Source: an uncultured Clostridia bacterium
Lineage (GTDB): Bacteria; Bacillota; Clostridia; Lachnospirales; CAG-274
Assembly (NCBI GenBank): GCA_944381435.1
Contig: CALWLD010000001.1
Coordinates: 186,001 to 250,000 of the forward strand
DNA: 64,000 nucleotides
Direction: 5' to 3'
The position numbers were made by a program, and so were the translations under genes. Positions 1 to 64,000 of the stretch are shown here, piece after piece; the first letter of the stretch is position 1, and each line of letters starts with the position of its first letter. Below the pieces are notes generated by a model that was given only the letters and a program-made list of their open reading frames with translations, was not told the origin of the DNA and made no database searches.

Positions 1-565
1 CGTACTTCTTCTTATGGACTCTTTAACAAGATATGCTATGGCTCAAAGAGAGGTTGGGCTTGCTATAGGTGAACCTCCTGTTTCCAGAGGTTATACACCT
101 TCTGTTTTTTCTATAATGCCTAAACTTTTAGAAAGAGCAGGAAATTCGGATAAAGGCTCAATAACAGGCTTATATACCGTACTTGTAGATGGTGATGATT
201 TGACAGAGCCTGTTACAGATACAGCAAGGGGTATATTAGATGGACATATTGTTTTATCTAGAAAATTGGCTAATAAAAACCATTATCCTGCTATAGATGT
301 TTTGGCTAGTGTATCTCGTGTTATGGGAGATGTTGTTACTAAAGAGCATAAAAAAAATGCCTTTGAAATTAAAAAACTTATGGGTACTTATGCAGAGGCT
401 GAAGACCTTATAAATGTAGGAGCTTATGTTTCTGGTAGTAACGAAGACATTGATATGGCTATATCAAAAAGAAAGCCTATATTAAATTTTGTAACTCAAT
501 CTACCGATGAAAGCTTTTCCCTTGAACAAGTAGAAGAAGAAATGAATAAAATTTTAGAAGGTTAG
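1..565 (+). CDS. fliI: Flagellum-specific ATP synthase FliI (5'-truncated by window edge)
   Basis: C-terminal part of the type III export ATPase that, with FliH and FliJ, delivers flagellar substrates to the export gate. The reading frame is open from base 2, upstream of the first ATG, so the gene begins before the window. The visible 187 or so residues open with [20 protein letters not shown], followed by [14 protein letters not shown], the conserved block after the Walker B strand in FliI/F1-beta-type ATPases. The C-terminal helical domain is complete. fliJ starts 3 bases after the stop. The P-loop lies outside the window, so catalytic integrity cannot be judged. Confidence 0.95.
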
Positions 566-568
566 AAA

Positions 569-1009
569 ATGGCTAAATTTATATTTAAAATGCAAAGTCT
601 TTTAAGCATTAAAGAAAAGCTAGAAGATAAAAGCAAAACAGAATATGGTAAGGCTTTAAATAAACTAGAAGAAGAAAAAAATATCCTCTTAAGCCTTGAA
701 AATAAAAAACAAGAAAATATAGCAATGTTTAAACAAAGCATTGCAACTGGCGTTAGGCCAAATTATATTGATAACATAAATAAATACATTAGCTTTATAG
801 ATAAAAAGATACAAGAACAACAAGAAAATATTAATAAAGCTAAAGAAATTGTAGAAGAAAAAAGGCTAGAATTATTAGAAGCTATGAAACAACGAAAAGT
901 TTTAGAAGCTCTTAAAGAAAAAGAAAAAGAAAACTATTTTAAAGAAGAGCTTAATAAAGAGCAAAAAATAATTGATGAAATAGTTAGCTATAAATACAAT
1001 AAGGCTTAA
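569..1009 (+). CDS. fliJ: Flagellar export protein FliJ
   Basis: 146 residues, almost entirely charged and helical (Lys/Glu-rich, heptad-like), as expected of the FliJ coiled coil that docks into the FliI hexamer and helps couple the ATPase to FlhA. The N-terminal FKMQSLLSIKEKLEDKSKTE resembles the FliJ start. FliJ is poorly conserved, so the call rests on size, composition and its place between fliI and the ylxF-like gene. Start ATG lies 3 bases after the fliI stop, suggesting translational coupling. Confidence 0.88.
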   Translation: MAKFIFKMQSLLSIKEKLEDKSKTEYGKALNKLEEEKNILLSLENKKQENIAMFKQSIATGVRPNYIDNINKYISFIDKKIQEQQENINKAKEIVEEKRLELLEAMKQRKVLEALKEKEKENYFKEELNKEQKIIDEIVSYKYNKA

Positions 1010-1023
1010 CTTGGAGGTTTGAT

Positions 1024-1749
1024 ATGGCTAAGAAAAATGAAAAAAACAAAAAAATAGAACAAGAAGATTTAGACTTAATAGATGAAGACTTAGATGATGA
1101 AACAGATGAGCCTAAAAAGAAAAAGGGTGGCTGTTTATTAAAACTATTAATATTTCTTATTATAATAGCTATACCTATTGCTCTTATAAGCTTTAACGTA
1201 GGAAATATTAGAGATAAATATTTAAGACCTGGGCTTGAAAAAATGCCTATTGTAAAAAACTTGTTACCGCCTTTAGAAGAAGAGCAACAAGAAGAAGAGG
1301 TGGTAGATGAAAAGCAACAAACTATAGATTCTCTCACAAAAGAAATAGAAGAACTTAATAAAGAAGTAACTAGGCTTAAAGAATTTGAACAGGCACAGCT
1401 ACAATTTAAAGCAGAAAAAGAAGAGTTTGATAAAATGATAGCCTTAAATGACCCTAAAGCTTATGCTAGTTTTTACGAATCTATTGCACCTGAAAATGCA
1501 GAAGAACTTTATAAACAAGCCATAAATCAAGAGGTTACAGATAAAAGGTTTAAAGACTATATACAAACTTTTGAAACTATGAAAAAAGACGCTGTTGCTA
1601 CTATTTTAGAGGAACTTATGGTTACAGATATGGACTTGGTTATCACCATATTAGAAAACTTAACAAGCGATAAAAGAAGTGAAATATTAAGTGCTATGGA
1701 CCCTAAAAATGCGGCCTCTTGTTCTAAACTTTTAGCACCTGTACAATAA
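1024..1749 (+). CDS. YlxF-like flagellar operon membrane protein (MgtE_N-like C-terminus)
   Basis: 241 residues in the slot occupied by ylxF in Bacillus, between fliJ and fliK. Residues 1-35 are acidic/basic and cytoplasmic, 38-57 form one membrane segment, 90-135 are Glu/Lys-rich coiled coil, and the rest (MTDMDLVITILENLTSDKRSEIL-like helices) resembles the FliG/MgtE N-terminal superhelical domain. Proteins with this layout (MotE/YlxF group) are thought to act near the basal body, but no activity is established for YlxF. RBS is TTGGAGG about 8 bases before the ATG. Confidence 0.75.
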   Translation: MAKKNEKNKKIEQEDLDLIDEDLDDETDEPKKKKGGCLLKLLIFLIIIAIPIALISFNVGNIRDKYLRPGLEKMPIVKNLLPPLEEEQQEEEVVDEKQQTIDSLTKEIEELNKEVTRLKEFEQAQLQFKAEKEEFDKMIALNDPKAYASFYESIAPENAEELYKQAINQEVTDKRFKDYIQTFETMKKDAVATILEELMVTDMDLVITILENLTSDKRSEILSAMDPKNAASCSKLLAPVQ

Positions 1750-1778
1750 ATATTATACTTGAAAGGAGGTGAGAAGTA

Positions 1779-3233
1779 ATGGAGCTTACAACTATGTTTT
1801 TAAACCATCTAGCTGGTAAAAATAGCGTTAGTGCTTCTAATGTATCTACTAACAACAAAGGATTTGAACAAGTTTTAAATAATGTAGAGAAAAAAGAAGC
1901 TAACAATAACAACTATAATACAGCAAATAAACAAAATGTTAATAAAAAACAAGAAAAACCTTTAGAATTTAAAAAAGAAGATACCAACAAAGTAGAAAGT
2001 AAAGAAGAAGTTAAAAAGAATGAAACTATAGATAAAAAAGAATTAGATAACAATGATATAGAAGAAAAAGAAAAAGCTATAGTTATTGACGAAGAAACTT
2101 TACAAAAGCTTTCTGATATATTAGGTATATCTACAGATAAGATATTAAATATTTTGTCTAGCTTATCAATATCTGTTTCTATGCTAGAACAACCAGAACA
2201 TTTAATTAAATTTTTACAAAGTGCATTTAATGTGGAAAATCCTTCACAATTATTAGCTAAAGATAACATTAAAAACATTATGCAAGATATAACTAATATA
2301 GCTAAAAGTATTGACTATCAAGACATTATAAACATAGATGAAAATACAAAAGATATATTAGCTAGCATTGTTAATAATGAAGATGTAAAAAATATTAAGG
2401 TTTTAAACGATAATGAACAAATAAAACAAGAAATAAATAATTTGTTAGAACAATTAAATGGAAAAGTTGTTGCTGAAAAAGCAAAAGAAAATACCCAAAT
2501 TAACAATACTGTTGATATTAAGTCTAGCTTAACTACAGAAACAAAAATTAATAGCGAAAATGTTGATGTAGAAAATATTGAAAATTCTGAAATTGCTCAG
2601 GAACAAAAACAATTTAACCAAACAGATAACAATCAAATGTATCAACAAAATAGCGGACAAAATTCTAACGAAAATAGCCAAATGTTAGAAGCTAATAAAC
2701 AAGAAATAAGCTTTAAGCAAGAAACATTTAATATTTCAAATGTAAGTAATAATTCTAAAGTGTTTAATGCTAGCTTACCAAAAACACAAGTATTTAGAAA
2801 TATTAATGCAAGTGATGTTGTGGCACAAATAATGGAAAAAATAAAAGTTTCTATTAAGCCTGATGTTTCTGAAGTTAAAATGATATTAAAACCAGAACAA
2901 CTAGGCGAGGTATCTCTTAAAATAGCTACACAAAATGGTATAGTTACAGCACAGTTTACAGCAGAAAGCCAAAAGGTTAAGGAAATTATAGAATCTAACT
3001 TTAACCAGCTTAAAGATATGCTTTCACAGCAAGGTATAGATGTTGGTGCTTTAGAGGTTAATGTTTCTGATAAAGAAAGCCAAAATCAAAGCTTTAATAT
3101 GTTTGAGCAAAATACAAATAAAGCTAAAATAAATAAAGGGTTATTACTAGAAGATGATGTTAAAATTATAGAACCAGAAACTAAAATAAGCGAAGAAGAA
3201 ATTTTAGATTCTAAAGTTAGTTATTCTATATAA
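1779..3233 (+). CDS. fliK: Flagellar hook-length control protein FliK
   Basis: 484 residues. The first 330 or so are low-complexity Asn/Lys/Glu/Gln-rich sequence, matching the disordered ruler part of FliK. Residues about 345-430 form the conserved hook-length control domain: regular hydrophobic pattern with VKMILKPEQLGEVSLKI and LKDMLSQQGIDVGALEV. FliK measures hook length and switches FlhB from rod/hook to filament substrates. Start ATG is preceded by AAAGGAGGTGAG with good spacing. It sits directly before flgD, its usual partner gene. Confidence 0.92.
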   Translation: MELTTMFLNHLAGKNSVSASNVSTNNKGFEQVLNNVEKKEANNNNYNTANKQNVNKKQEKPLEFKKEDTNKVESKEEVKKNETIDKKELDNNDIEEKEKAIVIDEETLQKLSDILGISTDKILNILSSLSISVSMLEQPEHLIKFLQSAFNVENPSQLLAKDNIKNIMQDITNIAKSIDYQDIINIDENTKDILASIVNNEDVKNIKVLNDNEQIKQEINNLLEQLNGKVVAEKAKENTQINNTVDIKSSLTTETKINSENVDVENIENSEIAQEQKQFNQTDNNQMYQQNSGQNSNENSQMLEANKQEISFKQETFNISNVSNNSKVFNASLPKTQVFRNINASDVVAQIMEKIKVSIKPDVSEVKMILKPEQLGEVSLKIATQNGIVTAQFTAESQKVKEIIESNFNQLKDMLSQQGIDVGALEVNVSDKESQNQSFNMFEQNTNKAKINKGLLLEDDVKIIEPETKISEEEILDSKVSYSI

Positions 3234-3247
3234 GGAGGTGTTTATAA

Positions 3248-4285
3248 ATGGATACTATGCTTAATAGCAATGTTTACAATCTAGCTAGTTATCAAAGTGC
3301 TATGGCTAGCCAAACTAATAACAAAACAAGAACTGCTAGAACTAGTGAAGAAGATAAAGAGCAAGATACATCAGGTCCAGAAACTATTATACCTGAAAAC
3401 AAAGATGAAGGTATTAAAAACCCTAGCAATGTCAGGGAGGTAAAAACCCAGCTAGGAAAAGATGACTTTTTAAAACTTTTAGTTACACAGCTTCAATATC
3501 AAGACCCATTATCACCTATGGATAACACAGAATTTATTGCTCAAACTGCACAGTTTACAGCCCTTGAACAAATGCAAAACCTAAACCAAACTATGACAAA
3601 TGCACAAGCTTTTGCAACTATAGGTAAAGGTGTGTTTATGAACACTATGAATGAACAAACAGGCCAATATGAAATGATTTATGGTGTTGTACAATCTGTA
3701 GATATTATGAATGGTAAACCTTACTTAAACCTTGGTAATAGAACTGCACCTTATGAAGATATATATAGGGTTCAAGATGTAGATTTTGGAGATAATTCTG
3801 CTATGGTATCTCAAGCTATGTCTTTAATAGGTAAAACTATCCAAGGTATTAGGGTTGATAATGAGCTAAACCCTACAGGATATGTAGAAGGTAAGGTTGA
3901 TTTTGTTAAGTTTGTAGAAGGTATACCTGTATTAAGTGTTAATGGAAAAGATGTTTATTTAGGAGAGATAGTTGCAGTATCTGAAGATACTCTTCTTATA
4001 GGCTCTGAAATAAATGCAACTACTGGTGAAGATGGTAGCCAAGTAATAAATGGTAAAATAGAAGATATTGTACTTAAAGATGATAAAATATTTGTTAAAA
4101 TAGAAGGCCACGATAAAGAGGTAGAGGTAGAAGACATAGGTTCATTGGTAAGCTCTATTTCTCTTGTAGGTCAAAATGTAACATCAGGTGAAGTAAGCGG
4201 TAAAGTAGATGGGGTTATTATTAGAGATAAAAAAGTTTACTTACAAATAGGGGATAAAGAAGTTTCTTATAAAGATATTCAATAA
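3248..4285 (+). CDS. flgD: Hook-capping scaffold protein FlgD, with extra C-terminal repeats
   Basis: 345 residues, longer than the common 140-230. The conserved FlgD core is at about 69-125 ([19 protein letters not shown], then [17 protein letters not shown]). Beyond it four related segments of about 30 residues (roughly 145-174, 213-244, 268-300, 317-345) follow the pattern G-V-V-x-x-V...G-K-x-x-x...V/Y-x-D-I. FlgD caps the growing hook and is then discarded. RBS AAGGAGGTG sits just before the ATG. The repeats look like duplications of the small C-terminal beta module of FlgD; their role is unknown. Confidence 0.93.
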
Positions 4286-4300
4286 ATAGGTGGTGATTTT

Positions 4301-4681
4301 TTGACTATAATAAATAATAACTTAATAAATCCTAATTTAGTTAATAAAGTTAAAAAAACAGAACCTATTACTAATAAAGATAATACTCAAAATAAAAGCT
4401 TTAAAGAAATTTTACAAAACAAAGCTGTAAATGAAAATATAATGTTCTCTAAACACGCTTCTATGCGTCTTAATGATAGAAACTTATCTCTCTCTAATTC
4501 TCAAATAAAAAGATTGGAAGATGGTATAAAAAGAGCAGAAGAAAAAGGAATAAAAGATTCTTTAGTGTTGGTTGATAACATTGCTTTGTTAGTTAATGTG
4601 AAAAACAAAACAGTTGTTACTGCTATTGATAATAATAGCGAAAAAGTATATACTAATATAGATGGTGCCGTTATAGTTTAG
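4301..4681 (+). CDS. Flagellar operon protein, TIGR02530-like
   Basis: 126 residues starting at a TTG with AGGTGGTG 6 bases upstream; no ATG fits. The C-terminal half has the pattern of this small family found between flgD and flgE in Firmicutes: FSKHASMRLNDRNLSLS, then EKGIKDSLVLVDNIALLV and a closing NIDGAVIV. Function is unknown; position suggests a hook-assembly accessory or export chaperone, which is only inference. 72 bases separate it from flgE. Confidence 0.8.
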   Translation: MTIINNNLINPNLVNKVKKTEPITNKDNTQNKSFKEILQNKAVNENIMFSKHASMRLNDRNLSLSNSQIKRLEDGIKRAEEKGIKDSLVLVDNIALLVNVKNKTVVTAIDNNSEKVYTNIDGAVIV

Positions 4682-4753
4682 GCTGGACCTTATGGAAGCC
4701 TGTTTTCTTTGAACGATAGATAAGAAAAGCGGTATTTTAAGGAGGAAATTATT

Positions 4754-6112
4754 ATGATGAGAAGTATGTACTCAGGCGTTTCTGGCTTGAGAGTACACCA
4801 AACAAAAATGGATGTTATATCTAATAATATTGCAAATATTAATACAGTTGGTTTTAAAAGAGCTTCTGTTTCTTTTAAAGACAGCTTTAGCCAAACATTA
4901 AGCAGTGCAACAAGTGCTAATGCTGATAGAGGTGGTATAAACCCTCAACAAATAGGTATGGGTGCTAACGTTGCATCTATAGTTAATGTTATGGGGCAAG
5001 GGGCTGCTCAAAGAACAGACTACGGTAGTGACCTTATGATAGATGGTGATGGCTTCTTTATTGTACAAGATGCTACAGGTTTTGCTTTTACTAGAGCAGG
5101 TGTTTTTGAGGTAGATGCTGCTGGTAACCTTGTAGACCCTAACGGTTATAAAGTTTGTGGCTGGAAAGCGGTAGAAGACCCTGATAATCCAGGTCAACAA
5201 AAGGTAATTAAAGACACAGTTACACCTATTAACATATATGAAGGAGATAACTTATATTCTCCTGCAAAACAAACAACTAGCATAGAGTTTACAGGCAACT
5301 TTAACCAAACTACAAACCCTACGCAAAAAAATACTATGTCTTTTTATGATAGCCAAGGTAACAAATATACTATAAATGTACAGTTTGAAAAAAGTGCTGC
5401 TAACCCTAATGAATGGACTGTTTCTTTACCTACAGTAGCTACTCCAGTAGCCGATTCTGTTGAAGTTACTGTTAATGGGGATAAAAAAATGTATTTACCT
5501 AACTTAAAATTAGATGGAACTCTTCAATTTGGAACAGACGGTAAGCTACAAGCGGTTACAGGAACTAATGCAAATGCCAATGCTACATCTTTAGATTTAA
5601 AAGGTATAGATTTAACAAAGCTTGTTGATGAAAATGGTAACCTTGCTAACTTAGGTGGAGTTGTAGGAGATATAAACATTGATTTTTCTACAGTTACACA
5701 ATTTAACTCTAAAGTTACAGTTACATCTGAAACAAAAGACGGTAACACTGCAGGTAATATGAAAGGTTACACTATAGATGCCAATGGTATTATAAGAGGT
5801 ACATATTCTAACGGTGAAACTAAAATTTTAGCTCAATTAGCCCTTGCTAACTTTAAAAATCCAGCAGGTCTTGAAAAGGCAGGCAATAACTTATTTAAAG
5901 AAACATCTAACTCTAGTGAATTTGATGGCATAGGTTCTGAAGCTAGTGCTTTAGGCTCTAAGTTACAAAGTGGTGCATTAGAGATGTCTAACGTAGATTT
6001 ATCTTATGAGTTTAGTGAAATGATAACTACACAAAGAGGTTTTCAAGCTAACTCAAGAATTATAACTACAAGTGATGAAATGATACAAGAATTAGTAAAC
6101 TTAAAAAGATAA
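4754..6112 (+). CDS. flgE: Flagellar hook protein FlgE
   Basis: 452 residues. It opens MMRSMYSGVSGLRVHQTKMD followed by ISNNIANINTVGFK, the flagellar rod/hook N-terminal domain. The FlgE middle D2 domain follows, and the C-terminus carries ALEMSNVDLSYEFSEMITTQ, the axial helix that packs with the N-terminus. It polymerises into the hook. GGAGG is 8 bases before the first of two tandem ATG codons; either could be used. It is followed by a large palindrome and a new promoter. Confidence 0.96.
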   Translation: MMRSMYSGVSGLRVHQTKMDVISNNIANINTVGFKRASVSFKDSFSQTLSSATSANADRGGINPQQIGMGANVASIVNVMGQGAAQRTDYGSDLMIDGDGFFIVQDATGFAFTRAGVFEVDAAGNLVDPNGYKVCGWKAVEDPDNPGQQKVIKDTVTPINIYEGDNLYSPAKQTTSIEFTGNFNQTTNPTQKNTMSFYDSQGNKYTINVQFEKSAANPNEWTVSLPTVATPVADSVEVTVNGDKKMYLPNLKLDGTLQFGTDGKLQAVTGTNANANATSLDLKGIDLTKLVDENGNLANLGGVVGDINIDFSTVTQFNSKVTVTSETKDGNTAGNMKGYTIDANGIIRGTYSNGETKILAQLALANFKNPAGLEKAGNNLFKETSNSSEFDGIGSEASALGSKLQSGALEMSNVDLSYEFSEMITTQRGFQANSRIITTSDEMIQELVNLKR

Positions 6113-6134
6113 AATATAGTTAAATTATAGTAAA

Positions 6135-6178
6135 AATATAGTATATAGCTTTTAAATTTAAAAGCTATATACTATATT
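6135..6178. repeat. 44-bp perfect palindrome downstream of flgE
   Basis: A perfect inverted repeat centred on AGCTTTTAAATTTAAAAGCT (6147-6166), with arms extending outwards through ATATAGTATAT and its complement. In RNA it would form a 20-bp or longer hairpin. There is no U-run after it on the plus strand, so it is not a classical terminator for flgE. It may stabilise or delimit the 3' end of the upstream mRNA, or bind a protein. In very A+T-rich DNA short palindromes are common, but 44 exact bases are not. Confidence 0.85.
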
Positions 6179-6230
6179 ACTGAAAAAAATACATAACTTA
6201 AAAAAAATATATAAATTTTAAAAAATATAC

Positions 6231-6259
6231 TTGAGAAATTGCTAAAAATAGTGTATATT
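6231..6259 (+). promoter_or_regulatory. Putative sigma-A promoter for flbD-motAB and onward
   Basis: TTGAGA (6231-6236), a 17-base spacer and TATATT (6254-6259), about 50 bases before the flbD start. It is the only good internal promoter I could pick out in the flagellar operon, and would give stator and switch genes transcription independent of the upstream part. Confidence 0.6.
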
Positions 6260-6308
6260 AATTAAGATAGGAAAGTTTAAAACAATATAAATTTAAGGAG
6301 AAAATAAT

Positions 6309-6488
6309 ATGATTGTTTTAACAAAGTTAAATGATATAGAGATAGTTATTAATTGTGATTACATAGAAATAATGCAAGAAACACCAGATACGACAATAAC
6401 ATTGACTACAGGCCGTAAAATAATAGTTAAGGAAGCAGTTGATGATATTATAGAAAAAATAATTAAATACAAACAAAGTTTAAAATAA
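6309..6488 (+). CDS. FlbD/SwrD family flagellar protein
   Basis: A 59-residue gene: MIVLTKLNDIEIVINCDYIE opens it and TTGRKIIVKEAVDDIIEKI follows. This matches the FlbD family (called SwrD in Bacillus subtilis, where it raises flagellar torque). Its position after flgE and directly before motA fits a stator-related role. RBS AAGGAG sits upstream of the ATG. The stop is 20 bases before motA. Confidence 0.85.
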   Translation: MIVLTKLNDIEIVINCDYIEIMQETPDTTITLTTGRKIIVKEAVDDIIEKIIKYKQSLK

Positions 6489-6508
6489 GCTTAGAGGGGA
6501 GCAGAAAA

Positions 6509-7297
6509 ATGGAATTAGGTTTAATTATAGGTTTGGTTGCTGGTATGGGCTTTACGCTTATATCTATATTCCTAGCAGGTGATATGAACATAATGGCAGT
6601 TGTAAGTTTCTTAGATGCACCTTCATTTATGATTACAGTTGGTGGTGCTATGTCTGCGGTTATAGGGTCTTACCCGCTTCCTAAATTTATAAATGCTATG
6701 AAGAGTGTTAGTAAAATATTAAAGCCAGATACGACAGATCCAATAGCAGCTATAAAAGATATAATTGAGCTTGCTAATGTTGCTAGAAAAGAAGGTCTTT
6801 TAGCACTTGATGACAAGTCAGTAGATATGGACCCTTTCTTAAGAAAAGGCATAATGCTAGTTGTTGACGGTACAGATCAAGAGCTTGTTAGAAACGTTCT
6901 AGAAACAGAAATGGGGTACATAGAGGACAGGCATAAAGAAAACATAGAAGTTTGGGAGCTTATGGCATCTCAGTTTCCTGCTTGGGGTATGATTGGTACG
7001 CTTATAGGGCTTGTTATAATGCTTCAAAATATGGATGACCCTTCATCTATCGGTCCTAAAATGGCAGTTGCGCTTATAACTACATTTTATGGTTCGTTAT
7101 TTGCTAACTGGTTATCTACACCTATTGCTAATAAAATGAAATTTTATAGCAAACAAGAAATGCTTGTTAAAGAAGTTACAATAGAAGGTATTTTATCTGT
7201 AGCAGCAGGGGAAAACCCTCGTATTATAGAAGAAAAGCTTAAAGTTTTCATTTCACCAAGTTTAAGAGATACATTTGGTGAAGGTGATGGCGAATAA
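6509..7297 (+). CDS. motA: Flagellar stator protein MotA
   Basis: 262 residues, four membrane segments. Two are near the N-terminus (about 5-25 and 32-52), followed by a large cytoplasmic loop of about 100 residues, then two more (about 153-175 and 185-205) containing the conserved PAWGMIGTLIGLVIML. MotA4-MotB2-type complexes conduct ions and drive rotation. RBS is GAGGGGAG. It is paired with motB and lies inside the fla operon rather than elsewhere in the genome. Confidence 0.96.
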   Translation: MELGLIIGLVAGMGFTLISIFLAGDMNIMAVVSFLDAPSFMITVGGAMSAVIGSYPLPKFINAMKSVSKILKPDTTDPIAAIKDIIELANVARKEGLLALDDKSVDMDPFLRKGIMLVVDGTDQELVRNVLETEMGYIEDRHKENIEVWELMASQFPAWGMIGTLIGLVIMLQNMDDPSSIGPKMAVALITTFYGSLFANWLSTPIANKMKFYSKQEMLVKEVTIEGILSVAAGENPRIIEEKLKVFISPSLRDTFGEGDGE

Positions 7298-7313
7298 AGG
7301 CTGGTGATTTTTT

Positions 7314-8069
7314 ATGGCTAAAAAGGAGAAAAAAATAGAAATAAAACAAGGGCTTGCAGAATGGATGGGCACTTATGGTGATATGGTTACCTTGTTATTA
7401 TGTTTCTTTGTTTTATTATTTGCCTCATCTAGTGTTGATGCAGAAAAATTTAAGCAGATAGCATCATCTTTTTCAAATAATAACATAGTTATTATGCCAG
7501 AACAGACAGCAGGTGTTTTAGATGCCTTAGGTAACGGCATAGTTGAAATGCCAGAAGTTAAAGGTAATTCTGATAAAGAATTTGAACAACAAGGCAAAGA
7601 AGAAATGGATAATATGGCAGAAAACTTTAAGACATACTTTGCAGAAAATGACTTACAAGATAAAATAGAAATAGAACAAAACGATAGATATATTACTTTA
7701 AACTTTAAAGATGGTATATTATTTGAAAGTGGTAGCTCAGATTTAAAGCCAGAAGCAATAAATGTATTAAGCTTGGTTGCAGATGAGCTATTAAAATATC
7801 CAGATAATAATATAAAAATAGAAGGGCATACAGATAATATGCCTATTAACACAGAAAAATATCCTAATAACTGGTATTTATCAGCAGCTAGAGCCATATC
7901 TGTTGCAACATACTTTACAGATACAAAAGGGTTTTCTCCAGATAGGATATCTACAGAAGGATATGGGGAATATAAACCTAAAGCTCCTAATGACACACCA
8001 GAAAATAGAGCTATTAACAGGCGTGTTGAAATAAAAGTTATTAGTAAATATTATGACAATGAACTGTAG
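7314..8069 (+). CDS. motB: Flagellar stator protein MotB
   Basis: 251 residues. One membrane segment at about 20-42 contains YGDMVTLLLCFFVLLFASSS; the Asp of YGD is the ion-binding residue of the stator. Residues about 125-245 are an OmpA/MotB peptidoglycan-binding domain (IKIEGHTDNMPI, then WYLSAARAISVATYF and NRRVEIKV). It anchors the stator to the wall. The upstream RBS is weak (GGTGATTTTTT), so it may be translated by coupling to motA. Confidence 0.96.
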   Translation: MAKKEKKIEIKQGLAEWMGTYGDMVTLLLCFFVLLFASSSVDAEKFKQIASSFSNNNIVIMPEQTAGVLDALGNGIVEMPEVKGNSDKEFEQQGKEEMDNMAENFKTYFAENDLQDKIEIEQNDRYITLNFKDGILFESGSSDLKPEAINVLSLVADELLKYPDNNIKIEGHTDNMPINTEKYPNNWYLSAARAISVATYFTDTKGFSPDRISTEGYGEYKPKAPNDTPENRAINRRVEIKVISKYYDNEL

Positions 8070-8087
8070 TCAAGGAGGACATATGTA

Positions 8088-8579
8088 ATGAAAAATAAAA
8101 TAGGAATGATATTAATAATATTATTATTAGTAATATTATTAGTTTTATTTGCTGTTGGATTTGCTTTTCTTTATAAAGCAATGAACAAAACCAATGATGG
8201 CGGAGAGGCTAATGTTACTACACAGCAAGTTTTAGCTATAGAAGATATAACTCCTTTTTCTGTTGGTGAACCTATAGTTACAAACCTATTAAAAGGGCCA
8301 GATAATAAAGAACATGTAATAAAAATAAGTGTTAGCTTAGGTGTAAACACTAGCAAAGAGGTTGCTAAAGATGGAGAAGCTCTTTTAAGCACTTTAGAAA
8401 CTCAAAGAGTTGTTGTTAAAGATACTATAGTTGGTATATGCTCTAACAAAACTTATGAAGAATTAAGTATGTCAGATGCCAGAACACTTTTAAAAAATGA
8501 AATATTAGTAAAAATGCAAGAGGTATTTGCTACAGATTTAATAGTTGATGTATATATAGATGAAATGTTTACGCAATAA
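8088..8579 (+). CDS. fliL: Flagellar basal-body protein FliL
   Basis: 163 residues with a single N-terminal membrane anchor (about 5-30) and an extracytoplasmic domain containing NKEHVIKISVSLGVNTSKE and LLSTLETQRVVVKDTIV, typical of FliL. It associates with the stator and supports torque. RBS AAGGAGG. An in-frame-independent ATG-TAA start-stop pair (8083-8088) overlaps the true ATG at 8088. Confidence 0.92.
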   Translation: MKNKIGMILIILLLVILLVLFAVGFAFLYKAMNKTNDGGEANVTTQQVLAIEDITPFSVGEPIVTNLLKGPDNKEHVIKISVSLGVNTSKEVAKDGEALLSTLETQRVVVKDTIVGICSNKTYEELSMSDARTLLKNEILVKMQEVFATDLIVDVYIDEMFTQ

Positions 8580-8612
8580 ACAATATAAATTTGAAAGGCA
8601 GGTGATATAAAA

Positions 8613-9593
8613 ATGAGCGAGATTTTGTCTCAAGAGGAGATTGACAAATTGTTAAATGCTATGGCAAGCGGGGATAGCGATGCTATAGAACAAACACCAA
8701 CAAATGAAAAGAAAGTTAGTGTATATAACTTTGCGAGACCTTCTAAATTTAATAAAGAACAATTAAGAACTCTTGAAGTTATATTCGATAATTTTGCTAG
8801 GGTATCATCTTCGTTCCTGACAGGTTATTTAAGAAGCAATGTTACAATAGAAGTTATAAGCTCTGAACAAGTAACATATGGGGAGTTTAACAACTCTTTG
8901 TTAAACCCAGTTGTACTTAGCATAATAGATTTTAGCCCTTTTAAAGGCTCTATTATATTAGATTTATCTTCTAGCATTGGATATTCTATGATAGATAGAA
9001 TGCTTGGAGGTACAGGAGAAACATTAGCAAAAACAAGAGAATTTACAGAGATAGAAATTACTTTACTTAGTAGAGTAATGGAAAAGTTAGTGGAAAGATT
9101 AGAAGAACCTTGGAGGCAAGTTTGTGAGGTGCATCCAAGTCTTGAAAAAGTAGAAACAAACTCTCAGTTTGCTCAAATAATGTCACCTAATGAAATGGTA
9201 GCTTTAGTAACCTTAAGTATAAAAATAGGTGATGTGGAAGGTTTAATGAATTTCTGTATACCTTATATAGTTATTGAGCCTATTGTAGGAAACTTAAATA
9301 CAAAACATTGGTTCTCTACTATAGATGAAAAAGATGATGGACAATATAGACCTTTTGTTGAAAACCATCTTCAAGATGCCAAAATACCTGTTTCTGTAAT
9401 AGTAGGAAAAACTAATATTACAGTTGATGAATTTATAAATATACAGGTTGGAGATGTTATACCACTAGATTCTTATGTTACATCTGACTTTAAAGTTAAA
9501 GTTGGAGATTTAACTAAGTTTTATGCTAAACCTGGTATTAATAAAGGTAAAAATGCTATACAAATAACTTCTATTATCAGGAAGGGGGAATAA
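8613..9593 (+). CDS. fliM: Flagellar motor switch protein FliM
   Basis: 326 residues. The N-terminal LSQEEIDKLLNA is the CheY-P docking motif. The CheC-like middle domain (about 45-230) includes VIDFSPFKGSIILDL and LGGTGET, and the C-terminal SpoA domain about 250-325. It is a C-ring subunit linking FliG to the FliY/FliN ring and receives the chemotaxis signal. The stop is 2 bases before fliY, so the two are coupled. Confidence 0.96.
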   Translation: MSEILSQEEIDKLLNAMASGDSDAIEQTPTNEKKVSVYNFARPSKFNKEQLRTLEVIFDNFARVSSSFLTGYLRSNVTIEVISSEQVTYGEFNNSLLNPVVLSIIDFSPFKGSIILDLSSSIGYSMIDRMLGGTGETLAKTREFTEIEITLLSRVMEKLVERLEEPWRQVCEVHPSLEKVETNSQFAQIMSPNEMVALVTLSIKIGDVEGLMNFCIPYIVIEPIVGNLNTKHWFSTIDEKDDGQYRPFVENHLQDAKIPVSVIVGKTNITVDEFINIQVGDVIPLDSYVTSDFKVKVGDLTKFYAKPGINKGKNAIQITSIIRKGE

Positions 9594-9595
9594 AG

Positions 9596-10756
9596 ATGAG
9601 CGATATGCTTTCGCAAGAAGAAATAAATGCTTTATTAGGCGATAGCGCAAGCTCTAGTGATGAAGATAATAATGCTAGTGCTAGCTTTAAAAATGAAATT
9701 TTAACAAATGAAAATAGAGATATATTAGGAGAAGTTGGAAATATAAGTATGGGTACAGCTGCTACAACTTTATCAGCTTTACTAAACCATAAAGTAGAAA
9801 TATCTACTCCAACTGTTAGTATGATATATCCAAAGGATTTATCTAGTAAATATGATAAGCCTTGCGTCGGTCTTAAAATAAACTATAAAGAGGGTTTAAT
9901 AGGTTCTAACCTTCTTATCCTTAAACAAGAAGACGTTAAAATAATAGCTAATCTTATGATGGGCGGAGATGGTAATGTTACTTTAGATGAGGAAGGGCTT
10001 ACAGAGCTTGACTTAAGCGCTATATCTGAAGCTATGAACCAGATGGTTGGCTCATCTTCTACATCATTATCATCTATGTTAGGATATAAAATAGATATAG
10101 ATACACCACAGGCTTTTATTTTAAAGTTAGATGATGATACATTTTTTGAAGATTTAACTTCAACTGATGAACACCTTGTATGCAACTCTTTTAGAATGGT
10201 AGTACAAGATTTAATAGATAGTGAAATAATGCAATTACTACCTATTGAATTTGCAGAGAGCATTATACAAAAATTAACTGCTACAGAAGAGCCAGAACCA
10301 ACACCTGCTCAGCCAGTACCAGAACCTACGCCAGCACCACAGCCTGTAGCACAACCTAGCCCACAGCCAATGGCACAACCATCTCAACCTATGGTACAGC
10401 CAATGGCTCAACCAATGCAAAGTCAAACTAGTAATATTATGCATAATAATGTTAATGTACAAACAGCACAGTTCCAAAGCTTTGATATGACTGAGCTTGC
10501 ACAACAAAAGGAAAATATAACTATAATAAGAGATGTTCCTCTTGAGGTAACTGTAGAGCTTGGTAGAACTAGAAAACCTATTAAAGAAATATTAGAATTT
10601 AACCCTGGGACTATTATAGAGCTTGATAAGCTTGCAGGTGAGCCTATAGATATACTTGTAAATGGTAAATTTATAGCTAGAGGTGAAGTTGTTGTTATAG
10701 ATGAAAACTTTGGTGTTAGAGTTACAGATATTATAAGTACTGAGGACAGAATATAA
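9596..10756 (+). CDS. fliY: Flagellar motor switch phosphatase FliY
   Basis: 386 residues, three parts. An N-terminal CheY-P docking peptide (LSQEEINALLGD) is followed by a CheC-like phosphatase domain (about 30-225, with EVGNISMGTAATTLSALL and ISEAMNQMVGSSS, the two E-x3-N centres). A Pro/Gln/Ala-rich linker occupies about 232-280, and a FliN/SpoA domain about 305-380. This is the Gram-positive FliY architecture, combining C-ring assembly with CheY-P dephosphorylation. As cheC is absent from this operon, FliY may be an important phosphatase here. Confidence 0.95.
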   Translation: MSDMLSQEEINALLGDSASSSDEDNNASASFKNEILTNENRDILGEVGNISMGTAATTLSALLNHKVEISTPTVSMIYPKDLSSKYDKPCVGLKINYKEGLIGSNLLILKQEDVKIIANLMMGGDGNVTLDEEGLTELDLSAISEAMNQMVGSSSTSLSSMLGYKIDIDTPQAFILKLDDDTFFEDLTSTDEHLVCNSFRMVVQDLIDSEIMQLLPIEFAESIIQKLTATEEPEPTPAQPVPEPTPAPQPVAQPSPQPMAQPSQPMVQPMAQPMQSQTSNIMHNNVNVQTAQFQSFDMTELAQQKENITIIRDVPLEVTVELGRTRKPIKEILEFNPGTIIELDKLAGEPIDILVNGKFIARGEVVVIDENFGVRVTDIISTEDRI

Positions 10757-10829
10757 TTAAATAGTAATTATATATTTAAAATTAAAATATAATAATAAAA
10801 AATTTTTAATAAATAAGGAGTGTAGAAAA

Positions 10830-11192
10830 ATGTCAAATAATATACTTTTAGTTGATGATGCAGCTTTTATGAGAATGATGTTAAAGGATATACTTACAAA
10901 AAATGGTTATAATGTAGTTGGAGAAGCAGAAAACGGAGCTCAAGCAGTAGAAAAATATAAAGAGCTTAAACCAAATTTAGTTGTTATGGATATTACTATG
11001 CCAGAAATGGACGGTATCCAAGCTGCTAAAGCTATTAAAAGTGAAGATGCTAATGCGCTTATTATTATGTGCTCTGCTATGGGACAACAAGCTATGGTTA
11101 TTGAAGCTATCCAAGCTGGAGCTAAAGACTTTATCGTTAAACCTTTCCAACCAGATAGGGTTTTAGAAGCTGTTAAAAAAGTAATAGGATAA
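10830..11192 (+). CDS. cheY: Chemotaxis response regulator CheY
   Basis: 120-residue single receiver domain: acidic pocket Asp9/Asp10, phospho-acceptor Asp54 (VVMDITMPEMDG), Ser82 and Lys104 (VKPF). It has no output domain, as expected of CheY, and binds the N-termini of FliM and FliY just encoded upstream. It is separated from fliY by 73 A+T-rich bases; RBS is AAGGAGTG. Confidence 0.94.
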   Translation: MSNNILLVDDAAFMRMMLKDILTKNGYNVVGEAENGAQAVEKYKELKPNLVVMDITMPEMDGIQAAKAIKSEDANALIIMCSAMGQQAMVIEAIQAGAKDFIVKPFQPDRVLEAVKKVIG

Positions 11193-11195
11193 TTT

Positions 11196-11603
11196 ATGAT
11201 AATACTTTCTAATTTAGTACCCAAAAGCCAATCTCCTAATTTTTTAGGAATGGCTTTTCAGCTTATATTTTTAATAATTATATTTATAGTTGTTATATTT
11301 TTAGCTTATTATTCTACAAAGTTTATAGCGGGGGCAAAGCTTAAAAATATGACAAAAAAAAATATGAAGATTATTGAAACTATTTCAATTGGTTTTAATC
11401 ATCTTCATATTATACAAGTAAATAATCAATACTTTTTGATTAGCTCTTCAAAAGAAGGCATTAGAATGCTTGCAGAGATAGATGGTAAAGATTTAACATT
11501 GGTTGATAACCAAAGTGTATCTCTACCTTTTGAAAAGTATTTAAAACAATATTTTGACAATATAAAGACAAAAAATAAAAAAGGAGGTAAATATGAAGAA
11601 TAA
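11196..11603 (+). CDS. fliO: Flagellar biosynthetic protein FliO
   Basis: 135 residues with one membrane segment (about 20-44) and a basic cytoplasmic tail containing MKIIETISIGFNHLHIIQV and YFLISSSKEGIRMLAEI, the FliO/FliZ pattern. FliO is the scaffold for assembling the FliP pore. Start ATG is 3 bases after the cheY stop and the end overlaps fliP by 11 bases. Confidence 0.9.
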   Translation: MIILSNLVPKSQSPNFLGMAFQLIFLIIIFIVVIFLAYYSTKFIAGAKLKNMTKKNMKIIETISIGFNHLHIIQVNNQYFLISSSKEGIRMLAEIDGKDLTLVDNQSVSLPFEKYLKQYFDNIKTKNKKGGKYEE

Positions 11604-12363
11604 AAAGATTTTAGCTAAAATTTTAATATCGTTAGCTAGCATTTTTTTTGTAACAATATTTACCTCTTTTGATGTTTTTGCTAATAACATTTTACCAGAT
11701 GTTAGCATTAGCGTTGGAGGTAATTCAGAGGGTGGAGTTGCTACTTCTGTACAACTTATAATGTTATTTACTATAATAACTTTAGCACCATCTATATTAA
11801 TAATGCTTACATCTTTTACAAGAATAATTATATCTTTACATTTCTTAAGAAATGCACTAGGTACACAGCAAATGCCACCTAATCAGGTTATAATAGGCAT
11901 AGCTTTATTTTTAACAATATTTATTATGTCGCCTACTATAAAACAAATAAACGAAAAAGCATTTATCCCTTATTCCAATGGTGAAATATCACAACAACAA
12001 TTTATAGATGAATCTATGAAACCTATAAGGGAATTTATGTTCACACAAATAGAAGATAAAGACTTAAAGCTTTTTACAGATTTAGCAGGAATAGAATCTT
12101 ATGAAAATATAGAAGATGTTCCAAGCTCTATATTAATACCTTCTTTTATTTTAGGAGAAGTTACGAAAGGTTTTATAATAGGTTTTATAATATATATACC
12201 TTTTTTAGTAATAGATATGGTAGTAGCATCTGTTCTTATGGCTATGGGTATGATGATGTTACCGCCTGCGTTAATATCAGCACCATTTAAAATAGTATTT
12301 TTTATAATGATAGATGGTTGGAACTTGCTTATAGGCAGTATTATAAAAACATTTACAGGATAA
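11593..12363 (+). CDS. fliP: Flagellar export gate protein FliP
   Basis: 256 residues: signal peptide (about 1-30), then LIMLFTIITLAPSILIMLTS and FTRIIISLHFLRNALGTQQM, the hallmarks of FliP, and later membrane segments with MAMGMMMLPPALISAPFKI. FliP5-FliQ4-FliR1 form the export pore. Start overlaps the fliO end; GGAGG is 6 bases upstream. Confidence 0.97.
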   Translation: MKNKKILAKILISLASIFFVTIFTSFDVFANNILPDVSISVGGNSEGGVATSVQLIMLFTIITLAPSILIMLTSFTRIIISLHFLRNALGTQQMPPNQVIIGIALFLTIFIMSPTIKQINEKAFIPYSNGEISQQQFIDESMKPIREFMFTQIEDKDLKLFTDLAGIESYENIEDVPSSILIPSFILGEVTKGFIIGFIIYIPFLVIDMVVASVLMAMGMMMLPPALISAPFKIVFFIMIDGWNLLIGSIIKTFTG

Positions 12364-12375
12364 AGGAGGATTAAT

Positions 12376-12645
12376 ATGTCAGAGGATATGGTAATTGATG
12401 TAATGCAAATGGCTATAAAAGTAGTTATTTTTGCATCAGCTCCACCTTTATTGTTAGGGCTTATTGTTGGTATAGTTGTAAGTATATTACAAACTATAAC
12501 ATCTATTAACGAACAAACGTTAGCTTTTATACCTAAAATTTTGGCAGTTTTTTTATCTTTAATAATATTTGGCCCTTTTATAATAAGCACTATAAAAGAT
12601 TTGTTTTTAGCTTTATATATAGATCTTGTTAGGTTTATACGCTAA
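12376..12645 (+). CDS. fliQ: Flagellar export gate protein FliQ
   Basis: 89 residues, two membrane segments, with the family core LGLIVGIVVSILQTITSINE followed by QTLAFIPKI. It is a pore subunit. RBS is AAGGAGG, and the spacing to fliP and fliR is 12 and 11 bases. Confidence 0.97.
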   Translation: MSEDMVIDVMQMAIKVVIFASAPPLLLGLIVGIVVSILQTITSINEQTLAFIPKILAVFLSLIIFGPFIISTIKDLFLALYIDLVRFIR

Positions 12646-12656
12646 GGAGAGATAAA

Positions 12657-13457
12657 ATGAGCTTTGAAAACACAGAAGTTTTAATTAATATATTTAATAA
12701 TGCAGATTTATATATGCTAATTTTTGTTAGGATTATAGGGTTTTTACTTTTTATGCCTGTTATAGGTGGAAACAATGGTATAGCTATGCTAAAAATAGGA
12801 CTTGCATTAGCTATATCTGCTATAATTTTTGCATCAGGAAATGTTAATGAAGTTATATATACAAACAGCATTATGGGATATTTTATGTTAATTTTAAAAG
12901 AATTTTTTGTTGGCTCTATCATAAGCTATATAGTGTTTTTTATGTTTAACTCTATATATTTTACAGGGCATATGACAGACCAACAGATAGGATATTCTAT
13001 GGCTAATGTTTTTGACCCTATGACAAGCACACAAGTACCTTTAACTGGTAATTTATATTATTTTGCCCTATGTGCTTTTTTTGTTATAAACAAAGGGCAT
13101 CATATGGTTATTAGCGCTATATTTTATAGTTATAAATCTTTGCCTATTGGCAAAGCATATATAATAGGAAATACAGGGTTATTTTTTGGTATTATAAATA
13201 TGATGGTAGAATTTTTTAAAATAGGATTTTTATTTGCACTGCCTATTGTTGGTGCTATTTTAGTTATTGAAGTAGCTTTAGGTATATTAGTACGTACTGT
13301 TCCTAAAATGAACGTTTTTGCCGTAGGTATGCCTTTAAAAGTTATTGCTGGTTTATTAGTTTTATTCTTTATAATGCCTATATTTTCGGAATTATATTAT
13401 AGATTATATAATTTAATTTCAGAACTTTTATTAAATTCTATAAAGGTTATGATGTAA
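12657..13457 (+). CDS. fliR: Flagellar export gate protein FliR
   Basis: 266 residues, highly hydrophobic with about six membrane segments. The FliR signatures are GFLLFMPVIGGNNGIAMLKI near the N-terminus and a central GHMTDQQIGYSMANVFDPM. It is the single-copy pore subunit. The stop overlaps the flhB start by one base (TAATG). Confidence 0.96.
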   Translation: MSFENTEVLINIFNNADLYMLIFVRIIGFLLFMPVIGGNNGIAMLKIGLALAISAIIFASGNVNEVIYTNSIMGYFMLILKEFFVGSIISYIVFFMFNSIYFTGHMTDQQIGYSMANVFDPMTSTQVPLTGNLYYFALCAFFVINKGHHMVISAIFYSYKSLPIGKAYIIGNTGLFFGIINMMVEFFKIGFLFALPIVGAILVIEVALGILVRTVPKMNVFAVGMPLKVIAGLLVLFFIMPIFSELYYRLYNLISELLLNSIKVMM

Positions 13458-14575
13458 TGATAGTTTCAAAATTTAAAAAAGAAAAAAATTTTTATATTAA
13501 TATAGATTTACAGTTTTTTAATGGTGAAAAAACAGAAAAGCCAACACCTAAAAGACGACAAAAAGCAAGAAGTGAAGGTCAGGTTGCTATAAGTAAAGAA
13601 ATAGCAACAGCTTTAACTTTGATTATTGGTTTTTTAAGCTTAAAAGTTTTAGGCGGATATATGTATAAACAAATAGCTAATGTAATGAACTTTAATTTCA
13701 CCTTAATACAAGATTTAGAAATTATGGTAAGCGAAGATTATATATTAGACTTTTTTATTTATATGATAATAAGGTGCATAATTATAGCAGGGCCTATTTG
13801 TATTGTTGCTATGATAATAGGGATAGTAACTAATCTTTTACAGGTAGGTTGGCACCCAACAACAAAACCATTACAACCAAAATTTGATGCTTTTAACCCA
13901 GCAACAGGTTTTAAAAGGTTATTTTCTTTTAAACAGGTTGTAGATGCTATTATATCTATATTTAAAATTATATTTTTAACTATTGTTATATACAATGAGG
14001 TAAAAGATGAAATTTATCAATTAAAAAATATTGTATATATGGATTTAATGCCTGCTATTATATATATATGTAATTTATGTATTGATATAGGATTAAAAGT
14101 TGGATACTTTTTTATTATAATTGCAATATTAGACTTTTCTTATCAAAGATATTCTCATACTAAAAAGCTTAAAATGAGCAAACAAGATATAAAAGAAGAA
14201 TTTAAACAAATGGAAGGGGACCCTATTATAAAAAGTAAAATTAGACAGAAAATGAGAGAATCTTCCTTAAAACGTATGATGCAAGAAGTGCCTAACGCAG
14301 ACGTTGTTATAACAAACCCTACTCATTTTGCTGTTGCTATAAAATATGATAGAGAAAAAGAAGGGGCTCCTGTAGTTTTAGCTAAAGGTGTAGACCATTT
14401 AGCACAAAAAATAAAAAATGTGGCTAAGGAAAATAAAGTTGAAATCGTAGAGAATAAGCCGTTAGCAAGGGCATTATATAATACAGTTGACGTTGGTAAA
14501 GAAATACCTCCTGAGCTGTATCAAGCCGTAGCAGAGGTGCTTGCCTTTGTTTATAAGCTTAAAAATATGGTTTAG
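13457..14575 (+). CDS. flhB: Flagellar export switch protein FlhB
   Basis: 372 residues. A short N-terminal extension precedes GEKTEKPTPKRRQKARSEGQ, then four membrane segments (about 50-230) and a cytoplasmic autocleavage domain. The cleavage motif NPTH is at 287-290, followed by FAVAIKYD. Self-cleavage between Asn and Pro, cued by FliK, changes export specificity. All key residues are present. Confidence 0.97.
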   Translation: MIVSKFKKEKNFYINIDLQFFNGEKTEKPTPKRRQKARSEGQVAISKEIATALTLIIGFLSLKVLGGYMYKQIANVMNFNFTLIQDLEIMVSEDYILDFFIYMIIRCIIIAGPICIVAMIIGIVTNLLQVGWHPTTKPLQPKFDAFNPATGFKRLFSFKQVVDAIISIFKIIFLTIVIYNEVKDEIYQLKNIVYMDLMPAIIYICNLCIDIGLKVGYFFIIIAILDFSYQRYSHTKKLKMSKQDIKEEFKQMEGDPIIKSKIRQKMRESSLKRMMQEVPNADVVITNPTHFAVAIKYDREKEGAPVVLAKGVDHLAQKIKNVAKENKVEIVENKPLARALYNTVDVGKEIPPELYQAVAEVLAFVYKLKNMV

Positions 14576-14606
14576 CTTTTAATATAGATTTTATGGAGAA
14601 AGTTGT

Positions 14607-16646
14607 ATGAAAATAAAAGAAGCATTTTTAGGTATTTTTATTATATTAATAGTACTAGTATTAATTATTCCAGTACCTTCATTTTTACTAGACTTTTTAT
14701 TTATGATTAATATATTTTTTGCAGTATTAATTCTTTTAGATGCTATATATTCTAAAAAAGCTCTTGATATGAGTATGTTTCCTACAATACTATTGGTAAC
14801 AACTTTATTTAGGATTGCTCTTAACCTCTCTTCCACAAAGCTTATACTTTTAGAAGGTGATGCTGGTAAGGTTATTGAAACATTTGGGCAGTTTGTTGCT
14901 GGTGGTAATATGATTGTAGGTGTAATCATATTCTTAATACTTGTTTTAGTAAACTTTATGGTTATTACTAAAGGTTCTGAAAGGGTATCAGAGGTTACTG
15001 CAAGGTTTACTCTTGATGCTATGCCTGGTAAGCAGATGGCTATAGATGCAGACTTAAACACAGGTCTTATCAATGATGAAGAGGCTAAAGCTAGAAGAAA
15101 AGAAATACAAGATGAAGCATCTTTTTATGGAGCGATGGACGGTGCTGCAAAGTTTGTAAAAGGTGATGCTATAGCAGGTATTATAATTACCGTTATAAAT
15201 ATGATAGGTGGTATAAGCCTTGGAATGACAGGGTTATCAACTGGTACAAAGCTACCTTTTGGAGAAGCTGTGCAGATTTATACTCTTATGACTATAGGTG
15301 ATGGTTTGGTAGGGCAAATACCTGCTATTTTAATATCTACAGCAACAGGTATATTGGTTACTAAATCAGCAGATAACGATGGAATAACAGAGTCTCTTAC
15401 AAAACAGTTATTTAGTATGCCTTTAACTCTATATATAGCAGGGGCTGTTATGATAGCTTTAGGTTTTACACCTCTTCCTACTATGTTTTTTGTTCCTTTT
15501 GGTTTATTTTTAATATTTTTAGGTTACAACCTTGATAGAAAACAAAAAATACAGGAAGTTAAAGAAGAAATGTCTACAGAAGATGAAGATGTAGAGGAAA
15601 TTAGAAGACCAGAAAATGTTATTTCCTTATTAAACGTAGACCCGATACTGTTAATTTTTGGCTATGGGCTTATCCCGTTAGTAGATAACAGCCAAGGGGG
15701 AGATTTGCTAGATAGGGTAGTAATGATTAGAAGGCAGATAGCTTTAGAGCTTGGGGCGGTTGTACCTATAATAAGGCTTAGAGATGATATTAAGCTTGCA
15801 CCTAACCAATATAAAATACTTATAAAAGGTGTGGAAGTTGCTGAAGGTGAAATTTTATTTGACCATTATATGGCAATGAACCCAGGATATATTGAAGAAG
15901 AAATAGATGGTATAGAAACTATAGAACCATATTTAGGGTTACCTGCTTTATGGATAACAGAAACACAAAGGGAAAGGGCAGAGGCTTTAGGCTATACTGT
16001 TGTAGACCCACCTGCTATTATAGCTACCCATTTAACAGAAGTAGTTAGAAATAGCTTAAGCGAATTATTATCAAGACAAGATGTACAAACATTAATTGAT
16101 AACGTTAAAGAAAACCACCCTGTGCTTATAGACGAGCTAATACCTAAGCTATTAGGCATAGGTGAAGTACAAAAAGTTTTAGCTAACCTTCTTAAAGAAG
16201 GTATATCTATAAGAGATTTAGTTACTATACTAGAAACATTAGCAGATTATGCTCAAATTACAAGAGACACAGATATGCTTACAGAATATGTAAGACAAGC
16301 ACTTAAAAAGAGCATATCTCAAAGATATTTTGCAGATGGAGAAAATAAGGTTATTACATTAGACCCTCAGCTTGAACAAGAAATAATGGAAAGTGTTCAA
16401 CATTCTGAGCAAGGCTCATTTATAGCCCTAGACCCAGAAAAAACACAAATGATATTTAATAGCTTAAATACACAGTTATCAAAGCTTACATCTCTTGGGA
16501 TACAACCTATTATTCTTACATCGCCTGTTGTTAGGATTTATTTTAAAAAGCTTGTTGAACAAGTTGCACCAGATTTAGTTGTAATTAGCTATAACGAAAT
16601 AGACCCTAGCTCAGAAATTCAATCTATTGGAATGGTGGGAATTTAA
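14607..16646 (+). CDS. flhA: Flagellar export gate protein FlhA
   Basis: 679 residues: about eight membrane segments in residues 1-310, the conserved FHIPEP-type cytoplasmic loop (GSERVSEVTARFTLDAMPGK followed by QMAIDADLN), and a large C-terminal domain that docks chaperone-substrate complexes (RLRDDIKLAPNQYKILIKG). It is the proton-driven export channel component. The RBS (TGGAGAAAG) is moderate. Confidence 0.97.
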   Translation: MKIKEAFLGIFIILIVLVLIIPVPSFLLDFLFMINIFFAVLILLDAIYSKKALDMSMFPTILLVTTLFRIALNLSSTKLILLEGDAGKVIETFGQFVAGGNMIVGVIIFLILVLVNFMVITKGSERVSEVTARFTLDAMPGKQMAIDADLNTGLINDEEAKARRKEIQDEASFYGAMDGAAKFVKGDAIAGIIITVINMIGGISLGMTGLSTGTKLPFGEAVQIYTLMTIGDGLVGQIPAILISTATGILVTKSADNDGITESLTKQLFSMPLTLYIAGAVMIALGFTPLPTMFFVPFGLFLIFLGYNLDRKQKIQEVKEEMSTEDEDVEEIRRPENVISLLNVDPILLIFGYGLIPLVDNSQGGDLLDRVVMIRRQIALELGAVVPIIRLRDDIKLAPNQYKILIKGVEVAEGEILFDHYMAMNPGYIEEEIDGIETIEPYLGLPALWITETQRERAEALGYTVVDPPAIIATHLTEVVRNSLSELLSRQDVQTLIDNVKENHPVLIDELIPKLLGIGEVQKVLANLLKEGISIRDLVTILETLADYAQITRDTDMLTEYVRQALKKSISQRYFADGENKVITLDPQLEQEIMESVQHSEQGSFIALDPEKTQMIFNSLNTQLSKLTSLGIQPIILTSPVVRIYFKKLVEQVAPDLVVISYNEIDPSSEIQSIGMVGI

Positions 16647-16649
16647 CAT

Positions 16650-17828
16650 ATGAAGATAAAAAAATATCAAGGGGAAACAGAGGAGCAGGTTATAGAGCTT
16701 GCAAAAAAGGAACTAGGAAATGATGCTATCGTTCTTAGTATAAAAAGAATAACCCCTACAGGTATATTTTCTATAATAAAAAAGCCTTATATTGAGCTTA
16801 CAGCATCTTATGACGAAAATAAAGTTAAATTAGAAGAAAAACCTAAAAATAATGTTTTTAGCGATATAAGAAACAAAATAGCATCTAACAGTATAGAAGA
16901 TAAGCTAAAAGAAAAGGACAATACTATAGAAAGGCTAGAAAAAAGAATAGCTGAGCTAGAAACATATTTAGAAAAGGCTATGAAAAGCCTTTCTATAGAT
17001 AAAAATAAAGCAAATAATAAATATAAAAATCAACTTGTACAGTTTATATATGAAATGTTAATTGCTAAAGGGGTACACCCTGCAGTATGTAGCGAAATTT
17101 TAGAAGAAATTGATAAAGAAGAAAATCAAAACATTGATTTAATTGTCAAAATAGTATATAATAAAATAATAAAAATGTTAGATAATGCAGTTTGTACAGA
17201 TTTATTTATAGAAAATGATAACAAGCAAAAAGAAGCGAAAACAATAGTATTTTTAGGTACTACAGGTGTTGGAAAAACAACTACAATAGCTAAGCTATCT
17301 TCTGAGCTTATTATGAATAAAAATAAAAAAGTAGGGTTTATTACATCAGACACTTATAGGATAGCAGCTGTAGAACAACTTAAAACTTATGCAGAAATAC
17401 TAGGAAGCCAAGTAGAAATAGTTTATAAACCTGAAGATATGAAAGAAAAAATAGATAAACTAAAGGTTATAAATGACTATATATTTATAGACACTGCTGG
17501 TAGGTCTCATAAAAATGAAAAAAATATGAGGGAAATAAAAGAGCTATTAGATGAAATAGATAACCCAGAGATATATCTTGTTATTAGCTCTACTAACAAT
17601 TTTGATGATATAGAAAATATCATAGATGTTTACTCTAAGTTTTGCAAATTTAATATAATTTTTACAAAGATAGATGAAACAGATACTATAGGAACAATAC
17701 TTAATATAGCATATAAAGCTAAAAATAAAATAGCTTATGTTACTGTTGGACAAAACGTACCTTCGGATATTGAAAGATTTTCTGGAGAAAAAATTGCTAA
17801 AGTTTTATTAGGGAGTATGTATAAATAA
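16650..17828 (+). CDS. flhF: Flagellar SRP-family GTPase FlhF
   Basis: 392 residues. N-terminal segment MKIKKYQGETEEQVIELAKK with ELGNDAIVLS is typical of FlhF. It is followed by a Lys/Glu-rich linker, an N domain, and the NG GTPase with P-loop GTTGVGKTT at 203-211 and DTAGRSH further on. FlhF places the flagellum or sets its number together with FlhG; the two genes overlap by 1 base here. Confidence 0.94.
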   Translation: MKIKKYQGETEEQVIELAKKELGNDAIVLSIKRITPTGIFSIIKKPYIELTASYDENKVKLEEKPKNNVFSDIRNKIASNSIEDKLKEKDNTIERLEKRIAELETYLEKAMKSLSIDKNKANNKYKNQLVQFIYEMLIAKGVHPAVCSEILEEIDKEENQNIDLIVKIVYNKIIKMLDNAVCTDLFIENDNKQKEAKTIVFLGTTGVGKTTTIAKLSSELIMNKNKKVGFITSDTYRIAAVEQLKTYAEILGSQVEIVYKPEDMKEKIDKLKVINDYIFIDTAGRSHKNEKNMREIKELLDEIDNPEIYLVISSTNNFDDIENIIDVYSKFCKFNIIFTKIDETDTIGTILNIAYKAKNKIAYVTVGQNVPSDIERFSGEKIAKVLLGSMYK

Positions 17829-18706
17829 TGGACCAAGCTAAAGAGCTAAGAAATTTAATAAATAATACACAAGAGCTAAATTTTAAAAATACACTAAACG
17901 CTAGAGTTATAACCGTTAGTAGCGGTAAAGGTGGAGTTGGAAAGTCTAGTTTTTCTGTAAATCTAGCAATATATTTAGCAAGCTTAAAAAAGCGCGTTTT
18001 AATAATAGATGCAGATTTTGGACTAGCTAACATAGAGGTGCTTTTAGGGGTTAGGCCTAAATATAACTTTTATCATATGATAAAAGGTGAAAAGAATATT
18101 TCTGAAATAATAGTAGATACTGACTATGGAATAAAACTTATATCTGGTGGAAATGGGCTAAAAGAATTATGCAACATAAATAATTTAGAAATAAAATACT
18201 TTATAGAACAATTTGAGTATTTAGATAAAATAGCCGATATAATAATAGTAGATACAGGAGCAGGTATATCTCCTAATGTTACTAACTTTTTAATGGCATC
18301 AGATGAAAACATAATTGTAACTACACCAGAGCCTACTTCTTTCACAGATGCTTATACTCTTATAAAAATTATAAAAGAAAAAAATAAAGATATTAATAAA
18401 ATAGGTATTGTAATTAACAAAGCAGATGATAAATATGAAGCAGATAGAATTTTTACTAAAATATCTCACGTATGTAATAAATTTTTAGGGATAGACATAG
18501 AAAATATGGGATATATAGCTTCAGATTTAGCACTCATAAAAGCTATAAAACAACAAAAACCAGCTATTGTTATATTTCCTGATAGCGATTTCTCAAAAGC
18601 AATAAAAAGCATAGGCAATAGATTGTTAAATCAAGAAGAAATAAGCATTGATAATAAGGGTATAAAAGGATTTATGCAAAAAGTAATGAATATTTTTAAT
18701 AAATAA
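17828..18706 (+). CDS. flhG: MinD-like ATPase FlhG (YlxH)
   Basis: 292 residues with a deviant Walker A KGGVGKS at 34-40, DADFGLANIEVLLG (switch region) and VDTGAGISPNV. FlhG/YlxH of Gram-positives is the ATPase partner of FlhF and also contacts FliM-FliY. The C-terminus ends in a probable amphipathic helix (FMQKVMNIFNK), consistent with membrane targeting. The start ATG overlaps the flhF stop. Confidence 0.92.
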   Translation: MDQAKELRNLINNTQELNFKNTLNARVITVSSGKGGVGKSSFSVNLAIYLASLKKRVLIIDADFGLANIEVLLGVRPKYNFYHMIKGEKNISEIIVDTDYGIKLISGGNGLKELCNINNLEIKYFIEQFEYLDKIADIIIVDTGAGISPNVTNFLMASDENIIVTTPEPTSFTDAYTLIKIIKEKNKDINKIGIVINKADDKYEADRIFTKISHVCNKFLGIDIENMGYIASDLALIKAIKQQKPAIVIFPDSDFSKAIKSIGNRLLNQEEISIDNKGIKGFMQKVMNIFNK

Positions 18707-18730
18707 CATATTATAAATGAGGTGGATTTT

Positions 18731-19315
18731 TTGGAAATAGGCAATAAAATATTAATATCTTATAATAATACTAGCTTAGTATCTTTTATAGAAGATGTAT
18801 TAGAAGAAGATAAAATCTTAATACAAAAGCCTTATTTCTATAAAGATGAAACCTTATTTAATATAGAAAATAGCTACAACGCTACAATATTAACAAAAGA
18901 ACATATAATTAGTTGTTTGATTAGCATTGATAAGGAAATAGTAACTAATAGAAGAAAATACTATTTGATAAATATTTTAAAACAAGAAAAACAGGAAAAT
19001 CAAAAAAGAAAATATGAAAGGCTTTTTTGTAATTTACCTCATAAAATATATTTATTAGACAAGCATAAACAAGATGAAATAAATGTTATAATAAAAGATA
19101 TTAGCTTAGGAGGCATTAGGCTATTAACTAATGCAGAAATAAGCAAAAATATAACCTTAAAAATATGTTTAGATAATGGGGAGTTTTTGGCTGATGGAGA
19201 AATTGTACAATGTCAATATTATCCAAAGGCAAATTTTAAAAATCAATATAGAATAAAATTTAATAACACATATAATGAGGAGTTACTTAAAAATTATTTT
19301 GAAAATATAAATTGA
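18731..19315 (+). CDS. PilZ-domain c-di-GMP receptor (YcgR/YpfA-like flagellar brake)
   Basis: 194 residues from a TTG start at 18731. A GTG at 18722 is in frame, but it lies inside the ribosome site GAGGTGG, so TTG is preferred. N-terminal half resembles the YcgR N-domain; the C-terminal PilZ domain has the basic motif (KRKYERLF) and DISLGGIRLL, the (D/N)-x-S-x-x-G motif that binds c-di-GMP. YcgR-type proteins slow motors in response to c-di-GMP. Its place between flhG and cheD, where Bacillus has cheB-cheA-cheW-cheC, supports a motility role. Confidence 0.85.
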   Translation: MEIGNKILISYNNTSLVSFIEDVLEEDKILIQKPYFYKDETLFNIENSYNATILTKEHIISCLISIDKEIVTNRRKYYLINILKQEKQENQKRKYERLFCNLPHKIYLLDKHKQDEINVIIKDISLGGIRLLTNAEISKNITLKICLDNGEFLADGEIVQCQYYPKANFKNQYRIKFNNTYNEELLKNYFENIN

Positions 19316-19344
19316 GTTTTACTCTTTAGATAGGGGAATGATTT

Positions 19345-19836
19345 ATGATAAGTTCTGGTTCTTTAATAGTCGGTATGGCAGATATGAATGTTGCTAAAAA
19401 TACAGGGGTTTTGATAACGCTAGGTTTAGGCTCTTGCGTTGGGATTGCTTTATATGACCCTGTTGCAAAGGTTGCAGGCTTGGCACATTCTATGCTACCA
19501 GATAGTAAAGAAATAAAAAATAACACTAATATAGCAAAGTTTGTAGATTTAGCTACAATAAAGCTTACAAAAGATATGATAGCACAAGGAGCTCAACAAA
19601 GCCGTATTGTTGCTAAAATTGCAGGTGGAGCACAAATGTTTGCCTTTGGCTCTACGCAACAAAATATGCGTATAGGTGATAGAAACGTAGAAGCTGCTGA
19701 ACGTATGCTAAAAAGGTTAGGCATAAAAATAATAGCAAAAGATGTAGGAAAAACTTTCGGGAGAACAGTTCATCTTTACGCAGAAAATGGGAAATTTGAA
19801 ATAAAAACTATTGAACACGGAACATACACTATATAA
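19345..19836 (+). CDS. cheD: Chemoreceptor glutamine deamidase CheD
   Basis: 163 residues. Catalytic Cys31 sits in LGLGSCVGIALYD and His48 in GLAHSMLP, matching the CheD cysteine-hydrolase family, followed by KIAGGAQMF and IGDRNVEAA. CheD deamidates receptor glutamines and, in Gram-positives, stimulates CheC-type phosphatases. There is no cheC here; FliY is the only CheC-fold protein in view. Confidence 0.95.
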   Translation: MISSGSLIVGMADMNVAKNTGVLITLGLGSCVGIALYDPVAKVAGLAHSMLPDSKEIKNNTNIAKFVDLATIKLTKDMIAQGAQQSRIVAKIAGGAQMFAFGSTQQNMRIGDRNVEAAERMLKRLGIKIIAKDVGKTFGRTVHLYAENGKFEIKTIEHGTYTI

Positions 19837-19849
19837 AAGGGTGGTATTT

Positions 19850-20137
19850 ATGTTAGAAAAGTTAGGAATAAAAATAACTTTAATCGCAACTTTAATTGTT
19901 ACAATATACGCTTACTTTAATAATGATAACTTCTTAAAAACTTGTTACGCTATCATTACAACAATAGTTGTATTTTACTTTTTAGGAGGATTTATTGAGC
20001 TTTTTTTAAAAAAACAACTAGAAAAAATAGAAGAACAAAAAAATAAAGAACAAAAACAAGATGATGATATAGACTTTCAAGATGATATGGAGTTTATAGA
20101 AGAATTAGAAGAAAAACAAGATATGAACGTACAATAG
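19850..20137 (+). CDS. Small membrane protein with acidic tail, unknown function
   Basis: 95 residues from the ATG at 19850, which has GGGTGG just upstream; a longer frame overlaps cheD and is less likely. Two adjacent membrane segments (about 7-23 and 31-50) are followed by a Glu/Asp/Gln-rich cytoplasmic tail. I do not recognise a family. It lies between cheD and fliA, so a motility role is likely by position only. Confidence 0.7.
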   Translation: MLEKLGIKITLIATLIVTIYAYFNNDNFLKTCYAIITTIVVFYFLGGFIELFLKKQLEKIEEQKNKEQKQDDDIDFQDDMEFIEELEEKQDMNVQ

Positions 20138-20160
20138 CTATAAAAGAGTGGTGAAATATT

Positions 20161-20916
20161 TTGCAAGATATTAAATTATGGGAAGAATACGAAAAAACTA
20201 AAAGCCAAGATATAAAAGAACAAATAATAAATAAATATGCTAACTTGGTTAAAATAGTAGCTGGAAGAATGAATATTTATACTAATTCTCAAATAGAATA
20301 TGAAGACTTAATAGGATATGGAATATTTGGACTTATTGATGCTATAGACAAATTTGACTATAAAAAAGGATATAAATTTGAAACTTATGCATCTCTTAGG
20401 ATAAGAGGAGAAATAATTGATAACATTAGAAAGCTTGATTGGATACCACGTTCCCTTAGGCAAAAAAATAAAATTATAGAAGAAGCTATAGAAAAATTTG
20501 AGCTAGAACAGGGAAAAGCTCCAACAGAAGAAGAATTATCTAAAATTTTAGATATGCCTATAGAACAGGTTAAAGATTATATAAAAAATTATTCACTTTA
20601 TAACTTAATATCTTTAGATAGCTACCTAGAGCAAAATCACGAAAAGCCTGTAGATAGCTTAATAGAAAATGAAAAATATTTGCCAGAAAAAATGCTTCAA
20701 CAAAAAGAAGATAAAAAAATGTTAATAGAGGCTATAAATAGCCTTACTGAGAAACAAAAACAAGTTATAACATTATATTATTACGAAGAGCTTACTTTAA
20801 AAGAAATTAGCAAAATATTATGTGTATCAGAATCTAGAGTTTCTCAAATACATTCTACTTGTATGAAGATATTAAAAAATAAATTAGGAGATAATTATAA
20901 TATATTATATTTATAA
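20161..20916 (+). CDS. fliA: RNA polymerase sigma-28 factor FliA/SigD
   Basis: 251 residues, start TTG with AGAGTGGTGA upstream. Region 2 includes YEDLIGYGIFGLIDAIDKFD and FETYASLRIRGEIIDNIRKL followed by DWIPRSLRQ. Region 3 (APTEEELSKILDM) and region 4 (SLTEKQKQVITLYYYEELTL and the HTH EISKILCVSESRVSQIHS) are complete. It drives flagellin, late chemotaxis and motility genes, which are not in this window. No anti-sigma FlgM is seen here. Confidence 0.94.
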   Translation: MQDIKLWEEYEKTKSQDIKEQIINKYANLVKIVAGRMNIYTNSQIEYEDLIGYGIFGLIDAIDKFDYKKGYKFETYASLRIRGEIIDNIRKLDWIPRSLRQKNKIIEEAIEKFELEQGKAPTEEELSKILDMPIEQVKDYIKNYSLYNLISLDSYLEQNHEKPVDSLIENEKYLPEKMLQQKEDKKMLIEAINSLTEKQKQVITLYYYEELTLKEISKILCVSESRVSQIHSTCMKILKNKLGDNYNILYL

Positions 20917-20940
20917 CCTATTAAGAGAGTAGGAGGTTTT

Positions 20941-22515
20941 ATGAGTAATATTTTAGATAGAATAATATTTAGCCAAGACGGAGTTTATTTTTTAATAGAT
21001 TATGAAAAAGATGACCCTAAAGAAGATATTTTCTATATTATTGATAAATATAATATAGAAGACATAAATCTTTTAGATATAGATAGAAGCATTATAAACA
21101 GGAAAAAATATATTTTTTTAACAAAAGATAAAGCTGTCCTAGATAGAAATGAAAAAATGGACATTATCATTTCTGAAGACAACATAAAAGCAGATGTTAT
21201 CTTTTATCCACCTAAAGATAAAGGGAAGCTTTTAACTAAAATGGAAATAATAAACAAAATAAATGACATAAATATAAAATTTGGATTAGATTTATCTTTT
21301 ATTGATGAATTTTTACAAGATAGAGATTATAGCAAAACATATACCTTAGCTCGGGGGGTATACCCAGAAGAAGGACAAAATGGATTTTTAGAATATGCTA
21401 TTGATATAGAAGAAAAAAAGCCAAAACCTAAAATTTTAGAAGATGGTAGCATTGATTATAAAACATTAAATTTATTTGAAAATGTAAGAAAAGGCACTAT
21501 ATTAGCTATAAAAATAGATGCTATAAGCGGTAAAGATGGTAAAGATATATACGGAAATACTATATATGCTAAACAACCTTTAGAAGCTCCCGATTTACCT
21601 ATGGGGAAAAATACAGAAATATCTGAAGATGGTAAAAGACTTATATCTAGCATAAATGGTTGTGTATTTTACAGAAACAAATTAATAGATGTATTACCTG
21701 TTTTAGAAATAAAATCAGATGTTGATAACAGCATAGGAAATATAGATTTTTTAGGCAGTGTTATTGTACGAGGAAATGTTTTAAATGGATTTACTATAAA
21801 TGCTACAGGTAATGTAGATATATATGGTTGGGTTGAAGGGGCTACCATTATTGCTGAAGGAGATGTATTTATAAAAAAAGGGATACAAGGTGCTGGTAAG
21901 GCTAGCATTGTATCATCTGGTAATGTTACTTTAAATTTTGTTGAAAATGCAACTATAACTGCAGAAAAAAATATAAATGCAAGCTCTATTATGCACGGTA
22001 ACATATACTGTAATGGAGATTTAACAATACTTGGAAAAAGAGGTATAATAGTAGGAGGAAAAACTATTGTTGGAGGGGATTTGTTTGCAAGAGATATAGG
22101 TTCTTCAATGTCTAATAATACAGAAATAACTGTTGGGATAAACCATAAAGTTTTAAGCAAATATGAAGAGCTTGTAAGAACAGTTGAAACTATGACTGAA
22201 AAATATAATTTGCTTCAAAAGATAGTTGATAAATTATCCAAAATAGATATTAACAATTTATCAAAAGAAAAAAGAATTTTGCTTGAAAAATCTATCAAAG
22301 AAAAGTTAGAATTAAAGAAAAAAATATTTAAGTGTAAAAGTGATATACAAAAGCTAGTACCTTTGTTTACCAGTAATAAAGCAAGCTTAAAAGTTAGCCA
22401 TAAATTATACGGAGGAACAAAGATAGTTATAAATAACGCAATTGTATTTATAAAAGAAGATATTGAAAGATGTATATTAAAAAATATAGATGGCAAAATA
22501 AAAATTTTTAAATAA
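20941..22515 (+). CDS. FapA/DUF342 family protein
   Basis: 524 residues. The N-terminal part is variable. The middle (about 120-360) has the DUF342/FapA pattern with repeated Gly-rich beta-turns (VIVRGNVLNGFTINATGNVD, then IYGWVEGATI), predicted to be a right-handed beta-helix. A coiled coil lies at about 405-470. FapA-type proteins are found next to fliA in many Firmicutes, but their biochemical role is unclear; some bind membranes or polymers. RBS AGGAGG 6 bases before ATG. Confidence 0.8.
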   Translation: MSNILDRIIFSQDGVYFLIDYEKDDPKEDIFYIIDKYNIEDINLLDIDRSIINRKKYIFLTKDKAVLDRNEKMDIIISEDNIKADVIFYPPKDKGKLLTKMEIINKINDINIKFGLDLSFIDEFLQDRDYSKTYTLARGVYPEEGQNGFLEYAIDIEEKKPKPKILEDGSIDYKTLNLFENVRKGTILAIKIDAISGKDGKDIYGNTIYAKQPLEAPDLPMGKNTEISEDGKRLISSINGCVFYRNKLIDVLPVLEIKSDVDNSIGNIDFLGSVIVRGNVLNGFTINATGNVDIYGWVEGATIIAEGDVFIKKGIQGAGKASIVSSGNVTLNFVENATITAEKNINASSIMHGNIYCNGDLTILGKRGIIVGGKTIVGGDLFARDIGSSMSNNTEITVGINHKVLSKYEELVRTVETMTEKYNLLQKIVDKLSKIDINNLSKEKRILLEKSIKEKLELKKKIFKCKSDIQKLVPLFTSNKASLKVSHKLYGGTKIVINNAIVFIKEDIERCILKNIDGKIKIFK

Positions 22516-22528
22516 AGAGGTGAGAGCT

Positions 22529-22834
22529 ATGGATATAAGACCAGTAGATGTACAGATGTTTATAAATAAAGCTTCACAAATTAACAGAGGTGAAGATAAT
22601 AACCAAAGAAATATGGACCAAAACCTAATGTTTTCTGAGCATCTTAAAAAAAATGTAGAAACAGAAAATAGAAAAACTATAGAATCTAACAAGGCTAACG
22701 AAGAAAGCATAAATAAAGATGGTAAAGGAAATGGCTCTTCTTATTCTAAAAATAACAACAAGAAAAACAAAGATGATAAAAAGCCGAAAGCCAATAAAAA
22801 TGATGGATTAAGCTTTTTAGATATTAGCATATAG
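22529..22834 (+). CDS. Conserved small hydrophilic protein of the fliA region
   Basis: 101 residues from the ATG at 22529 (AGAGGTGAGAGCT precedes it; an earlier in-frame GTG is inside that ribosome site). MDIRPVDVQMFINKASQINR resembles the start of short proteins next to fliA and FapA genes in Clostridia. The rest is Lys/Asn/Glu-rich and probably disordered, closing with GLSFLDISI. No function known. Confidence 0.65.
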   Translation: MDIRPVDVQMFINKASQINRGEDNNQRNMDQNLMFSEHLKKNVETENRKTIESNKANEESINKDGKGNGSSYSKNNNKKNKDDKKPKANKNDGLSFLDISI

Positions 22835-22845
22835 AGGTAAGGGTT

Positions 22846-23316
22846 ATGGATATTTTTAACTGGGTTTTTATATTAATAATGATATTAGGGTTTATCCTTA
22901 TAATTATATCAATTTTAAAAATAAATAAATATAGCAATGCAACCCCTATATCTAACATAGATAACTCTATAAAACAAATAAAAAATATTATAGACCAAGC
23001 CGACTTGGCTATGGACGATTTAAGCTTAATGTCTGAACAAATATTTGAAAAATTTGATGAAAAACAAAAACAATTATTGTTTTTATACGAAACTATAGAA
23101 AATAAAAAGCCTACCTCTAACAAAATAGATTTTAAAGCAGATGAAAATTTATTAGATAAAAATATTTACAAAAAAAGTGAAAAATTGCACCCTATGGCAG
23201 ATAAAATATTAGAAATGTCAAATCAAAATATGTCTGTTGCAGAAATAGCTAAAGCATTAAATATTGGGCAAGGGGAAGTTGAGTTAATTATTAAGTTTAG
23301 AAGGGATAGTTTATGA
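22846..23316 (+). CDS. DUF6115-like / SwrB-like membrane coiled-coil protein
   Basis: 156 residues: an N-terminal membrane segment (about 5-25), a coiled coil (about 35-90), and a C-terminal HTH-like motif ILEMSNQNMSVAEIAKALNI followed by GQGEVELIIKFRR. Layout and place after sigD match SwrB of Bacillus, which promotes basal-body completion, and the DUF6115 family. Direct homology to SwrB is an inference. The stop overlaps the next gene by 4 bases. Confidence 0.65.
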   Translation: MDIFNWVFILIMILGFILIIISILKINKYSNATPISNIDNSIKQIKNIIDQADLAMDDLSLMSEQIFEKFDEKQKQLLFLYETIENKKPTSNKIDFKADENLLDKNIYKKSEKLHPMADKILEMSNQNMSVAEIAKALNIGQGEVELIIKFRRDSL

Positions 23317-23648
23317 GAGAAAAATATATTTTTTTAATAGGTTTAGGAACAGGGCTAGTTATAACATCTATTTTTTCTCTTTTTTTATATAATATAACAA
23401 AAGAGGATAGCCAGATAAAACCTTCTACAGCTATAGAAATAACTACAGAAGAAACAACAAATACTACCACAGATGTTACTACACAAGAAACTACGCAAAC
23501 TATAAATAATACTATCCAAACAACAAATATAACTGAATCTACAACTCAAATAACTCAAACAACTAATAAAATAGAGCTACAAACAGACAAAGCTTTTGAA
23601 ATAACAACTAATAAATCTTTTGAAATAACAACTAAAAAACAAAATTAA
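23313..23648 (+). CDS. Thr-rich membrane-anchored protein, unknown function
   Basis: 111 residues, ATGA overlap with the upstream gene. One membrane anchor (about 6-28), then an extracytoplasmic tail dominated by Thr, Gln, Glu and Asn with ITT/TTE-type repeats and two near-identical copies of FEITTNK. It is last in the flagellar operon. It looks like a wall-spanning low-complexity stalk. I know no family. Confidence 0.6.
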   Translation: MREKYIFLIGLGTGLVITSIFSLFLYNITKEDSQIKPSTAIEITTEETTNTTTDVTTQETTQTINNTIQTTNITESTTQITQTTNKIELQTDKAFEITTNKSFEITTKKQN

Positions 23649-23674
23649 TCTTAAATTAAGGGATATAATACCTC

Positions 23675-23703
23675 TTTACAAGGACTTAAATATTAGTTAT
23701 ACT
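23675..23703 (+). promoter_or_regulatory. Putative sigma-A promoter of mecA
   Basis: TTTACA (23675-23680), 17-base spacer, TATACT (23698-23703), 42 bases before the mecA ATG. I saw no strong terminator between the flagellar operon and this point. Confidence 0.55.
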
Positions 23704-23745
23704 ATATATAAACTAACTAATTGCAAGATTTAAGGAAGTGATTTA

Positions 23746-24381
23746 ATGAAAATAGAAAAGATAAATGATAATCAAATAAAATTCTTGCTTACTAACGAAG
23801 ATTTGCAAGAAAGAGAAATAAAGCTTTCAGAGCTAGCTCAAGGTTCAGAAAAAGCTCAAGCTTTTTTTAGAGATATAATGACAGAAGCTATGTTAGATTG
23901 TGGCTTTGACGCTACAAACACTCCTCTTATGATAGAGGCTATGCCTGTTACTATGGATACAGTTATGATTATTGTATCTAAAGTTACAAAAGATGTTGAT
24001 ATTGATAAAACTTTATCTTTAACACCTAAAAGCTTAGAAGATAGAAAATATAACATAGGGGATATAAAAATATTTAAAGAAGAAAAAGAAAGCTATGCAT
24101 CAGAAGAAAAAGATATCTATATCTATTCATTCAAAACTTTAGAAGATATCATCAGCTTGGCTAGCAGGCTAGAATACAATGCTTCTAATATGATATATAA
24201 ATATCAAGATAGATATTTCTTAACTTTAGAAAAGCAAGATAGCTTTAATACAAACATAGAAAATGTTATATCAGAATATGGACAAAAGCATATATCTAAT
24301 ATTATATCTAAATGTTATTTAGATGAACACGGTGAAATAATAATAAAAAATGACGCACTTAAAATATTATCTAGCATATAA
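23746..24381 (+). CDS. mecA: MecA-like adaptor protein for ClpCP
   Basis: 211 residues. The N-terminal MKIEKINDNQIKFLLTNEDL followed by acidic and helical sequence, FFRDIMTEAMLDCGFDATNT and the C-terminal alpha/beta domain (IYIYSFKTLEDIISLASRLE) match the MecA/YpbH adaptor family. MecA delivers substrates to ClpC and, in Bacillus, controls competence. No substrate can be named here. Followed by a good terminator. Confidence 0.85.
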   Translation: MKIEKINDNQIKFLLTNEDLQEREIKLSELAQGSEKAQAFFRDIMTEAMLDCGFDATNTPLMIEAMPVTMDTVMIIVSKVTKDVDIDKTLSLTPKSLEDRKYNIGDIKIFKEEKESYASEEKDIYIYSFKTLEDIISLASRLEYNASNMIYKYQDRYFLTLEKQDSFNTNIENVISEYGQKHISNIISKCYLDEHGEIIIKNDALKILSSI

Positions 24382-24385
24382 AGTG

Positions 24386-24420
24386 AAGGTTGTAGGCATA
24401 GCTTACAGCCTTTATTTTAT
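24386..24420 (+). terminator. Intrinsic terminator of mecA
   Basis: Stem AAGGTTGTAGGC / GCTTACAGCCTT with an ATA loop and wobble pairs, followed by TTATTTTAT. Confidence 0.75.
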
Positions 24421-24430
24421 ATATTTTGTA

Positions 24431-24459
24431 TTGACAATAATAATATGTAATGATATTAT
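24431..24459 (+). promoter_or_regulatory. Strong sigma-A promoter of the kinase gene
   Basis: Consensus TTGACA (24431-24436), 17-base spacer, TATTAT (24454-24459), 86 bases before the ATG. Confidence 0.75.
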
Positions 24460-24545
24460 AAATAATGGTGCTTTGTATTAAATAATGTATAAAAAACATA
24501 TATTATTATTAATATTAAATTAATATTGATAATATTGGAGGGAAT

Positions 24546-25652
24546 ATGGATATAAAAAATGAGATAGATATAGCTTTAAAAAGTTTTGAGCTAGAAGGTG
24601 AAATTGTAAAAATAGATAGCCTTAACAAAGGACATATTAATGATACCTTTTGTTTAGAATGCAGACTAGATGATAACACAACAAAAAGATATATCTTACA
24701 AAAAATAAATACTAATATATTTAAAAATACAGATGAACTAATGGAAAATATAGTTAATGTAACATCTTATCTTAAAGATATTATCATAAAAAATGGTGGA
24801 AATCCAGATAGAGAAACATTAAATGTTATAAAAACAAAAGATAATAAAAATTACTGTAGATTAGATAATAACAGCTGTTTTAGAATTTACAAATTTATAG
24901 AAGATGCTACAACATATGATTTAGCAGAAAGTACAGAAGATTTTTATCAAAGTGCAGTTGCATTTGGCAATTTTCAAAGGCTACTTTCAGGATTTCCTGC
25001 TAGTACATTACACGAAACTATACCTAATTTCCATAATACTGCAGATAGGCTTAACAAGTTGAAAGATGCTATAGAAAAAGATGTTGTTGATAGAGTAAAA
25101 GATGTAAAAGAAGAAATAGATTTTGTTTTAAAAAGAGAAAAAGACTGTCATATAATATGTGATTTATTAAAAGATAATATAATACCAGCTAGGGTTACAC
25201 ATAACGACACAAAACTTAACAACATAATGATTGATAACAAAACAAAAAAGGCTATATGTATTGTAGATTTAGATACAGTTATGCCTGGTACAGTTTTAAA
25301 TGATTTTGGTGATTCTATAAGGTTTGGAGCAAGCACTGCTTTAGAAGATGAAAAAGACTTATCTAAGGTAGAATGTAGTATGGAGCTTTTTGAAGCCTAT
25401 ACAAAAGGCTTTATAGAAGGTACCCAAGGTATGCTTACAGAAAAAGAAAAAGAAATGTTACCTATGGGTGCTAAAGTAATAACTTTAGAGTGTGGAATAA
25501 GGTTTTTAACAGATTATCTACAAGGCGATGTTTACTTTAAAACTCACAGAGAAGGACATAACCTAGATAGAGCTAGAACCCAGTTTAAACTTGTTTTAGA
25601 TATGGAAAACAAATGGGAACAGATGATAGAGATAAATAAAAAATATAGTTAA
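24546..25652 (+). CDS. Aminoglycoside-phosphotransferase-fold sugar kinase, NahK-like
   Basis: 368 residues. The catalytic block VTHNDTKLNNIMID (H-x-D-x4-N) and CIVDLDTVMPG (metal-binding DLD) define the APH/choline-kinase fold. DFGDSIRFGASTALEDEKDL and FLTDYLQGDVYF resemble bifidobacterial N-acetylhexosamine 1-kinase (NahK), at nearly the same length. It likely phosphorylates a hexosamine or related sugar at C1, but the substrate is inferred. It stands alone between its own promoter and terminator, without a lacto-N-biose phosphorylase or transporter nearby. Confidence 0.75.
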   Translation: MDIKNEIDIALKSFELEGEIVKIDSLNKGHINDTFCLECRLDDNTTKRYILQKINTNIFKNTDELMENIVNVTSYLKDIIIKNGGNPDRETLNVIKTKDNKNYCRLDNNSCFRIYKFIEDATTYDLAESTEDFYQSAVAFGNFQRLLSGFPASTLHETIPNFHNTADRLNKLKDAIEKDVVDRVKDVKEEIDFVLKREKDCHIICDLLKDNIIPARVTHNDTKLNNIMIDNKTKKAICIVDLDTVMPGTVLNDFGDSIRFGASTALEDEKDLSKVECSMELFEAYTKGFIEGTQGMLTEKEKEMLPMGAKVITLECGIRFLTDYLQGDVYFKTHREGHNLDRARTQFKLVLDMENKWEQMIEINKKYS

Positions 25653-25684
25653 AAAGAGTTGTAAAGGTTTTTACAACTCTTTTT
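25651..25684 (+). terminator. Intrinsic terminator of the kinase gene
   Basis: AAAAAGAGTTGTAAA, GGTT loop, TTTACAACTCTTTTT: a 15-bp stem followed by further T-rich sequence. It begins at the stop codon. The following 246 bases up to the peptide gene are A+T-rich leader with no clear ORF. Confidence 0.85.
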
Positions 25685-25930
25685 AACTATTGTAATTATT
25701 TTTTAATTGAAACTTATAGATTGGCTATTTCTTTAAATTAAAAAAATAGGAATATCTTTTTTGAATATAATGTATTAAAAAAGTTGATTATAAAAATAAT
25801 AAATAAATTTTAATAAAAAGATTGTAACCAAAATTAAATATTATAATAATATATATTAAGGAGCTAAAAAACAAAAGAAATTAAAGAAAAAGATAATATT
25901 AAATATGTTTATTTTAAGGAGGATTTTGAA

Positions 25931-26047
25931 ATGAGTGCTTTTGAAATTGAAAATGAATGCGGTGCAGCAGCACCACTTAATGATAGAGTAAGAGAAGAAT
26001 GTATTATAGCTTTAAAGGTTTACGATTTTTGTAGACAACAACAATGA
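25931..26047 (+). CDS. 38-residue Cys-containing peptide of the KVYD motif type
   Basis: A small gene: MSAFEIENECGAAAPLNDRV then REECIIALKVYDFCRQQQ and TGA. AAGGAGG lies 9 bases before the ATG. The C-I-x4-KVYD-x-C pattern resembles the N-terminal segment of larger clostridial proteins, many thought to be spore-associated, where more sequence usually follows the second Cys. Here the frame closes at once and a weak hairpin plus T-run follows, so it may be a genuine short peptide or a truncated relative. It has three Cys (residues 10, 24, 34). Function unknown. Confidence 0.6.
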   Translation: MSAFEIENECGAAAPLNDRVREECIIALKVYDFCRQQQ

Positions 26048-26050
26048 AAT

Positions 26051-26079
26051 AGCATACAACAATTAAGTTGCTTTTTTTA
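26051..26079 (+). terminator. Weak intrinsic terminator after the 38-residue gene
   Basis: CAAC-AATTAA-GTTG (or an AGC..GCT extended stem with a bulge) followed by CTTTTTTTAT. The T-run is strong and the stem short. Confidence 0.45.
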
Positions 26080-26125
26080 TTTAAATATATTATAATTTTT
26101 ATATAACTCTAAAAGGGGGTAACTT

Positions 26126-27673
26126 ATGAAGAAATTGATAGATATACTTTTTGGCAGAGCTATGATATTAATTACTGCTTTTTTTATTCAAATAGCTCTT
26201 ATAATATTTGTAGTTTTTAAATTTCAGGAATATTTTTTCTATTTTTATCTTATAGGAATTCTGTTTAGTGTATTAGTATTACTGTTTTTAATAAATAGTA
26301 ATAAAAATCCTTCTTATAAAATTGCTTGGATTATCCCTATAATGCTATTCCCTCAACTTGGCTGGATATTTTATGCTTTATTTAGTAGCGATAAATTTAG
26401 TAGATTAACAACTAAATCTAAAAAGACATATTATGCAAAAAATATAGAAGATTTATCTAAAGTTATAATAAAAGATAAAAATATTTTACATAGCCTAGAA
26501 AAAGAAGATATAATGGCTATGAGACAAGCAAAATACCTTATAGACTATGGTGAAAGCCAAATATTTGAAAACAGAGAAAGCACTTATTTTAAGGTGGGAG
26601 AAGACTACTATAAGGCTTTGATAGAAGAGCTTGAAAAAGCAGAAAAATTTATCTTTATGGAATATTTTATAATATCAGAAGGTAAAATGTGGGATAAAAT
26701 ATTAGATATTTTAAAAAAGAAGGTAGAGCAGGGCGTTGAAGTACGCTTAATATATGATGATTTTGGTTGTATAATGACTTTACCTAGAAAATATGATAAA
26801 TATTTAGAAAGTATAGGTATAAAATGTAGTGTTTTTAACCCTGCCAATTTAATATTTACCGTAATATATAACAACAGAACCCATAGAAAAATAACTGTTA
26901 TAGATGGAAAAGTTGCTTTTACTGGTGGTGTAAATTTAGCAGATGAATATATAAATGAGATAGTGCGTTTTGGGCATTGGAAAGACACAGGCATAATGAT
27001 AAAAGGTGATGGGGTTTGGGGCTTTACAATTATGTTTTTAAACATATGGAAATTTTTAAGAAAGACAGATGAAAATTTCTTAAAATATAAGGTAGAGCAA
27101 AATGAAAATTACAATAATGAAAAAGATGGTTATATAGTACCGTTTAGCGATAGCCCTCTAGATAGAGAAATAGTTAGCAGTAACGTTTTTACAAACCTTA
27201 TAAACTCTGCTACAAAATATGTTTATATAAACACCCCTTATCTTATAATAGATTATGAAATGACATCTTGTCTTTGTATGGCTGCTAAAAGAGGCATAGA
27301 TGTTAAGATAGTTACTCCTTTTATACCAGATAAGAAAAATGTATTTGAAGTTACAAGGTCTAACTATCAAACCCTTATAGAAAGTGGTGTTGAAATATAT
27401 GAATATACCCCTGGGTTTGTTCACGCTAAAAGCTTTGTTGTTGATGATAAATATGCAGTTATAGGGACAATAAACCTAGATTATAGAAGCTTATATTTAC
27501 ACTTTGAATGCGGTGTTTGGATATATAAATCTAAAACTATTTTAGATATGAAAAAAGATTATATAGATACATTAGAAAAATGTACAATGTATACCCTTGA
27601 CCAATGTTACAAAGTTTCTGCCTTAAGAAAGCTTTACAGATCTATTTTAAAGATATTTGCTCCTTTGCTATAA
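26126..27673 (+). CDS. cls: Cardiolipin synthase (phospholipase D family)
   Basis: 515 residues. Two N-terminal membrane segments (about 12-32 and 38-57) with a PLDc_N region, then two HKD motifs: HRKITVID at 253-260 (followed by GKVAFTGGVNLADEY) and HAKSFVVD at 433-440 (followed by AVIGTINLDYRSL). It condenses two phosphatidylglycerol molecules into cardiolipin at the membrane. Length and layout are standard. RBS AAAGGGGGT. No terminator is seen before the rplM promoter. Confidence 0.93.
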   Translation: MKKLIDILFGRAMILITAFFIQIALIIFVVFKFQEYFFYFYLIGILFSVLVLLFLINSNKNPSYKIAWIIPIMLFPQLGWIFYALFSSDKFSRLTTKSKKTYYAKNIEDLSKVIIKDKNILHSLEKEDIMAMRQAKYLIDYGESQIFENRESTYFKVGEDYYKALIEELEKAEKFIFMEYFIISEGKMWDKILDILKKKVEQGVEVRLIYDDFGCIMTLPRKYDKYLESIGIKCSVFNPANLIFTVIYNNRTHRKITVIDGKVAFTGGVNLADEYINEIVRFGHWKDTGIMIKGDGVWGFTIMFLNIWKFLRKTDENFLKYKVEQNENYNNEKDGYIVPFSDSPLDREIVSSNVFTNLINSATKYVYINTPYLIIDYEMTSCLCMAAKRGIDVKIVTPFIPDKKNVFEVTRSNYQTLIESGVEIYEYTPGFVHAKSFVVDDKYAVIGTINLDYRSLYLHFECGVWIYKSKTILDMKKDYIDTLEKCTMYTLDQCYKVSALRKLYRSILKIFAPLL

Positions 27674-27698
27674 AGGTTAAAAAAATTGTTAAAAAATA

Positions 27699-27727
27699 TT
27701 GACATACTGTGTAATGTAAGGTATAAT
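27699..27727 (+). promoter_or_regulatory. Strong sigma-A promoter of rplM-rpsI
   Basis: Perfect TTGACA (27699-27704), 17-base spacer, perfect TATAAT (27722-27727), giving an untranslated leader of about 80 bases. Confidence 0.85.
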
Positions 27728-27734
27728 ATTAATG

Positions 27735-27800
27735 TTTTTATTGCCACTTTCAGATCCGTTAGCCCCGGGTTTCGAATATATGTAATAATTGATATTTCAA
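27735..27800 (+). promoter_or_regulatory. Candidate ribosomal-protein leader (L13-leader-like)
   Basis: The leader between promoter and rplM holds a G+C-rich island (GCCACTTTCAGATCCGTTAG and CCCCGGGTTTCGAAT) quite unlike the A+T-rich surroundings. Such an island in front of rplM is where Firmicutes L13 autoregulatory leaders lie. The match to the known L13 leader structure is from memory and needs a covariance-model search. Confidence 0.42.
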
Positions 27801-27813
27801 GGAGGAACCATAA

Positions 27814-28251
27814 ATGAGAACAACATTTATAGCTAAAACAGCTGAAATAGAAAGAAAATGGTATGTTGTTGATGCAACAGATAAAACTTTAGGTCGTCTT
27901 GCATCAGAAGTTGCTAGTGTTTTAAGAGGTAAAAAGAAACCTATTTATACACCTTTCTTAGATACAGGTGATTTTGTTATCGTTATTAACGCTGACAAAG
28001 TTAAAGTTACAGGTAAAAAATTAGACCAAAAATTATACAGAAAACATTCTGACTATGTTGGTGGTTTCAAAGAAACTACTTTAAGAGCTATGATGGATAA
28101 AAAACCTGAAGAAGTATTTAAACTTGCAGTTAAAGGTATGTTACCTAAAAATGCTCTTGGTAGAAAAATGTTTAAAAAACTTCACGTTTATGCTGGTGCA
28201 GAACATAACCACCAAGCTCAAAAACCAGAAGTTTTAGAAATTAATTTTTAA
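27814..28251 (+). CDS. rplM: 50S ribosomal protein L13
   Basis: 145 residues; [20 protein letters not shown] and [20 protein letters not shown] are L13 signatures. It binds 23S rRNA early in large-subunit assembly. RBS AAGGAGG. Forms the conserved two-gene operon with rpsI, 20 bases downstream. Confidence 0.98.
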
Positions 28252-28271
28252 GGTGTATAGGAGGGTAAAAA

Positions 28272-28664
28272 ATGTCAACAGCTAGATATTATGGTACTGG
28301 TAGAAGAAAAAGCTCTGTTGCTAGAGTTTACTTAATGCCAGGTAACGGTAAAATAACTATAAATAAAAGAGATATAGATGAGTATTTTGGTCTTGAAACT
28401 TTAAAACTTATCATTAGACAACCATTAGAATTAACTAGCACTACTACTAAATTTGATGTTTTAGTTAATGTTAAAGGTGGCGGTACTACTGGTCAAGCAG
28501 GTGCTATAAGACACGGTATTTCTAGAGCTTTAACTCAAGCAGATAGCGATTTAAGACCAGCTCTTAAAAAAGCAGGTTTCTTAACAAGGGACCCAAGAAT
28601 GAAAGAAAGAAAGAAATACGGCTTAAAAGCTGCTCGTCGTGCTCCACAATTCTCAAAACGTTAG
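28272..28664 (+). CDS. rpsI: 30S ribosomal protein S9
   Basis: 130 residues: [19 protein letters not shown] at the start, [14 protein letters not shown] in the middle, and the basic tail [17 protein letters not shown] that reaches the P-site tRNA. RBS GGAGGG. Usual partner of rplM. Confidence 0.98.
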
Positions 28665-28724
28665 TATTTTTCCTAAATGTTTTGTACGTAGGCAATTTAA
28701 AGTGCAAGAGATTAGCTTGCTGTT

Positions 28725-28755
28725 AAAGGGTGTAGACAAAGTCTACACCCTTTTT
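28725..28755 (+). terminator. Intrinsic terminator of rplM-rpsI
   Basis: AAAGGGTGTAGAC, AAA loop, GTCTACACCCTTT, then TTATA: a strong 13-bp stem. Confidence 0.9.
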
Positions 28756-29254
28756 ATATATATATTAGGTAATTTAAAAATATTATAATTTAAGCCTCTA
28801 TGACAAGATTAATATATTTAAGAAGCCTAAATAAATTAAAAAGATAAATGTTTATAAGATATGATTAATATTAAAAGAGATAATAATATAGATTAATAAA
28901 TGTTGTTATTAGAAATTTTTTGGAAGGATAAACTTATATTTCCAATATTAAAAATATAATTTATCTTGTGAAATATGTTGACAAATATTAGGAAATATGA
29001 TAAAATTAAAAAACGTATCAAAAGATATATGTAATTGAAAAATGTGTAAAAATATATTATATTTTATACATATTATACCAAAATTTTAATGAAAAAGGAA
29101 GTATTTATTTATGCAGTATAAACATTAAACAATTTAGCCGAACGTAATAATTAAAAACATAATAGTTTCGGTAGTTTTTTATGTGTTTAAATACGACCTG
29201 ATAGTTTTATAATAAAGCTTTTAAGCTTAAAATATATTGAAGGAGTGTAGTGCC
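28756..29254 (+). promoter_or_regulatory. Long rpoBC upstream region: promoter, leader and possible attenuator
   Basis: About 500 bases without a protein gene. At 28927-28965 is a 14-bp stem with one bulged C. A good promoter follows: TTGACA (28978-28983), 17-base spacer, TAAAAT (29001-29006). The transcript would then have a leader of some 240 bases. At 29138-29171 CCGAAC pairs with GTTTCGG (one bulge), followed by AGTTTTTT, resembling an intrinsic terminator inside the leader. An ATG at 29111 opens a five-codon frame after GGAAG. rplJ and rplL, often upstream of rpoB, are absent. Confidence 0.55.
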
Positions 29255-32200
29255 GTGGAGAAAAATAGAATACAACCAATAAAGCTTGGCGATGTTGTTC
29301 GTATGAGTTATTCAAGGATTGATGAAGTTTTAGAAATGCCTAATCTTCTTGCGCTTCAAAAAGATAGTTACGATTGGTTTATTGAAGAAGGGCTTAAAGA
29401 GGTTTTTGATGATGTATCACCTATAACAGACCATAGCAATAACCTTATATTAGAATTTGTAGACTTTAAAATAGATTCTGAACCAAGATATTCTATTGCA
29501 GAGTGTAAAGAAAGAGATGCAACTTATGCTGCCGCTTTAAGAGTAAAAACAAGGCTTACTAACAAAAAAGATGATGAAATAAAAGAACAAGAAATTTTTA
29601 TGGGCGATTTTCCGTTAATGACGGACACAGGTACATTTGTTATTAACGGTGCAGAGCGTGTTATTGTTAGCCAGCTTGTTCGTTCTCCTGGTATCTATTA
29701 TGCTATGGAAAAAGATAAGGTTGGTAAAAACCTTATAAGCTCTACTGTTATCCCTAACAGAGGGGCTTGGCTTGAATATGAAACAGACTCTAACGATGTA
29801 TTTTATGTTAGAATAGATAGAAATAGAAAAATACCTGTAACTGCTTTAATTCGTGCTTTAGGTTTAGGTACAGATGAAGAGATTATAAGTTATTTTGGTG
29901 AAGAAGAAAAAATCTTTGCAACTATTGAAAAAGATGTTACTAAAACTTACGAAGAAGGCTTGCTAGAAGTATACAAAAAAATAAGACCAGGTGAACCACC
30001 AACAGTGGAAAGTGCACAGTCTTTACTTTTTAGTATGTTCTATGACCCTAAAAGATATGACCTAGCACGTGTAGGTAGATATAAATTTAATAAAAAATTA
30101 GCTTATAGAAACAGAGCTAGAGGATTTAAGCTTGCAGAAAATGTAATAGATGCATCTACAGGTGAAATTTTAGCTAACGAAGGCGAAAAAATCACTGCTG
30201 AGCTTGCAGATAAAATACAAAATGCAGGTGTTCCATATATTAATGTATATTTAGAAGAAGATAAAATTTGTAAAATTATAGGTAACCTAGCTGTTGATGC
30301 TACAGAATACTTAAAACCTTATGGGCTTACAAAAGAAGAAGTTGGCATAAAAGAGAATGTATATTATCCAGCTTTAATATCTATTTTAGAAGAAGCTGAA
30401 GATAAAGAAACTTTAATGTATAAAATAAGTGCTAGCTTACCAAACTTAGTGCCTAAGCATATTACTTTTGAAGATATTATGGCTAGTATTAACTATAATA
30501 TACACTTAGATTATAACATTGGTAATGAAGATGATATAGACCACCTTGGAAACAGACGTATTAGAGCTGTTGGTGAGCTTTTACAAAACCAATTTAGAGT
30601 TGGTCTTTCTCGTATGGAAAGAGTTGTAAAAGAACGTATGAACACTCAAACTTTAGAAACTATTACACCTCAAGCTCTTATCAATATTAAACCTGTAACG
30701 GCTGTTATAAAAGAGTTCTTTGGTAGCTCTCAGCTTTCACAGTTTATGGACCAAAACAACCCACTTAGTGAAATGACACATAAACGTCGTTTATCTGCCT
30801 TAGGTCCTGGTGGTTTATCAAGAGATAGAGCAGGCTTTGAGGTTAGGGACGTTCACACATCTCATTATGGACGTATGTGTCCTATAGAAACACCAGAGGG
30901 TCCTAACATCGGTCTTATAAACTCTCTTGCTACTTTTGCTAAAATAAATCAATATGGATTTATAGAAGCTCCTTATAGAAAGATAGATAAATCTGGGGAT
31001 ACACCTAAAGTTATTAATGAATTTATATATATTACTGCTGATGAAGAAGAAAACTATGTTATAGCACAAGCTAATGAACCTTTAAATGAAAACGGGGAAT
31101 TTATCCACCCTAAAGTTACTGCTCGTCTTGGAGAAGATAACGTAGAGATTGAACCAAGCAAAATTGACCTTATGGACGTTTCTCCTAAACAGTTAGTTTC
31201 TGTTGCGACAGCTTTAATACCTTTCCTTGAAAACGACGACGTTACAAGAGCATTAATGGGTTCAAATATGCAACGTCAGGCAGTTCCTCTTTTAACTACA
31301 GAAGCTCCTGTTGTTGGTACAGGTATGGAACATAAAACTGCTAAAGACTCAGGCGTTGTTATAGTTGCTAAAAACGATGGTATTGTAGAAAAAGTAGATG
31401 CATCAGAAATAGTTATAAAAACTAACAACGGTACAAAAGATAGATACAAGCTTAGCAAATTTAAAAGAAGCAACCAAAGCAACTGTATGAACCAAAAACC
31501 TATTATATCTAAAGGTGAAATGGTTAAAGCAGGGGATATTATTGCTGATGGTCCTTCTACTAAAGATGGAGAGCTTGCTCTTGGTAAAAACCCTCTTATA
31601 GGCTTTATGACTTGGGAAGGTTACAACTATGAAGATGCCGTTTTACTTAGTGAAAGACTTGTGGCAGAAGATGTTTACACATCTATCCACATAGAAGAAT
31701 ATGAATGCGAAGCAAGGGATACAAAATTAGGTCCTGAAGAAATAACAAGAGATATACCAAACGTTGGTGATGATGCTTTAAGAGATTTAACAGAAAGTGG
31801 TATAATTAGAATAGGGGCAGAGGTTAACCCTAACGATATACTTGTAGGTAAAGTTACACCTAAAGGTGAAACAGAGCTTACAGCAGAAGAAAGACTTTTA
31901 AGAGCTATATTTGGTGAAAAAGCACGTGAAGTTAGAGATACATCTTTAAGAGTTCCACACGGTGAGTGCGGTATAATAGTTGATGTTAAAATATTTACAC
32001 GTGAAAACGGTGATGAGCTTCCTCCAGGGGTAAACAAGCTTGTTCGTGTTTATATAGCACAAAAAAGAAAAATATCTGTTGGGGATAAAATGGCTGGTCG
32101 TCACGGTAACAAAGGGGTTGTATCTCGTGTATTACCTGTTGAAGATATGCCTTTCTTACCTAACGGTAGACCTCTTGATATAGTTTTAAACCCTCTTGGG

Positions 32201-33148
32201 GTTCCTTCTCGTATGAACATAGGTCAGGTTTTAGAAATACATTTATCTCTTGCAGCTAAAGTTTTAGACTGGAAGATAGCAACTCCTGTATTTGATGGTG
32301 CAAACGAAGAGGATATTATGGAAACCTTAGAGCTTGCAAACGACTATGCAAATGCAGAATGGGACGATTTTGTTGCTAAATGGAAAGATAAACTTAACGA
32401 AGAAATATTTGAATATTTAGATAAAAACAAAGCTCACAGAGAAGAATGGCGTGGTGTTAAGCTTAACCATACTGGTAAAATAAAACTTAGAGATGGTAGA
32501 ACAGGTGAAGAATTTGACAATGCAACAACTGTAGGTTTTATGCACTACCTTAAATTACACCACCTTGTAGACGATAAAATACACGCACGTTCTACAGGTC
32601 CTTACTCTTTAGTTACACAACAACCTCTTGGTGGTAAAGCACAATTTGGTGGACAAAGATTTGGTGAGATGGAGGTTTGGGCTTTAGAGGCTTACGGTGC
32701 ATCTTACACTTTACAAGAAATATTAACTGTTAAATCAGATGATATAGTAGGTCGTGTTAAAACTTATGAAGCTATTGTTAAAGGTGAAAATATACCAGAG
32801 CCTGGTGTACCAGAATCTTTCAAAGTTTTATTAAAAGAGCTTCAAGCTTTAGGCTTAGATGTAAGAGTTCTTTTAGAAGATTCTACAGAAGTAGAAATAA
32901 AAGAATGTATAGAAGATGGGGATACCATCACTGTAAATGTTAATATAGAAGGTACAGAAGAAGACGACAAAGATGATATATTAACAAATGTTTTAGATAA
33001 AAACATTATATTAGATGATTTTGATGATTATGATGATGAAAATGCAGAAGAAGATATAATGTTAGATGATATAGACATAGATTATGAAGATGAAATTTTT
33101 GCACAGCTAAGCAAAGATTTTATGAATGAAGATAATTTTGGTGAATAG
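29255..33148 (+). CDS. rpoB: DNA-directed RNA polymerase subunit beta
   Basis: 1297 residues from GTG at 29255, chosen because AAGGAG lies 9 bases upstream and the protein then begins (V/M)[19 protein letters not shown] as in other Firmicutes; the in-frame TTG at 29237 overlaps the ribosome site. All conserved regions are present, including the rifampicin-binding cluster [20 protein letters not shown] and [10 protein letters not shown], and the C-terminal clamp segment [21 protein letters not shown] 65-residue tail is extremely Asp/Glu-rich. Forms the core enzyme with RpoC. Confidence 0.98.
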
Positions 33149-33169
33149 AGCAGAAAGGAGAAAGGTGTT

Positions 33170-36100
33170 ATGAGCACACAAAATAGTGAACAATCTATAA
33201 CTTTTGATTCTATTAAGATTGGATTAGCATCTCCTGAGAAAATACGCGAATGGTCTAGAGGCGAGGTTAAAAAACCAGAAACCATTAATTATAGAACCTT
33301 AAAGCCAGAAAAAGACGGGCTTTTTTGCGAAAGAATTTTTGGACCTCAAAAAGACTGGGAATGTCATTGTGGAAAATTTAAAAGGGTTAGATACAAAGGC
33401 ATTGTTTGTGATAGATGTGGCGTTGAAATAACAAAATCTAAAGTAAGACGTGAGAGAATGGGGCATATAGAACTTGCTGCCCCTGTATCTCATATTTGGT
33501 ACTTTAAAGGTATCCCAAGCCGTATGGGGATTATCCTTGGAATGAGCCCTCGTTCTTTAGAAAAAGTATTATATTTTGCTAATTATGTTGTTTTAGATGC
33601 AGGCAATACATCTTTATCTTACAAAGACCTTTTAACAGAAAAAGAATACAGAGAAGCTTATGACAAATATGGCAATACATTTACTGTTGGTATGGGTGCA
33701 GAAGCTATTAAAACTCTTTTACAACAAATAGATTTAGAAAAAGAATCTAAAGAGCTTAAGGCTCAGCTTAAAGATAGCACAGGGCAAAAAAGAATAAAAA
33801 TTATTAAAAAATTAGAGGTTATAGAATCTTTTAGAACATCTAACAATAAGCCAGAATGGATGATTTTAGATGTGCTTCCTGTAATACCTCCAGATATTAG
33901 ACCTATGGTTCAACTTGACGGTGGTAGGTTTGCAACATCAGATTTAAATGACCTTTATAGAAGAGTTATAAACAGAAATAACCGTCTTAGAAGGCTTTTA
34001 GAGCTTGGTGCTCCTGATATCATCGTAAGAAACGAAAAAAGAATGTTACAAGAGGCGGTAGATGCTCTTATAGATAACGGTAGAAGAGGACGCCCTGTTA
34101 CAGGTCCTGGTAATAGAAGCTTAAAATCTTTATCTGACTTATTAAAAGGTAAACAAGGTCGCTTTAGACAAAACCTTTTAGGTAAACGTGTAGACTATTC
34201 TGGACGTTCCGTTATCGTTGTTGGGCCTAACCTTAAAATATATCAATGTGGTTTACCAAAAGAAATGGCAATAGAGCTATTTAAGCCTTTTGTTATGAAA
34301 AAGCTTGTAGAAGATGGCATTGCACATAATATAAAATCTGCAAAACGTATGGTTGAAAGGTTACAAAGAGAGGTTTGGGACATTTTAGAGGAAGTTATAA
34401 AAGAACACCCTGTAATGTTAAACCGTGCTCCTACTCTTCATAGACTTGGTATACAAGCCTTTGAACCTGTTTTGGTAGAAGGTAGAGCATTAAAGCTACA
34501 CCCTCTTGTTTGTACAGCTTATAACGCCGACTTTGACGGCGACCAGATGGCTGTTCACGTGCCTTTATCTGTAGAAGCACAGGCAGAATGTAGATTTTTA
34601 TTACTTGCTCCTAACAACCTTTTAAAACCATCTGACGGTGAGCCTGTTACTGTACCTTCTCAAGATATGGTACTTGGTATTTATTACTTAACCCTTGAAA
34701 AAGATGGAGAAAAAGGCGAAGGTAAAGTATTTAAAGATGAAAACGAAGCTATCTTAGCTTATGATAACCATATAATTAGCTTACACGCTAAAATAAAAGT
34801 AAGAAGAACTATTAAAAACGAAGACGGTACTATTGAAAGTAAAATAGTAAACACTACTGTTGGTAGGATAATATTCAATGAGATTATACCTCAAGATATC
34901 GGCTTTGTTGATAGAACTAAAGATGAACATAAATTTGATTTTGAAATAGATTTCTTATGTGATAAAAAAGCTCTTGGTAAAATAATTAACCGTTGTATAA
35001 ACAAACATTCAGCTACAGATACTGCTAAAATGTTAGACGATATTAAAAACTTAGGCTTTAAATTCTCTACAAAAGGTGCTTTAACTGTTTCTGTATCGGA
35101 TATGGAAATACCAGCAGAAAAAGAAGGTTTCTTAGAAGAGGCAGATAAAGAAGTTGATAAAATTACAAAAATGTTTAGACGTGGTCTTATGACAGACGAA
35201 GAAAGACATTTTAAAGTAATTAAAGCTTGGGAAAATGCCGATGATAAGATAACAAATGCACTTTTAGCAGGTCTTGGTAAATATAACGATATTTATATGA
35301 TGGCACACTCTGGTGCTAGGGGTTCTAACAGACAGATTAAACAGCTTGCTGGTATGCGTGGTCTTATGGCATCACCTTCTGGGGAAACAATCGAGCTTCC
35401 TATCAAAGCTAACTTCCGTGAAGGTCTTACTGTTCAAGAATACTTCATCTCTGCACACGGTGCTAGAAAAGGTCTTTCAGATACAGCTCTTAGAACAGCC
35501 GACTCTGGTTACTTAACAAGAAGGCTTGTAGACGTATCTCAAGATATTATTATTAGAGAGTTTGACTGTGCCGAAGAAACAGGGGAAGTACCTGGTATGT
35601 GGGTTAAAGCATTTATGGACGGTCAAGAAACTATTGAGCCTTTATCAGATAGGATAAGAGGTAGATATTCTGTAGAAGATATTAAACACCCAGAAACAGG
35701 GGAAATAATTGTAGAAGCAGATACTATGATTACACCAGACCAAGCAGATTTAGTTGAAAAATTAGGCATTGAAAAAGTGCTTATAAGAAATATTCTTTCT
35801 TGTAAATCAAGAAAAGGTGTTTGCTCTAAATGTTATGGTGCTAATATGGCTAGTGGTCGTGTTGTTAGAATAGGTGAGGCAGTAGGTATTATTGCTGCTC
35901 AATCTATCGGTGAGCCTGGTACACAGCTTACAATGCGTACTTTCCATACAGGCGGTGTATCTGGTGGTACTGACCTTACACAAGGTCTTCCTCGTGTTGA
36001 TGAGTTATTTGAGGCTAGAAAACCAAAAGGTCTTGCTATAATAGCAGAATTTGGCGGTAGGGTCACTATTAACGAAACTAAAAATAAACGTGAAGTTATA

Positions 36101-36766
36101 GTTACTGCTGATAATGGGGAAATGAAAGAATATCTTATACCTTATGGTTCTCGTATAAAAGTATTAAACGGCGATTATATAGAAGACGGTGATGAGCTTA
36201 CAGAAGGTAGCGTAAACCCTCACGATATCTTAAGAATTAAAGGTATTAGAGGTGTTCAAGACTATATGATACAAGAAGTTCAACGAGTTTACCGTTTACA
36301 AGGGGTTGACATTAACGACAAGCACATTGAAGTTATTGTTAGACAAATGCTTAAACGTACTAAGATAGAAGAACCAGGGGATACAGATTTCTTACCAGGT
36401 AGCTTAATAGACTGGTTAGAATATGATGAGACTAATGCAAGAATGGAAGAAGAAGGCTTAGAACAAGCTAATGGTACACGTGTATTATTAGGTATTACAA
36501 AAGCTGCTCTTGCTACAGAATCTTTCCTTTCTGCAGCATCTTTCCAAGAAACAACTAAAGTTCTTACAGAAGCAGCTATTAAAGGTAAGATAGACCCTCT
36601 TATTGGTCTTAAAGAAAACGTTATTATAGGTAAGCTTATCCCTGCAGGTACAGGTATGCAAACTTATAGAAAGATAGATTTAAAACTAGCTAAAGACCCT
36701 AACATAGAAATGCCATCTTTAGAAGATGAACATCAAGAAGAAACAAATAATGATGTAATTATTTAA
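33170..36766 (+). CDS. rpoC: DNA-directed RNA polymerase subunit beta'
   Basis: 1198 residues. N-terminal zinc site [20 protein letters not shown]; catalytic magnesium motif NADFDGDQM with Asp454, Asp456 and Asp458; second zinc site [13 protein letters not shown]; and trigger-loop/bridge-helix region ([20 protein letters not shown]). Complete, 21 bases after rpoB, RBS AAAGGAG. Length is usual for Clostridia, without large insertions. Confidence 0.98.
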
Positions 36767-36809
36767 TTTTGTTGATTTAATTTATAAATGGGTATTTCTA
36801 AATATATTA

Positions 36810-36850
36810 AAATAAATGCTGTAGGCTATGCCTACAGCATTTATTTATAG
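36810..36850 (+). terminator. Terminator of rpoBC
   Basis: Perfect 17-bp stem AAATAAATGCTGTAGGC / GCCTACAGCATTTATTT with a TAT loop; the T-run is interrupted (TTTATTTA). Confidence 0.8.
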
Positions 36851-36868
36851 CAATTTTTGAGGTTATGT

Positions 36869-37342
36869 ATGAAAAAATATGAAAAGATAATTTTTATAGC
36901 TTATAGTATTATATTTGTATTGGTAATTATATTTAAATTTGATGGAACATTTTTTAGCATAATACAAACTCATAATTATATATTAGAAAACAAAGGAAAT
37001 GGAATAATGAATATTAATCTTGTTCCTTTTGAAACTATAAATAGGTATATAAAGCATTTACCAAGTGATTTTGCAATAAATAACTTACTAGGTAATATAT
37101 TACCTTTTATACCTTTAGGTTATTTTATACCTAAAATTTTTAGTAAATACAGGTTTATTAATATATTTATATTTTTACTTGTTACATTATTTATAGAGAC
37201 TGTTCAATTTATATTTTCAATAGGATTTTTTGATATAGATGATATTATTTTAAATTTTATAGGGTTAATAATGGGATATTTAATATTTAGTTTTTATAAT
37301 AAATATAAGAGGATAAAATATGAGAGAAATATTAACAAATAA
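36869..37342 (+). CDS. VanZ-like family membrane protein
   Basis: 157 residues from ATG at 36869 (TGAGGTT upstream). About four membrane segments. [32 protein letters not shown] and [20 protein letters not shown] are the VanZ family pattern. The founding member gives low-level teicoplanin resistance; most relatives have no known function. No glycopeptide resistance genes are nearby. The 3' end overlaps the next gene by 23 bases. Confidence 0.85.
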
Positions 37343-37556
37343 AATATATGGACATTTTAAAGATAAAAAATACAAAGTTTTACATATAGCCCAGCATACA
37401 GAAACAGGGGAAAAGCTTGTTATATATCAAGCTTTATATGGTGATTTTGGAATATACGCAAGACCTTATGAGATGTTTGCATCTAAGGTTGATAAGGAAA
37501 AATATCCTGATGTTAAACAAGAATATAGATTTGAGTTATTAGAAGATAGTGAATAA
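37320..37556 (+). CDS. DUF1653 domain protein
   Basis: 78 residues: [33 protein letters not shown] and [12 protein letters not shown] are the DUF1653 pattern (short beta-rich protein, widespread, function unknown). It starts inside the VanZ-like gene; RBS AAGAGG. Ends at a strong bidirectional terminator. Confidence 0.85.
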
Positions 37557-37594
37557 AAAATAAGCTTACTATTTATTAGTAAGCTTATTTTTTT
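37555..37594. terminator. Bidirectional terminator between convergent genes
   Basis: AAAAAATAAGCTTACTA / TAGTAAGCTTATTTTTTT around a short loop, with T-runs on both strands; it serves the DUF1653 gene and the minus-strand nucleoside kinase gene. Confidence 0.9.
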
Positions 37595-37605
37595 TAAATT
37601 AAGAA

Positions 37606-39273
37606 TTAATGTTCAAAGCAACTTCCGCCAATAAACTCTCTAATAATAGAATTAGGAGGGATAGCATCTAGGCAGTTTATAGGTAAAAAGCTACCTAAAA
37701 ACTTTATAAGCCTTGTAGCTTCACTATATTCCTCTTCATCTTTTGTAACCTTATATAAAAGAGGGTCGGCAAAAGGTTTTAAAACAGCAAGCTCATATAT
37801 TAATGCAGAATTAAATATAACATCGGCTTCTTCTTGGAAAGGGAATATATTTTTTATTTCACCTTTCATAACATCAGACCATATTTGTATAGTTTTATTA
37901 ACTCCAAAGCCTCTAAAATAATGGTCTCTAACAAGTCTTCTAAATATTCTTGCATCGGTTGTAGAAATTCTGTTATGGCTATCTATATTAAGCTGGGTTA
38001 AGGCACTTATAAATATTTTAAACTTATCTTTTTTATCCACATCTTTACTGATTTTTTCGTTAAGACCGTGTATACCTTCTATTATTATAACTTCATTTTC
38101 TTTAAGTTTTATAGTTTTACCTTTTTCTCTTTTACCTGTTAAAAAGTTAAACTTTGGTATTTCTGTTTCTTCACCGCTTATAAGGCTTTTTATATCCTTA
38201 TTTATTCTTTCTACATCTAAAGCCTCTAAACATTCAAAATCAGGTTTACCTTCTTCATCTAAAGGTACATTTTCCCTGTTTAAATAATAGTTATCTAAAG
38301 ATATAACATAAGGTGTTATACCATTTACTTTTAGCTGAACGCATATTCTGTTGGCAAAAGTTGTTTTGCCAGATGAAGATGGACCTGCTATCAAAACTGC
38401 TTTTTTATTGTTTTTTGTTATCATATCTGCTATATTGGCTATTTTCTTTTCTTGCAATGCTTCAGATATTAAAATAATATCATTTATACGCTCTTCACAT
38501 ATAGCATTATTTAAAGAACCAGCATAGTCTACACCTATAATCTTTGCCCATCTAGCAGATTCTTCAAAAACATCTATTAATTTTTTTATGTTTTTATATT
38601 CTTTAAGTTCTGTAGGGTTTGTTCTATCTAAAAAGTTTAATGTAAAACTATTATTTTCATTTTTTATAAGCTTAAAGCCTGTTAAATCTTTAGTATCTAT
38701 AGCCATAGGTCCGTATAAATAGTCAAAAGTATCTTCTAATTTGTATAAATTTATAGATGATTTTCTTACAAAACTAAGACCGTTTGCTCTATCATACATT
38801 TTATATTTATTTAAAAGCTTAATACATTCGTTGGTAGGTACATTTATTTTTTCGATTTTTTTATTTTCTACAGTTGTATTTAACATATAGTTAGATATTT
38901 TATTAAGTAAGTCTTCTGTTATTTCAATATTCTCTATTTCACAAAACCAATTTTGGTTTATAGAATATTTAATAAATATTCTTGTATCTTCACCTAATAT
39001 TTTTCTTATAGCATTAATCATTAATAAGGCTATGCTTCTTTTATATGTTAAATAGGCGTGTTTATTAGTTATGTCTAAAAATTCTATTTCACAATCTTCA
39101 TTTATTTCCTTAAAAAGCTCTATATTTTCGTTATTTATTTTAGCTAAAAATATAGGATAATTAAAGCTATCTTTAAGTTCTTCTTTTATTTCGTATAAGC
39201 TAATGCCCTTTTTAAAACTTTTTTCTAAAATTTGTTTGTTATTATATTTAATTTTTAAATTTACATCTTTCAT
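37606..39273 (-). CDS. Uridine-kinase-like nucleoside kinase with TGS-like N-terminus
   Basis: 555 residues. Residues 1-70 look like a TGS/ubiquitin-like domain, about 70-230 resemble the threonyl-tRNA synthetase second additional domain, and 285-500 are a PRK/uridine-kinase domain with P-loop GPSSSGKTT at 297-305 and SLDNYYLNRENVPLDEEGKP. This three-part family is common in Clostridia and Thermotogales and annotated as nucleoside kinase; the true substrate is unsettled. First gene of a minus-strand group here, with RBS AAGGAGG on that strand. Confidence 0.85.
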   Translation of the reverse strand: MKDVNLKIKYNNKQILEKSFKKGISLYEIKEELKDSFNYPIFLAKINNENIELFKEINEDCEIEFLDITNKHAYLTYKRSIALLMINAIRKILGEDTRIFIKYSINQNWFCEIENIEITEDLLNKISNYMLNTTVENKKIEKINVPTNECIKLLNKYKMYDRANGLSFVRKSSINLYKLEDTFDYLYGPMAIDTKDLTGFKLIKNENNSFTLNFLDRTNPTELKEYKNIKKLIDVFEESARWAKIIGVDYAGSLNNAICEERINDIILISEALQEKKIANIADMITKNNKKAVLIAGPSSSGKTTFANRICVQLKVNGITPYVISLDNYYLNRENVPLDEEGKPDFECLEALDVERINKDIKSLISGEETEIPKFNFLTGKREKGKTIKLKENEVIIIEGIHGLNEKISKDVDKKDKFKIFISALTQLNIDSHNRISTTDARIFRRLVRDHYFRGFGVNKTIQIWSDVMKGEIKNIFPFQEEADVIFNSALIYELAVLKPFADPLLYKVTKDEEEYSEATRLIKFLGSFLPINCLDAIPPNSIIREFIGGSCFEH

Positions 39274-39297
39274 AAAATTCCTCCTTAAAATGTTAAA

Positions 39298-40104
39298 TTA
39301 AACAATGCTTAATGTTTGACCATTAATGTTAGAAGGTATACATTCTATATCCATATTGAGCTTTCTTGAACAACTATTTATATAGTCACATATAACAGGT
39401 ACTATAAGAGCCTCGCTAGCATAGTGGGTTGCATCTATAAGGCATAAACCGAAATCTCTTGCTACCTGTGAATTATGATATTTTACATCACCTGTGATAT
39501 AAGCATCACAACCTTTAGATAAAGCTTGTAATATAAAATCGACTTCTCCACCAGCTCCTGTACATATACCAACTTTTTTGATAGGGGAATCTAAATTGCC
39601 AGATACAACTAGATGATTTAGATTTAATATATTTTTAACTTTATTTATTAGGTTACCAAATGAAGTTACTTTTGAAAACTCACCAACTCTGCCAAGGCCA
39701 ACATCGCTATTAGGTTTTTCAAATAAATTAGCTATTTTTTCAAGGTTTAAAAGCTTTGCAAAAGTATCGTTAGTACCGTTTATAGCTATATCTAGGTTGG
39801 TATGAGCAGAGAAAACACAAATATCATTTTTTATAAGCTTTATTATTCTCCTACCAGTTGTATCTGATGCTTTTATAGATTTTAAACCTTTAAATATGAA
39901 AGGGTGATGGGTTATTATCATATTACATTCTTTTTGTATAGCCTCATCTATTACCTTATCATCTATGTCTAAAGCTACTAAAATTTTTCTTATATATTTA
40001 TTTTCATCACCTAACATAAGCCCTACATTATCCCATTCTTCCGCTAGGTTAGGGTTTGCATAATCTTCCATAATATTTATAATATCACTACATTTTACAG
40101 ACAT
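39298..40104 (-). CDS. Nif3/YqfO-family dinuclear metal protein
   Basis: 268 residues, the short form without the insertion domain. NPNLAEEWDNVGLMLGD, MIITHHPFIFKG (metal-binding His pair), SAHTNLDIAINGTND and DATHYASEALIVP are the Nif3 metal ligands and core. Often annotated GTP cyclohydrolase I type 2, but that activity is not secure. It overlaps trmK by 10 bases, the usual arrangement (yqfN-yqfO). Confidence 0.92.
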   Translation of the reverse strand: MSVKCSDIINIMEDYANPNLAEEWDNVGLMLGDENKYIRKILVALDIDDKVIDEAIQKECNMIITHHPFIFKGLKSIKASDTTGRRIIKLIKNDICVFSAHTNLDIAINGTNDTFAKLLNLEKIANLFEKPNSDVGLGRVGEFSKVTSFGNLINKVKNILNLNHLVVSGNLDSPIKKVGICTGAGGEVDFILQALSKGCDAYITGDVKYHNSQVARDFGLCLIDATHYASEALIVPVICDYINSCSRKLNMDIECIPSNINGQTLSIV

Positions 40105-40778
40105 TTAAAAACCTCCTTATAAATCTCTATATCATTTTCCAGCTCTAAAATTCGAGATTTAGCATTAGAATTTTTTATATTTTTTAAAACTATTTCCATT
40201 TTATACAGTTGTTCTTCTATATATTCCTTTAAAATTTGGCATTTATTATTTATTTCAAATCTACCAAAAATATATTCTTCTTTTGTATAAGGTATAGCTT
40301 CATTGCCATTTATAGCTTTTATTATAGTGTAATATTTGTTATCGTCTTTTAATATTTCATCATCTATTATTTTAAAGTTATTTTCAATAAGATATTGCCT
40401 AACCTTATCTATATCTTTTTGAGGCTGAAGTATTAGCTCTTTAGCATTAGATGCTATAAGGCTACCTTTTTTTAATATATCTAGCATAAGCATACCACCC
40501 ATACCAGCAATTATTATTGTATCTACCTTATCTTCTAAAGTTATTTTTTCAAGCCCGTTACCAAGCCTTGTTTTAATGATATCATTTAAGTTATATTTAT
40601 TTATATTATCTTTTGCCTTTTGTAAAGAGCCTTTAGATATATCACAGGCTATGGCATTTTTTATTTTGTTATTTTTATATAAAAATATAGGGATATATGC
40701 GTGGTCTGTACCTATATCTGCTATATTATCATTAGTAACTTTTTCTGTTATTTTGTTTAATCTATAAGATATTTCCAT
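40095..40778 (-). CDS. trmK: tRNA (adenine22-N1)-methyltransferase TrmK
   Basis: 227 residues. NIADIGTDHAYIPIFLYKN is the SAM-binding motif I, DTIIIAGMGGMLMLDILKKG the TrmK-specific loop, and LILQPQKD follows. It methylates N1 of A22 in tRNA-Ser and tRNA-Tyr. A coiled-coil tail (about 185-220) matches the family. It is the promoter-proximal gene of the trmK-nif3 pair, which may extend to the kinase gene. Confidence 0.93.
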   Translation of the reverse strand: MEISYRLNKITEKVTNDNIADIGTDHAYIPIFLYKNNKIKNAIACDISKGSLQKAKDNINKYNLNDIIKTRLGNGLEKITLEDKVDTIIIAGMGGMLMLDILKKGSLIASNAKELILQPQKDIDKVRQYLIENNFKIIDDEILKDDNKYYTIIKAINGNEAIPYTKEEYIFGRFEINNKCQILKEYIEEQLYKMEIVLKNIKNSNAKSRILELENDIEIYKEVFKCL

Positions 40779-40806
40779 TATTTCACCTTTATAATTTTAT
40801 TTTGTA

Positions 40807-40848
40807 TGTAACAAAAAGATATGTATAATTACATATCTTTTTGTTACA
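40807..40848. terminator. Perfect 19-bp hairpin between trmK and the lipoprotein gene
   Basis: TGTAACAAAAAGATATGTA and its exact complement around a TAAT loop. It would end transcription coming from the lipoprotein gene on the minus strand. Confidence 0.7.
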
Positions 40849-40869
40849 CAGTATAACTTTATATAATTA

Positions 40870-41703
40870 TTATGCATCTAGAGCTTCTTTTGGAACCTCA
40901 ATGTTATCAACTTGGTTTACATTATCAAAACTTAAATCTATATTAAAATTAGATATTTCTAGCTTAAACGAATCTAAAGGAAGGTTTATAAGGTCAATTA
41001 CACTTTTTGCAAGACTTTCGCTAGCAGCATCAATAATATCTATGCTTATATTTTTTAAATAACCTGTACCTTTTTGGATTTCTAAAGAAAGATTTACATC
41101 GCTATCTTTGTTTATTTGCTCTAAGTCCATATTAATGGTAGAAAGCATATTTAATACGCCTATGTATTGTAAAGTTTCTTCTATATCAGATATTTTAACT
41201 TTAGCATTTAAGATATAAGCTTCATCATTTTCAGTAACAGAAAATGCATTAGCACTAGCTATAAGTTCATCAAAATACATAGGTTCACTAGAAGATAATA
41301 AAACATTGTTAAATTCTTCAGCAGTTGTTTCTTCTTTTTTCCAGTCACTACCTCTATTTATATATTTATTGTAGCTTTCACCATCTTTAGTAAGATATAT
41401 AGATGTAGTGTTTGTATTTTGTCCAATAAGTATTGATGTATTTAAAGAGATTTTTTGCTGTTTTTCAGAATATAATGTATCAAAATTCATAGATATGTTA
41501 AAAGGTTGATTATTTATTATAGTTTGTATAGTTGTTGATATTTTATTGTTTGAACTTTCAAATACATTAGCAGTTTTAGCAAAAGATAGTATTTCTGAAG
41601 GGTCTTCTATTCCATCTTTTAAAGTTTTAGAGCCACAGCCTACAAGGCCTGTACCTAAAATACAAGTTAATGTAAAAAGTTTAATTTTTTTAAACATTGA
41701 CAT
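40870..41703 (-). CDS. Putative lipoprotein, unknown function
   Basis: 277 residues with a lipoprotein signal peptide: basic MSMFKKIK, hydrophobic core, lipobox LVGCG with Cys23. The mature part is Ser/Asn/Ile-rich, beta-type, with SMNFDTLYSEKQQKISLNTS, reminiscent of LolA/LppX-like or DUF6612-type lipoproteins, but I cannot assign a family. RBS GGAGTG. It has its own promoter and terminator. Confidence 0.75.
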   Translation of the reverse strand: MSMFKKIKLFTLTCILGTGLVGCGSKTLKDGIEDPSEILSFAKTANVFESSNNKISTTIQTIINNQPFNISMNFDTLYSEKQQKISLNTSILIGQNTNTTSIYLTKDGESYNKYINRGSDWKKEETTAEEFNNVLLSSSEPMYFDELIASANAFSVTENDEAYILNAKVKISDIEETLQYIGVLNMLSTINMDLEQINKDSDVNLSLEIQKGTGYLKNISIDIIDAASESLAKSVIDLINLPLDSFKLEISNFNIDLSFDNVNQVDNIEVPKEALDA

Positions 41704-41761
41704 AATAATTCACTCCTAAAAATAAGTATAATAAACTTAAGTTATATTTTAGTTATAGAAC

Positions 41762-41790
41762 ATTATACTATATTAAACTACAAAAATCAA
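41762..41790 (-). promoter_or_regulatory. Promoter of the lipoprotein gene
   Basis: On the minus strand: TTGATT (41790-41785), 17-base spacer, TATAAT (41767-41762), about 58 bases before the ATG. Confidence 0.65.
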
Positions 41791-41812
41791 CCTTTAAATA
41801 TTCGTTTGATAT

Positions 41813-43249
41813 TTACCTTCTATTATTTTTTTTCATAGGTTTTAATTTTTTTGTTCCATATCTATATCTTCTTCTTTTAGCTCTTCTATATTTAATTATG
41901 TTTCTAACAATAAATGCAGAGGTAAATAAGATTACAAAGAAAGCTATAACAGCTATTAATGCGTATTTTAATATGGTTAATGTTATTTTTAACAAGGACT
42001 TTAATTTTTCTTTTGTTTCTAGCTTTTTCTCATCTATAATATCTATTTTATCTTCAGATACAAGGTCTACACTTGTTATAACGTTACCTTCATATACAAA
42101 ATCTAAAGTACCTACTTTGTCGCCTATATTGATAGGGGCAGTAGCAGGGTTAGGGATATTTTCTACTTTTTCTACTTTAGCTAAATCAATAGTATTTGGA
42201 AGGTATGCAGATACATTAGCTTTAGGCGTTAAATATACATCACCTAAAGGTATTTTTTGGTCTTTAAAATTTTGTACTACAGATGCTTTATTTTTATAAG
42301 TATCTTTTACCAAAATTTCTTTTTCCTCATAGCAAGAAAATCCGTATTCAAAAAGTTTTTTTGTATCATCATAAACTTTAAAGCCTTCATCTTTCATAAC
42401 AACTGCTATAAGCTCTATGTTATCCTTTTTTGCATAGGTAACTAATGTGTTACCAGCTTCGTTTGTAAAACCAGTTTTACCACCTACACAGTATTCATAA
42501 TAATAAGGAGATGTTTTTAAGATTAGTTTATTTGAGTTGTTCAATATTCTTTCCTCATCAACTATGTTAGTTTTTGGTATTTTATAAGTTGGTGTACTTA
42601 TATAGTTTATGAAATCTTCATTTTTTATAGCTTCTTTCATTATTAAAGCCATATCATAGCTTGTTGTATAATGGTTTTCATTGTGAAATCCGTGAGGATT
42701 TACAAAGTTTGTATTTTTAGCTCCTATTTCTTTAGCTCTTTCATTCATTAATTTTACAAACTCATCTACACTACCAGATATATGCTCAGCAAGAGCCATA
42801 CAAACCTCATTTGCAGATGCAAGCAAAACACCGTGCAATGCTTGCTCTATTGTTATTTGTTCGTTTTCACGCATACCTATATGGCTACTTCCAGGCTCTA
42901 TATTAAAAACTGCATTGTGAGAATGGGTTAAAATATCTGTTTTTTGGGTGTTTTCTATTGTAAGAAGGGCTGTTAAAACTTTTGTTGTGCTAGCAGGGAA
43001 AGATTTTTGGTCTTTATTTTTATCATATATAACAACACCTGTTTTTGCATCTATTAAAACAGCAGACTGAGCTACAAGCTCTAAAGGGTCGCTTAGGTTA
43101 TTTTCTGTTTGGTTTAAATCTTCATCTGTAACTTGTGTATTTATAGTTGTTTCTTCTGCAAAAACATAAAATGTACTAGAATTTGAAATGAAAATAGTAT
43201 ATAATAATAAAAAACAAATAAATTTTTTAAAAATGTTTAATTTGTGCAT
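41813..43249 (-). CDS. D-alanyl-D-alanine carboxypeptidase (DacF/PBP5 family)
   Basis: 478 residues. Signal peptide (about 1-31, ending FYVFA). Penicillin-binding motifs: S87-T-T-K90, S145-A-N147 and K258-T-G260. A C-terminal PBP5-associated beta domain (about 310-400) and a membrane anchor (about 415-445) with a strongly basic tail follow. It trims pentapeptide stems of peptidoglycan. In spore formers such enzymes include DacF/DacB of the cortex, but the vegetative and spore types cannot be separated here. Confidence 0.93.
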   Translation of the reverse strand: MHKLNIFKKFICFLLLYTIFISNSSTFYVFAEETTINTQVTDEDLNQTENNLSDPLELVAQSAVLIDAKTGVVIYDKNKDQKSFPASTTKVLTALLTIENTQKTDILTHSHNAVFNIEPGSSHIGMRENEQITIEQALHGVLLASANEVCMALAEHISGSVDEFVKLMNERAKEIGAKNTNFVNPHGFHNENHYTTSYDMALIMKEAIKNEDFINYISTPTYKIPKTNIVDEERILNNSNKLILKTSPYYYEYCVGGKTGFTNEAGNTLVTYAKKDNIELIAVVMKDEGFKVYDDTKKLFEYGFSCYEEKEILVKDTYKNKASVVQNFKDQKIPLGDVYLTPKANVSAYLPNTIDLAKVEKVENIPNPATAPINIGDKVGTLDFVYEGNVITSVDLVSEDKIDIIDEKKLETKEKLKSLLKITLTILKYALIAVIAFFVILFTSAFIVRNIIKYRRAKRRRYRYGTKKLKPMKKNNRR

Positions 43250-43358
43250 AATGTTAACCTCTTCCTTAAGCTATTATTTTTTAAAATTCATATTTTTTTA
43301 TTATATAATATTTTTTATATAAATTCAATATTATATAACTATAATTAAGGAGTTTTTT

Positions 43359-43772
43359 ATGAAAAATAAATATACTATATTATTAATTATTTTATGTTTA
43401 ATATGTGGCTTTACTTACATTTTAGACGTTAATTATAAAAATACAAACAACAACTTTAACATAGAGGCTAGCAAGATAGATAAAAGCATTAACCTTACAG
43501 AAAATAAAACTTTAAAAGAAGAAATTACACAAGAAGAAATAACAAGAGAAGAAATTACACAAGAAGAAACATCACAAAATTTAATAAACATAAATACTGC
43601 CAACAAAGAAACCCTAAAATCTTTACCTGGCATAGGGGATAGCTTGGCAGAAAGCATAATACATTATAGAGAAAATGTATCATTATTTAATGATATATCT
43701 GATATAAAAAATGTTAATCGTATTGGCGATAAGACTTATGAAAAAATCAAAAATTTAATAACAGTTAATTAA
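43359..43772 (+). CDS. ComEA-like helix-hairpin-helix DNA-binding protein
   Basis: 137 residues: membrane anchor (about 5-22), a linker with tandem EEITQ/EEITR repeats (about 53-72), and two HhH motifs (NINTANKETLKSLPGIGDSL then ISDIKNVNRIGDKTYEKIK). ComEA binds incoming DNA at the cell surface during transformation. comEC lies three genes downstream, separated by a two-component system and a GerMN gene, supporting a DNA-uptake role. Confidence 0.88.
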   Translation: MKNKYTILLIILCLICGFTYILDVNYKNTNNNFNIEASKIDKSINLTENKTLKEEITQEEITREEITQEETSQNLININTANKETLKSLPGIGDSLAESIIHYRENVSLFNDISDIKNVNRIGDKTYEKIKNLITVN

Positions 43773-43782
43773 GGAGATAACA

Positions 43783-44472
43783 ATGGATAGAAATATTTTA
43801 GTTGTAGATGATGAAAAGCTTATTGTAAAAGGTATAAAATTTAGCCTAGAGCAAGAAGGAATGAAGGTAGATGTTGCATACGATGGAGAAGAGGCTCTTA
43901 GGCTTTGTAAAGAAAATGACTATAGCCTTATACTTTTAGATGTAATGCTACCTAAAATAGATGGGCTTACTGCTTGCCAAATGATAAGAGAATTTTCAAG
44001 CGTTCCTATAATAATGGTAACTGCTAAAGGGGAAGATATGGACAAAATAATGGGGCTTGAATACGGAGCAGATGATTATATAACAAAACCTTTTAACATA
44101 TTAGAGCTAAAGGCTAGGATAAAAGCTATTTTAAGAAGAAGCGTTAAAAAGGTTGAGCCAAGCTCTCAAAATACAAACGTACTAAAATATAGAGAAATAG
44201 AAATAAACACAGAATCTAGGCGTACTTTCATAAACCAAAAAGAAATAAACTTAACAGCAAAAGAATTTGACCTTTTAGAGCTTTTAATGAAAAATATAGG
44301 AAAAGTTTATAGCCGTGAAAGACTTTTAGATATTATATGGGGCTATGGCTCTATAGCAGATGCAAGAAGCGTTGATGTACACGTTAGACGCCTTCGTGAA
44401 AAAGTAGAAGAATGCCCAAGCGAGCCTAAATATATTCATACAAAATGGGGGGTTGGTTATTATTTACAATAA
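43783..44472 (+). CDS. OmpR/PhoB-family response regulator
   Basis: 229 residues: receiver with Asp9/Asp10, phospho-acceptor Asp53 (LLDVMLPKIDG), Thr80 and Lys102, then a winged-helix effector (about 130-229, ending HTKWGVGYYLQ). Sequence is close to the WalR/YycF-like subgroup (SVPIIMVTAKGEDMDKIMGL), but walHI are absent, so the regulon cannot be named. Partner kinase overlaps downstream. Confidence 0.92.
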   Translation: MDRNILVVDDEKLIVKGIKFSLEQEGMKVDVAYDGEEALRLCKENDYSLILLDVMLPKIDGLTACQMIREFSSVPIIMVTAKGEDMDKIMGLEYGADDYITKPFNILELKARIKAILRRSVKKVEPSSQNTNVLKYREIEINTESRRTFINQKEINLTAKEFDLLELLMKNIGKVYSRERLLDIIWGYGSIADARSVDVHVRRLREKVEECPSEPKYIHTKWGVGYYLQ

Positions 44473-45886
44473 TAAAAAATTAAGATGGTATCAAAGCCTT
44501 AGAGCAAAACTTTTTATATGTTTCTTTTTTATAAGCTTTTTCCCTTTAGTGCTTTTTTCAAACATAATGAAAAATACAATGGAGGGTTATTTTAAAGATA
44601 TAGAAGAAAGAGAGCTATTATATCAGGCTAATAAAATAGCTGTTATGATGCAAGAAGGTTCTTATTTATCTAAAGAGGATAAAAAGGAAGAGCTTTTAAC
44701 TAGCCTACAAGAAAAAAGTACAGAAGAAGATTTTAGAGTTTTAATAATAGATGATAATGGGTTAGTTATTTTAGATACAAACAATACAGATATAGGAAAA
44801 ACTTTTTTAATACCAGAAGTTTTACTTGCTTTAGATGGCAAAAATGCGTCTAATTATTATAAAGACCAAGGGGTTATATATTCTTCTAGCTATATAGAAG
44901 AGCCTGCAACTCATAAAAAGGGTGTTGTTTTATTAATATCTTCCTTTGAAAAATCAGAGATACTAATAGATGGTGTATCTCAAAAATGGTTTATGCTAAC
45001 TGTTGTTATAAGCATTGTTATTGGTATAATAGTATTTTTTGCATCAGGTATTTTAATAAACCCTCTTAAGAAAATACTAAAAAGCATTACTGAAATAATA
45101 GATGGACAGCTACATCAAAGGGTAGAAATAAACGGGCATAACGAAATAGCTCAGCTAGGGGAAGCATTTAACGATATGACAGAAAAGCTAGAGCAAATAG
45201 ATACATCAAGGCAAGAGTTTGTATCTAATGTATCTCACGAGCTAAAAACACCTCTTAGCTCTATAAAGGTTTTAAGCGATTCTATCCTTTTACAAGAAGA
45301 TATTGAAAAAGAAGTTTATATAGAGTTTTTACAGGATATAAACTCAGAGATAGATAGAATGACGGAAATAGTTAATAACCTGTTAGCCTTAGTTAAGCTA
45401 GACTATAGAGAGGCAGGGCTTAACATAGCAGAAACAGACCTTAACAAAATGTTAGATGATATATTAAAAAGGTTAAGCCCTTTAGCAGAACAAAAAAATA
45501 TAAATTTATCTAAAGAATATTTAAAAAATATTACTGTAGAGGCAGATGAAATGAAATTTAGCCTAGCAATATCTAACCTTGTAGAAAATGCTATTAAATA
45601 TACAAATGAAGAAGGTAGCGTTAAAGTAACGCTAGATTGCGACCACCAAAATGCCTTTATAACAGTTACAGATACAGGCATTGGCATTAACGAAGAGGAA
45701 CAAACAAAAATATTTAATAGATTTTATAGGGTAGATAAAACTCGCGATAGAGAAACAGGGGGCACAGGCCTTGGGCTATCTATCACCCATTCTACAGTTA
45801 TACTTCATAAAGGAAGCATAAAAGTATCTAGCAAAGAAGGAGAAGGTTCTTCTTTTATTGTAAGAATACCTATAAAATTTAGTTAA
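44453..45886 (+). CDS. Sensor histidine kinase (HAMP, HisKA, HATPase)
   Basis: 477 residues if TTG at 44453 is the start; it overlaps the regulator gene by 20 bases and the ribosome site is unclear (GGGGGG very close), so the start is uncertain. Two membrane segments (about 17-39 and 180-202) enclose an extracytoplasmic sensor domain. HAMP follows, then HisKA with His262 in NVSHELKTPLSSIK, and HATPase boxes NLVENAIKYT, DTGIGI and GGTGLGLSI. Partner of the upstream regulator. Confidence 0.93.
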   Translation: MVIIYNNKKLRWYQSLRAKLFICFFFISFFPLVLFSNIMKNTMEGYFKDIEERELLYQANKIAVMMQEGSYLSKEDKKEELLTSLQEKSTEEDFRVLIIDDNGLVILDTNNTDIGKTFLIPEVLLALDGKNASNYYKDQGVIYSSSYIEEPATHKKGVVLLISSFEKSEILIDGVSQKWFMLTVVISIVIGIIVFFASGILINPLKKILKSITEIIDGQLHQRVEINGHNEIAQLGEAFNDMTEKLEQIDTSRQEFVSNVSHELKTPLSSIKVLSDSILLQEDIEKEVYIEFLQDINSEIDRMTEIVNNLLALVKLDYREAGLNIAETDLNKMLDDILKRLSPLAEQKNINLSKEYLKNITVEADEMKFSLAISNLVENAIKYTNEEGSVKVTLDCDHQNAFITVTDTGIGINEEEQTKIFNRFYRVDKTRDRETGGTGLGLSITHSTVILHKGSIKVSSKEGEGSSFIVRIPIKFS

Positions 45887-45903
45887 GGTTATAAGGAGGA
45901 AAT

Positions 45904-46839
45904 ATGAATAATAAAAAATTATTTCTGTTTGGCGTAGTTTTTGTTATAATATGCATATTTTTAATCGGTGCCTTTTCTATTATGATTAGTTCAAAAAATG
46001 AAAACTTAAAAAATATTTCTATATATTATTATGACAAACTAACTAACAATCTTGTTGCTGAAGATATATATTTAGATATACAAAAAGATGAATTTATAAA
46101 CAATTTATTTAATGAAATGAAAATACAGCCTAAATTGGCAAATTTAAAACCTATAATACCAACAGATTTACAGTTAATAGAATACAGCGTAGATAATGAT
46201 ACGCTAAATATCAATATATCAAATGAATATTATTCTATGTCTAATGTGGAGCAGTTAGTTTTTAGAGCAGGTTTTGTCTTAACGGTTACAGAGCTAGATT
46301 TTGTTAGTAATATACGTATATTAGTAGAAGATAAGCCTTTAGTTTTTGGTAATAACTCTGAGCTTTTAAACAGTAGCAACATAATATTAAACCCTTTTAT
46401 ATTGCCAGATAAAATAGAACAAGAACAAGTTAGCTTATATTTTGCAAATGAAGATAATATGCTAATAGAAGAAACTAGAAATATAGAATTTAAACAAAAT
46501 AAAAGTATGGAGCTTTATATAGTTGAAGAGCTTATAAATGGTCCAAAAATAGAAGGCAACATAAAAACTATACCAGAAGAAACAAAAATTAGAAATATAA
46601 AAACAGAGGACAATATATGCTATGTAGATTTAAGCATAGATTTTATAACAAAGCTTGGAAATAACGAAGAAAAAGAAAAGCTAGCTATATATTCTATAGT
46701 AAATTCTTTAACTAATCTTGATAACATAAACAAAGTACAGTTTTTAATAGATGGGGAAAAATATAGCCTTTCTAGCGGTAGCATAGATATTAGCCAACCT
46801 ATAGATAGATATGAAACCATTATAGAAAAAGAGGTTTAA
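45904..46839 (+). CDS. GerMN-domain membrane-anchored protein
   Basis: 311 residues with a membrane anchor (about 6-30, no lipobox) and what look like two GerMN (sporulation/spore-germination) domains, about 35-165 and 180-300; the second has MELYIVEELINGPK, ICYVDLSIDFITKLG and VNSLTNLDNINKVQFLIDG. GerMN proteins are found in spore germination (GerM) and beside cell-wall two-component systems (LpqB-like). It follows the kinase by 17 bases, so it may be an accessory of that system. Confidence 0.8.
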   Translation: MNNKKLFLFGVVFVIICIFLIGAFSIMISSKNENLKNISIYYYDKLTNNLVAEDIYLDIQKDEFINNLFNEMKIQPKLANLKPIIPTDLQLIEYSVDNDTLNINISNEYYSMSNVEQLVFRAGFVLTVTELDFVSNIRILVEDKPLVFGNNSELLNSSNIILNPFILPDKIEQEQVSLYFANEDNMLIEETRNIEFKQNKSMELYIVEELINGPKIEGNIKTIPEETKIRNIKTEDNICYVDLSIDFITKLGNNEEKEKLAIYSIVNSLTNLDNINKVQFLIDGEKYSLSSGSIDISQPIDRYETIIEKEV

Positions 46840-46843
46840 AAAT

Positions 46844-49111
46844 ATGGAAAGGCCTTTATTATTTGTTCTCTTATTTTTAATAATAGGTATTATAGCAAAT
46901 ATATTTACAACATTTATATTTGCTATAATAATATTTTTTGCCTTGCTTTTAATTTCTTTATATTTATCTAAAATTTATAAAATAAAGTTTCCAAGGTTTT
47001 TAACAATATTTTATATTATAGGGTATTATTTAGTTAGCTTAAATAATACCCCGTATAATATAAAGGAAAAAGAAGAAATACAGGCTATAGGATATGTAAA
47101 AAATATAGAAGAAACAAAAAATGATAAATATAAATTTATATTAAAAACAACATCTATTAATGATAAAGATAGCTTTGAAAATATTTTAGTTTATGCAGAC
47201 TATCTATATAACATAGAAGAAGGAGCTAAAATATCCGTTAAAGGTGTTATATATTACCCTAACAAAAAGACAAACTATGCAGGATATAACGAAGAGCTAG
47301 CCTTTAAAATAGATAAAGTTACATATAAGCTTTATGCAGATGAGGTTAATGTTTTAAAATATAATAAATTAAAATCTTATGTAAGCAATTTTAAACATAA
47401 ACTTCTTTCCATATATGATAGCATTTTACCACAAAATGAAAGCAACATATTAAAAGCTATGATTTTAGGTGAAAAAAGTTTTTTAGATGATGAAACAATA
47501 GATTTATATAAAACATCAGGGATATATCATATACTTGCTATATCTGGTTTACATATAGGCATTTTATCTTTGTTTTTAACTAAAATATTTAAACATTTTT
47601 TTAAACGCTTTGGATATGTGCTAACTATTTTATGCTTAATCTTTTATTGTGTTTTTACAAATGCTAGTCTATCTACAATAAGGGCTACTATAATGTCTAG
47701 CACTGTATTATTAGCATATTTAATTTATAGACGCCCAGATTTTATATCATCTATTAGCCTATCTGCTATAATTTTACTTTTTGTAAACCCTTATTATTTA
47801 TTTGATATAGGCTTTTTATATTCTTATGTATCTGTATTTTCTATTGCATTTTTAGGTGGCAGATTTTCTACTTTATATGAATTAGATGGTATAAAAAAGG
47901 CTTTTGTTGTATCGTTTTTTGTATGTTTAGCTATAAAGCCTATAACTGCTTATTATTTTTATAATATTAGCCTTTTAGATGTATTTATGAATATAGCTAT
48001 TTTACCTTTTATGTCTATTGTTGTTGTTATAGGCTTTTTGGTAATAGTTATAGGTATGTTTAGCATACCTATAGCCAAGTTTTTAGTAGGAAGTGTTTAT
48101 TACATACTTAGATTTTTTACATATATTTGTAAAGTTGTAGATAATATGCAATTTAATAATATAATTATAGGAAAGCCTTCTTTTATAGTTATAATAGGGT
48201 TATATGCTATGCTTATATGTATATCTTATGCAATATATAAAAAGCATTATTTAAGAAAAAGAAGAAAATTTATAAATATAGGCATATGTATATTCATTAC
48301 ATCTTTAGCTTTAGCTATTTTTACCCCTAAACCTTTTAACGTAACTATGTTAGATGTAGGGCAAGGGGATAGCTTGGTTGGGATAAATGAAGATGGTGTA
48401 TTTTTGATAGATGGGGGAGGAAATAATAGCTTTTCTACAGGAGAAAATGTAATTTTGCCTTATTTAAAAAGTAAAGGGATAGAAACCATAGATTTTGTAT
48501 TTGTAACCCATAACGATAGCGACCATATAAAAGGTATTATTGAAATTTTTGATAAAATACATATAAAAAATTTATTTTTACCTATAAATAATGAAAAAGA
48601 CGAAAATTATGAACATATAATAGCTTTAGCAGAAGATAAAAATGTACCTGTATATTTTTTGAAAAATGGGGATAACCTTAAACTAGGGGAAGATATAACC
48701 TTTAATGTGCTACACCCTAGTGAAACATTTTATAATAAAGAAGACAATAACAATTCTTTAGTTTTAAATATGAAATATAAAAACAACTCTATGCTCTTTA
48801 CAGGAGATATAGAAAAAATGGCAGAAGATTTTTTAATAGAAAATAATGAAGATTTATCTGCAGATATATTAAAAATAGCTCATCACGGCTCAAAAACATC
48901 TACAACATTAGATTTTATAAAAAATGTTAGCCCAGATGTTGCCTTAATATCTTGTAAAGAAAATAACATTTACAACCACCCAGATGAAGAGGTAATAAAC
49001 ACTTTAAAAGAAAATAATATAAATATTTATAGAACAGACTTAAATGGGGATATATCTATAAATTTTTATAAAAATAAATACAAAATAAAATATATGAAAA
49101 ATACATATTAG
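46844..49111 (+). CDS. comEC: DNA internalisation protein ComEC/Rec2
   Basis: 755 residues. Three parts: N-terminal membrane and OB-like DUF4131 region (about 1-180), the Competence domain of many membrane segments (about 190-480, with AMILGEKSFLDDETIDLYKT then SGIYHILAISGLHIGILSLF), and a metallo-beta-lactamase domain (MLDVGQGDSLVG, THNDSDHIKG, HHGSKTS). It forms the channel for single-stranded DNA entry. All three parts are intact. 4 bases after the GerMN gene. Confidence 0.93.
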   Translation: MERPLLFVLLFLIIGIIANIFTTFIFAIIIFFALLLISLYLSKIYKIKFPRFLTIFYIIGYYLVSLNNTPYNIKEKEEIQAIGYVKNIEETKNDKYKFILKTTSINDKDSFENILVYADYLYNIEEGAKISVKGVIYYPNKKTNYAGYNEELAFKIDKVTYKLYADEVNVLKYNKLKSYVSNFKHKLLSIYDSILPQNESNILKAMILGEKSFLDDETIDLYKTSGIYHILAISGLHIGILSLFLTKIFKHFFKRFGYVLTILCLIFYCVFTNASLSTIRATIMSSTVLLAYLIYRRPDFISSISLSAIILLFVNPYYLFDIGFLYSYVSVFSIAFLGGRFSTLYELDGIKKAFVVSFFVCLAIKPITAYYFYNISLLDVFMNIAILPFMSIVVVIGFLVIVIGMFSIPIAKFLVGSVYYILRFFTYICKVVDNMQFNNIIIGKPSFIVIIGLYAMLICISYAIYKKHYLRKRRKFINIGICIFITSLALAIFTPKPFNVTMLDVGQGDSLVGINEDGVFLIDGGGNNSFSTGENVILPYLKSKGIETIDFVFVTHNDSDHIKGIIEIFDKIHIKNLFLPINNEKDENYEHIIALAEDKNVPVYFLKNGDNLKLGEDITFNVLHPSETFYNKEDNNNSLVLNMKYKNNSMLFTGDIEKMAEDFLIENNEDLSADILKIAHHGSKTSTTLDFIKNVSPDVALISCKENNIYNHPDEEVINTLKENNINIYRTDLNGDISINFYKNKYKIKYMKNTY

Positions 49112-49122
49112 GAGCGATAAAA

Positions 49123-50112
49123 TTGAAAATTTTAGAAAGCCATATAAAAAATAAAAGTTTTTCTAACATATATCTTATATATGGTGAAGAGATTTATCTT
49201 AAAAATATATATGAAAAAAGACTTATAGATAGCATCGTAGATGAAAGCTTAAAAATGATGAATTTTGATATATTTGAAGGGAAAAACATTAACATACAAG
49301 GGGTTATAGATGCTTGCAATACACTACCTTTTATGAATGAGCATAGGCTTGTTATTCTTAAAAATACAAGCTTAATATACGATGCTAAAAAAGACGATAT
49401 AGCTACATTAGAAAAATATATAAATGATTTACCAAAGACAACTATTTTAATCTTTATAGAAGAAAAAATAGATAAAAAGTTAAAAATCTTTAAAACTATA
49501 TCAAAAATAGGATCTGTTCATCAAATGGACATACAATCTGAAGAAAGCCTTGTTAAATGGATAATAAATGTATGCAACAAAAATAACAAGGCTATTTCTT
49601 CTAAAGAAGCTATATATATGATAAGAAACATAGGGTCTAATATGGAAATATTGTTAAATGAAATAAACAAGCTAATATCTTTTACTAATGAAAAAACAAT
49701 AACCATAAAAGATATAGATTCTATATGCACAAAGTCTGTGGAAAGTAAAATATTTGACCTTATAAACTCTATAGCAAATAAAAATGTAGAAAGAGCTTTA
49801 GCTATGTATAAAAATTTAATATTTAACAAAACTTCTCCTTTTATGGTATTAAACCTTATTTACAGACAGTTTAAAATTATTTTGCAAACAAAACATTTAC
49901 AAGAAAAAGGACATAGCATAAGTGCTATTGCATCTAGCCTTAGCTTAAGAGATTTTATGATAAAAGAGGCTATCTCACAAGGTAAAAACTTTTCAAAAGA
50001 AACAGTTTTAAATGCATTAAAAGAATGCCAAGAAATAGATAACAATATAAAAACAGGCAAAATACAAGATGAGCTTGCAATAGAGCTTTTAATAATAAAA
50101 TATGCTACATAA
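49123..50112 (+). CDS. holA: DNA polymerase III subunit delta (HolA)
   Basis: 329 residues, start TTG with AGGAGCG upstream. IYLIYGEEIYLKNIYEKRLI near the start, ACNTLPFMNEHRLVILKN and the C-terminal collar FMVLNLIYRQFKIILQTKHL match delta. It opens the beta clamp within the clamp loader. Placement directly after comEC is the common Firmicutes order (followed elsewhere by rpsT, which is absent here). Confidence 0.92.
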   Translation: MKILESHIKNKSFSNIYLIYGEEIYLKNIYEKRLIDSIVDESLKMMNFDIFEGKNINIQGVIDACNTLPFMNEHRLVILKNTSLIYDAKKDDIATLEKYINDLPKTTILIFIEEKIDKKLKIFKTISKIGSVHQMDIQSEESLVKWIINVCNKNNKAISSKEAIYMIRNIGSNMEILLNEINKLISFTNEKTITIKDIDSICTKSVESKIFDLINSIANKNVERALAMYKNLIFNKTSPFMVLNLIYRQFKIILQTKHLQEKGHSISAIASSLSLRDFMIKEAISQGKNFSKETVLNALKECQEIDNNIKTGKIQDELAIELLIIKYAT

Positions 50113-50115
50113 CAC

Positions 50116-50144
50116 TTGAAAAATTAATATATTTAGTTTAAAAT
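50116..50144 (+). promoter_or_regulatory. Sigma-A promoter of the corA leader
   Basis: TTGAAA (50116-50121), 17-base spacer, TAAAAT (50139-50144), giving a leader of about 150 bases before corA. Confidence 0.6.
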
Positions 50145-50180
50145 AATAATATGAAAAAAATTAAGAAAGTTGGTGATTTT

Positions 50181-50270
50181 ATGGATAGTTTACCCCCTAG
50201 TTATAGTTTTAGTAAATTTAATAAAAATATTTTAGTCCATAAAATTAGGAGGCTTCTTAACATTTCCTAG
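50181..50270 (+). CDS. Candidate leader ORF of corA (29 codons)
   Basis: ATG with GGTGATTTT upstream, the same ribosome-site style as motB. It encodes MDSLPPSYSFSKFNKNILVH then KIRRLLNIS and TAG. A Pro-Pro pair lies at codons 5-6. Its stop falls inside the leader hairpin just before the corA ribosome site. Small enough to arise by chance; the position is what makes it credible. Confidence 0.35.
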   Translation: MDSLPPSYSFSKFNKNILVHKIRRLLNIS

Positions 50271-50284
50271 CTTAAATATGGACT
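50234..50284 (+). promoter_or_regulatory. Structured leader hairpin before the corA ribosome site
   Basis: AGTCCATA (50234-50241) pairs exactly with TATGGACT (50277-50284), with an inner TAGGA (50246-50250) pairing TCCTA (50265-50269). The corA AAGGAGG starts 4 bases after the stem. Ribosomes translating the leader ORF would cover the 5' arm. Confidence 0.5.
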
Positions 50285-50301
50285 TTTAAGGAGGAAATAA
50301 A

Positions 50302-51240
50302 ATGATAAAAATGTATATGTCTTTAAACAATGAAATTATAGAAACAGATAAAATAGAAGAGGGTGTTTGGGTTAATATGGTAAACCCTACATTAAAAGAG
50401 GTAAACCATATAGCTAAAGAGCTTAACATAGACCCAGATTTTATACATTCTGCTCTTGACGAAGAAGAACGTTCTAGGATAGAAATAGACGAAGATACAA
50501 ACAACGTTTTAATATTGGTAGATACACCTTGTATTTCAAAAGATAGAGAATCTAACATATATGAAACATTGCCTATAGGCATTATATCAACAGCTAAAGC
50601 TATTGTTACAGTATCTCTTAGCGAAACTTTAGTTTTAGACCCATTTGTTAAAAACCGTGTTAAAACATTTTTTACTTATAAAAAATCCAGATTTGTTTTA
50701 CAAATATTATATAAAAATGCATCTTTGTATTTATATTTCCTAAAAAGGATAGATAAGCAAAGCAATCTAATAGAAAATGAGCTTCATAAATCTATGAAAA
50801 ATAAAGAACTTATACAGCTTTTAACATTAGAAAAAAGCTTGGTTTATTTTTCTACTTCCTTAAAAGCTAACGAGCTTGTTATGGAAAAGCTTTTAAGATA
50901 TGATTTTATTAAAAAATATGAAGAAGATAAAGAACTTTTAGAAGATACTATCATAGAAAACAAGCAGGCAATAGAAATGGCAAAAATATATAGCGATATT
51001 CTAGCAGGTACAATGGACGCTTTTGCATCTATTATATCTAACAATTTAAACATAGTTATGAAAGTTTTAACATCTATAACTATAATTATGGCTATACCTA
51101 CTATTGTATCTAGTTTTTTTGGTATGAACGTACCTGTGCCTTTTTCAGATAATCCTCTTGCTTTTTTATGGATTATAATTGGCTCTATTGGCATATGTAT
51201 GTTAGTTGCTAAATATATGTCTAAAAAAGATATGTTTTAA
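50302..51240 (+). CDS. corA: CorA-family magnesium/divalent cation transporter
   Basis: 312 residues. Cytoplasmic N-terminal funnel, long helix (about 150-245), then two C-terminal membrane segments with the signature GMN at 274-276 (FFGMNVPVPFS). A pentameric channel for Mg2+ (also Co2+ or Ni2+). RBS AAGGAGG. The leader suggests expression control in cis. Confidence 0.94.
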   Translation: MIKMYMSLNNEIIETDKIEEGVWVNMVNPTLKEVNHIAKELNIDPDFIHSALDEEERSRIEIDEDTNNVLILVDTPCISKDRESNIYETLPIGIISTAKAIVTVSLSETLVLDPFVKNRVKTFFTYKKSRFVLQILYKNASLYLYFLKRIDKQSNLIENELHKSMKNKELIQLLTLEKSLVYFSTSLKANELVMEKLLRYDFIKKYEEDKELLEDTIIENKQAIEMAKIYSDILAGTMDAFASIISNNLNIVMKVLTSITIIMAIPTIVSSFFGMNVPVPFSDNPLAFLWIIIGSIGICMLVAKYMSKKDMF

Positions 51241-51272
51241 AAAAGCTACCTATTTAATAGGTAGCTTTTTTA
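51239..51272. terminator. Bidirectional terminator after corA
   Basis: AAAAAGCTACCTAT / ATAGGTAGCTTTTTT, starting at the corA stop codon and shared with the convergent coat gene. Confidence 0.88.
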
Positions 51273-51278
51273 ATATAG

Positions 51279-51569
51279 TTATTTTAAAACAGGCATTGGC
51301 CCTGCACCTGTTTTAGATGTTAAAGCCTGAGTTAGCTTTGTTTTTAAATTTTGTATTTCATAGTCTGTATCTTTAGGCGAAGGGATATAATATCCTTTTT
51401 TTTCTGCAAATTTATATAAGTTATATTGAGCCTCTTCTGCCTCGTTTCTCATTTGTTGAAAAAGTTGCCTTAAGTTTAAATCGCTACATTCTGTTATCAT
51501 TTTAGCATAGCTAACAATGCTAGCTTTTAAACCTGTTAATATATCTAAAACCATATCTCTCTCGTTCAT
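51279..51569 (-). CDS. CotF-like spore coat protein
   Basis: 96 residues, helical. MVLDILTGLKASIVSYAKMI, ITECSDLNLRQLFQQMRNEA and YKFAEKKGYYIPSP are the CotF-family pattern (ferritin-like helical bundle). A coat or coat-associated protein made during sporulation. Second gene of a minus-strand pair, 9 bases after its partner. Confidence 0.85.
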   Translation of the reverse strand: MNERDMVLDILTGLKASIVSYAKMITECSDLNLRQLFQQMRNEAEEAQYNLYKFAEKKGYYIPSPKDTDYEIQNLKTKLTQALTSKTGAGPMPVLK

Positions 51570-51578
51570 ATTAGCCTC

Positions 51579-51761
51579 CTATAATAACTGTATTAATTTT
51601 TGTGCAGATTGTTCAGCGCTTATGCTAGAATTTTTAAACATCTCTTTTAGCTCACTTTCACAAGCTTTTGTTGCATAGCAAGATAGCTTAGAAGACATTG
51701 TAATATGGTTAGATACACATTCTCTAATTGCGTTAATTTCCATTTGATTTAAGTTTGACAT
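51579..51761 (-). CDS. Small CotF-type partner protein
   Basis: 60 residues, helical: MSNLNQMEINAIRECVSNHI then KLSCYATKACESELKEMFKN. It resembles the first half of CotF-type proteins and precedes a CotF gene, an arrangement seen in other Clostridia. Three Cys residues. Probable coat component. Confidence 0.75.
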   Translation of the reverse strand: MSNLNQMEINAIRECVSNHITMSSKLSCYATKACESELKEMFKNSSISAEQSAQKLIQLL

Positions 51762-51824
51762 ATTTTCACCTTCTAAATTAAAATATTTTATGAATATATT
51801 TTAACCTTAAAATGAAAATATATA

Positions 51825-52718
51825 CTAATTTTTAGATTTGTTGTTTACAAAAAACATAAAAACAGCAACAGAGCAAATAATAACATAGCCTATAAAGCTA
51901 TAAACATCAGGTGTTTGATTAAATACAATATACCCTAATATACCTGAAAATATTATTTGAGAATAATCAAAAATAGATATTTCTTTCGCAGGAGCGTTGG
52001 CATAAGCAGCAGTTACAGCAAACTGGCCAAGGCTTGCAAAAAGCCCTGCTAACAATAAATATATAAGTTGCTTAAAAGACATAGGCTTAAAATCAAAAAT
52101 AACAAAAGGTAAAATTGATAAACAAGAAAACATTGAGAAAAAGAACACAATAAAAGCACCTTTTTCACCACGAAGGCTTAAAAACCTTACCATTGTATAG
52201 GCTAAACCAGCACACATTGCACCTAAAACACCTATTAAAGCAGGCAAGCTATTAAGGCTTGTGCTAGGCACTGTATTATTTAATAAGCCTATTATTAAGT
52301 TTGGATTTATAATAAATAAGCTACCTAAAAATGCTATTATTATGCATATAATCTGCCATATTTTAATCTTTTCTTTAAGGATAAAAAAAGAAAAGATGAT
52401 TACAAAAAATGGAGCAAGCTTATTAAGCATAGTGGCATCTGAAAGTATTAAATTTTCTATTGCATAATAATTAAAAATTATACCTAAAGTACCAAAGCTG
52501 GCTCTAAGTACTAAGCCTAAAATGTTTTCTTTTTTACATTTAAAGCCTATTTTAGATTTTTTTATAATATAAAATGCAAAAGCTAAAGAAACTAAATTTC
52601 TAAAAAAGCTTTTTTGCATAGAAGGGATATCTCCTGATAGCTTAACAAAAAGGCTCATTAACGCAAAGCCAAAAGATGATAATATAATAAAAAATATACC
52701 TTTGTTTTTATTTGTCAT
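51825..52718 (-). CDS. EamA/DMT-family transporter
   Basis: 297 residues with ten membrane segments in two EamA halves (first GIFFIILSSFGFALMSLFVK, second ALIGVLGAMCAGLAYTMVRF). Several family members export amino acids, purines or metabolites; no substrate can be inferred. RBS AAAGGAG on the minus strand. Divergent from pyrE. Confidence 0.88.
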   Translation of the reverse strand: MTNKNKGIFFIILSSFGFALMSLFVKLSGDIPSMQKSFFRNLVSLAFAFYIIKKSKIGFKCKKENILGLVLRASFGTLGIIFNYYAIENLILSDATMLNKLAPFFVIIFSFFILKEKIKIWQIICIIIAFLGSLFIINPNLIIGLLNNTVPSTSLNSLPALIGVLGAMCAGLAYTMVRFLSLRGEKGAFIVFFFSMFSCLSILPFVIFDFKPMSFKQLIYLLLAGLFASLGQFAVTAAYANAPAKEISIFDYSQIIFSGILGYIVFNQTPDVYSFIGYVIICSVAVFMFFVNNKSKN

Positions 52719-52780
52719 AATAAACTCCTTTCTAACACTTTAATATTTTATACCAAAAATAAAAAAATGTAAATTAAACA

Positions 52781-52808
52781 TTGTAAATTTTTTAAAATGT
52801 ATTATAAT
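52781..52808 (+). promoter_or_regulatory. Promoter of pyrE
   Basis: TTGTAA (52781-52786), 16-base spacer, TATAAT (52803-52808), 39 bases before ATG. No PyrR-type attenuator is seen. Confidence 0.55.
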
Positions 52809-52847
52809 TATTAATATAATTTATATTTTAAAAACTGGAGGTAACAA

Positions 52848-53501
52848 ATGAGTTATAAAAAAGAATTTATTAAGTTTATGTGTGATTCTGGCGTTTTAAC
52901 TTTTGGTGATTTTGTAACAAAAAGTGGAAGAAACACGCCATATTTTATTAATACAGGTAATTACAACACAGGGGAGCAAATAAATAAATTAGGTTATTTT
53001 TATGCAAAATGTATGGAAGAAAACAACATAGATAGCAATGTTTTATTTGGACCTGCCTATAAAGGCATACCTCTTTGCGTTACTGTTGCATCTGCTTTAT
53101 ACAAAGATTATAACAAAAACGTAAACTACTGCTTTAACAGAAAAGAAGCTAAAGACCACGGAGAAGGTGGCGTTATGGTAGGTTACAAGCTTAAAGATAA
53201 CGACAAAGTAACTATCATAGAAGATGTTATAACAGCTGGTACTGCCATTAGAGAAAGCTTACCTATTTTAAAAAATGCTGCTAATGTAAATGTAGATAGC
53301 GTTATTATATCTGTTGATAGAATGGAAAAAGGAAATAACGAAAAATCGGCTATACAAGAAGTATATGAAGAATTTGGCATAAAAGTTTATCCTATCGTTA
53401 CTATAATAGATATTATAGAGGCTATAGAAGAAGGGGTAATAGAAGGAAAAGAATATTTAGATAAAATGAAAGCATATAGAGAAAAATATGGTATAAAATA
53501 A
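52848..53501 (+). CDS. pyrE: Orotate phosphoribosyltransferase
   Basis: 217 residues. PRPP-binding motif VTIIEDVITAGTAIRES, the flexible loop NRKEAKDHGEGG, and LTFGDFVTKSGRNTPYFINT at the N-terminus. Makes OMP from orotate and PRPP in pyrimidine synthesis. RBS TGGAGGT. It stands alone, away from other pyr genes. Confidence 0.95.
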   Translation: MSYKKEFIKFMCDSGVLTFGDFVTKSGRNTPYFINTGNYNTGEQINKLGYFYAKCMEENNIDSNVLFGPAYKGIPLCVTVASALYKDYNKNVNYCFNRKEAKDHGEGGVMVGYKLKDNDKVTIIEDVITAGTAIRESLPILKNAANVNVDSVIISVDRMEKGNNEKSAIQEVYEEFGIKVYPIVTIIDIIEAIEEGVIEGKEYLDKMKAYREKYGIK

Positions 53502-53559
53502 CTGTAACTAAAATGTAATAAATATGTTATTAATTGGAAATGTTACTTTTTATAAAATA

Positions 53560-53568
53560 TGCTATAAT
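53560..53568 (+). promoter_or_regulatory. Extended -10 promoter of the stalk-domain gene
   Basis: TG-C-TATAAT at 53560-53568 with no convincing -35; 37 bases before ATG. Confidence 0.4.
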
Positions 53569-53605
53569 TTATATATAAAATCTTAAGAGGAAAGGATATG
53601 ACATT

Positions 53606-55546
53606 ATGGTTAATAGATTAAAAAAGATAATTATATCATTAACACTAATTTTAACTATGATTGTGCCAAGCTTTAGTGCTTTTGGCGCAGACCCTGTATA
53701 TGTTAAATTAAACGGTGTTTCTATTGCATATGAAGATGCACAACCACAGATTATGAACCAACGTGCAATGGTTCCTTTTAGAAAAACAGCAGAAACTTTA
53801 GGGGCTACCATTGAATGGAACAAAGAAACAGAAACAGCTACTATGATAAAAGGCGATAGAGTTGTAGTACATACTATGCGTACGCAAATAATAACAGTAA
53901 ATGGTAAAGCTTATACCTTTGATACACCATCTGCTGTTATACAAGACAGAACAATGATGCCTGTTAGAATGCTTAGCGAAGCATTAGGAAATCCTGTAAC
54001 TTGGGATAACTCTACAAGAACAGTTAATATAGTTGCAGATGAGCCTACTGTTGTTAGCATTGTGCCAGATAAAACAACAGTTAATAGCGGTGAAAAAATA
54101 AACATTGCTGTAACTACTACATCTACTACAGATAGAATAAAAATTTTAGATATAAATGAAAACAACAGTGTTATTGCAGAGGCTAATACATACAGCACTA
54201 ATGCAGATGGTACAAGGTTATTTTCTATACCTTGGACACCAAGCGTTGCTAAAAGCACATTTAAAACATTAAAAGCAGTTCCTGGTAATTTAACTACATA
54301 CAACGAAAGTGCTACTGCATATAAAGTTTGTGCTATTAGCATAAATGGAGACATTAAGCCAAAAATTACATCATTTAATGCAGATAAAAGAGATGTTGGT
54401 AGAGGCGACAAAGTTAAATTAACTATAGAAGCTAACGCTAATACAGATAGAATAAGAATAGATTCTTCTACAAAAGAAAAATTAGTTGAATTAACTAACT
54501 ATAAATTAATAGACAATGATGCTAACCGTAGAGTTTTTGAAACAGAAGTTACTATGGAAGATAGAGGCGATATAGAATTTAAAGCATATCCAGGTAATGT
54601 ATCTAGCGGTTATGAATCTACTTATGAAAGTTTAAAAATAACTGTTGGTGGTACTGGTAGCGCTAGCTCAAATGATAAACTTAAAATAAATGATACTTTT
54701 ATTTTAAATGATGAAATATATGTAGATGAAACAGTTAACCTTATTGTAAAAACATCTACAGATATTGATAAAATAGAAGTTTTAGACGAAAACGATAAAA
54801 TCATAGATGAAACAAGATTTGCATCTATTAAAAATGGCAGTGAATACATTTGGGAAATGGATGTAGATGTTAAAAATAGCGGTAGAAACAGAGTTTATAT
54901 TGTAGCTTACGATAAGGACAAAAACACAACAAAAGAAAGCTTAAGCTTTAGTGCTTCTACATATAGTAATAGTGATTTAGCTATAATAAATATGGAGCAA
55001 AGAGATATAGGAGCTGTATCTGGTGATAGTGTTAAATTCATCATTAGAACAACAGGACAAGCAGAATATATCAAAGTTTTTGAAGGTAGCTCTGAGCTTA
55101 CAAAAGTTACAAGCTATTCTAACGATGGTTCTGTTAGAGAATGGGAGATAAAGGTTAATGTTACAACATCTAACAAAGATAGCCTAAAAGTTGTGGCTTA
55201 TGATAAAAATGAAAGACAAGTGTCTTCAAAATTAAATGTTTACCTAGATTCTCAAGCATCTGGTAAAATTTATGACTATGATTTAAGAACACCAGAAGTT
55301 TATAAAAACGAATATATAAGAATAGATGTATTTACTAACAAAGCTATTAAAAAAGTTTGGATAGAAGATGATAACGCTAGATTGATATTAAAAACATCTT
55401 ATGATAGCGTAAGCGGTGATGAATATACTTGGGAAATGAAATTCCCTGCTGAAGAAGTTGGAAGTAGCATAAGATATACTATATATGCAGAAGATGAAAA
55501 TGGCAAAAAATTTGATGAAACATTTAGAGTTCGCGTAAATAACTAA
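53606..55546 (+). CDS. Secreted stalk-domain (copper amine oxidase N-like) protein with Ig-like repeats
   Basis: 646 residues. Signal peptide (about 1-27, ending FSAFGA). Residues about 30-140 are a copper amine oxidase N-terminal/stalk domain (VKLNGVSIAYEDAQPQIMNQ, RAMVPFRKTAETLGATIEW, RTMMPVRMLSEALG), which is non-catalytic and common in clostridial surface proteins. The rest is about five beta-rich repeats of 75-110 residues with V-x-(L/F)-I...I-K-(V/I)-x-E...Y...W-E-(M/I). Probably wall- or matrix-associated; it has no S-layer or LPXTG motif. Its stop codon TAA abuts repeat copy 1. Confidence 0.8.
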   Translation: MVNRLKKIIISLTLILTMIVPSFSAFGADPVYVKLNGVSIAYEDAQPQIMNQRAMVPFRKTAETLGATIEWNKETETATMIKGDRVVVHTMRTQIITVNGKAYTFDTPSAVIQDRTMMPVRMLSEALGNPVTWDNSTRTVNIVADEPTVVSIVPDKTTVNSGEKINIAVTTTSTTDRIKILDINENNSVIAEANTYSTNADGTRLFSIPWTPSVAKSTFKTLKAVPGNLTTYNESATAYKVCAISINGDIKPKITSFNADKRDVGRGDKVKLTIEANANTDRIRIDSSTKEKLVELTNYKLIDNDANRRVFETEVTMEDRGDIEFKAYPGNVSSGYESTYESLKITVGGTGSASSNDKLKINDTFILNDEIYVDETVNLIVKTSTDIDKIEVLDENDKIIDETRFASIKNGSEYIWEMDVDVKNSGRNRVYIVAYDKDKNTTKESLSFSASTYSNSDLAIINMEQRDIGAVSGDSVKFIIRTTGQAEYIKVFEGSSELTKVTSYSNDGSVREWEIKVNVTTSNKDSLKVVAYDKNERQVSSKLNVYLDSQASGKIYDYDLRTPEVYKNEYIRIDVFTNKAIKKVWIEDDNARLILKTSYDSVSGDEYTWEMKFPAEEVGSSIRYTIYAEDENGKKFDETFRVRVNN

Positions 55547-55659
55547 GCAATTTTTTGAACATTTTATGTTAAAAACAGGTACTAAAAAATATTTTTATTA
55601 AATTTAAAACAAAATAATTTATAAATTTGGAAAAATATTAAGTCATACCTTAATTGCAA
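55547..55659 (+). repeat. Interspersed repeat, copy 1 (113 bp)
   Basis: Begins GCAATTTTTTGAACA and ends TCATACCTTAATTGCAA, so its ends GCAATT/AATTGC are inverted. Flanked by TAA on both sides, the left one being the stop codon of the stalk-domain gene. Internal hairpin TTTTTGAACA-TTTTA-TGTTAAAAA has one mismatch. Directly adjoins copy 2. Confidence 0.85.
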
Positions 55660-55662
55660 TAA

Positions 55663-55784
55663 GCAATTTTTTGAACACGTTATGTTCAAAAACAGGTATT
55701 CCTAAAATTTATAAATTTAAAATTTAAAACAAAAAACCGTTTATAAATTTTAAGTTGATAAATTAAGTCATACCTTAATTGCAA
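55663..55784 (+). repeat. Interspersed repeat, copy 2 (122 bp)
   Basis: Same orientation as copy 1, same ends, TAA on both sides. A perfect hairpin TTTTTGAACA (55668-55677), CGTTA loop, TGTTCAAAAA (55683-55692). The middle (ACAAAAAACCGTTTATAAAT) is shared with copy 3. Confidence 0.88.
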
Positions 55785-55792
55785 TAATAAAA

Positions 55793-55821
55793 GTTAATCC
55801 CACCTTTTAGGTGGGTTTAAC
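55793..55821 (+). terminator. Hairpin before pncB, probable terminator of the stalk-domain gene
   Basis: GTTAA-T-CCCACCT / AGGTGGG-T-TTAAC, TT loop, an internal T-T mismatch; the T-run after it is poor, so termination may be partial. Confidence 0.55.
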
Positions 55822-55860
55822 TATATTAAGTAGTTTTTTACTTTAATTATGGAGGATATT

Positions 55861-57312
55861 ATGAACGACAATCTAACACTTATGACAGACCTTTATCAAT
55901 TAACAATGATGCAAGGATATTTTGAGGCTAATATGCATAACAAAAAGGCTGTCTTTGATATGTTTTATAGAAAAAATCCTAGCAACAACGGATATGCTAT
56001 AGCTTGTGGGCTTGAACAGGTAGTGGATTACATAAAAAATATAAAATTTGATAAAGAAAGCATAGATTATTTAAAAAGTCTTAACATATTTAAAGATGAT
56101 TTTTTAACATATTTAGAAAGTTTTAAATTTACAGGGGATATTTATGCTATACCAGAAGGTACTGTAGTATTTCCTGGTGAGCCTTTGGTAAGGGTAAAAT
56201 CTAGCATAATGGAGGCTCAGTTTATAGAAACTACAATACTTAACATAATAAACCATCAAAGCTTAATAGCTACAAAAGCTGCTAGGGTATCTTGGGCTGC
56301 ACAAGGTGATGTTGTTATGGAATTTGGATTAAGAAGAGCTCAAGGGCCTGATGCAGGTGTATATGGAGCTAGAGCAGCAGTTATAGGTGGGTGCAACTCT
56401 ACAAGTAATGTGCTTGCAGGTAAAATGTTTAATGTGCCTATAGCAGGGACTCACGCACATAGCTGGATAATGAGCTTTAAAGATGAGCTAACAGCATTTA
56501 GAACTTATGCTAATATATTTCCAGATAGATGTATACTTTTAGTAGATACTTATGATACGTTAAAAAGCGGTGTACCTAACGCTATAAAAGTATTTAATGA
56601 AATGAAAGAAAAAGGCATACATCTTAAAAACTATGGTATACGTTTAGATAGTGGTGATTTGGCTTATATATCAGAAAAAGCTAGAATTATGCTTGATGAA
56701 GCTGGTTTTGAAGATGCAAACATTACAGCATCTAGCGATTTAGACGAAAACATTATATCTTCTTTAAAACAGCAAGGTACAAAAATTAATGTTTGGGGTG
56801 TTGGTACAAACTTAATAACATCTAGCGATTGTCCTGCTTTTGGTGGAGTTTATAAGCTTTGTGCTGAAGAGGTTGATGGTGAAATGTTACCTAAGATAAA
56901 ACTATCTGAAAATCCAGATAAAGTTACAAACCCAGGTGTTAAAAAAATAGTTAGACTTTATGACAAAGCTACTAACAAAATTAAAGCAGATTTAATTTGT
57001 CTTGATGATGAGGTTATAGACGAAAAAGAAGATTTAACAATCTTCCACCCTATAAATACTTGGAAAACAATGACCTTAAAAGCTAATGAATATTACACAA
57101 AAGAGCTTTTACAACCTGTGTTTATAAACGGTGAATGTGTTTTTGAAAAAAGGGATACTATGGAGATAAAAGCATACTGTGAAAAACAAAAAGAAAGCCT
57201 TTGGAACGAGCATAAAAGGCTTATAAACCCTCATATTTTACCTGTAGATTTATCTTTAAAACTTTATAACCTTAAAAAAGAAATGATTGATAACATAAGA
57301 AAAAATAAATAA
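55861..57312 (+). CDS. pncB: Nicotinate phosphoribosyltransferase
   Basis: 483 residues from ATG at 55861, which has GGAGG 5 bases upstream; an earlier in-frame ATG (55849) overlaps that site. Conserved blocks: LTLMTDLYQLTMMQGYFEAN, EFGLRRAQGPDA, GTHAHSWIMSF (catalytic His region), LLVDTYDTLKSGVPNAIKVF and YGIRLDSGDLAYIS. It converts nicotinate and PRPP to nicotinate mononucleotide (ATP-assisted) in NAD salvage. It lies between direct repeat copies 1-2 and inverted copy 3. Confidence 0.96.
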   Translation: MNDNLTLMTDLYQLTMMQGYFEANMHNKKAVFDMFYRKNPSNNGYAIACGLEQVVDYIKNIKFDKESIDYLKSLNIFKDDFLTYLESFKFTGDIYAIPEGTVVFPGEPLVRVKSSIMEAQFIETTILNIINHQSLIATKAARVSWAAQGDVVMEFGLRRAQGPDAGVYGARAAVIGGCNSTSNVLAGKMFNVPIAGTHAHSWIMSFKDELTAFRTYANIFPDRCILLVDTYDTLKSGVPNAIKVFNEMKEKGIHLKNYGIRLDSGDLAYISEKARIMLDEAGFEDANITASSDLDENIISSLKQQGTKINVWGVGTNLITSSDCPAFGGVYKLCAEEVDGEMLPKIKLSENPDKVTNPGVKKIVRLYDKATNKIKADLICLDDEVIDEKEDLTIFHPINTWKTMTLKANEYYTKELLQPVFINGECVFEKRDTMEIKAYCEKQKESLWNEHKRLINPHILPVDLSLKLYNLKKEMIDNIRKNK

Positions 57313-57369
57313 AAAATATAGTGCTATAAACATAAAAATTACTTTTTGTTCATAGCACTATATTTTTTT
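57311..57369 (+). terminator. Terminator of pncB
   Basis: AAAAAATATAGTGCTAT pairs with ATAGCACTATATTTTTTT around a loop of about 24 bases; T-runs both ways. Confidence 0.8.
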
Positions 57370-57379
57370 GCGTTATTAA

Positions 57380-57501
57380 TTACAATTAAGGTACGACTTG
57401 ATTTATTTAATTAAAATTTATATACGGTTTTTTGTATTAAATTTTAATTAAATAAATTTTAGGAGTGCCTGTTTTTGAATACAAAGTATTCAAAAAATTG
57501 A
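57380..57501 (-). repeat. Interspersed repeat, copy 3 (122 bp, inverted)
   Basis: Opposite orientation to copies 1-2, same length as copy 2. Shares ACAATTAAGGTACGAC, ACGGTTTTTTGT and GCCTGTTTTTGAA blocks. Its hairpin is TTTTTGAATAC / GTATTCAAAAA (57472-57496): one C-G pair of copy 2 is a T-A pair here, and both sides changed together. The end of the XRE gene is encoded within it. Confidence 0.85.
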
Positions 57502-57812
57502 TTTAATATAGAAAAAAATAAATCTAAAGCTCTTTCTTTTTCATTATCAGGTAATTCTTCTAATATATTTGTTATTTCTGTTAGCTTAATTTCAATTTTG
57601 GTATTTAGTTTATCAGCTATAAGAACATCAGCAGAAACATTTAATACATTTACAATTTTTATAAAAGTTTCAAGGGTAGGTGTTTTGCTACCACGTTCTA
57701 TATTTCCAATATGTGTGGTGCTTAAATCTAATAGCTCAGCAAACTTTTCTAAAGTTAGGTTAGATTTTTTTCTATATTCTCTTATTTTTTTACCTATATT
57801 TTTGCTATCCAT
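57459..57812 (-). CDS. XRE-family (HTH_3) transcriptional regulator
   Basis: 117 residues. Helix-turn-helix at about 8-62: IGKKIREYRKKSNLTLEKFA, ELLDLSTTHIGNIERGSKTP. The C-terminal part is helical (about 70-105). The last 13 residues (QFFEYFVFKNRHS) and the stop are encoded by repeat copy 3, so the native C-terminus was probably replaced. Target unknown; it is divergent from spoIIR but may just be autoregulatory. Confidence 0.85.
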   Translation of the reverse strand: MDSKNIGKKIREYRKKSNLTLEKFAELLDLSTTHIGNIERGSKTPTLETFIKIVNVLNVSADVLIADKLNTKIEIKLTEITNILEELPDNEKERALDLFFSILNQFFEYFVFKNRHS

Positions 57813-57892
57813 TTAAAAAATTTTTTCATAATATACAATAAATAGAGCAAAAAATAAAGATATAAAAATATATAATATAAATAATGATTTAT

Positions 57893-57921
57893 GTATATAT
57901 TAGAAAAATATGGTAATAATA
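57893..57921 (+). promoter_or_regulatory. Candidate sigma-F promoter of spoIIR
   Basis: GTATA (57893-57897), 14-base spacer, GGTAATAATA (57912-57921). This fits the forespore sigma-F pattern (GYATA, then GGnnAnAnTR), and spoIIR is a sigma-F gene in Bacillus. Short motifs in A+T-rich DNA can arise by chance. Confidence 0.45.
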
Positions 57922-57950
57922 ATAATAAATAATTTTTAAGGAGCAGAAAT

Positions 57951-58595
57951 ATGAACATATTAAAAAATGAAAAAAATATATTATTATTATCTATATTTAT
58001 TGGAACATTTATTACGTTAATTTTTATGTTTGCCACAAAAAGCTATTCTTATAATGTGCAAAAGGGCATAGCAGATGAGGTTATAAGGTTACACGTTTTA
58101 GCCAATAGTGATGAGGTTTACGACCAAGAGCTTAAAATAAAAGTTAAAGATGGTATAGTAAAAATGTTAGAAGATGAATTACATAGCAGTATGTCTAAAG
58201 ACGAAACAAGAATAATTTTATTAAAAAATTTAGATGAAATAGAAAAAAAAGCTAAAGAAATAATAGAAGAAAATGGATATGATTATGACGTTAGTGCTAA
58301 AATAACTTTTGATAATTTCCCTACTAAACAATATGGAGATGTGGTTTTACCTGCTGGAGAATACGAAGCTTTAAAGGTTGAAATAGGGGAGGCTAAAGGT
58401 CAAAACTGGTGGTGCGTTATGTTTCCTCCTTTATGCTTTGTAGATGCTAGCGTTAAAGAAGTGCCTAAAGAAGATAAGGAAATTTTAAAAAATGTTTTAA
58501 CAGATACAGAATATGACATAGTAACAAAGGCTAAAGGTGAAGATGATATACCTGTAAAAATAAAATTTAAAATTATAGAAATGTGGCAAAACTAG
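57951..58595 (+). CDS. spoIIR: Stage II sporulation protein R
   Basis: 214 residues. Membrane/signal segment (about 10-29), then KGIADEVIRLHVLANSDEVY DQELKIKVKDGI-type core, KQYGDVVLPAGEYEALKVEI, and NWWCVMFPPLCFVD, the SpoIIR signature. Secreted from the forespore, it triggers SpoIIGA to process pro-sigma-E in the mother cell. Proves the sporulation programme. RBS AAGGAGC. Confidence 0.94.
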   Translation: MNILKNEKNILLLSIFIGTFITLIFMFATKSYSYNVQKGIADEVIRLHVLANSDEVYDQELKIKVKDGIVKMLEDELHSSMSKDETRIILLKNLDEIEKKAKEIIEENGYDYDVSAKITFDNFPTKQYGDVVLPAGEYEALKVEIGEAKGQNWWCVMFPPLCFVDASVKEVPKEDKEILKNVLTDTEYDIVTKAKGEDDIPVKIKFKIIEMWQN

Positions 58596-58622
58596 GCTAT
58601 AGATTTTATCTATAGCCTAGTT
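58590..58622. terminator. Bidirectional terminator, spoIIR / MATE gene
   Basis: AACTAGGCTATAGAT / ATCTATAGCCTAGTT, 15 bp; the spoIIR stop TAG is inside the 5' arm. Confidence 0.75.
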
Positions 58623-58631
58623 AAATTATAT

Positions 58632-59978
58632 TTAATTATTATGAGATAAAGCTTTTATACTTTTATAAATAAATAAAAATATAGTTAAAGCTATAAATAC
58701 AGAAAAAACATCTGCAAAAGGTTGAGCCCAAACAATACCATTTAAGCCAAAAAGCTTGTTACCTATAATAATAGCAGGGACAAAGGCAAAGCCTTGCCTA
58801 CATAAAGATACAACTAGGGCAGACCCACCTTTACCCATAGCTTGAAAGGTTGACATAAGGATAAACTGAACACCTAGTATTGTACAAGCAGACATATTTG
58901 CACGTATAAAATATTTACCATAAGTTACTATCTCTGGTGGTTCAGATAAAAACATTTTAACGATAGGCTCTGCAAATATAAATGTTACTAAAAACGTTAT
59001 TGTCCCTATAATTATAGAGCAAATTATGCCAAATTTTATAGCACCATTCATTCTTTTATAGTTTTTAGATGCAAAATTATATCCTATAAAAGGTTGAGAA
59101 CCTTGAGAAAGCCCTAACAATAGCATAATAGCAATCATATTAACCCTACCTGCTATACCAAGTGCAGATACAACTGTATCTCCATAGAAAACAGCAAAAT
59201 TATTTAATATAATGTTAGCAGCACTTATTAAAATTGTATTTAAAGATACAGGAATGCCTATTATAAGGATATTTTTTATTATGTCGCTTTTTATAGCAAA
59301 GTCTTTTATACTTATAGAAAGGCAAGTTTTCTTAAATAAGAAATAATAAATATAATATATACAGCTTGCAATGTTACCTATGATAGTTGCTAAAGCCGCA
59401 CCTTTAACCCCCATATTCATATTTAAAATCATAATAGGGTCTAGCACAATATTTAATATTGTACCTATCATCATACCTACCATTGCCTCTTTAGAGGCAC
59501 CTTCAGCACGAACTATACCACCAAAGGCAGTTTGTAAACATACAAAAGGAGCACCAAGGGCAATTATTAACAAATAGTCTTTTGCAAATTGATATGTATT
59601 TTCACTTGTGCCTATAGTTTTTAAAATAGGTTCTTTAAAGAAGATTAAAACTAACCCACATATTACACCAACAGCTATACAAGCATAAAAACTAAAAGAT
59701 GTAACTTTTTTTATTTTATCTAGCTCTTTTTCTCCAAGCAACCTAGATACATAAGAGCCACCGCCTATTGCAAATATATTACCAAAAGACATAAGCAACA
59801 TAAATATAGGTAAGCAAAGAGTAACAGCGGCAACTTGGTTTTGGTCTTTAGTTTGAGCTACGAAAAATGTATCTGCCATATTGTAAATAATACTTACTAA
59901 CATACCTAAAATTGTAGGCATTGCTAATTTACCTATAGCCTTTGGTATAGGGTATTCTTCAAAAAGTTCTCTATTCAT
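58632..59978 (-). CDS. MATE-family efflux transporter
   Basis: 448 residues with twelve membrane segments in two MatE halves (KLAMPTILGMLVSIIYNMAD TFF-type first helix, GVKGAALATIIGNIASCIYY, GLSQGSQPFIGYNFASKNYK). Exports cationic compounds using an ion gradient; substrate unknown. RBS AGAGGTG on the minus strand. Confidence 0.93.
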   Translation of the reverse strand: MNRELFEEYPIPKAIGKLAMPTILGMLVSIIYNMADTFFVAQTKDQNQVAAVTLCLPIFMLLMSFGNIFAIGGGSYVSRLLGEKELDKIKKVTSFSFYACIAVGVICGLVLIFFKEPILKTIGTSENTYQFAKDYLLIIALGAPFVCLQTAFGGIVRAEGASKEAMVGMMIGTILNIVLDPIMILNMNMGVKGAALATIIGNIASCIYYIYYFLFKKTCLSISIKDFAIKSDIIKNILIIGIPVSLNTILISAANIILNNFAVFYGDTVVSALGIAGRVNMIAIMLLLGLSQGSQPFIGYNFASKNYKRMNGAIKFGIICSIIIGTITFLVTFIFAEPIVKMFLSEPPEIVTYGKYFIRANMSACTILGVQFILMSTFQAMGKGGSALVVSLCRQGFAFVPAIIIGNKLFGLNGIVWAQPFADVFSVFIALTIFLFIYKSIKALSHNN

Positions 59979-60087
59979 TTGTTCACCTCTTATTATTTTA
60001 TTTAATTTGGATTATTTTTTAGAAAAATATTATTAAAAATTTTATATAATAGAAAAAATAAAAAAAATAAAATATAAAATATTGACA

Positions 60088-60303
60088 AAATAAAAAGGCT
60101 ATAAAAGCCTTTTTAACCAGAATGCCGGTGCCCCATTTTGACACCTAGCGAGGCTAGGTGGGTTTCCGCAAAAAAGACATCTGCCTTCCTCTGCCCAAAG
60201 GGAATTAGCTTGAGGCCTGACATAATCTTTTAGATATAAGAATCCCTTATGAGAAATGTAGGTTCAAAATATAGGGTAAACGAACACTCCAGAAAGATTA
60301 TTT
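60088..60303 (-). ncRNA. ssrS: 6S RNA
   Basis: On the minus strand the transcript starts near 60303, and its first part has CTGGAGTGTTCG and GAACCTACATTTCTCATAAG, typical of Firmicutes 6S RNA. The 3' part (CACCGGCATTCTGG) pairs back to CTGGAGTG, closing a long rod. An internal hairpin CACCTAGC-CTC-GCTAGGTG lies in between. It ends at hairpin AAAAAGGCT/AGCCTTTTT with a T-run. Length of about 200 fits. 6S RNA binds sigma-A RNA polymerase in stationary phase. The call rests on remembered sequence, position-independent pairing and the promoter/terminator, not on a search. Confidence 0.8.
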
Positions 60304-60309
60304 AAAAAT

Positions 60310-60338
60310 ATTATAATATATTTTTACCCAAAAATCAA
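60310..60338 (-). promoter_or_regulatory. Promoter of the 6S RNA gene
   Basis: Minus strand: TTGATT (60338-60333), 17-base spacer, perfect TATAAT (60315-60310). Confidence 0.75.
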
Positions 60339-60393
60339 TAATTATTATTGCTAATTTAAAAAAAAATAAATAACTATATAATATTACTAAATT

Positions 60394-60621
60394 TTACATA
60401 AAATCTTTTAGTAATTTTTCTAATTCTTCAATATTTTCAACGTTATTAACTTGTAGCTCTAAAGGCTCCTTTAGATTTAAACTAAAAATACCCATAATAG
60501 ATTTAGCATCTATAATATAATCTCCTGAGATTAAATCAAAATCTCCATCAAATTTATTTATCATTGAAGAGAAGTTTTTAACTTTTTCTACAGTATCTAA
60601 AAATATAGTAAAAGATTTCAT
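60394..60621 (-). CDS. HPr-like protein lacking the phospho-His
   Basis: 75 residues from the ATG at 60621 (GGTGATATT upstream; an earlier in-frame ATG is inside that site). Size and fold pattern match HPr: DTVEKVKNFSSMINKF, DAKSIMGIFSLNLKEPLELQ (the HPr regulatory-Ser region with KS-I-MGI) and a final helix. The active-site His15 segment is replaced by DTVEKV, so it cannot accept phosphate from EI in the usual way. Such proteins are common in Clostridia; role unknown. Confidence 0.8.
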   Translation of the reverse strand: MKSFTIFLDTVEKVKNFSSMINKFDGDFDLISGDYIIDAKSIMGIFSLNLKEPLELQVNNVENIEELEKLLKDFM

Positions 60622-60752
60622 AATATCACCCATTCATAATTATTATATTTAATATTTTAAAGCTTTATTTTAAATATGTCAAATATTTATGTTTTTTATT
60701 TTATAAAAAAGGGTAATATAAAATATATAATAAAATAAAAGAGGAGGATATA

Positions 60753-62012
60753 ATGGGAAAATTTTTAATAGAAAAAAGCTTAAATATAAAAGGTGATGTA
60801 TATATAGAAGGTGCTAAAAATTCTTGTTTACCTATACTTGCAGGAGCTATTTTAACAAATGGTAAAACAACTATAAATAAAGTGCCTTTTTTAAGTGATA
60901 TAAACATTATGTGTAGCTTGCTTGAGGAAATAGGTATTAAAATTGATAAAGATGAAAAAAACAAAACATTAAACATAGATACAAAAAATATTTTTAATAA
61001 AGAGCTATCTTACAGTTTAGTTAATAAAATAAGAGCATCTTTTCTGTTAGCAGGAGCTTTGCTTGCAAGGTTTGGAAAAGTTTCTATACAAATGCCAGGA
61101 GGTTGCTCTATAGGTGTTAGACCTATAGATTTACATTTAAAAGGTTTTAAGGCTTTAGGTGCAGATATAAAAAAAGAACACGGAATAATAGAAATAGAGG
61201 CTAAAAGGCTGGTAGGAACAGAAATTTATTTAGACTTTCCAAGTGTTGGAGCTACAGAAAATATTATTTTAGCTAGCGTTTTAGCTAAAGGAGAAACTAT
61301 TATATCTAACTGTGCAACAGAACCTGAAATTGTAGATTTAATAGAGTTTTTAAATAAAATAGGAGCTAAAATAGAAGGGGGAGGAACAGAAACTATAAAA
61401 ATAAAAGGGGTTGATACCCTTAATAGCTGTAACCACACTATTATACCAGATAGAATAGAAGCAGGTACCTTTTTAACATTAGGTGCTGCTACAAAAGGTG
61501 AGCTTAATATATTAAATGTAAACTGTGAGCATTTAAAGGCTGTTATATCTAAACTTAAAGAAATAAATGTAGATATAGAAGAAAAGGACAATTCCATAAA
61601 AGTTTTTGGGAAAAATATATTTAAAAACATAGATATAAAAACTATGCCTTATCCTGGCTTTCCAACAGATATGCAACCTCAGTTTATGAGCCTTATGACA
61701 CTAGCAAATGGTACAAGCATTATTAACGAAACAATTTTTGAAAATAGATTTATGCACGCAGCAGAGCTTGGGCTTATGGGGGCAGATATAAAAATAGAAG
61801 GAAGCAGTGCTATAATAAATGGGGTAAAGAAAATAACAGGTTCAAAGGTTAAAGCTACAGATTTAAGAGCAGGTGCAGCACTTATAATAGCAGGGCTTTG
61901 TGCTGAAGGACAAACAGAAATAAGCGATATATATCATATAGAAAGAGGCTATTATAAGATAGAAGAAAAGCTTAAAAACATAGGTGCTAACATAAAAAGG
62001 ATAAATTATTAG
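60753..62012 (+). CDS. murA: UDP-N-acetylglucosamine 1-carboxyvinyltransferase
   Basis: 419 residues. Substrate-binding K22-N23 in EGAKNSCLPILAGAI, catalytic Cys118 in PGGCSIGVRPIDLHLKGF, and AGTFLTLGAA, DMQPQFMSLM, FENRFMHAAELGLMGADI further on. First committed step of peptidoglycan synthesis, adding enolpyruvate from PEP to UDP-GlcNAc; Cys118 implies fosfomycin sensitivity in principle. RBS GAGGAGG. Confidence 0.96.
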   Translation: MGKFLIEKSLNIKGDVYIEGAKNSCLPILAGAILTNGKTTINKVPFLSDINIMCSLLEEIGIKIDKDEKNKTLNIDTKNIFNKELSYSLVNKIRASFLLAGALLARFGKVSIQMPGGCSIGVRPIDLHLKGFKALGADIKKEHGIIEIEAKRLVGTEIYLDFPSVGATENIILASVLAKGETIISNCATEPEIVDLIEFLNKIGAKIEGGGTETIKIKGVDTLNSCNHTIIPDRIEAGTFLTLGAATKGELNILNVNCEHLKAVISKLKEINVDIEEKDNSIKVFGKNIFKNIDIKTMPYPGFPTDMQPQFMSLMTLANGTSIINETIFENRFMHAAELGLMGADIKIEGSSAIINGVKKITGSKVKATDLRAGAALIIAGLCAEGQTEISDIYHIERGYYKIEEKLKNIGANIKRINY

Positions 62013-62036
62013 AAAATAAATTTAAAACTTTACGTA

Positions 62037-62066
62037 AAAAAAGGATAGTTTAAACTATCCTTTTTT
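62037..62066. terminator. Perfect 30-bp palindromic terminator, murA / membrane gene
   Basis: AAAAAAGGATAGTTT and its exact complement; T-runs on both strands. It lies at the end of murA and overlaps the 3' end of the convergent gene. Confidence 0.85.
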
Positions 62067-62525
62067 GTTCTCTTTTTTGTTCTCTTTTTTATTTTCTTTA
62101 GCTTTTTCTTTTTTAGCTTTTTTTATTTCTTTAAGCTCTTTATCTGTTTTCATACCAACAACACTTACTATGTATATGCCTGCAAGCTCAACTTTAACGT
62201 TCTTTTTAACTGTAATAGCGTTAAAAACCTTTTTATCACATATTAAAGTTAAAATTTGTGAGCCTATTTTTGCTTGAACAAAATATAATTTTAAAAATTT
62301 ATATATTTTAGGCATTTGCTCTGTAACAATTTTAGGCATATTAACTTCTGTTATTTTAGCCTTTTTCTTGTCTATAACAAATATTGTTGTAGTTTGTTTA
62401 GAACGATTTACCATTTCTTGATGTGCGTCCATTTTTTTGCTAGCTTTTTTATTAAGCCAAAACAAACCAAACAACACAACACCAACTATTAATGTAATGA
62501 TAATTATTATATCACCTGTGCTCAT
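62055..62525 (-). CDS. Membrane-anchored protein with Lys-rich tail, unknown function
   Basis: 156 residues from the ATG at 62525 (GAAAGGAGATATT precedes it). An upstream in-frame ATG would put the start inside tRNA-Thr and is rejected. One membrane segment (about 5-24), a basic linker, a beta-rich domain (about 45-130, YFVQAKIGSQILTLICDKKV), and a tail of Glu/Lys with KEN-KKEN repeats. No family recognised. Probably cotranscribed with the tRNA. Confidence 0.7.
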   Translation of the reverse strand: MSTGDIIIIITLIVGVVLFGLFWLNKKASKKMDAHQEMVNRSKQTTTIFVIDKKKAKITEVNMPKIVTEQMPKIYKFLKLYFVQAKIGSQILTLICDKKVFNAITVKKNVKVELAGIYIVSVVGMKTDKELKEIKKAKKEKAKENKKENKKENKKG

Positions 62526-62560
62526 AATATCTCCTTTCTTTAGATGAATATTAAAAGTAA

Positions 62561-62634
62561 AGCTGACAAGCGGACTCGAACCGCCGAACCTCTTCATTAC
62601 CAATGAAGTGCTCTACCTGCTGAGCTATGCCAGC
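62561..62634 (-). tRNA. tRNA-Thr (GGU anticodon)
   Basis: 74 bases on the minus strand. Acceptor GCTGGCA pairs with TGTCAGC; D arm with AGCTCAGCAGGTAGAGC; anticodon arm CTTCATT-GGT-AATGAAG region; T arm GGCGGTTCGAGTCCGCT. The 3' CCA is not encoded. Confidence 0.95.
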
Positions 62635-62645
62635 ATAATGAAATA

Positions 62646-62674
62646 ATTTTAGCATATATGCATAAAAAAGTCAA
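62646..62674 (-). promoter_or_regulatory. Promoter of tRNA-Thr and the membrane-protein gene
   Basis: Minus strand: TTGACT (62674-62669), 17-base spacer, TAAAAT (62651-62646), placing the start only a few bases before the mature tRNA 5' end. Confidence 0.7.
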
Positions 62675-62728
62675 GAAGAACTACTTTTAATATGCAAATA
62701 TTTTAATATTTTTTTAATAAAAAGTATA

Positions 62729-62781
62729 TTGACGTTAAAAGAATATTATGCTATTACATATTTAGATAATTAGTTAAATAT
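62729..62781 (+). promoter_or_regulatory. Promoter and possible operator of the sdpR/sdpI-like pair
   Basis: TTGACG (62729-62734), 17-base spacer, TATTAC (62752-62757). Immediately after it, ATATTTA (62758-62764) and TAAATAT (62775-62781) form an inverted repeat over the start site, a plausible site for the ArsR-type repressor encoded next. Confidence 0.42.
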
Positions 62782-62799
62782 ATAATAAGGTGGTGTAAT

Positions 62800-63054
62800 A
62801 TGACAAAAGTTTTTAAAGCACTTAGCGATGAAACAAGAAGAGAAATTTTAAAGCTTTTAAGCAAAAAAGACCTTACTGCTGGAGAAATATCTGATAATTT
62901 TAATATGTCTAAACCTTCTATATCTAAACACCTTGATATATTAAAAGATGCTCAGCTTATATCTTATGAGAAAAAAGGACAGTTTATCATATATTCTATT
63001 AATACAACCGTTCTGCAAGATGCTTTAGGTAAATTTTTAGATTTTTTTAATTAG
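62800..63054 (+). CDS. ArsR-family repressor (SdpR-like)
   Basis: 84 residues, a bare winged helix: VFKALSDETRREILKLLSKK, then LTAGEISDNFNMSKPSISKH and YSINTTVLQDALGKFLDFFN. It has no metal-binding Cys motif (the usual ELCVCDL is absent). This short form with an SdpI-like neighbour resembles SdpR, the autorepressor of sdpRI. RBS AAGGTGG. Confidence 0.85.
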   Translation: MTKVFKALSDETRREILKLLSKKDLTAGEISDNFNMSKPSISKHLDILKDAQLISYEKKGQFIIYSINTTVLQDALGKFLDFFN

Positions 63055-63068
63055 AAAGGAGTTTTATT

Positions 63069-63653
63069 ATGAAAAAAACAAATTATCTTTTATGGATATG
63101 TACAGTTATTATATTTATAGCTAGTGTTTCAACATTAAGTAATATATTAAAAATATCAATTATTGTACCTGATATATTAACAGCGCCTATAGCATTTTTT
63201 AAATATACACCAGAATTAGTTGACTTATCTAATGAAAACATAAAAGTAAAATTAGTTAGAAGACTTACTATTTTAACAGGTGCTTTTATAACTGGAATTT
63301 TTATACTTATAGCTTTTTCAGCAAAACTTTCAAAAGATACTATAGAAAATACATTCTTAATTTTATTTACAATTTATATTTTATATTTTGGTAACGAATC
63401 CCCTAAAATACCTTGTAATAAATATTTGGGGTTAAGGTTACCTTGGACAGTTAATAATGAAAATATTTGGCGTTATACACATAAAATTGTAGGATATTTA
63501 TCATTTCCTGCTGGTATAATTATGTTTCTAGTAGTTTTTTTCTATAGATTGGAAATAGGCATAATATTAGGTATAATAATGCTTGCTATCATACCTTCTA
63601 TAATGTCTTATATATTTTATAAAAAGCAATTTTATAACATAAATACTTATTAA
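63069..63653 (+). CDS. SdpI-family membrane protein
   Basis: 194 residues with about six membrane segments. GNESPKIPCNKYLGLRLPWT then NNENIWRYTHKIVGY is the SdpI signature. SdpI of Bacillus confers immunity to the SdpC cannibalism toxin and signals to SdpR. Here it is 14 bases after the repressor gene. No SdpC-like toxin or SdpAB is visible nearby, so it may serve immunity to a foreign toxin. Confidence 0.85.
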   Translation: MKKTNYLLWICTVIIFIASVSTLSNILKISIIVPDILTAPIAFFKYTPELVDLSNENIKVKLVRRLTILTGAFITGIFILIAFSAKLSKDTIENTFLILFTIYILYFGNESPKIPCNKYLGLRLPWTVNNENIWRYTHKIVGYLSFPAGIIMFLVVFFYRLEIGIILGIIMLAIIPSIMSYIFYKKQFYNINTY

Positions 63654-63658
63654 TAAAA

Positions 63659-63707
63659 AGCATAAAGATAAGACTACCCGCTTAACGAGTAGTCTTATCT
63701 TTATGCT
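63659..63707. terminator. 19-bp hairpin between the SdpI-like gene and clpX
   Basis: AGCATAAAGATAAGACTAC and its exact complement around an 11-base loop. The T-run is on the minus strand (GCTTTTTATTA), so it mainly ends clpX, whose stop lies within the stem. Confidence 0.85.
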
Positions 63708-64000
63708 AATTCTTTTTTATCTTTATATACAAAAGTTGGCTTTTCTTCTCCATTTACAACCTTATCTGTTATAAGACATTTTTCAATATTATCATTAGAA
63801 GGTATGTCATACATTATATCTGTCATAAAGCCTTCAACTATGGCACGAAGCCCACGTGCTCCTGTTTCTTGCTTAATAGCCTTTTTAGCGATAGCTCTTA
63901 TAGCATCTTCAGTAAATTCTAAAACTACATTATCTAGCTCAAATAAATATTGATATTGTTTTATAAGTGCATTTTTAGGTTCAGTTAAGATAGATACTAA
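63701..64000 (-). CDS. clpX: ATP-dependent protease ATPase subunit ClpX (5' part outside window)
   Basis: The last 99 residues: [56 protein letters not shown] and the end KKELA. This is the sensor-2/C-terminal domain of ClpX, including the G-A-R-G-L-R Arg. It unfolds substrates for ClpP. The rest, including zinc-finger and Walker motifs, is beyond base 64000. Confidence 0.95.

Follow-up and report, generated by a model that had tools for sequence, protein, structure and literature searches.

A genus-restricted family of structured, non-autonomous mobile repeats oriented by terminator hairpins in Clostridia

In the window, a 64,000-nucleotide stretch of DNA from an uncultured Clostridia bacterium, the nicotinate phosphoribosyltransferase gene pncB (NCBIfam NF006695, 713 bits) is bracketed by three copies of a short, folded repeat, which raises the question whether these copies are a local duplication, an RNA element at transcript 3' ends or members of a family that is mobilised in trans. 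Copy 1 (55547 to 55659, plus strand, 113 nt) has a short, degenerate inner stem, and its start adjoins the TAA stop codon (55544 to 55546) of the upstream ORF (53606 to 55546). It is followed head-to-tail by the full-length copy 2 (55663 to 55784, plus strand, 122 nt). Copy 3 (57380 to 57501, minus strand, 122 nt) is located on the other side of pncB, is full-length and of the majority type, and forms with copy 2 an inverted pair with 86% identity across 125 nt. A covariance model of the repeat recovers the three copies with E-values of 1.3e-8, 9.9e-21 and 9.5e-22, respectively, and the positions and strands given for them in the original prediction were confirmed in the sequence. Its description of the borders holds only for copies 1 and 2, which have the ends GCAATT...AATTGCAA and are exactly flanked by TAA (55544 to 55546, 55660 to 55662 and 55785 to 55787, the middle triplet joining both copies). 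The ends of copy 3 read TCAATT...AATTGT instead, and the described borders are not general in the family.

All three copies contain a left-end hairpin, HP1, which spans positions 55552 to 55575 (plus strand) in the fold of copy 1, 55668 to 55692 (plus strand; TTTTTGAACA-CGTTA-TGTTCAAAAA) in copy 2 and 57472 to 57496 (minus strand; TTTTTGAATAC-TTT-GTATTCAAAAA) in copy 3. One pair of this stem is C-G in copy 2 (GAACA/TGTTC) and T-A in copy 3 (GAATA/TATTC), as had been noticed before. The second hairpin, HP2, occupies 55694 to 55775 (plus strand) in copy 2, where an AGGTAT/ATACCT base stem, a small internal loop and a long AT stem follow each other, and 57389 to 57470 (minus strand) in copy 3, as indicated by the fold and by pair changes. 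Compared with dinucleotide shuffles, copy 2 (z -7.4) and copy 3 (z -8.2; other strand -8.6) fold strongly and copy 1 weakly (z -2.1). The right end of copy 2 adjoins a terminator hairpin (55792 to 55822) that is older than the repeat and present without it in three sister species (G001, G003 and G004), while the right end of copy 3 adjoins the pncB terminator hairpin (57311 to 57368), whose 26-nt arms are 92% complementary. Between pncB and spoIIR, an ORF on the minus strand (57459 to 57812) resembles an HTH_3 repressor (RstR-like, below the cut-off); it is missing from G001, G003 and G007, and its frame extends into copy 3, gaining about 13 codons.

The original prediction expected a new repeat family if further copies existed genome-wide, and proposed a search of this and related genomes and a covariance model. 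In the genome of the window (G000; 2.16 Mb, 38 contigs), a DNA search yielded about 50 copies, and the covariance model, built from 39 G000 copies, detects 75 at the counting threshold of E<=0.01, far beyond the three at pncB. Six of the seven sister species of the genus also carry the repeat, with 22 copies in G001, 4 in G002, 8 in G004, 59 in G005, 61 in G006 and 6 in G007, and G003 has none. Outside the genus, the same model found no copy in 40 genomes that represent ten further genera of the family. The tandem arrangement of copies 1 and 2 is compatible with a local duplication at pncB, but as the sole origin such a duplication is refuted by the genome-wide copies and those in six sister species, and its probability is negligible. 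The repeat, which had not been recognised in the original prediction, has no family match in Rfam, which gave only a sub-threshold match that falls within pncB, and a known RNA family was rejected on this ground. Carriage by phages or plasmids was likewise rejected, because phage, plasmid and viral-contig collections returned no match, and the named database matches are metagenome-assembled genomes of uncultured Clostridia or Eubacteriaceae. The copies are many, dispersed and without coding capacity. The repeat is a real, previously unlisted and genus-restricted family of structured, non-autonomous mobile repeats. The clostridial genus to which it belongs has hardly been studied, and gains with it a large family of conserved structure.

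Most copies read WAAT, then CAATT...AATTG, then TAATWAATAAAA; the repeat's end sequences are CAATTAAGGTACGACTTAATT and GTATTCAAAAAATTGATT. The canonical unit follows WAAT and consists of CAATT, HP1, CAGGYAYTCCTA, the long AT stem with a ACAAAAANCCGTTTATA-like tip, and AAGTCRTACCTTAATTG, which borders on TAAT. The fold common to all copies is a three-way junction closed by CAATT/AATTG, from which the short HP1 (consensus TTTTTGAAYAC..GTRTTCAAAAA) and the long HP2 (GGYAY/RTACC base, then the long AT stem) emerge. A subterminal hairpin is present near each end, namely HP1 at one and AATTAAG-N6-CTTAATT with the HP2 base at the other, and the inner motifs ACAAAAANCCGTTTATA and CAGGTACTCC/GTCGTACC are conserved. 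In an alignment of 116 genus-wide copies, which was fitted to the structure model, 32 of the 46 pairs show double compensatory changes (548 cells), whereas slid controls of the same alignment do not exceed 17 pairs and 87 cells, and none of 500 shuffles reaches any measure. An alignment that was not fitted to the structure retains doubly changed pairs at 18 of 46 positions, with 0 to 2 of 500 shuffles reaching any measure. By helix, the double changes affect 7 of 11 pairs in HP1 and 23 of 32 in HP2, the outermost terminal pair covaries from C-G to T-A, and an HP2 base pair is flipped from G-C to C-G in the G005/G006 type. The conservation of the hairpin that had been suspected is supported across the family. 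Covariation alone is no proof of selection, because perfect stems could likewise result from repair in which one arm serves as the template for the other. On the canonical strand, single-step intermediates are A-C in 144 and G-U in 86 cases, an excess that is due to a few inherited columns, and these counts give no support for an RNA on this strand.

Copies fall into length classes of 50, 76-82, 122 and 143 nt, all with the same ends. The 50-nt forms consist of HP1 and CAGGTACGACTTAATTGTAAT alone, the 76-82-nt forms are devoid of the inner stem, and seven copies of about 143 nt contain a different inner hairpin, TTTAGCAATTTTATAAATTGCTAAA; the internal parts are interchangeable. Solo right ends are also present. 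In G000, copies are arranged in tandem at no fewer than eight places, head-to-tail and in one orientation, with 7 to 8 nt separating AATTG from CAATT; such tandems are also found in G005 and G006. At G000:C10:43549-43668, one large palindrome is built from a 50-nt form, a terminator whose 24-nt arms pair perfectly and a left-end remnant in inverted orientation.

Empty sites with clean boundaries, which had been suggested as a way to recognise mobility, were found upstream of pncB in G001, G003 and G004, where stop codon and terminator are both the same as in the window and nothing of the repeat lies between them; G005 and G006 contain an apparent decayed or divergent copy at this place. Other empty sites are represented by the pairs L027/L174, L036/L163, L074/L177 and L096/L127, and the flank sums match the empty site to within a few bases. 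Some repeat loci are occupied in two or more species. Identical copies occur at distant loci, exemplified by copy 3, whose 120-nt core recurs unchanged in a copy located on a different contig (G000:C24:19076-19197). Because of the empty sites, the identical copies at distant loci and the length classes with the same ends, the repeat is a mobile, non-autonomous family that is MITE-like in the broad sense. The suggestion of a MITE-like element mobilised in trans is thus the best reading of the dispersed copies, empty sites and conserved hairpins. The empty sites fit a 3-nt TAA target duplication as well as no duplication, a duplication being indistinguishable here from a shared ATT, and co-variation of the left and right flanks is weak and confounded by tandem copies, with TAA flanking copies 1 and 2.

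Two features were missed in the original prediction, the interchangeable interior and the target, which is the side of a terminator. Among non-tandem copies, a hairpin with a minimum of 7 bp, three or more of them G-C, is located within 15 nt of the right end in 46 of 103 cases, compared with 1 of 102 for the left end and 35 of 1500 random positions (2%). The right end of the repeat is locked to a terminator hairpin and its orientation is thereby fixed. At the empty sites that were read the terminators are present, and therefore they preceded the repeats; at the occupied sites that were read the terminator is retained. The same terminator can be used on both sides, as by C5:23673+ and C5:23843-, whose right ends point inward, and the orientation of the neighbouring genes is mixed without strong bias (22 minus/minus, 20 plus/minus, 16 plus/plus and 5 minus/plus). 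Thus, it is the palindrome, and not the direction in which genes are transcribed, that the right end is locked to. The start of several copies coincides with a stop codon or is close to one, and minus/minus sites have the repeat past the terminator. Of 101 copies read on the reverse strand, 75 have TTTATT close to the target side, versus 10% of AT-matched 16-mers, and 70 have TTGATT at the opposite end. The family clearly illustrates how mobile DNA can exploit intrinsic terminators as safe harbours, inserting beside the stem in fixed orientation and keeping the terminator.

A similar target is used by the IS200 elements of the same genus. These read hairpin-TTTTATT, followed at the insertion point by GTCGCC...hairpin-TTTTGATT, and the reverse strand of the repeat reads hairpin-TTTTATT, followed by WATTACAATTAAGG...hairpin-AATTGATT; read in this way, both end in a hairpin and then TTGATT. 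The IS200 left-end motif is accompanied by a hairpin within 15 nt in 16 of 22 matches. Among the remaining six, the context shows three not to be IS200, and inspection by eye reveals an AT-rich or long-loop hairpin at two, which brings the count to 18 of 19 left ends at a hairpin. The repeat has its target in common with the IS200 of its genus, and we take this parallel as the best available hint, not proof, that a Y1-type transposase moved it. Y1_Tnp genes are found in G000, G003, G004 and G005. The matches in G001 and G006 are weak or decayed, and G002 and G007 have no Y1 gene; G006 has 61 repeat copies yet only a degenerate Y1 remnant. By sequence, the Y1_Tnp genes of the genus are IS200, with ends unlike those of the repeat and different end-hairpin sequences. 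No transposase-bearing element with repeat ends was found among the right- and left-end orphans. The right-end orphans of G000, G005 and G006 are solo ends beside host genes or divergent full copies, and the search for an autonomous partner in G000, G004, G005 and G006 retrieved only solo ends, short forms and divergent copies. The orphan left end at G004:C1:200131 has a Y1 gene nearby, but this gene is part of an ordinary, truncated IS200 that possesses ends of its own, and a TnpB-bearing IS605 was discarded as a partner, since TnpB is confined to G003, the species without repeats. TnpB (PF07282) is encoded in six places there (L264-L269).

Based on these observations, we propose that the repeat is a short non-autonomous element of a single clostridial genus that forms a three-way junction in single-stranded DNA and is moved in trans by an IS200/IS605-type Y1 transposase, a proposal to which we give about an even chance. 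On the reverse strand, the 5' end (ATTACAATTAAGG) directly follows a terminator hairpin with its T-tract (hairpin-TTTTATT), and the 3' end is a hairpin with TTGATT behind it, the same architecture and target as in the IS200 of the genus. A TnpA of this type, matched to the hairpin sequence of the repeat, would cut and join it in trans, and the responsible enzyme may since have been lost or may not have been sampled. We infer the enzyme class, the single-strand mechanism and the retention of the structure for transposition; no guide sequences typical of IS200/IS605 were identified. More tentatively, and with some doubt on our side, the terminator hairpins of this genus could be a homing signal common to IS200 and the repeat, two elements that look unrelated; a Y1-type enzyme would then recognise the target hairpin itself as folded single-stranded DNA and move passenger hairpins whose sequences differ. 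Such homing would allow elements to reach about 75 copies while sparing genes, and through the IS200 parallel it becomes directly testable whether Y1 transposases choose a target by its sequence or by its hairpin.

A classical MITE that is moved in trans by a DDE transposase, with a 3-bp TAA (or 4-bp TAAT) duplication and a preference for AT-rich DNA beside palindromes, would account for the TAA flanks of copies 1 and 2, for WAAT...TAAT around most copies and for the covarying outer pair of the terminal CAATT/AATTG, and a TAA duplication is compatible with the empty sites. We nevertheless consider it rather unlikely, because the terminal inverted repeat comprises only about 5 bp, CAATT/AATTG alone being paired, against at least about 10 bp in classical DDE MITEs; moreover, the left and right flanks vary largely independently once tandems are considered, a fixed orientation to one terminator side is not typical of DDE insertions, and no candidate transposase has matching ends.

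The compensatory changes in all helices, the conserved inner motifs and the closeness of terminators and stop codons would also suit an RNA element that acts at transcript 3' ends in mRNA stability, processing or termination and was spread by past mobility. Neighbouring genes on either strand and either side, the position beyond the terminator at minus/minus sites, the lack of a G-U excess on the canonical strand, the dispensable inner stem (50-nt and 76-82-nt forms) and copy numbers between 0 and 75 among sister species argue against it, and the dedicated 3'-end RNA considered originally is improbable. The targeting of a hairpin foot resembles that of group IIC introns, and homing to terminators by another retro- or recombinase-borne route, such as a group IIC intron reverse transcriptase or an IS1182/IS1272-like transposase, could be invoked. 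Comparable stem-loop targets are known for IS1272 (PMC5678879), but there is no group II intron match within 3 kb around the copies, and IS1272 replaces the stem-loop that is retained at the occupied repeat sites read, and we consider this route improbable as well.

The kind of element that the repeat represents is already known. What is unusual is that its orientation is locked to terminators, that its interior is modular and that it shares its target with IS200. Short, intergenic, folded and gene-less repeats such as bcr1 of the Bacillus cereus group and BOX and RUP of pneumococcus are treated as non-autonomous mobile units. They are unrelated to the repeat in sequence, and differ from it by its terminator-locked orientation and interchangeable inner hairpin, and its direct target repeats, if any, are TAA. 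Like the Y1 TnpA elements of the IS200/IS605 family, the repeat has subterminal hairpins at both ends without long inverted repeats, and appears to be inserted 3' of a short fixed sequence; with the IS200 of the genus it shares the target behind hairpin-TTTTATT and the TTGATT hexamer after the right-end hairpin. ISDra2 inserts 3' of TTGAT, and its TnpA binds a subterminal structure folded by the left end (PMC2806898). The repeat differs in that its hairpin sequences are unrelated to those of the resident IS200, that it has no matching tnpA and that it contains a large second hairpin inside, and Y1 genes are absent or decayed in some repeat-rich species. REP and BIME palindromes are short, intergenic and associated with Y1 (RAYT) transposases (PMC2817692, PMC3733652), REPs having a length of 20-40 bp (PMC3733652). 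The repeat differs by its unit of about 122 nt with two hairpins, its consensus contains neither the GTAG nor the CGTC tag of REP/RAYT systems at the hairpin foot, and no RAYT of the genus was identified apart from IS200. IS1272, of the IS1182 family, targets inverted repeats or stem-loops and replaces them (PMC5678879); unlike the repeat, which keeps the terminator hairpin, it has its own transposase and terminal inverted repeats.

Rfam pemK RNA (RF02913) matches lie beside or near repeat insertions in G005 (L070:1380-1459 and L263:714-793), and the G003 site related to L070 is empty. Nearly all IS200 copies of the genus are found immediately 3' of a terminator hairpin, at TTTTATT followed by G (L180, L184, L185, L244-L249, L178, L179 and L186, in G004, G000 and G005), and at L179 (G000:C2:167828-168420) the insertion site of an IS200 is the very outer end of a degenerate repeat.
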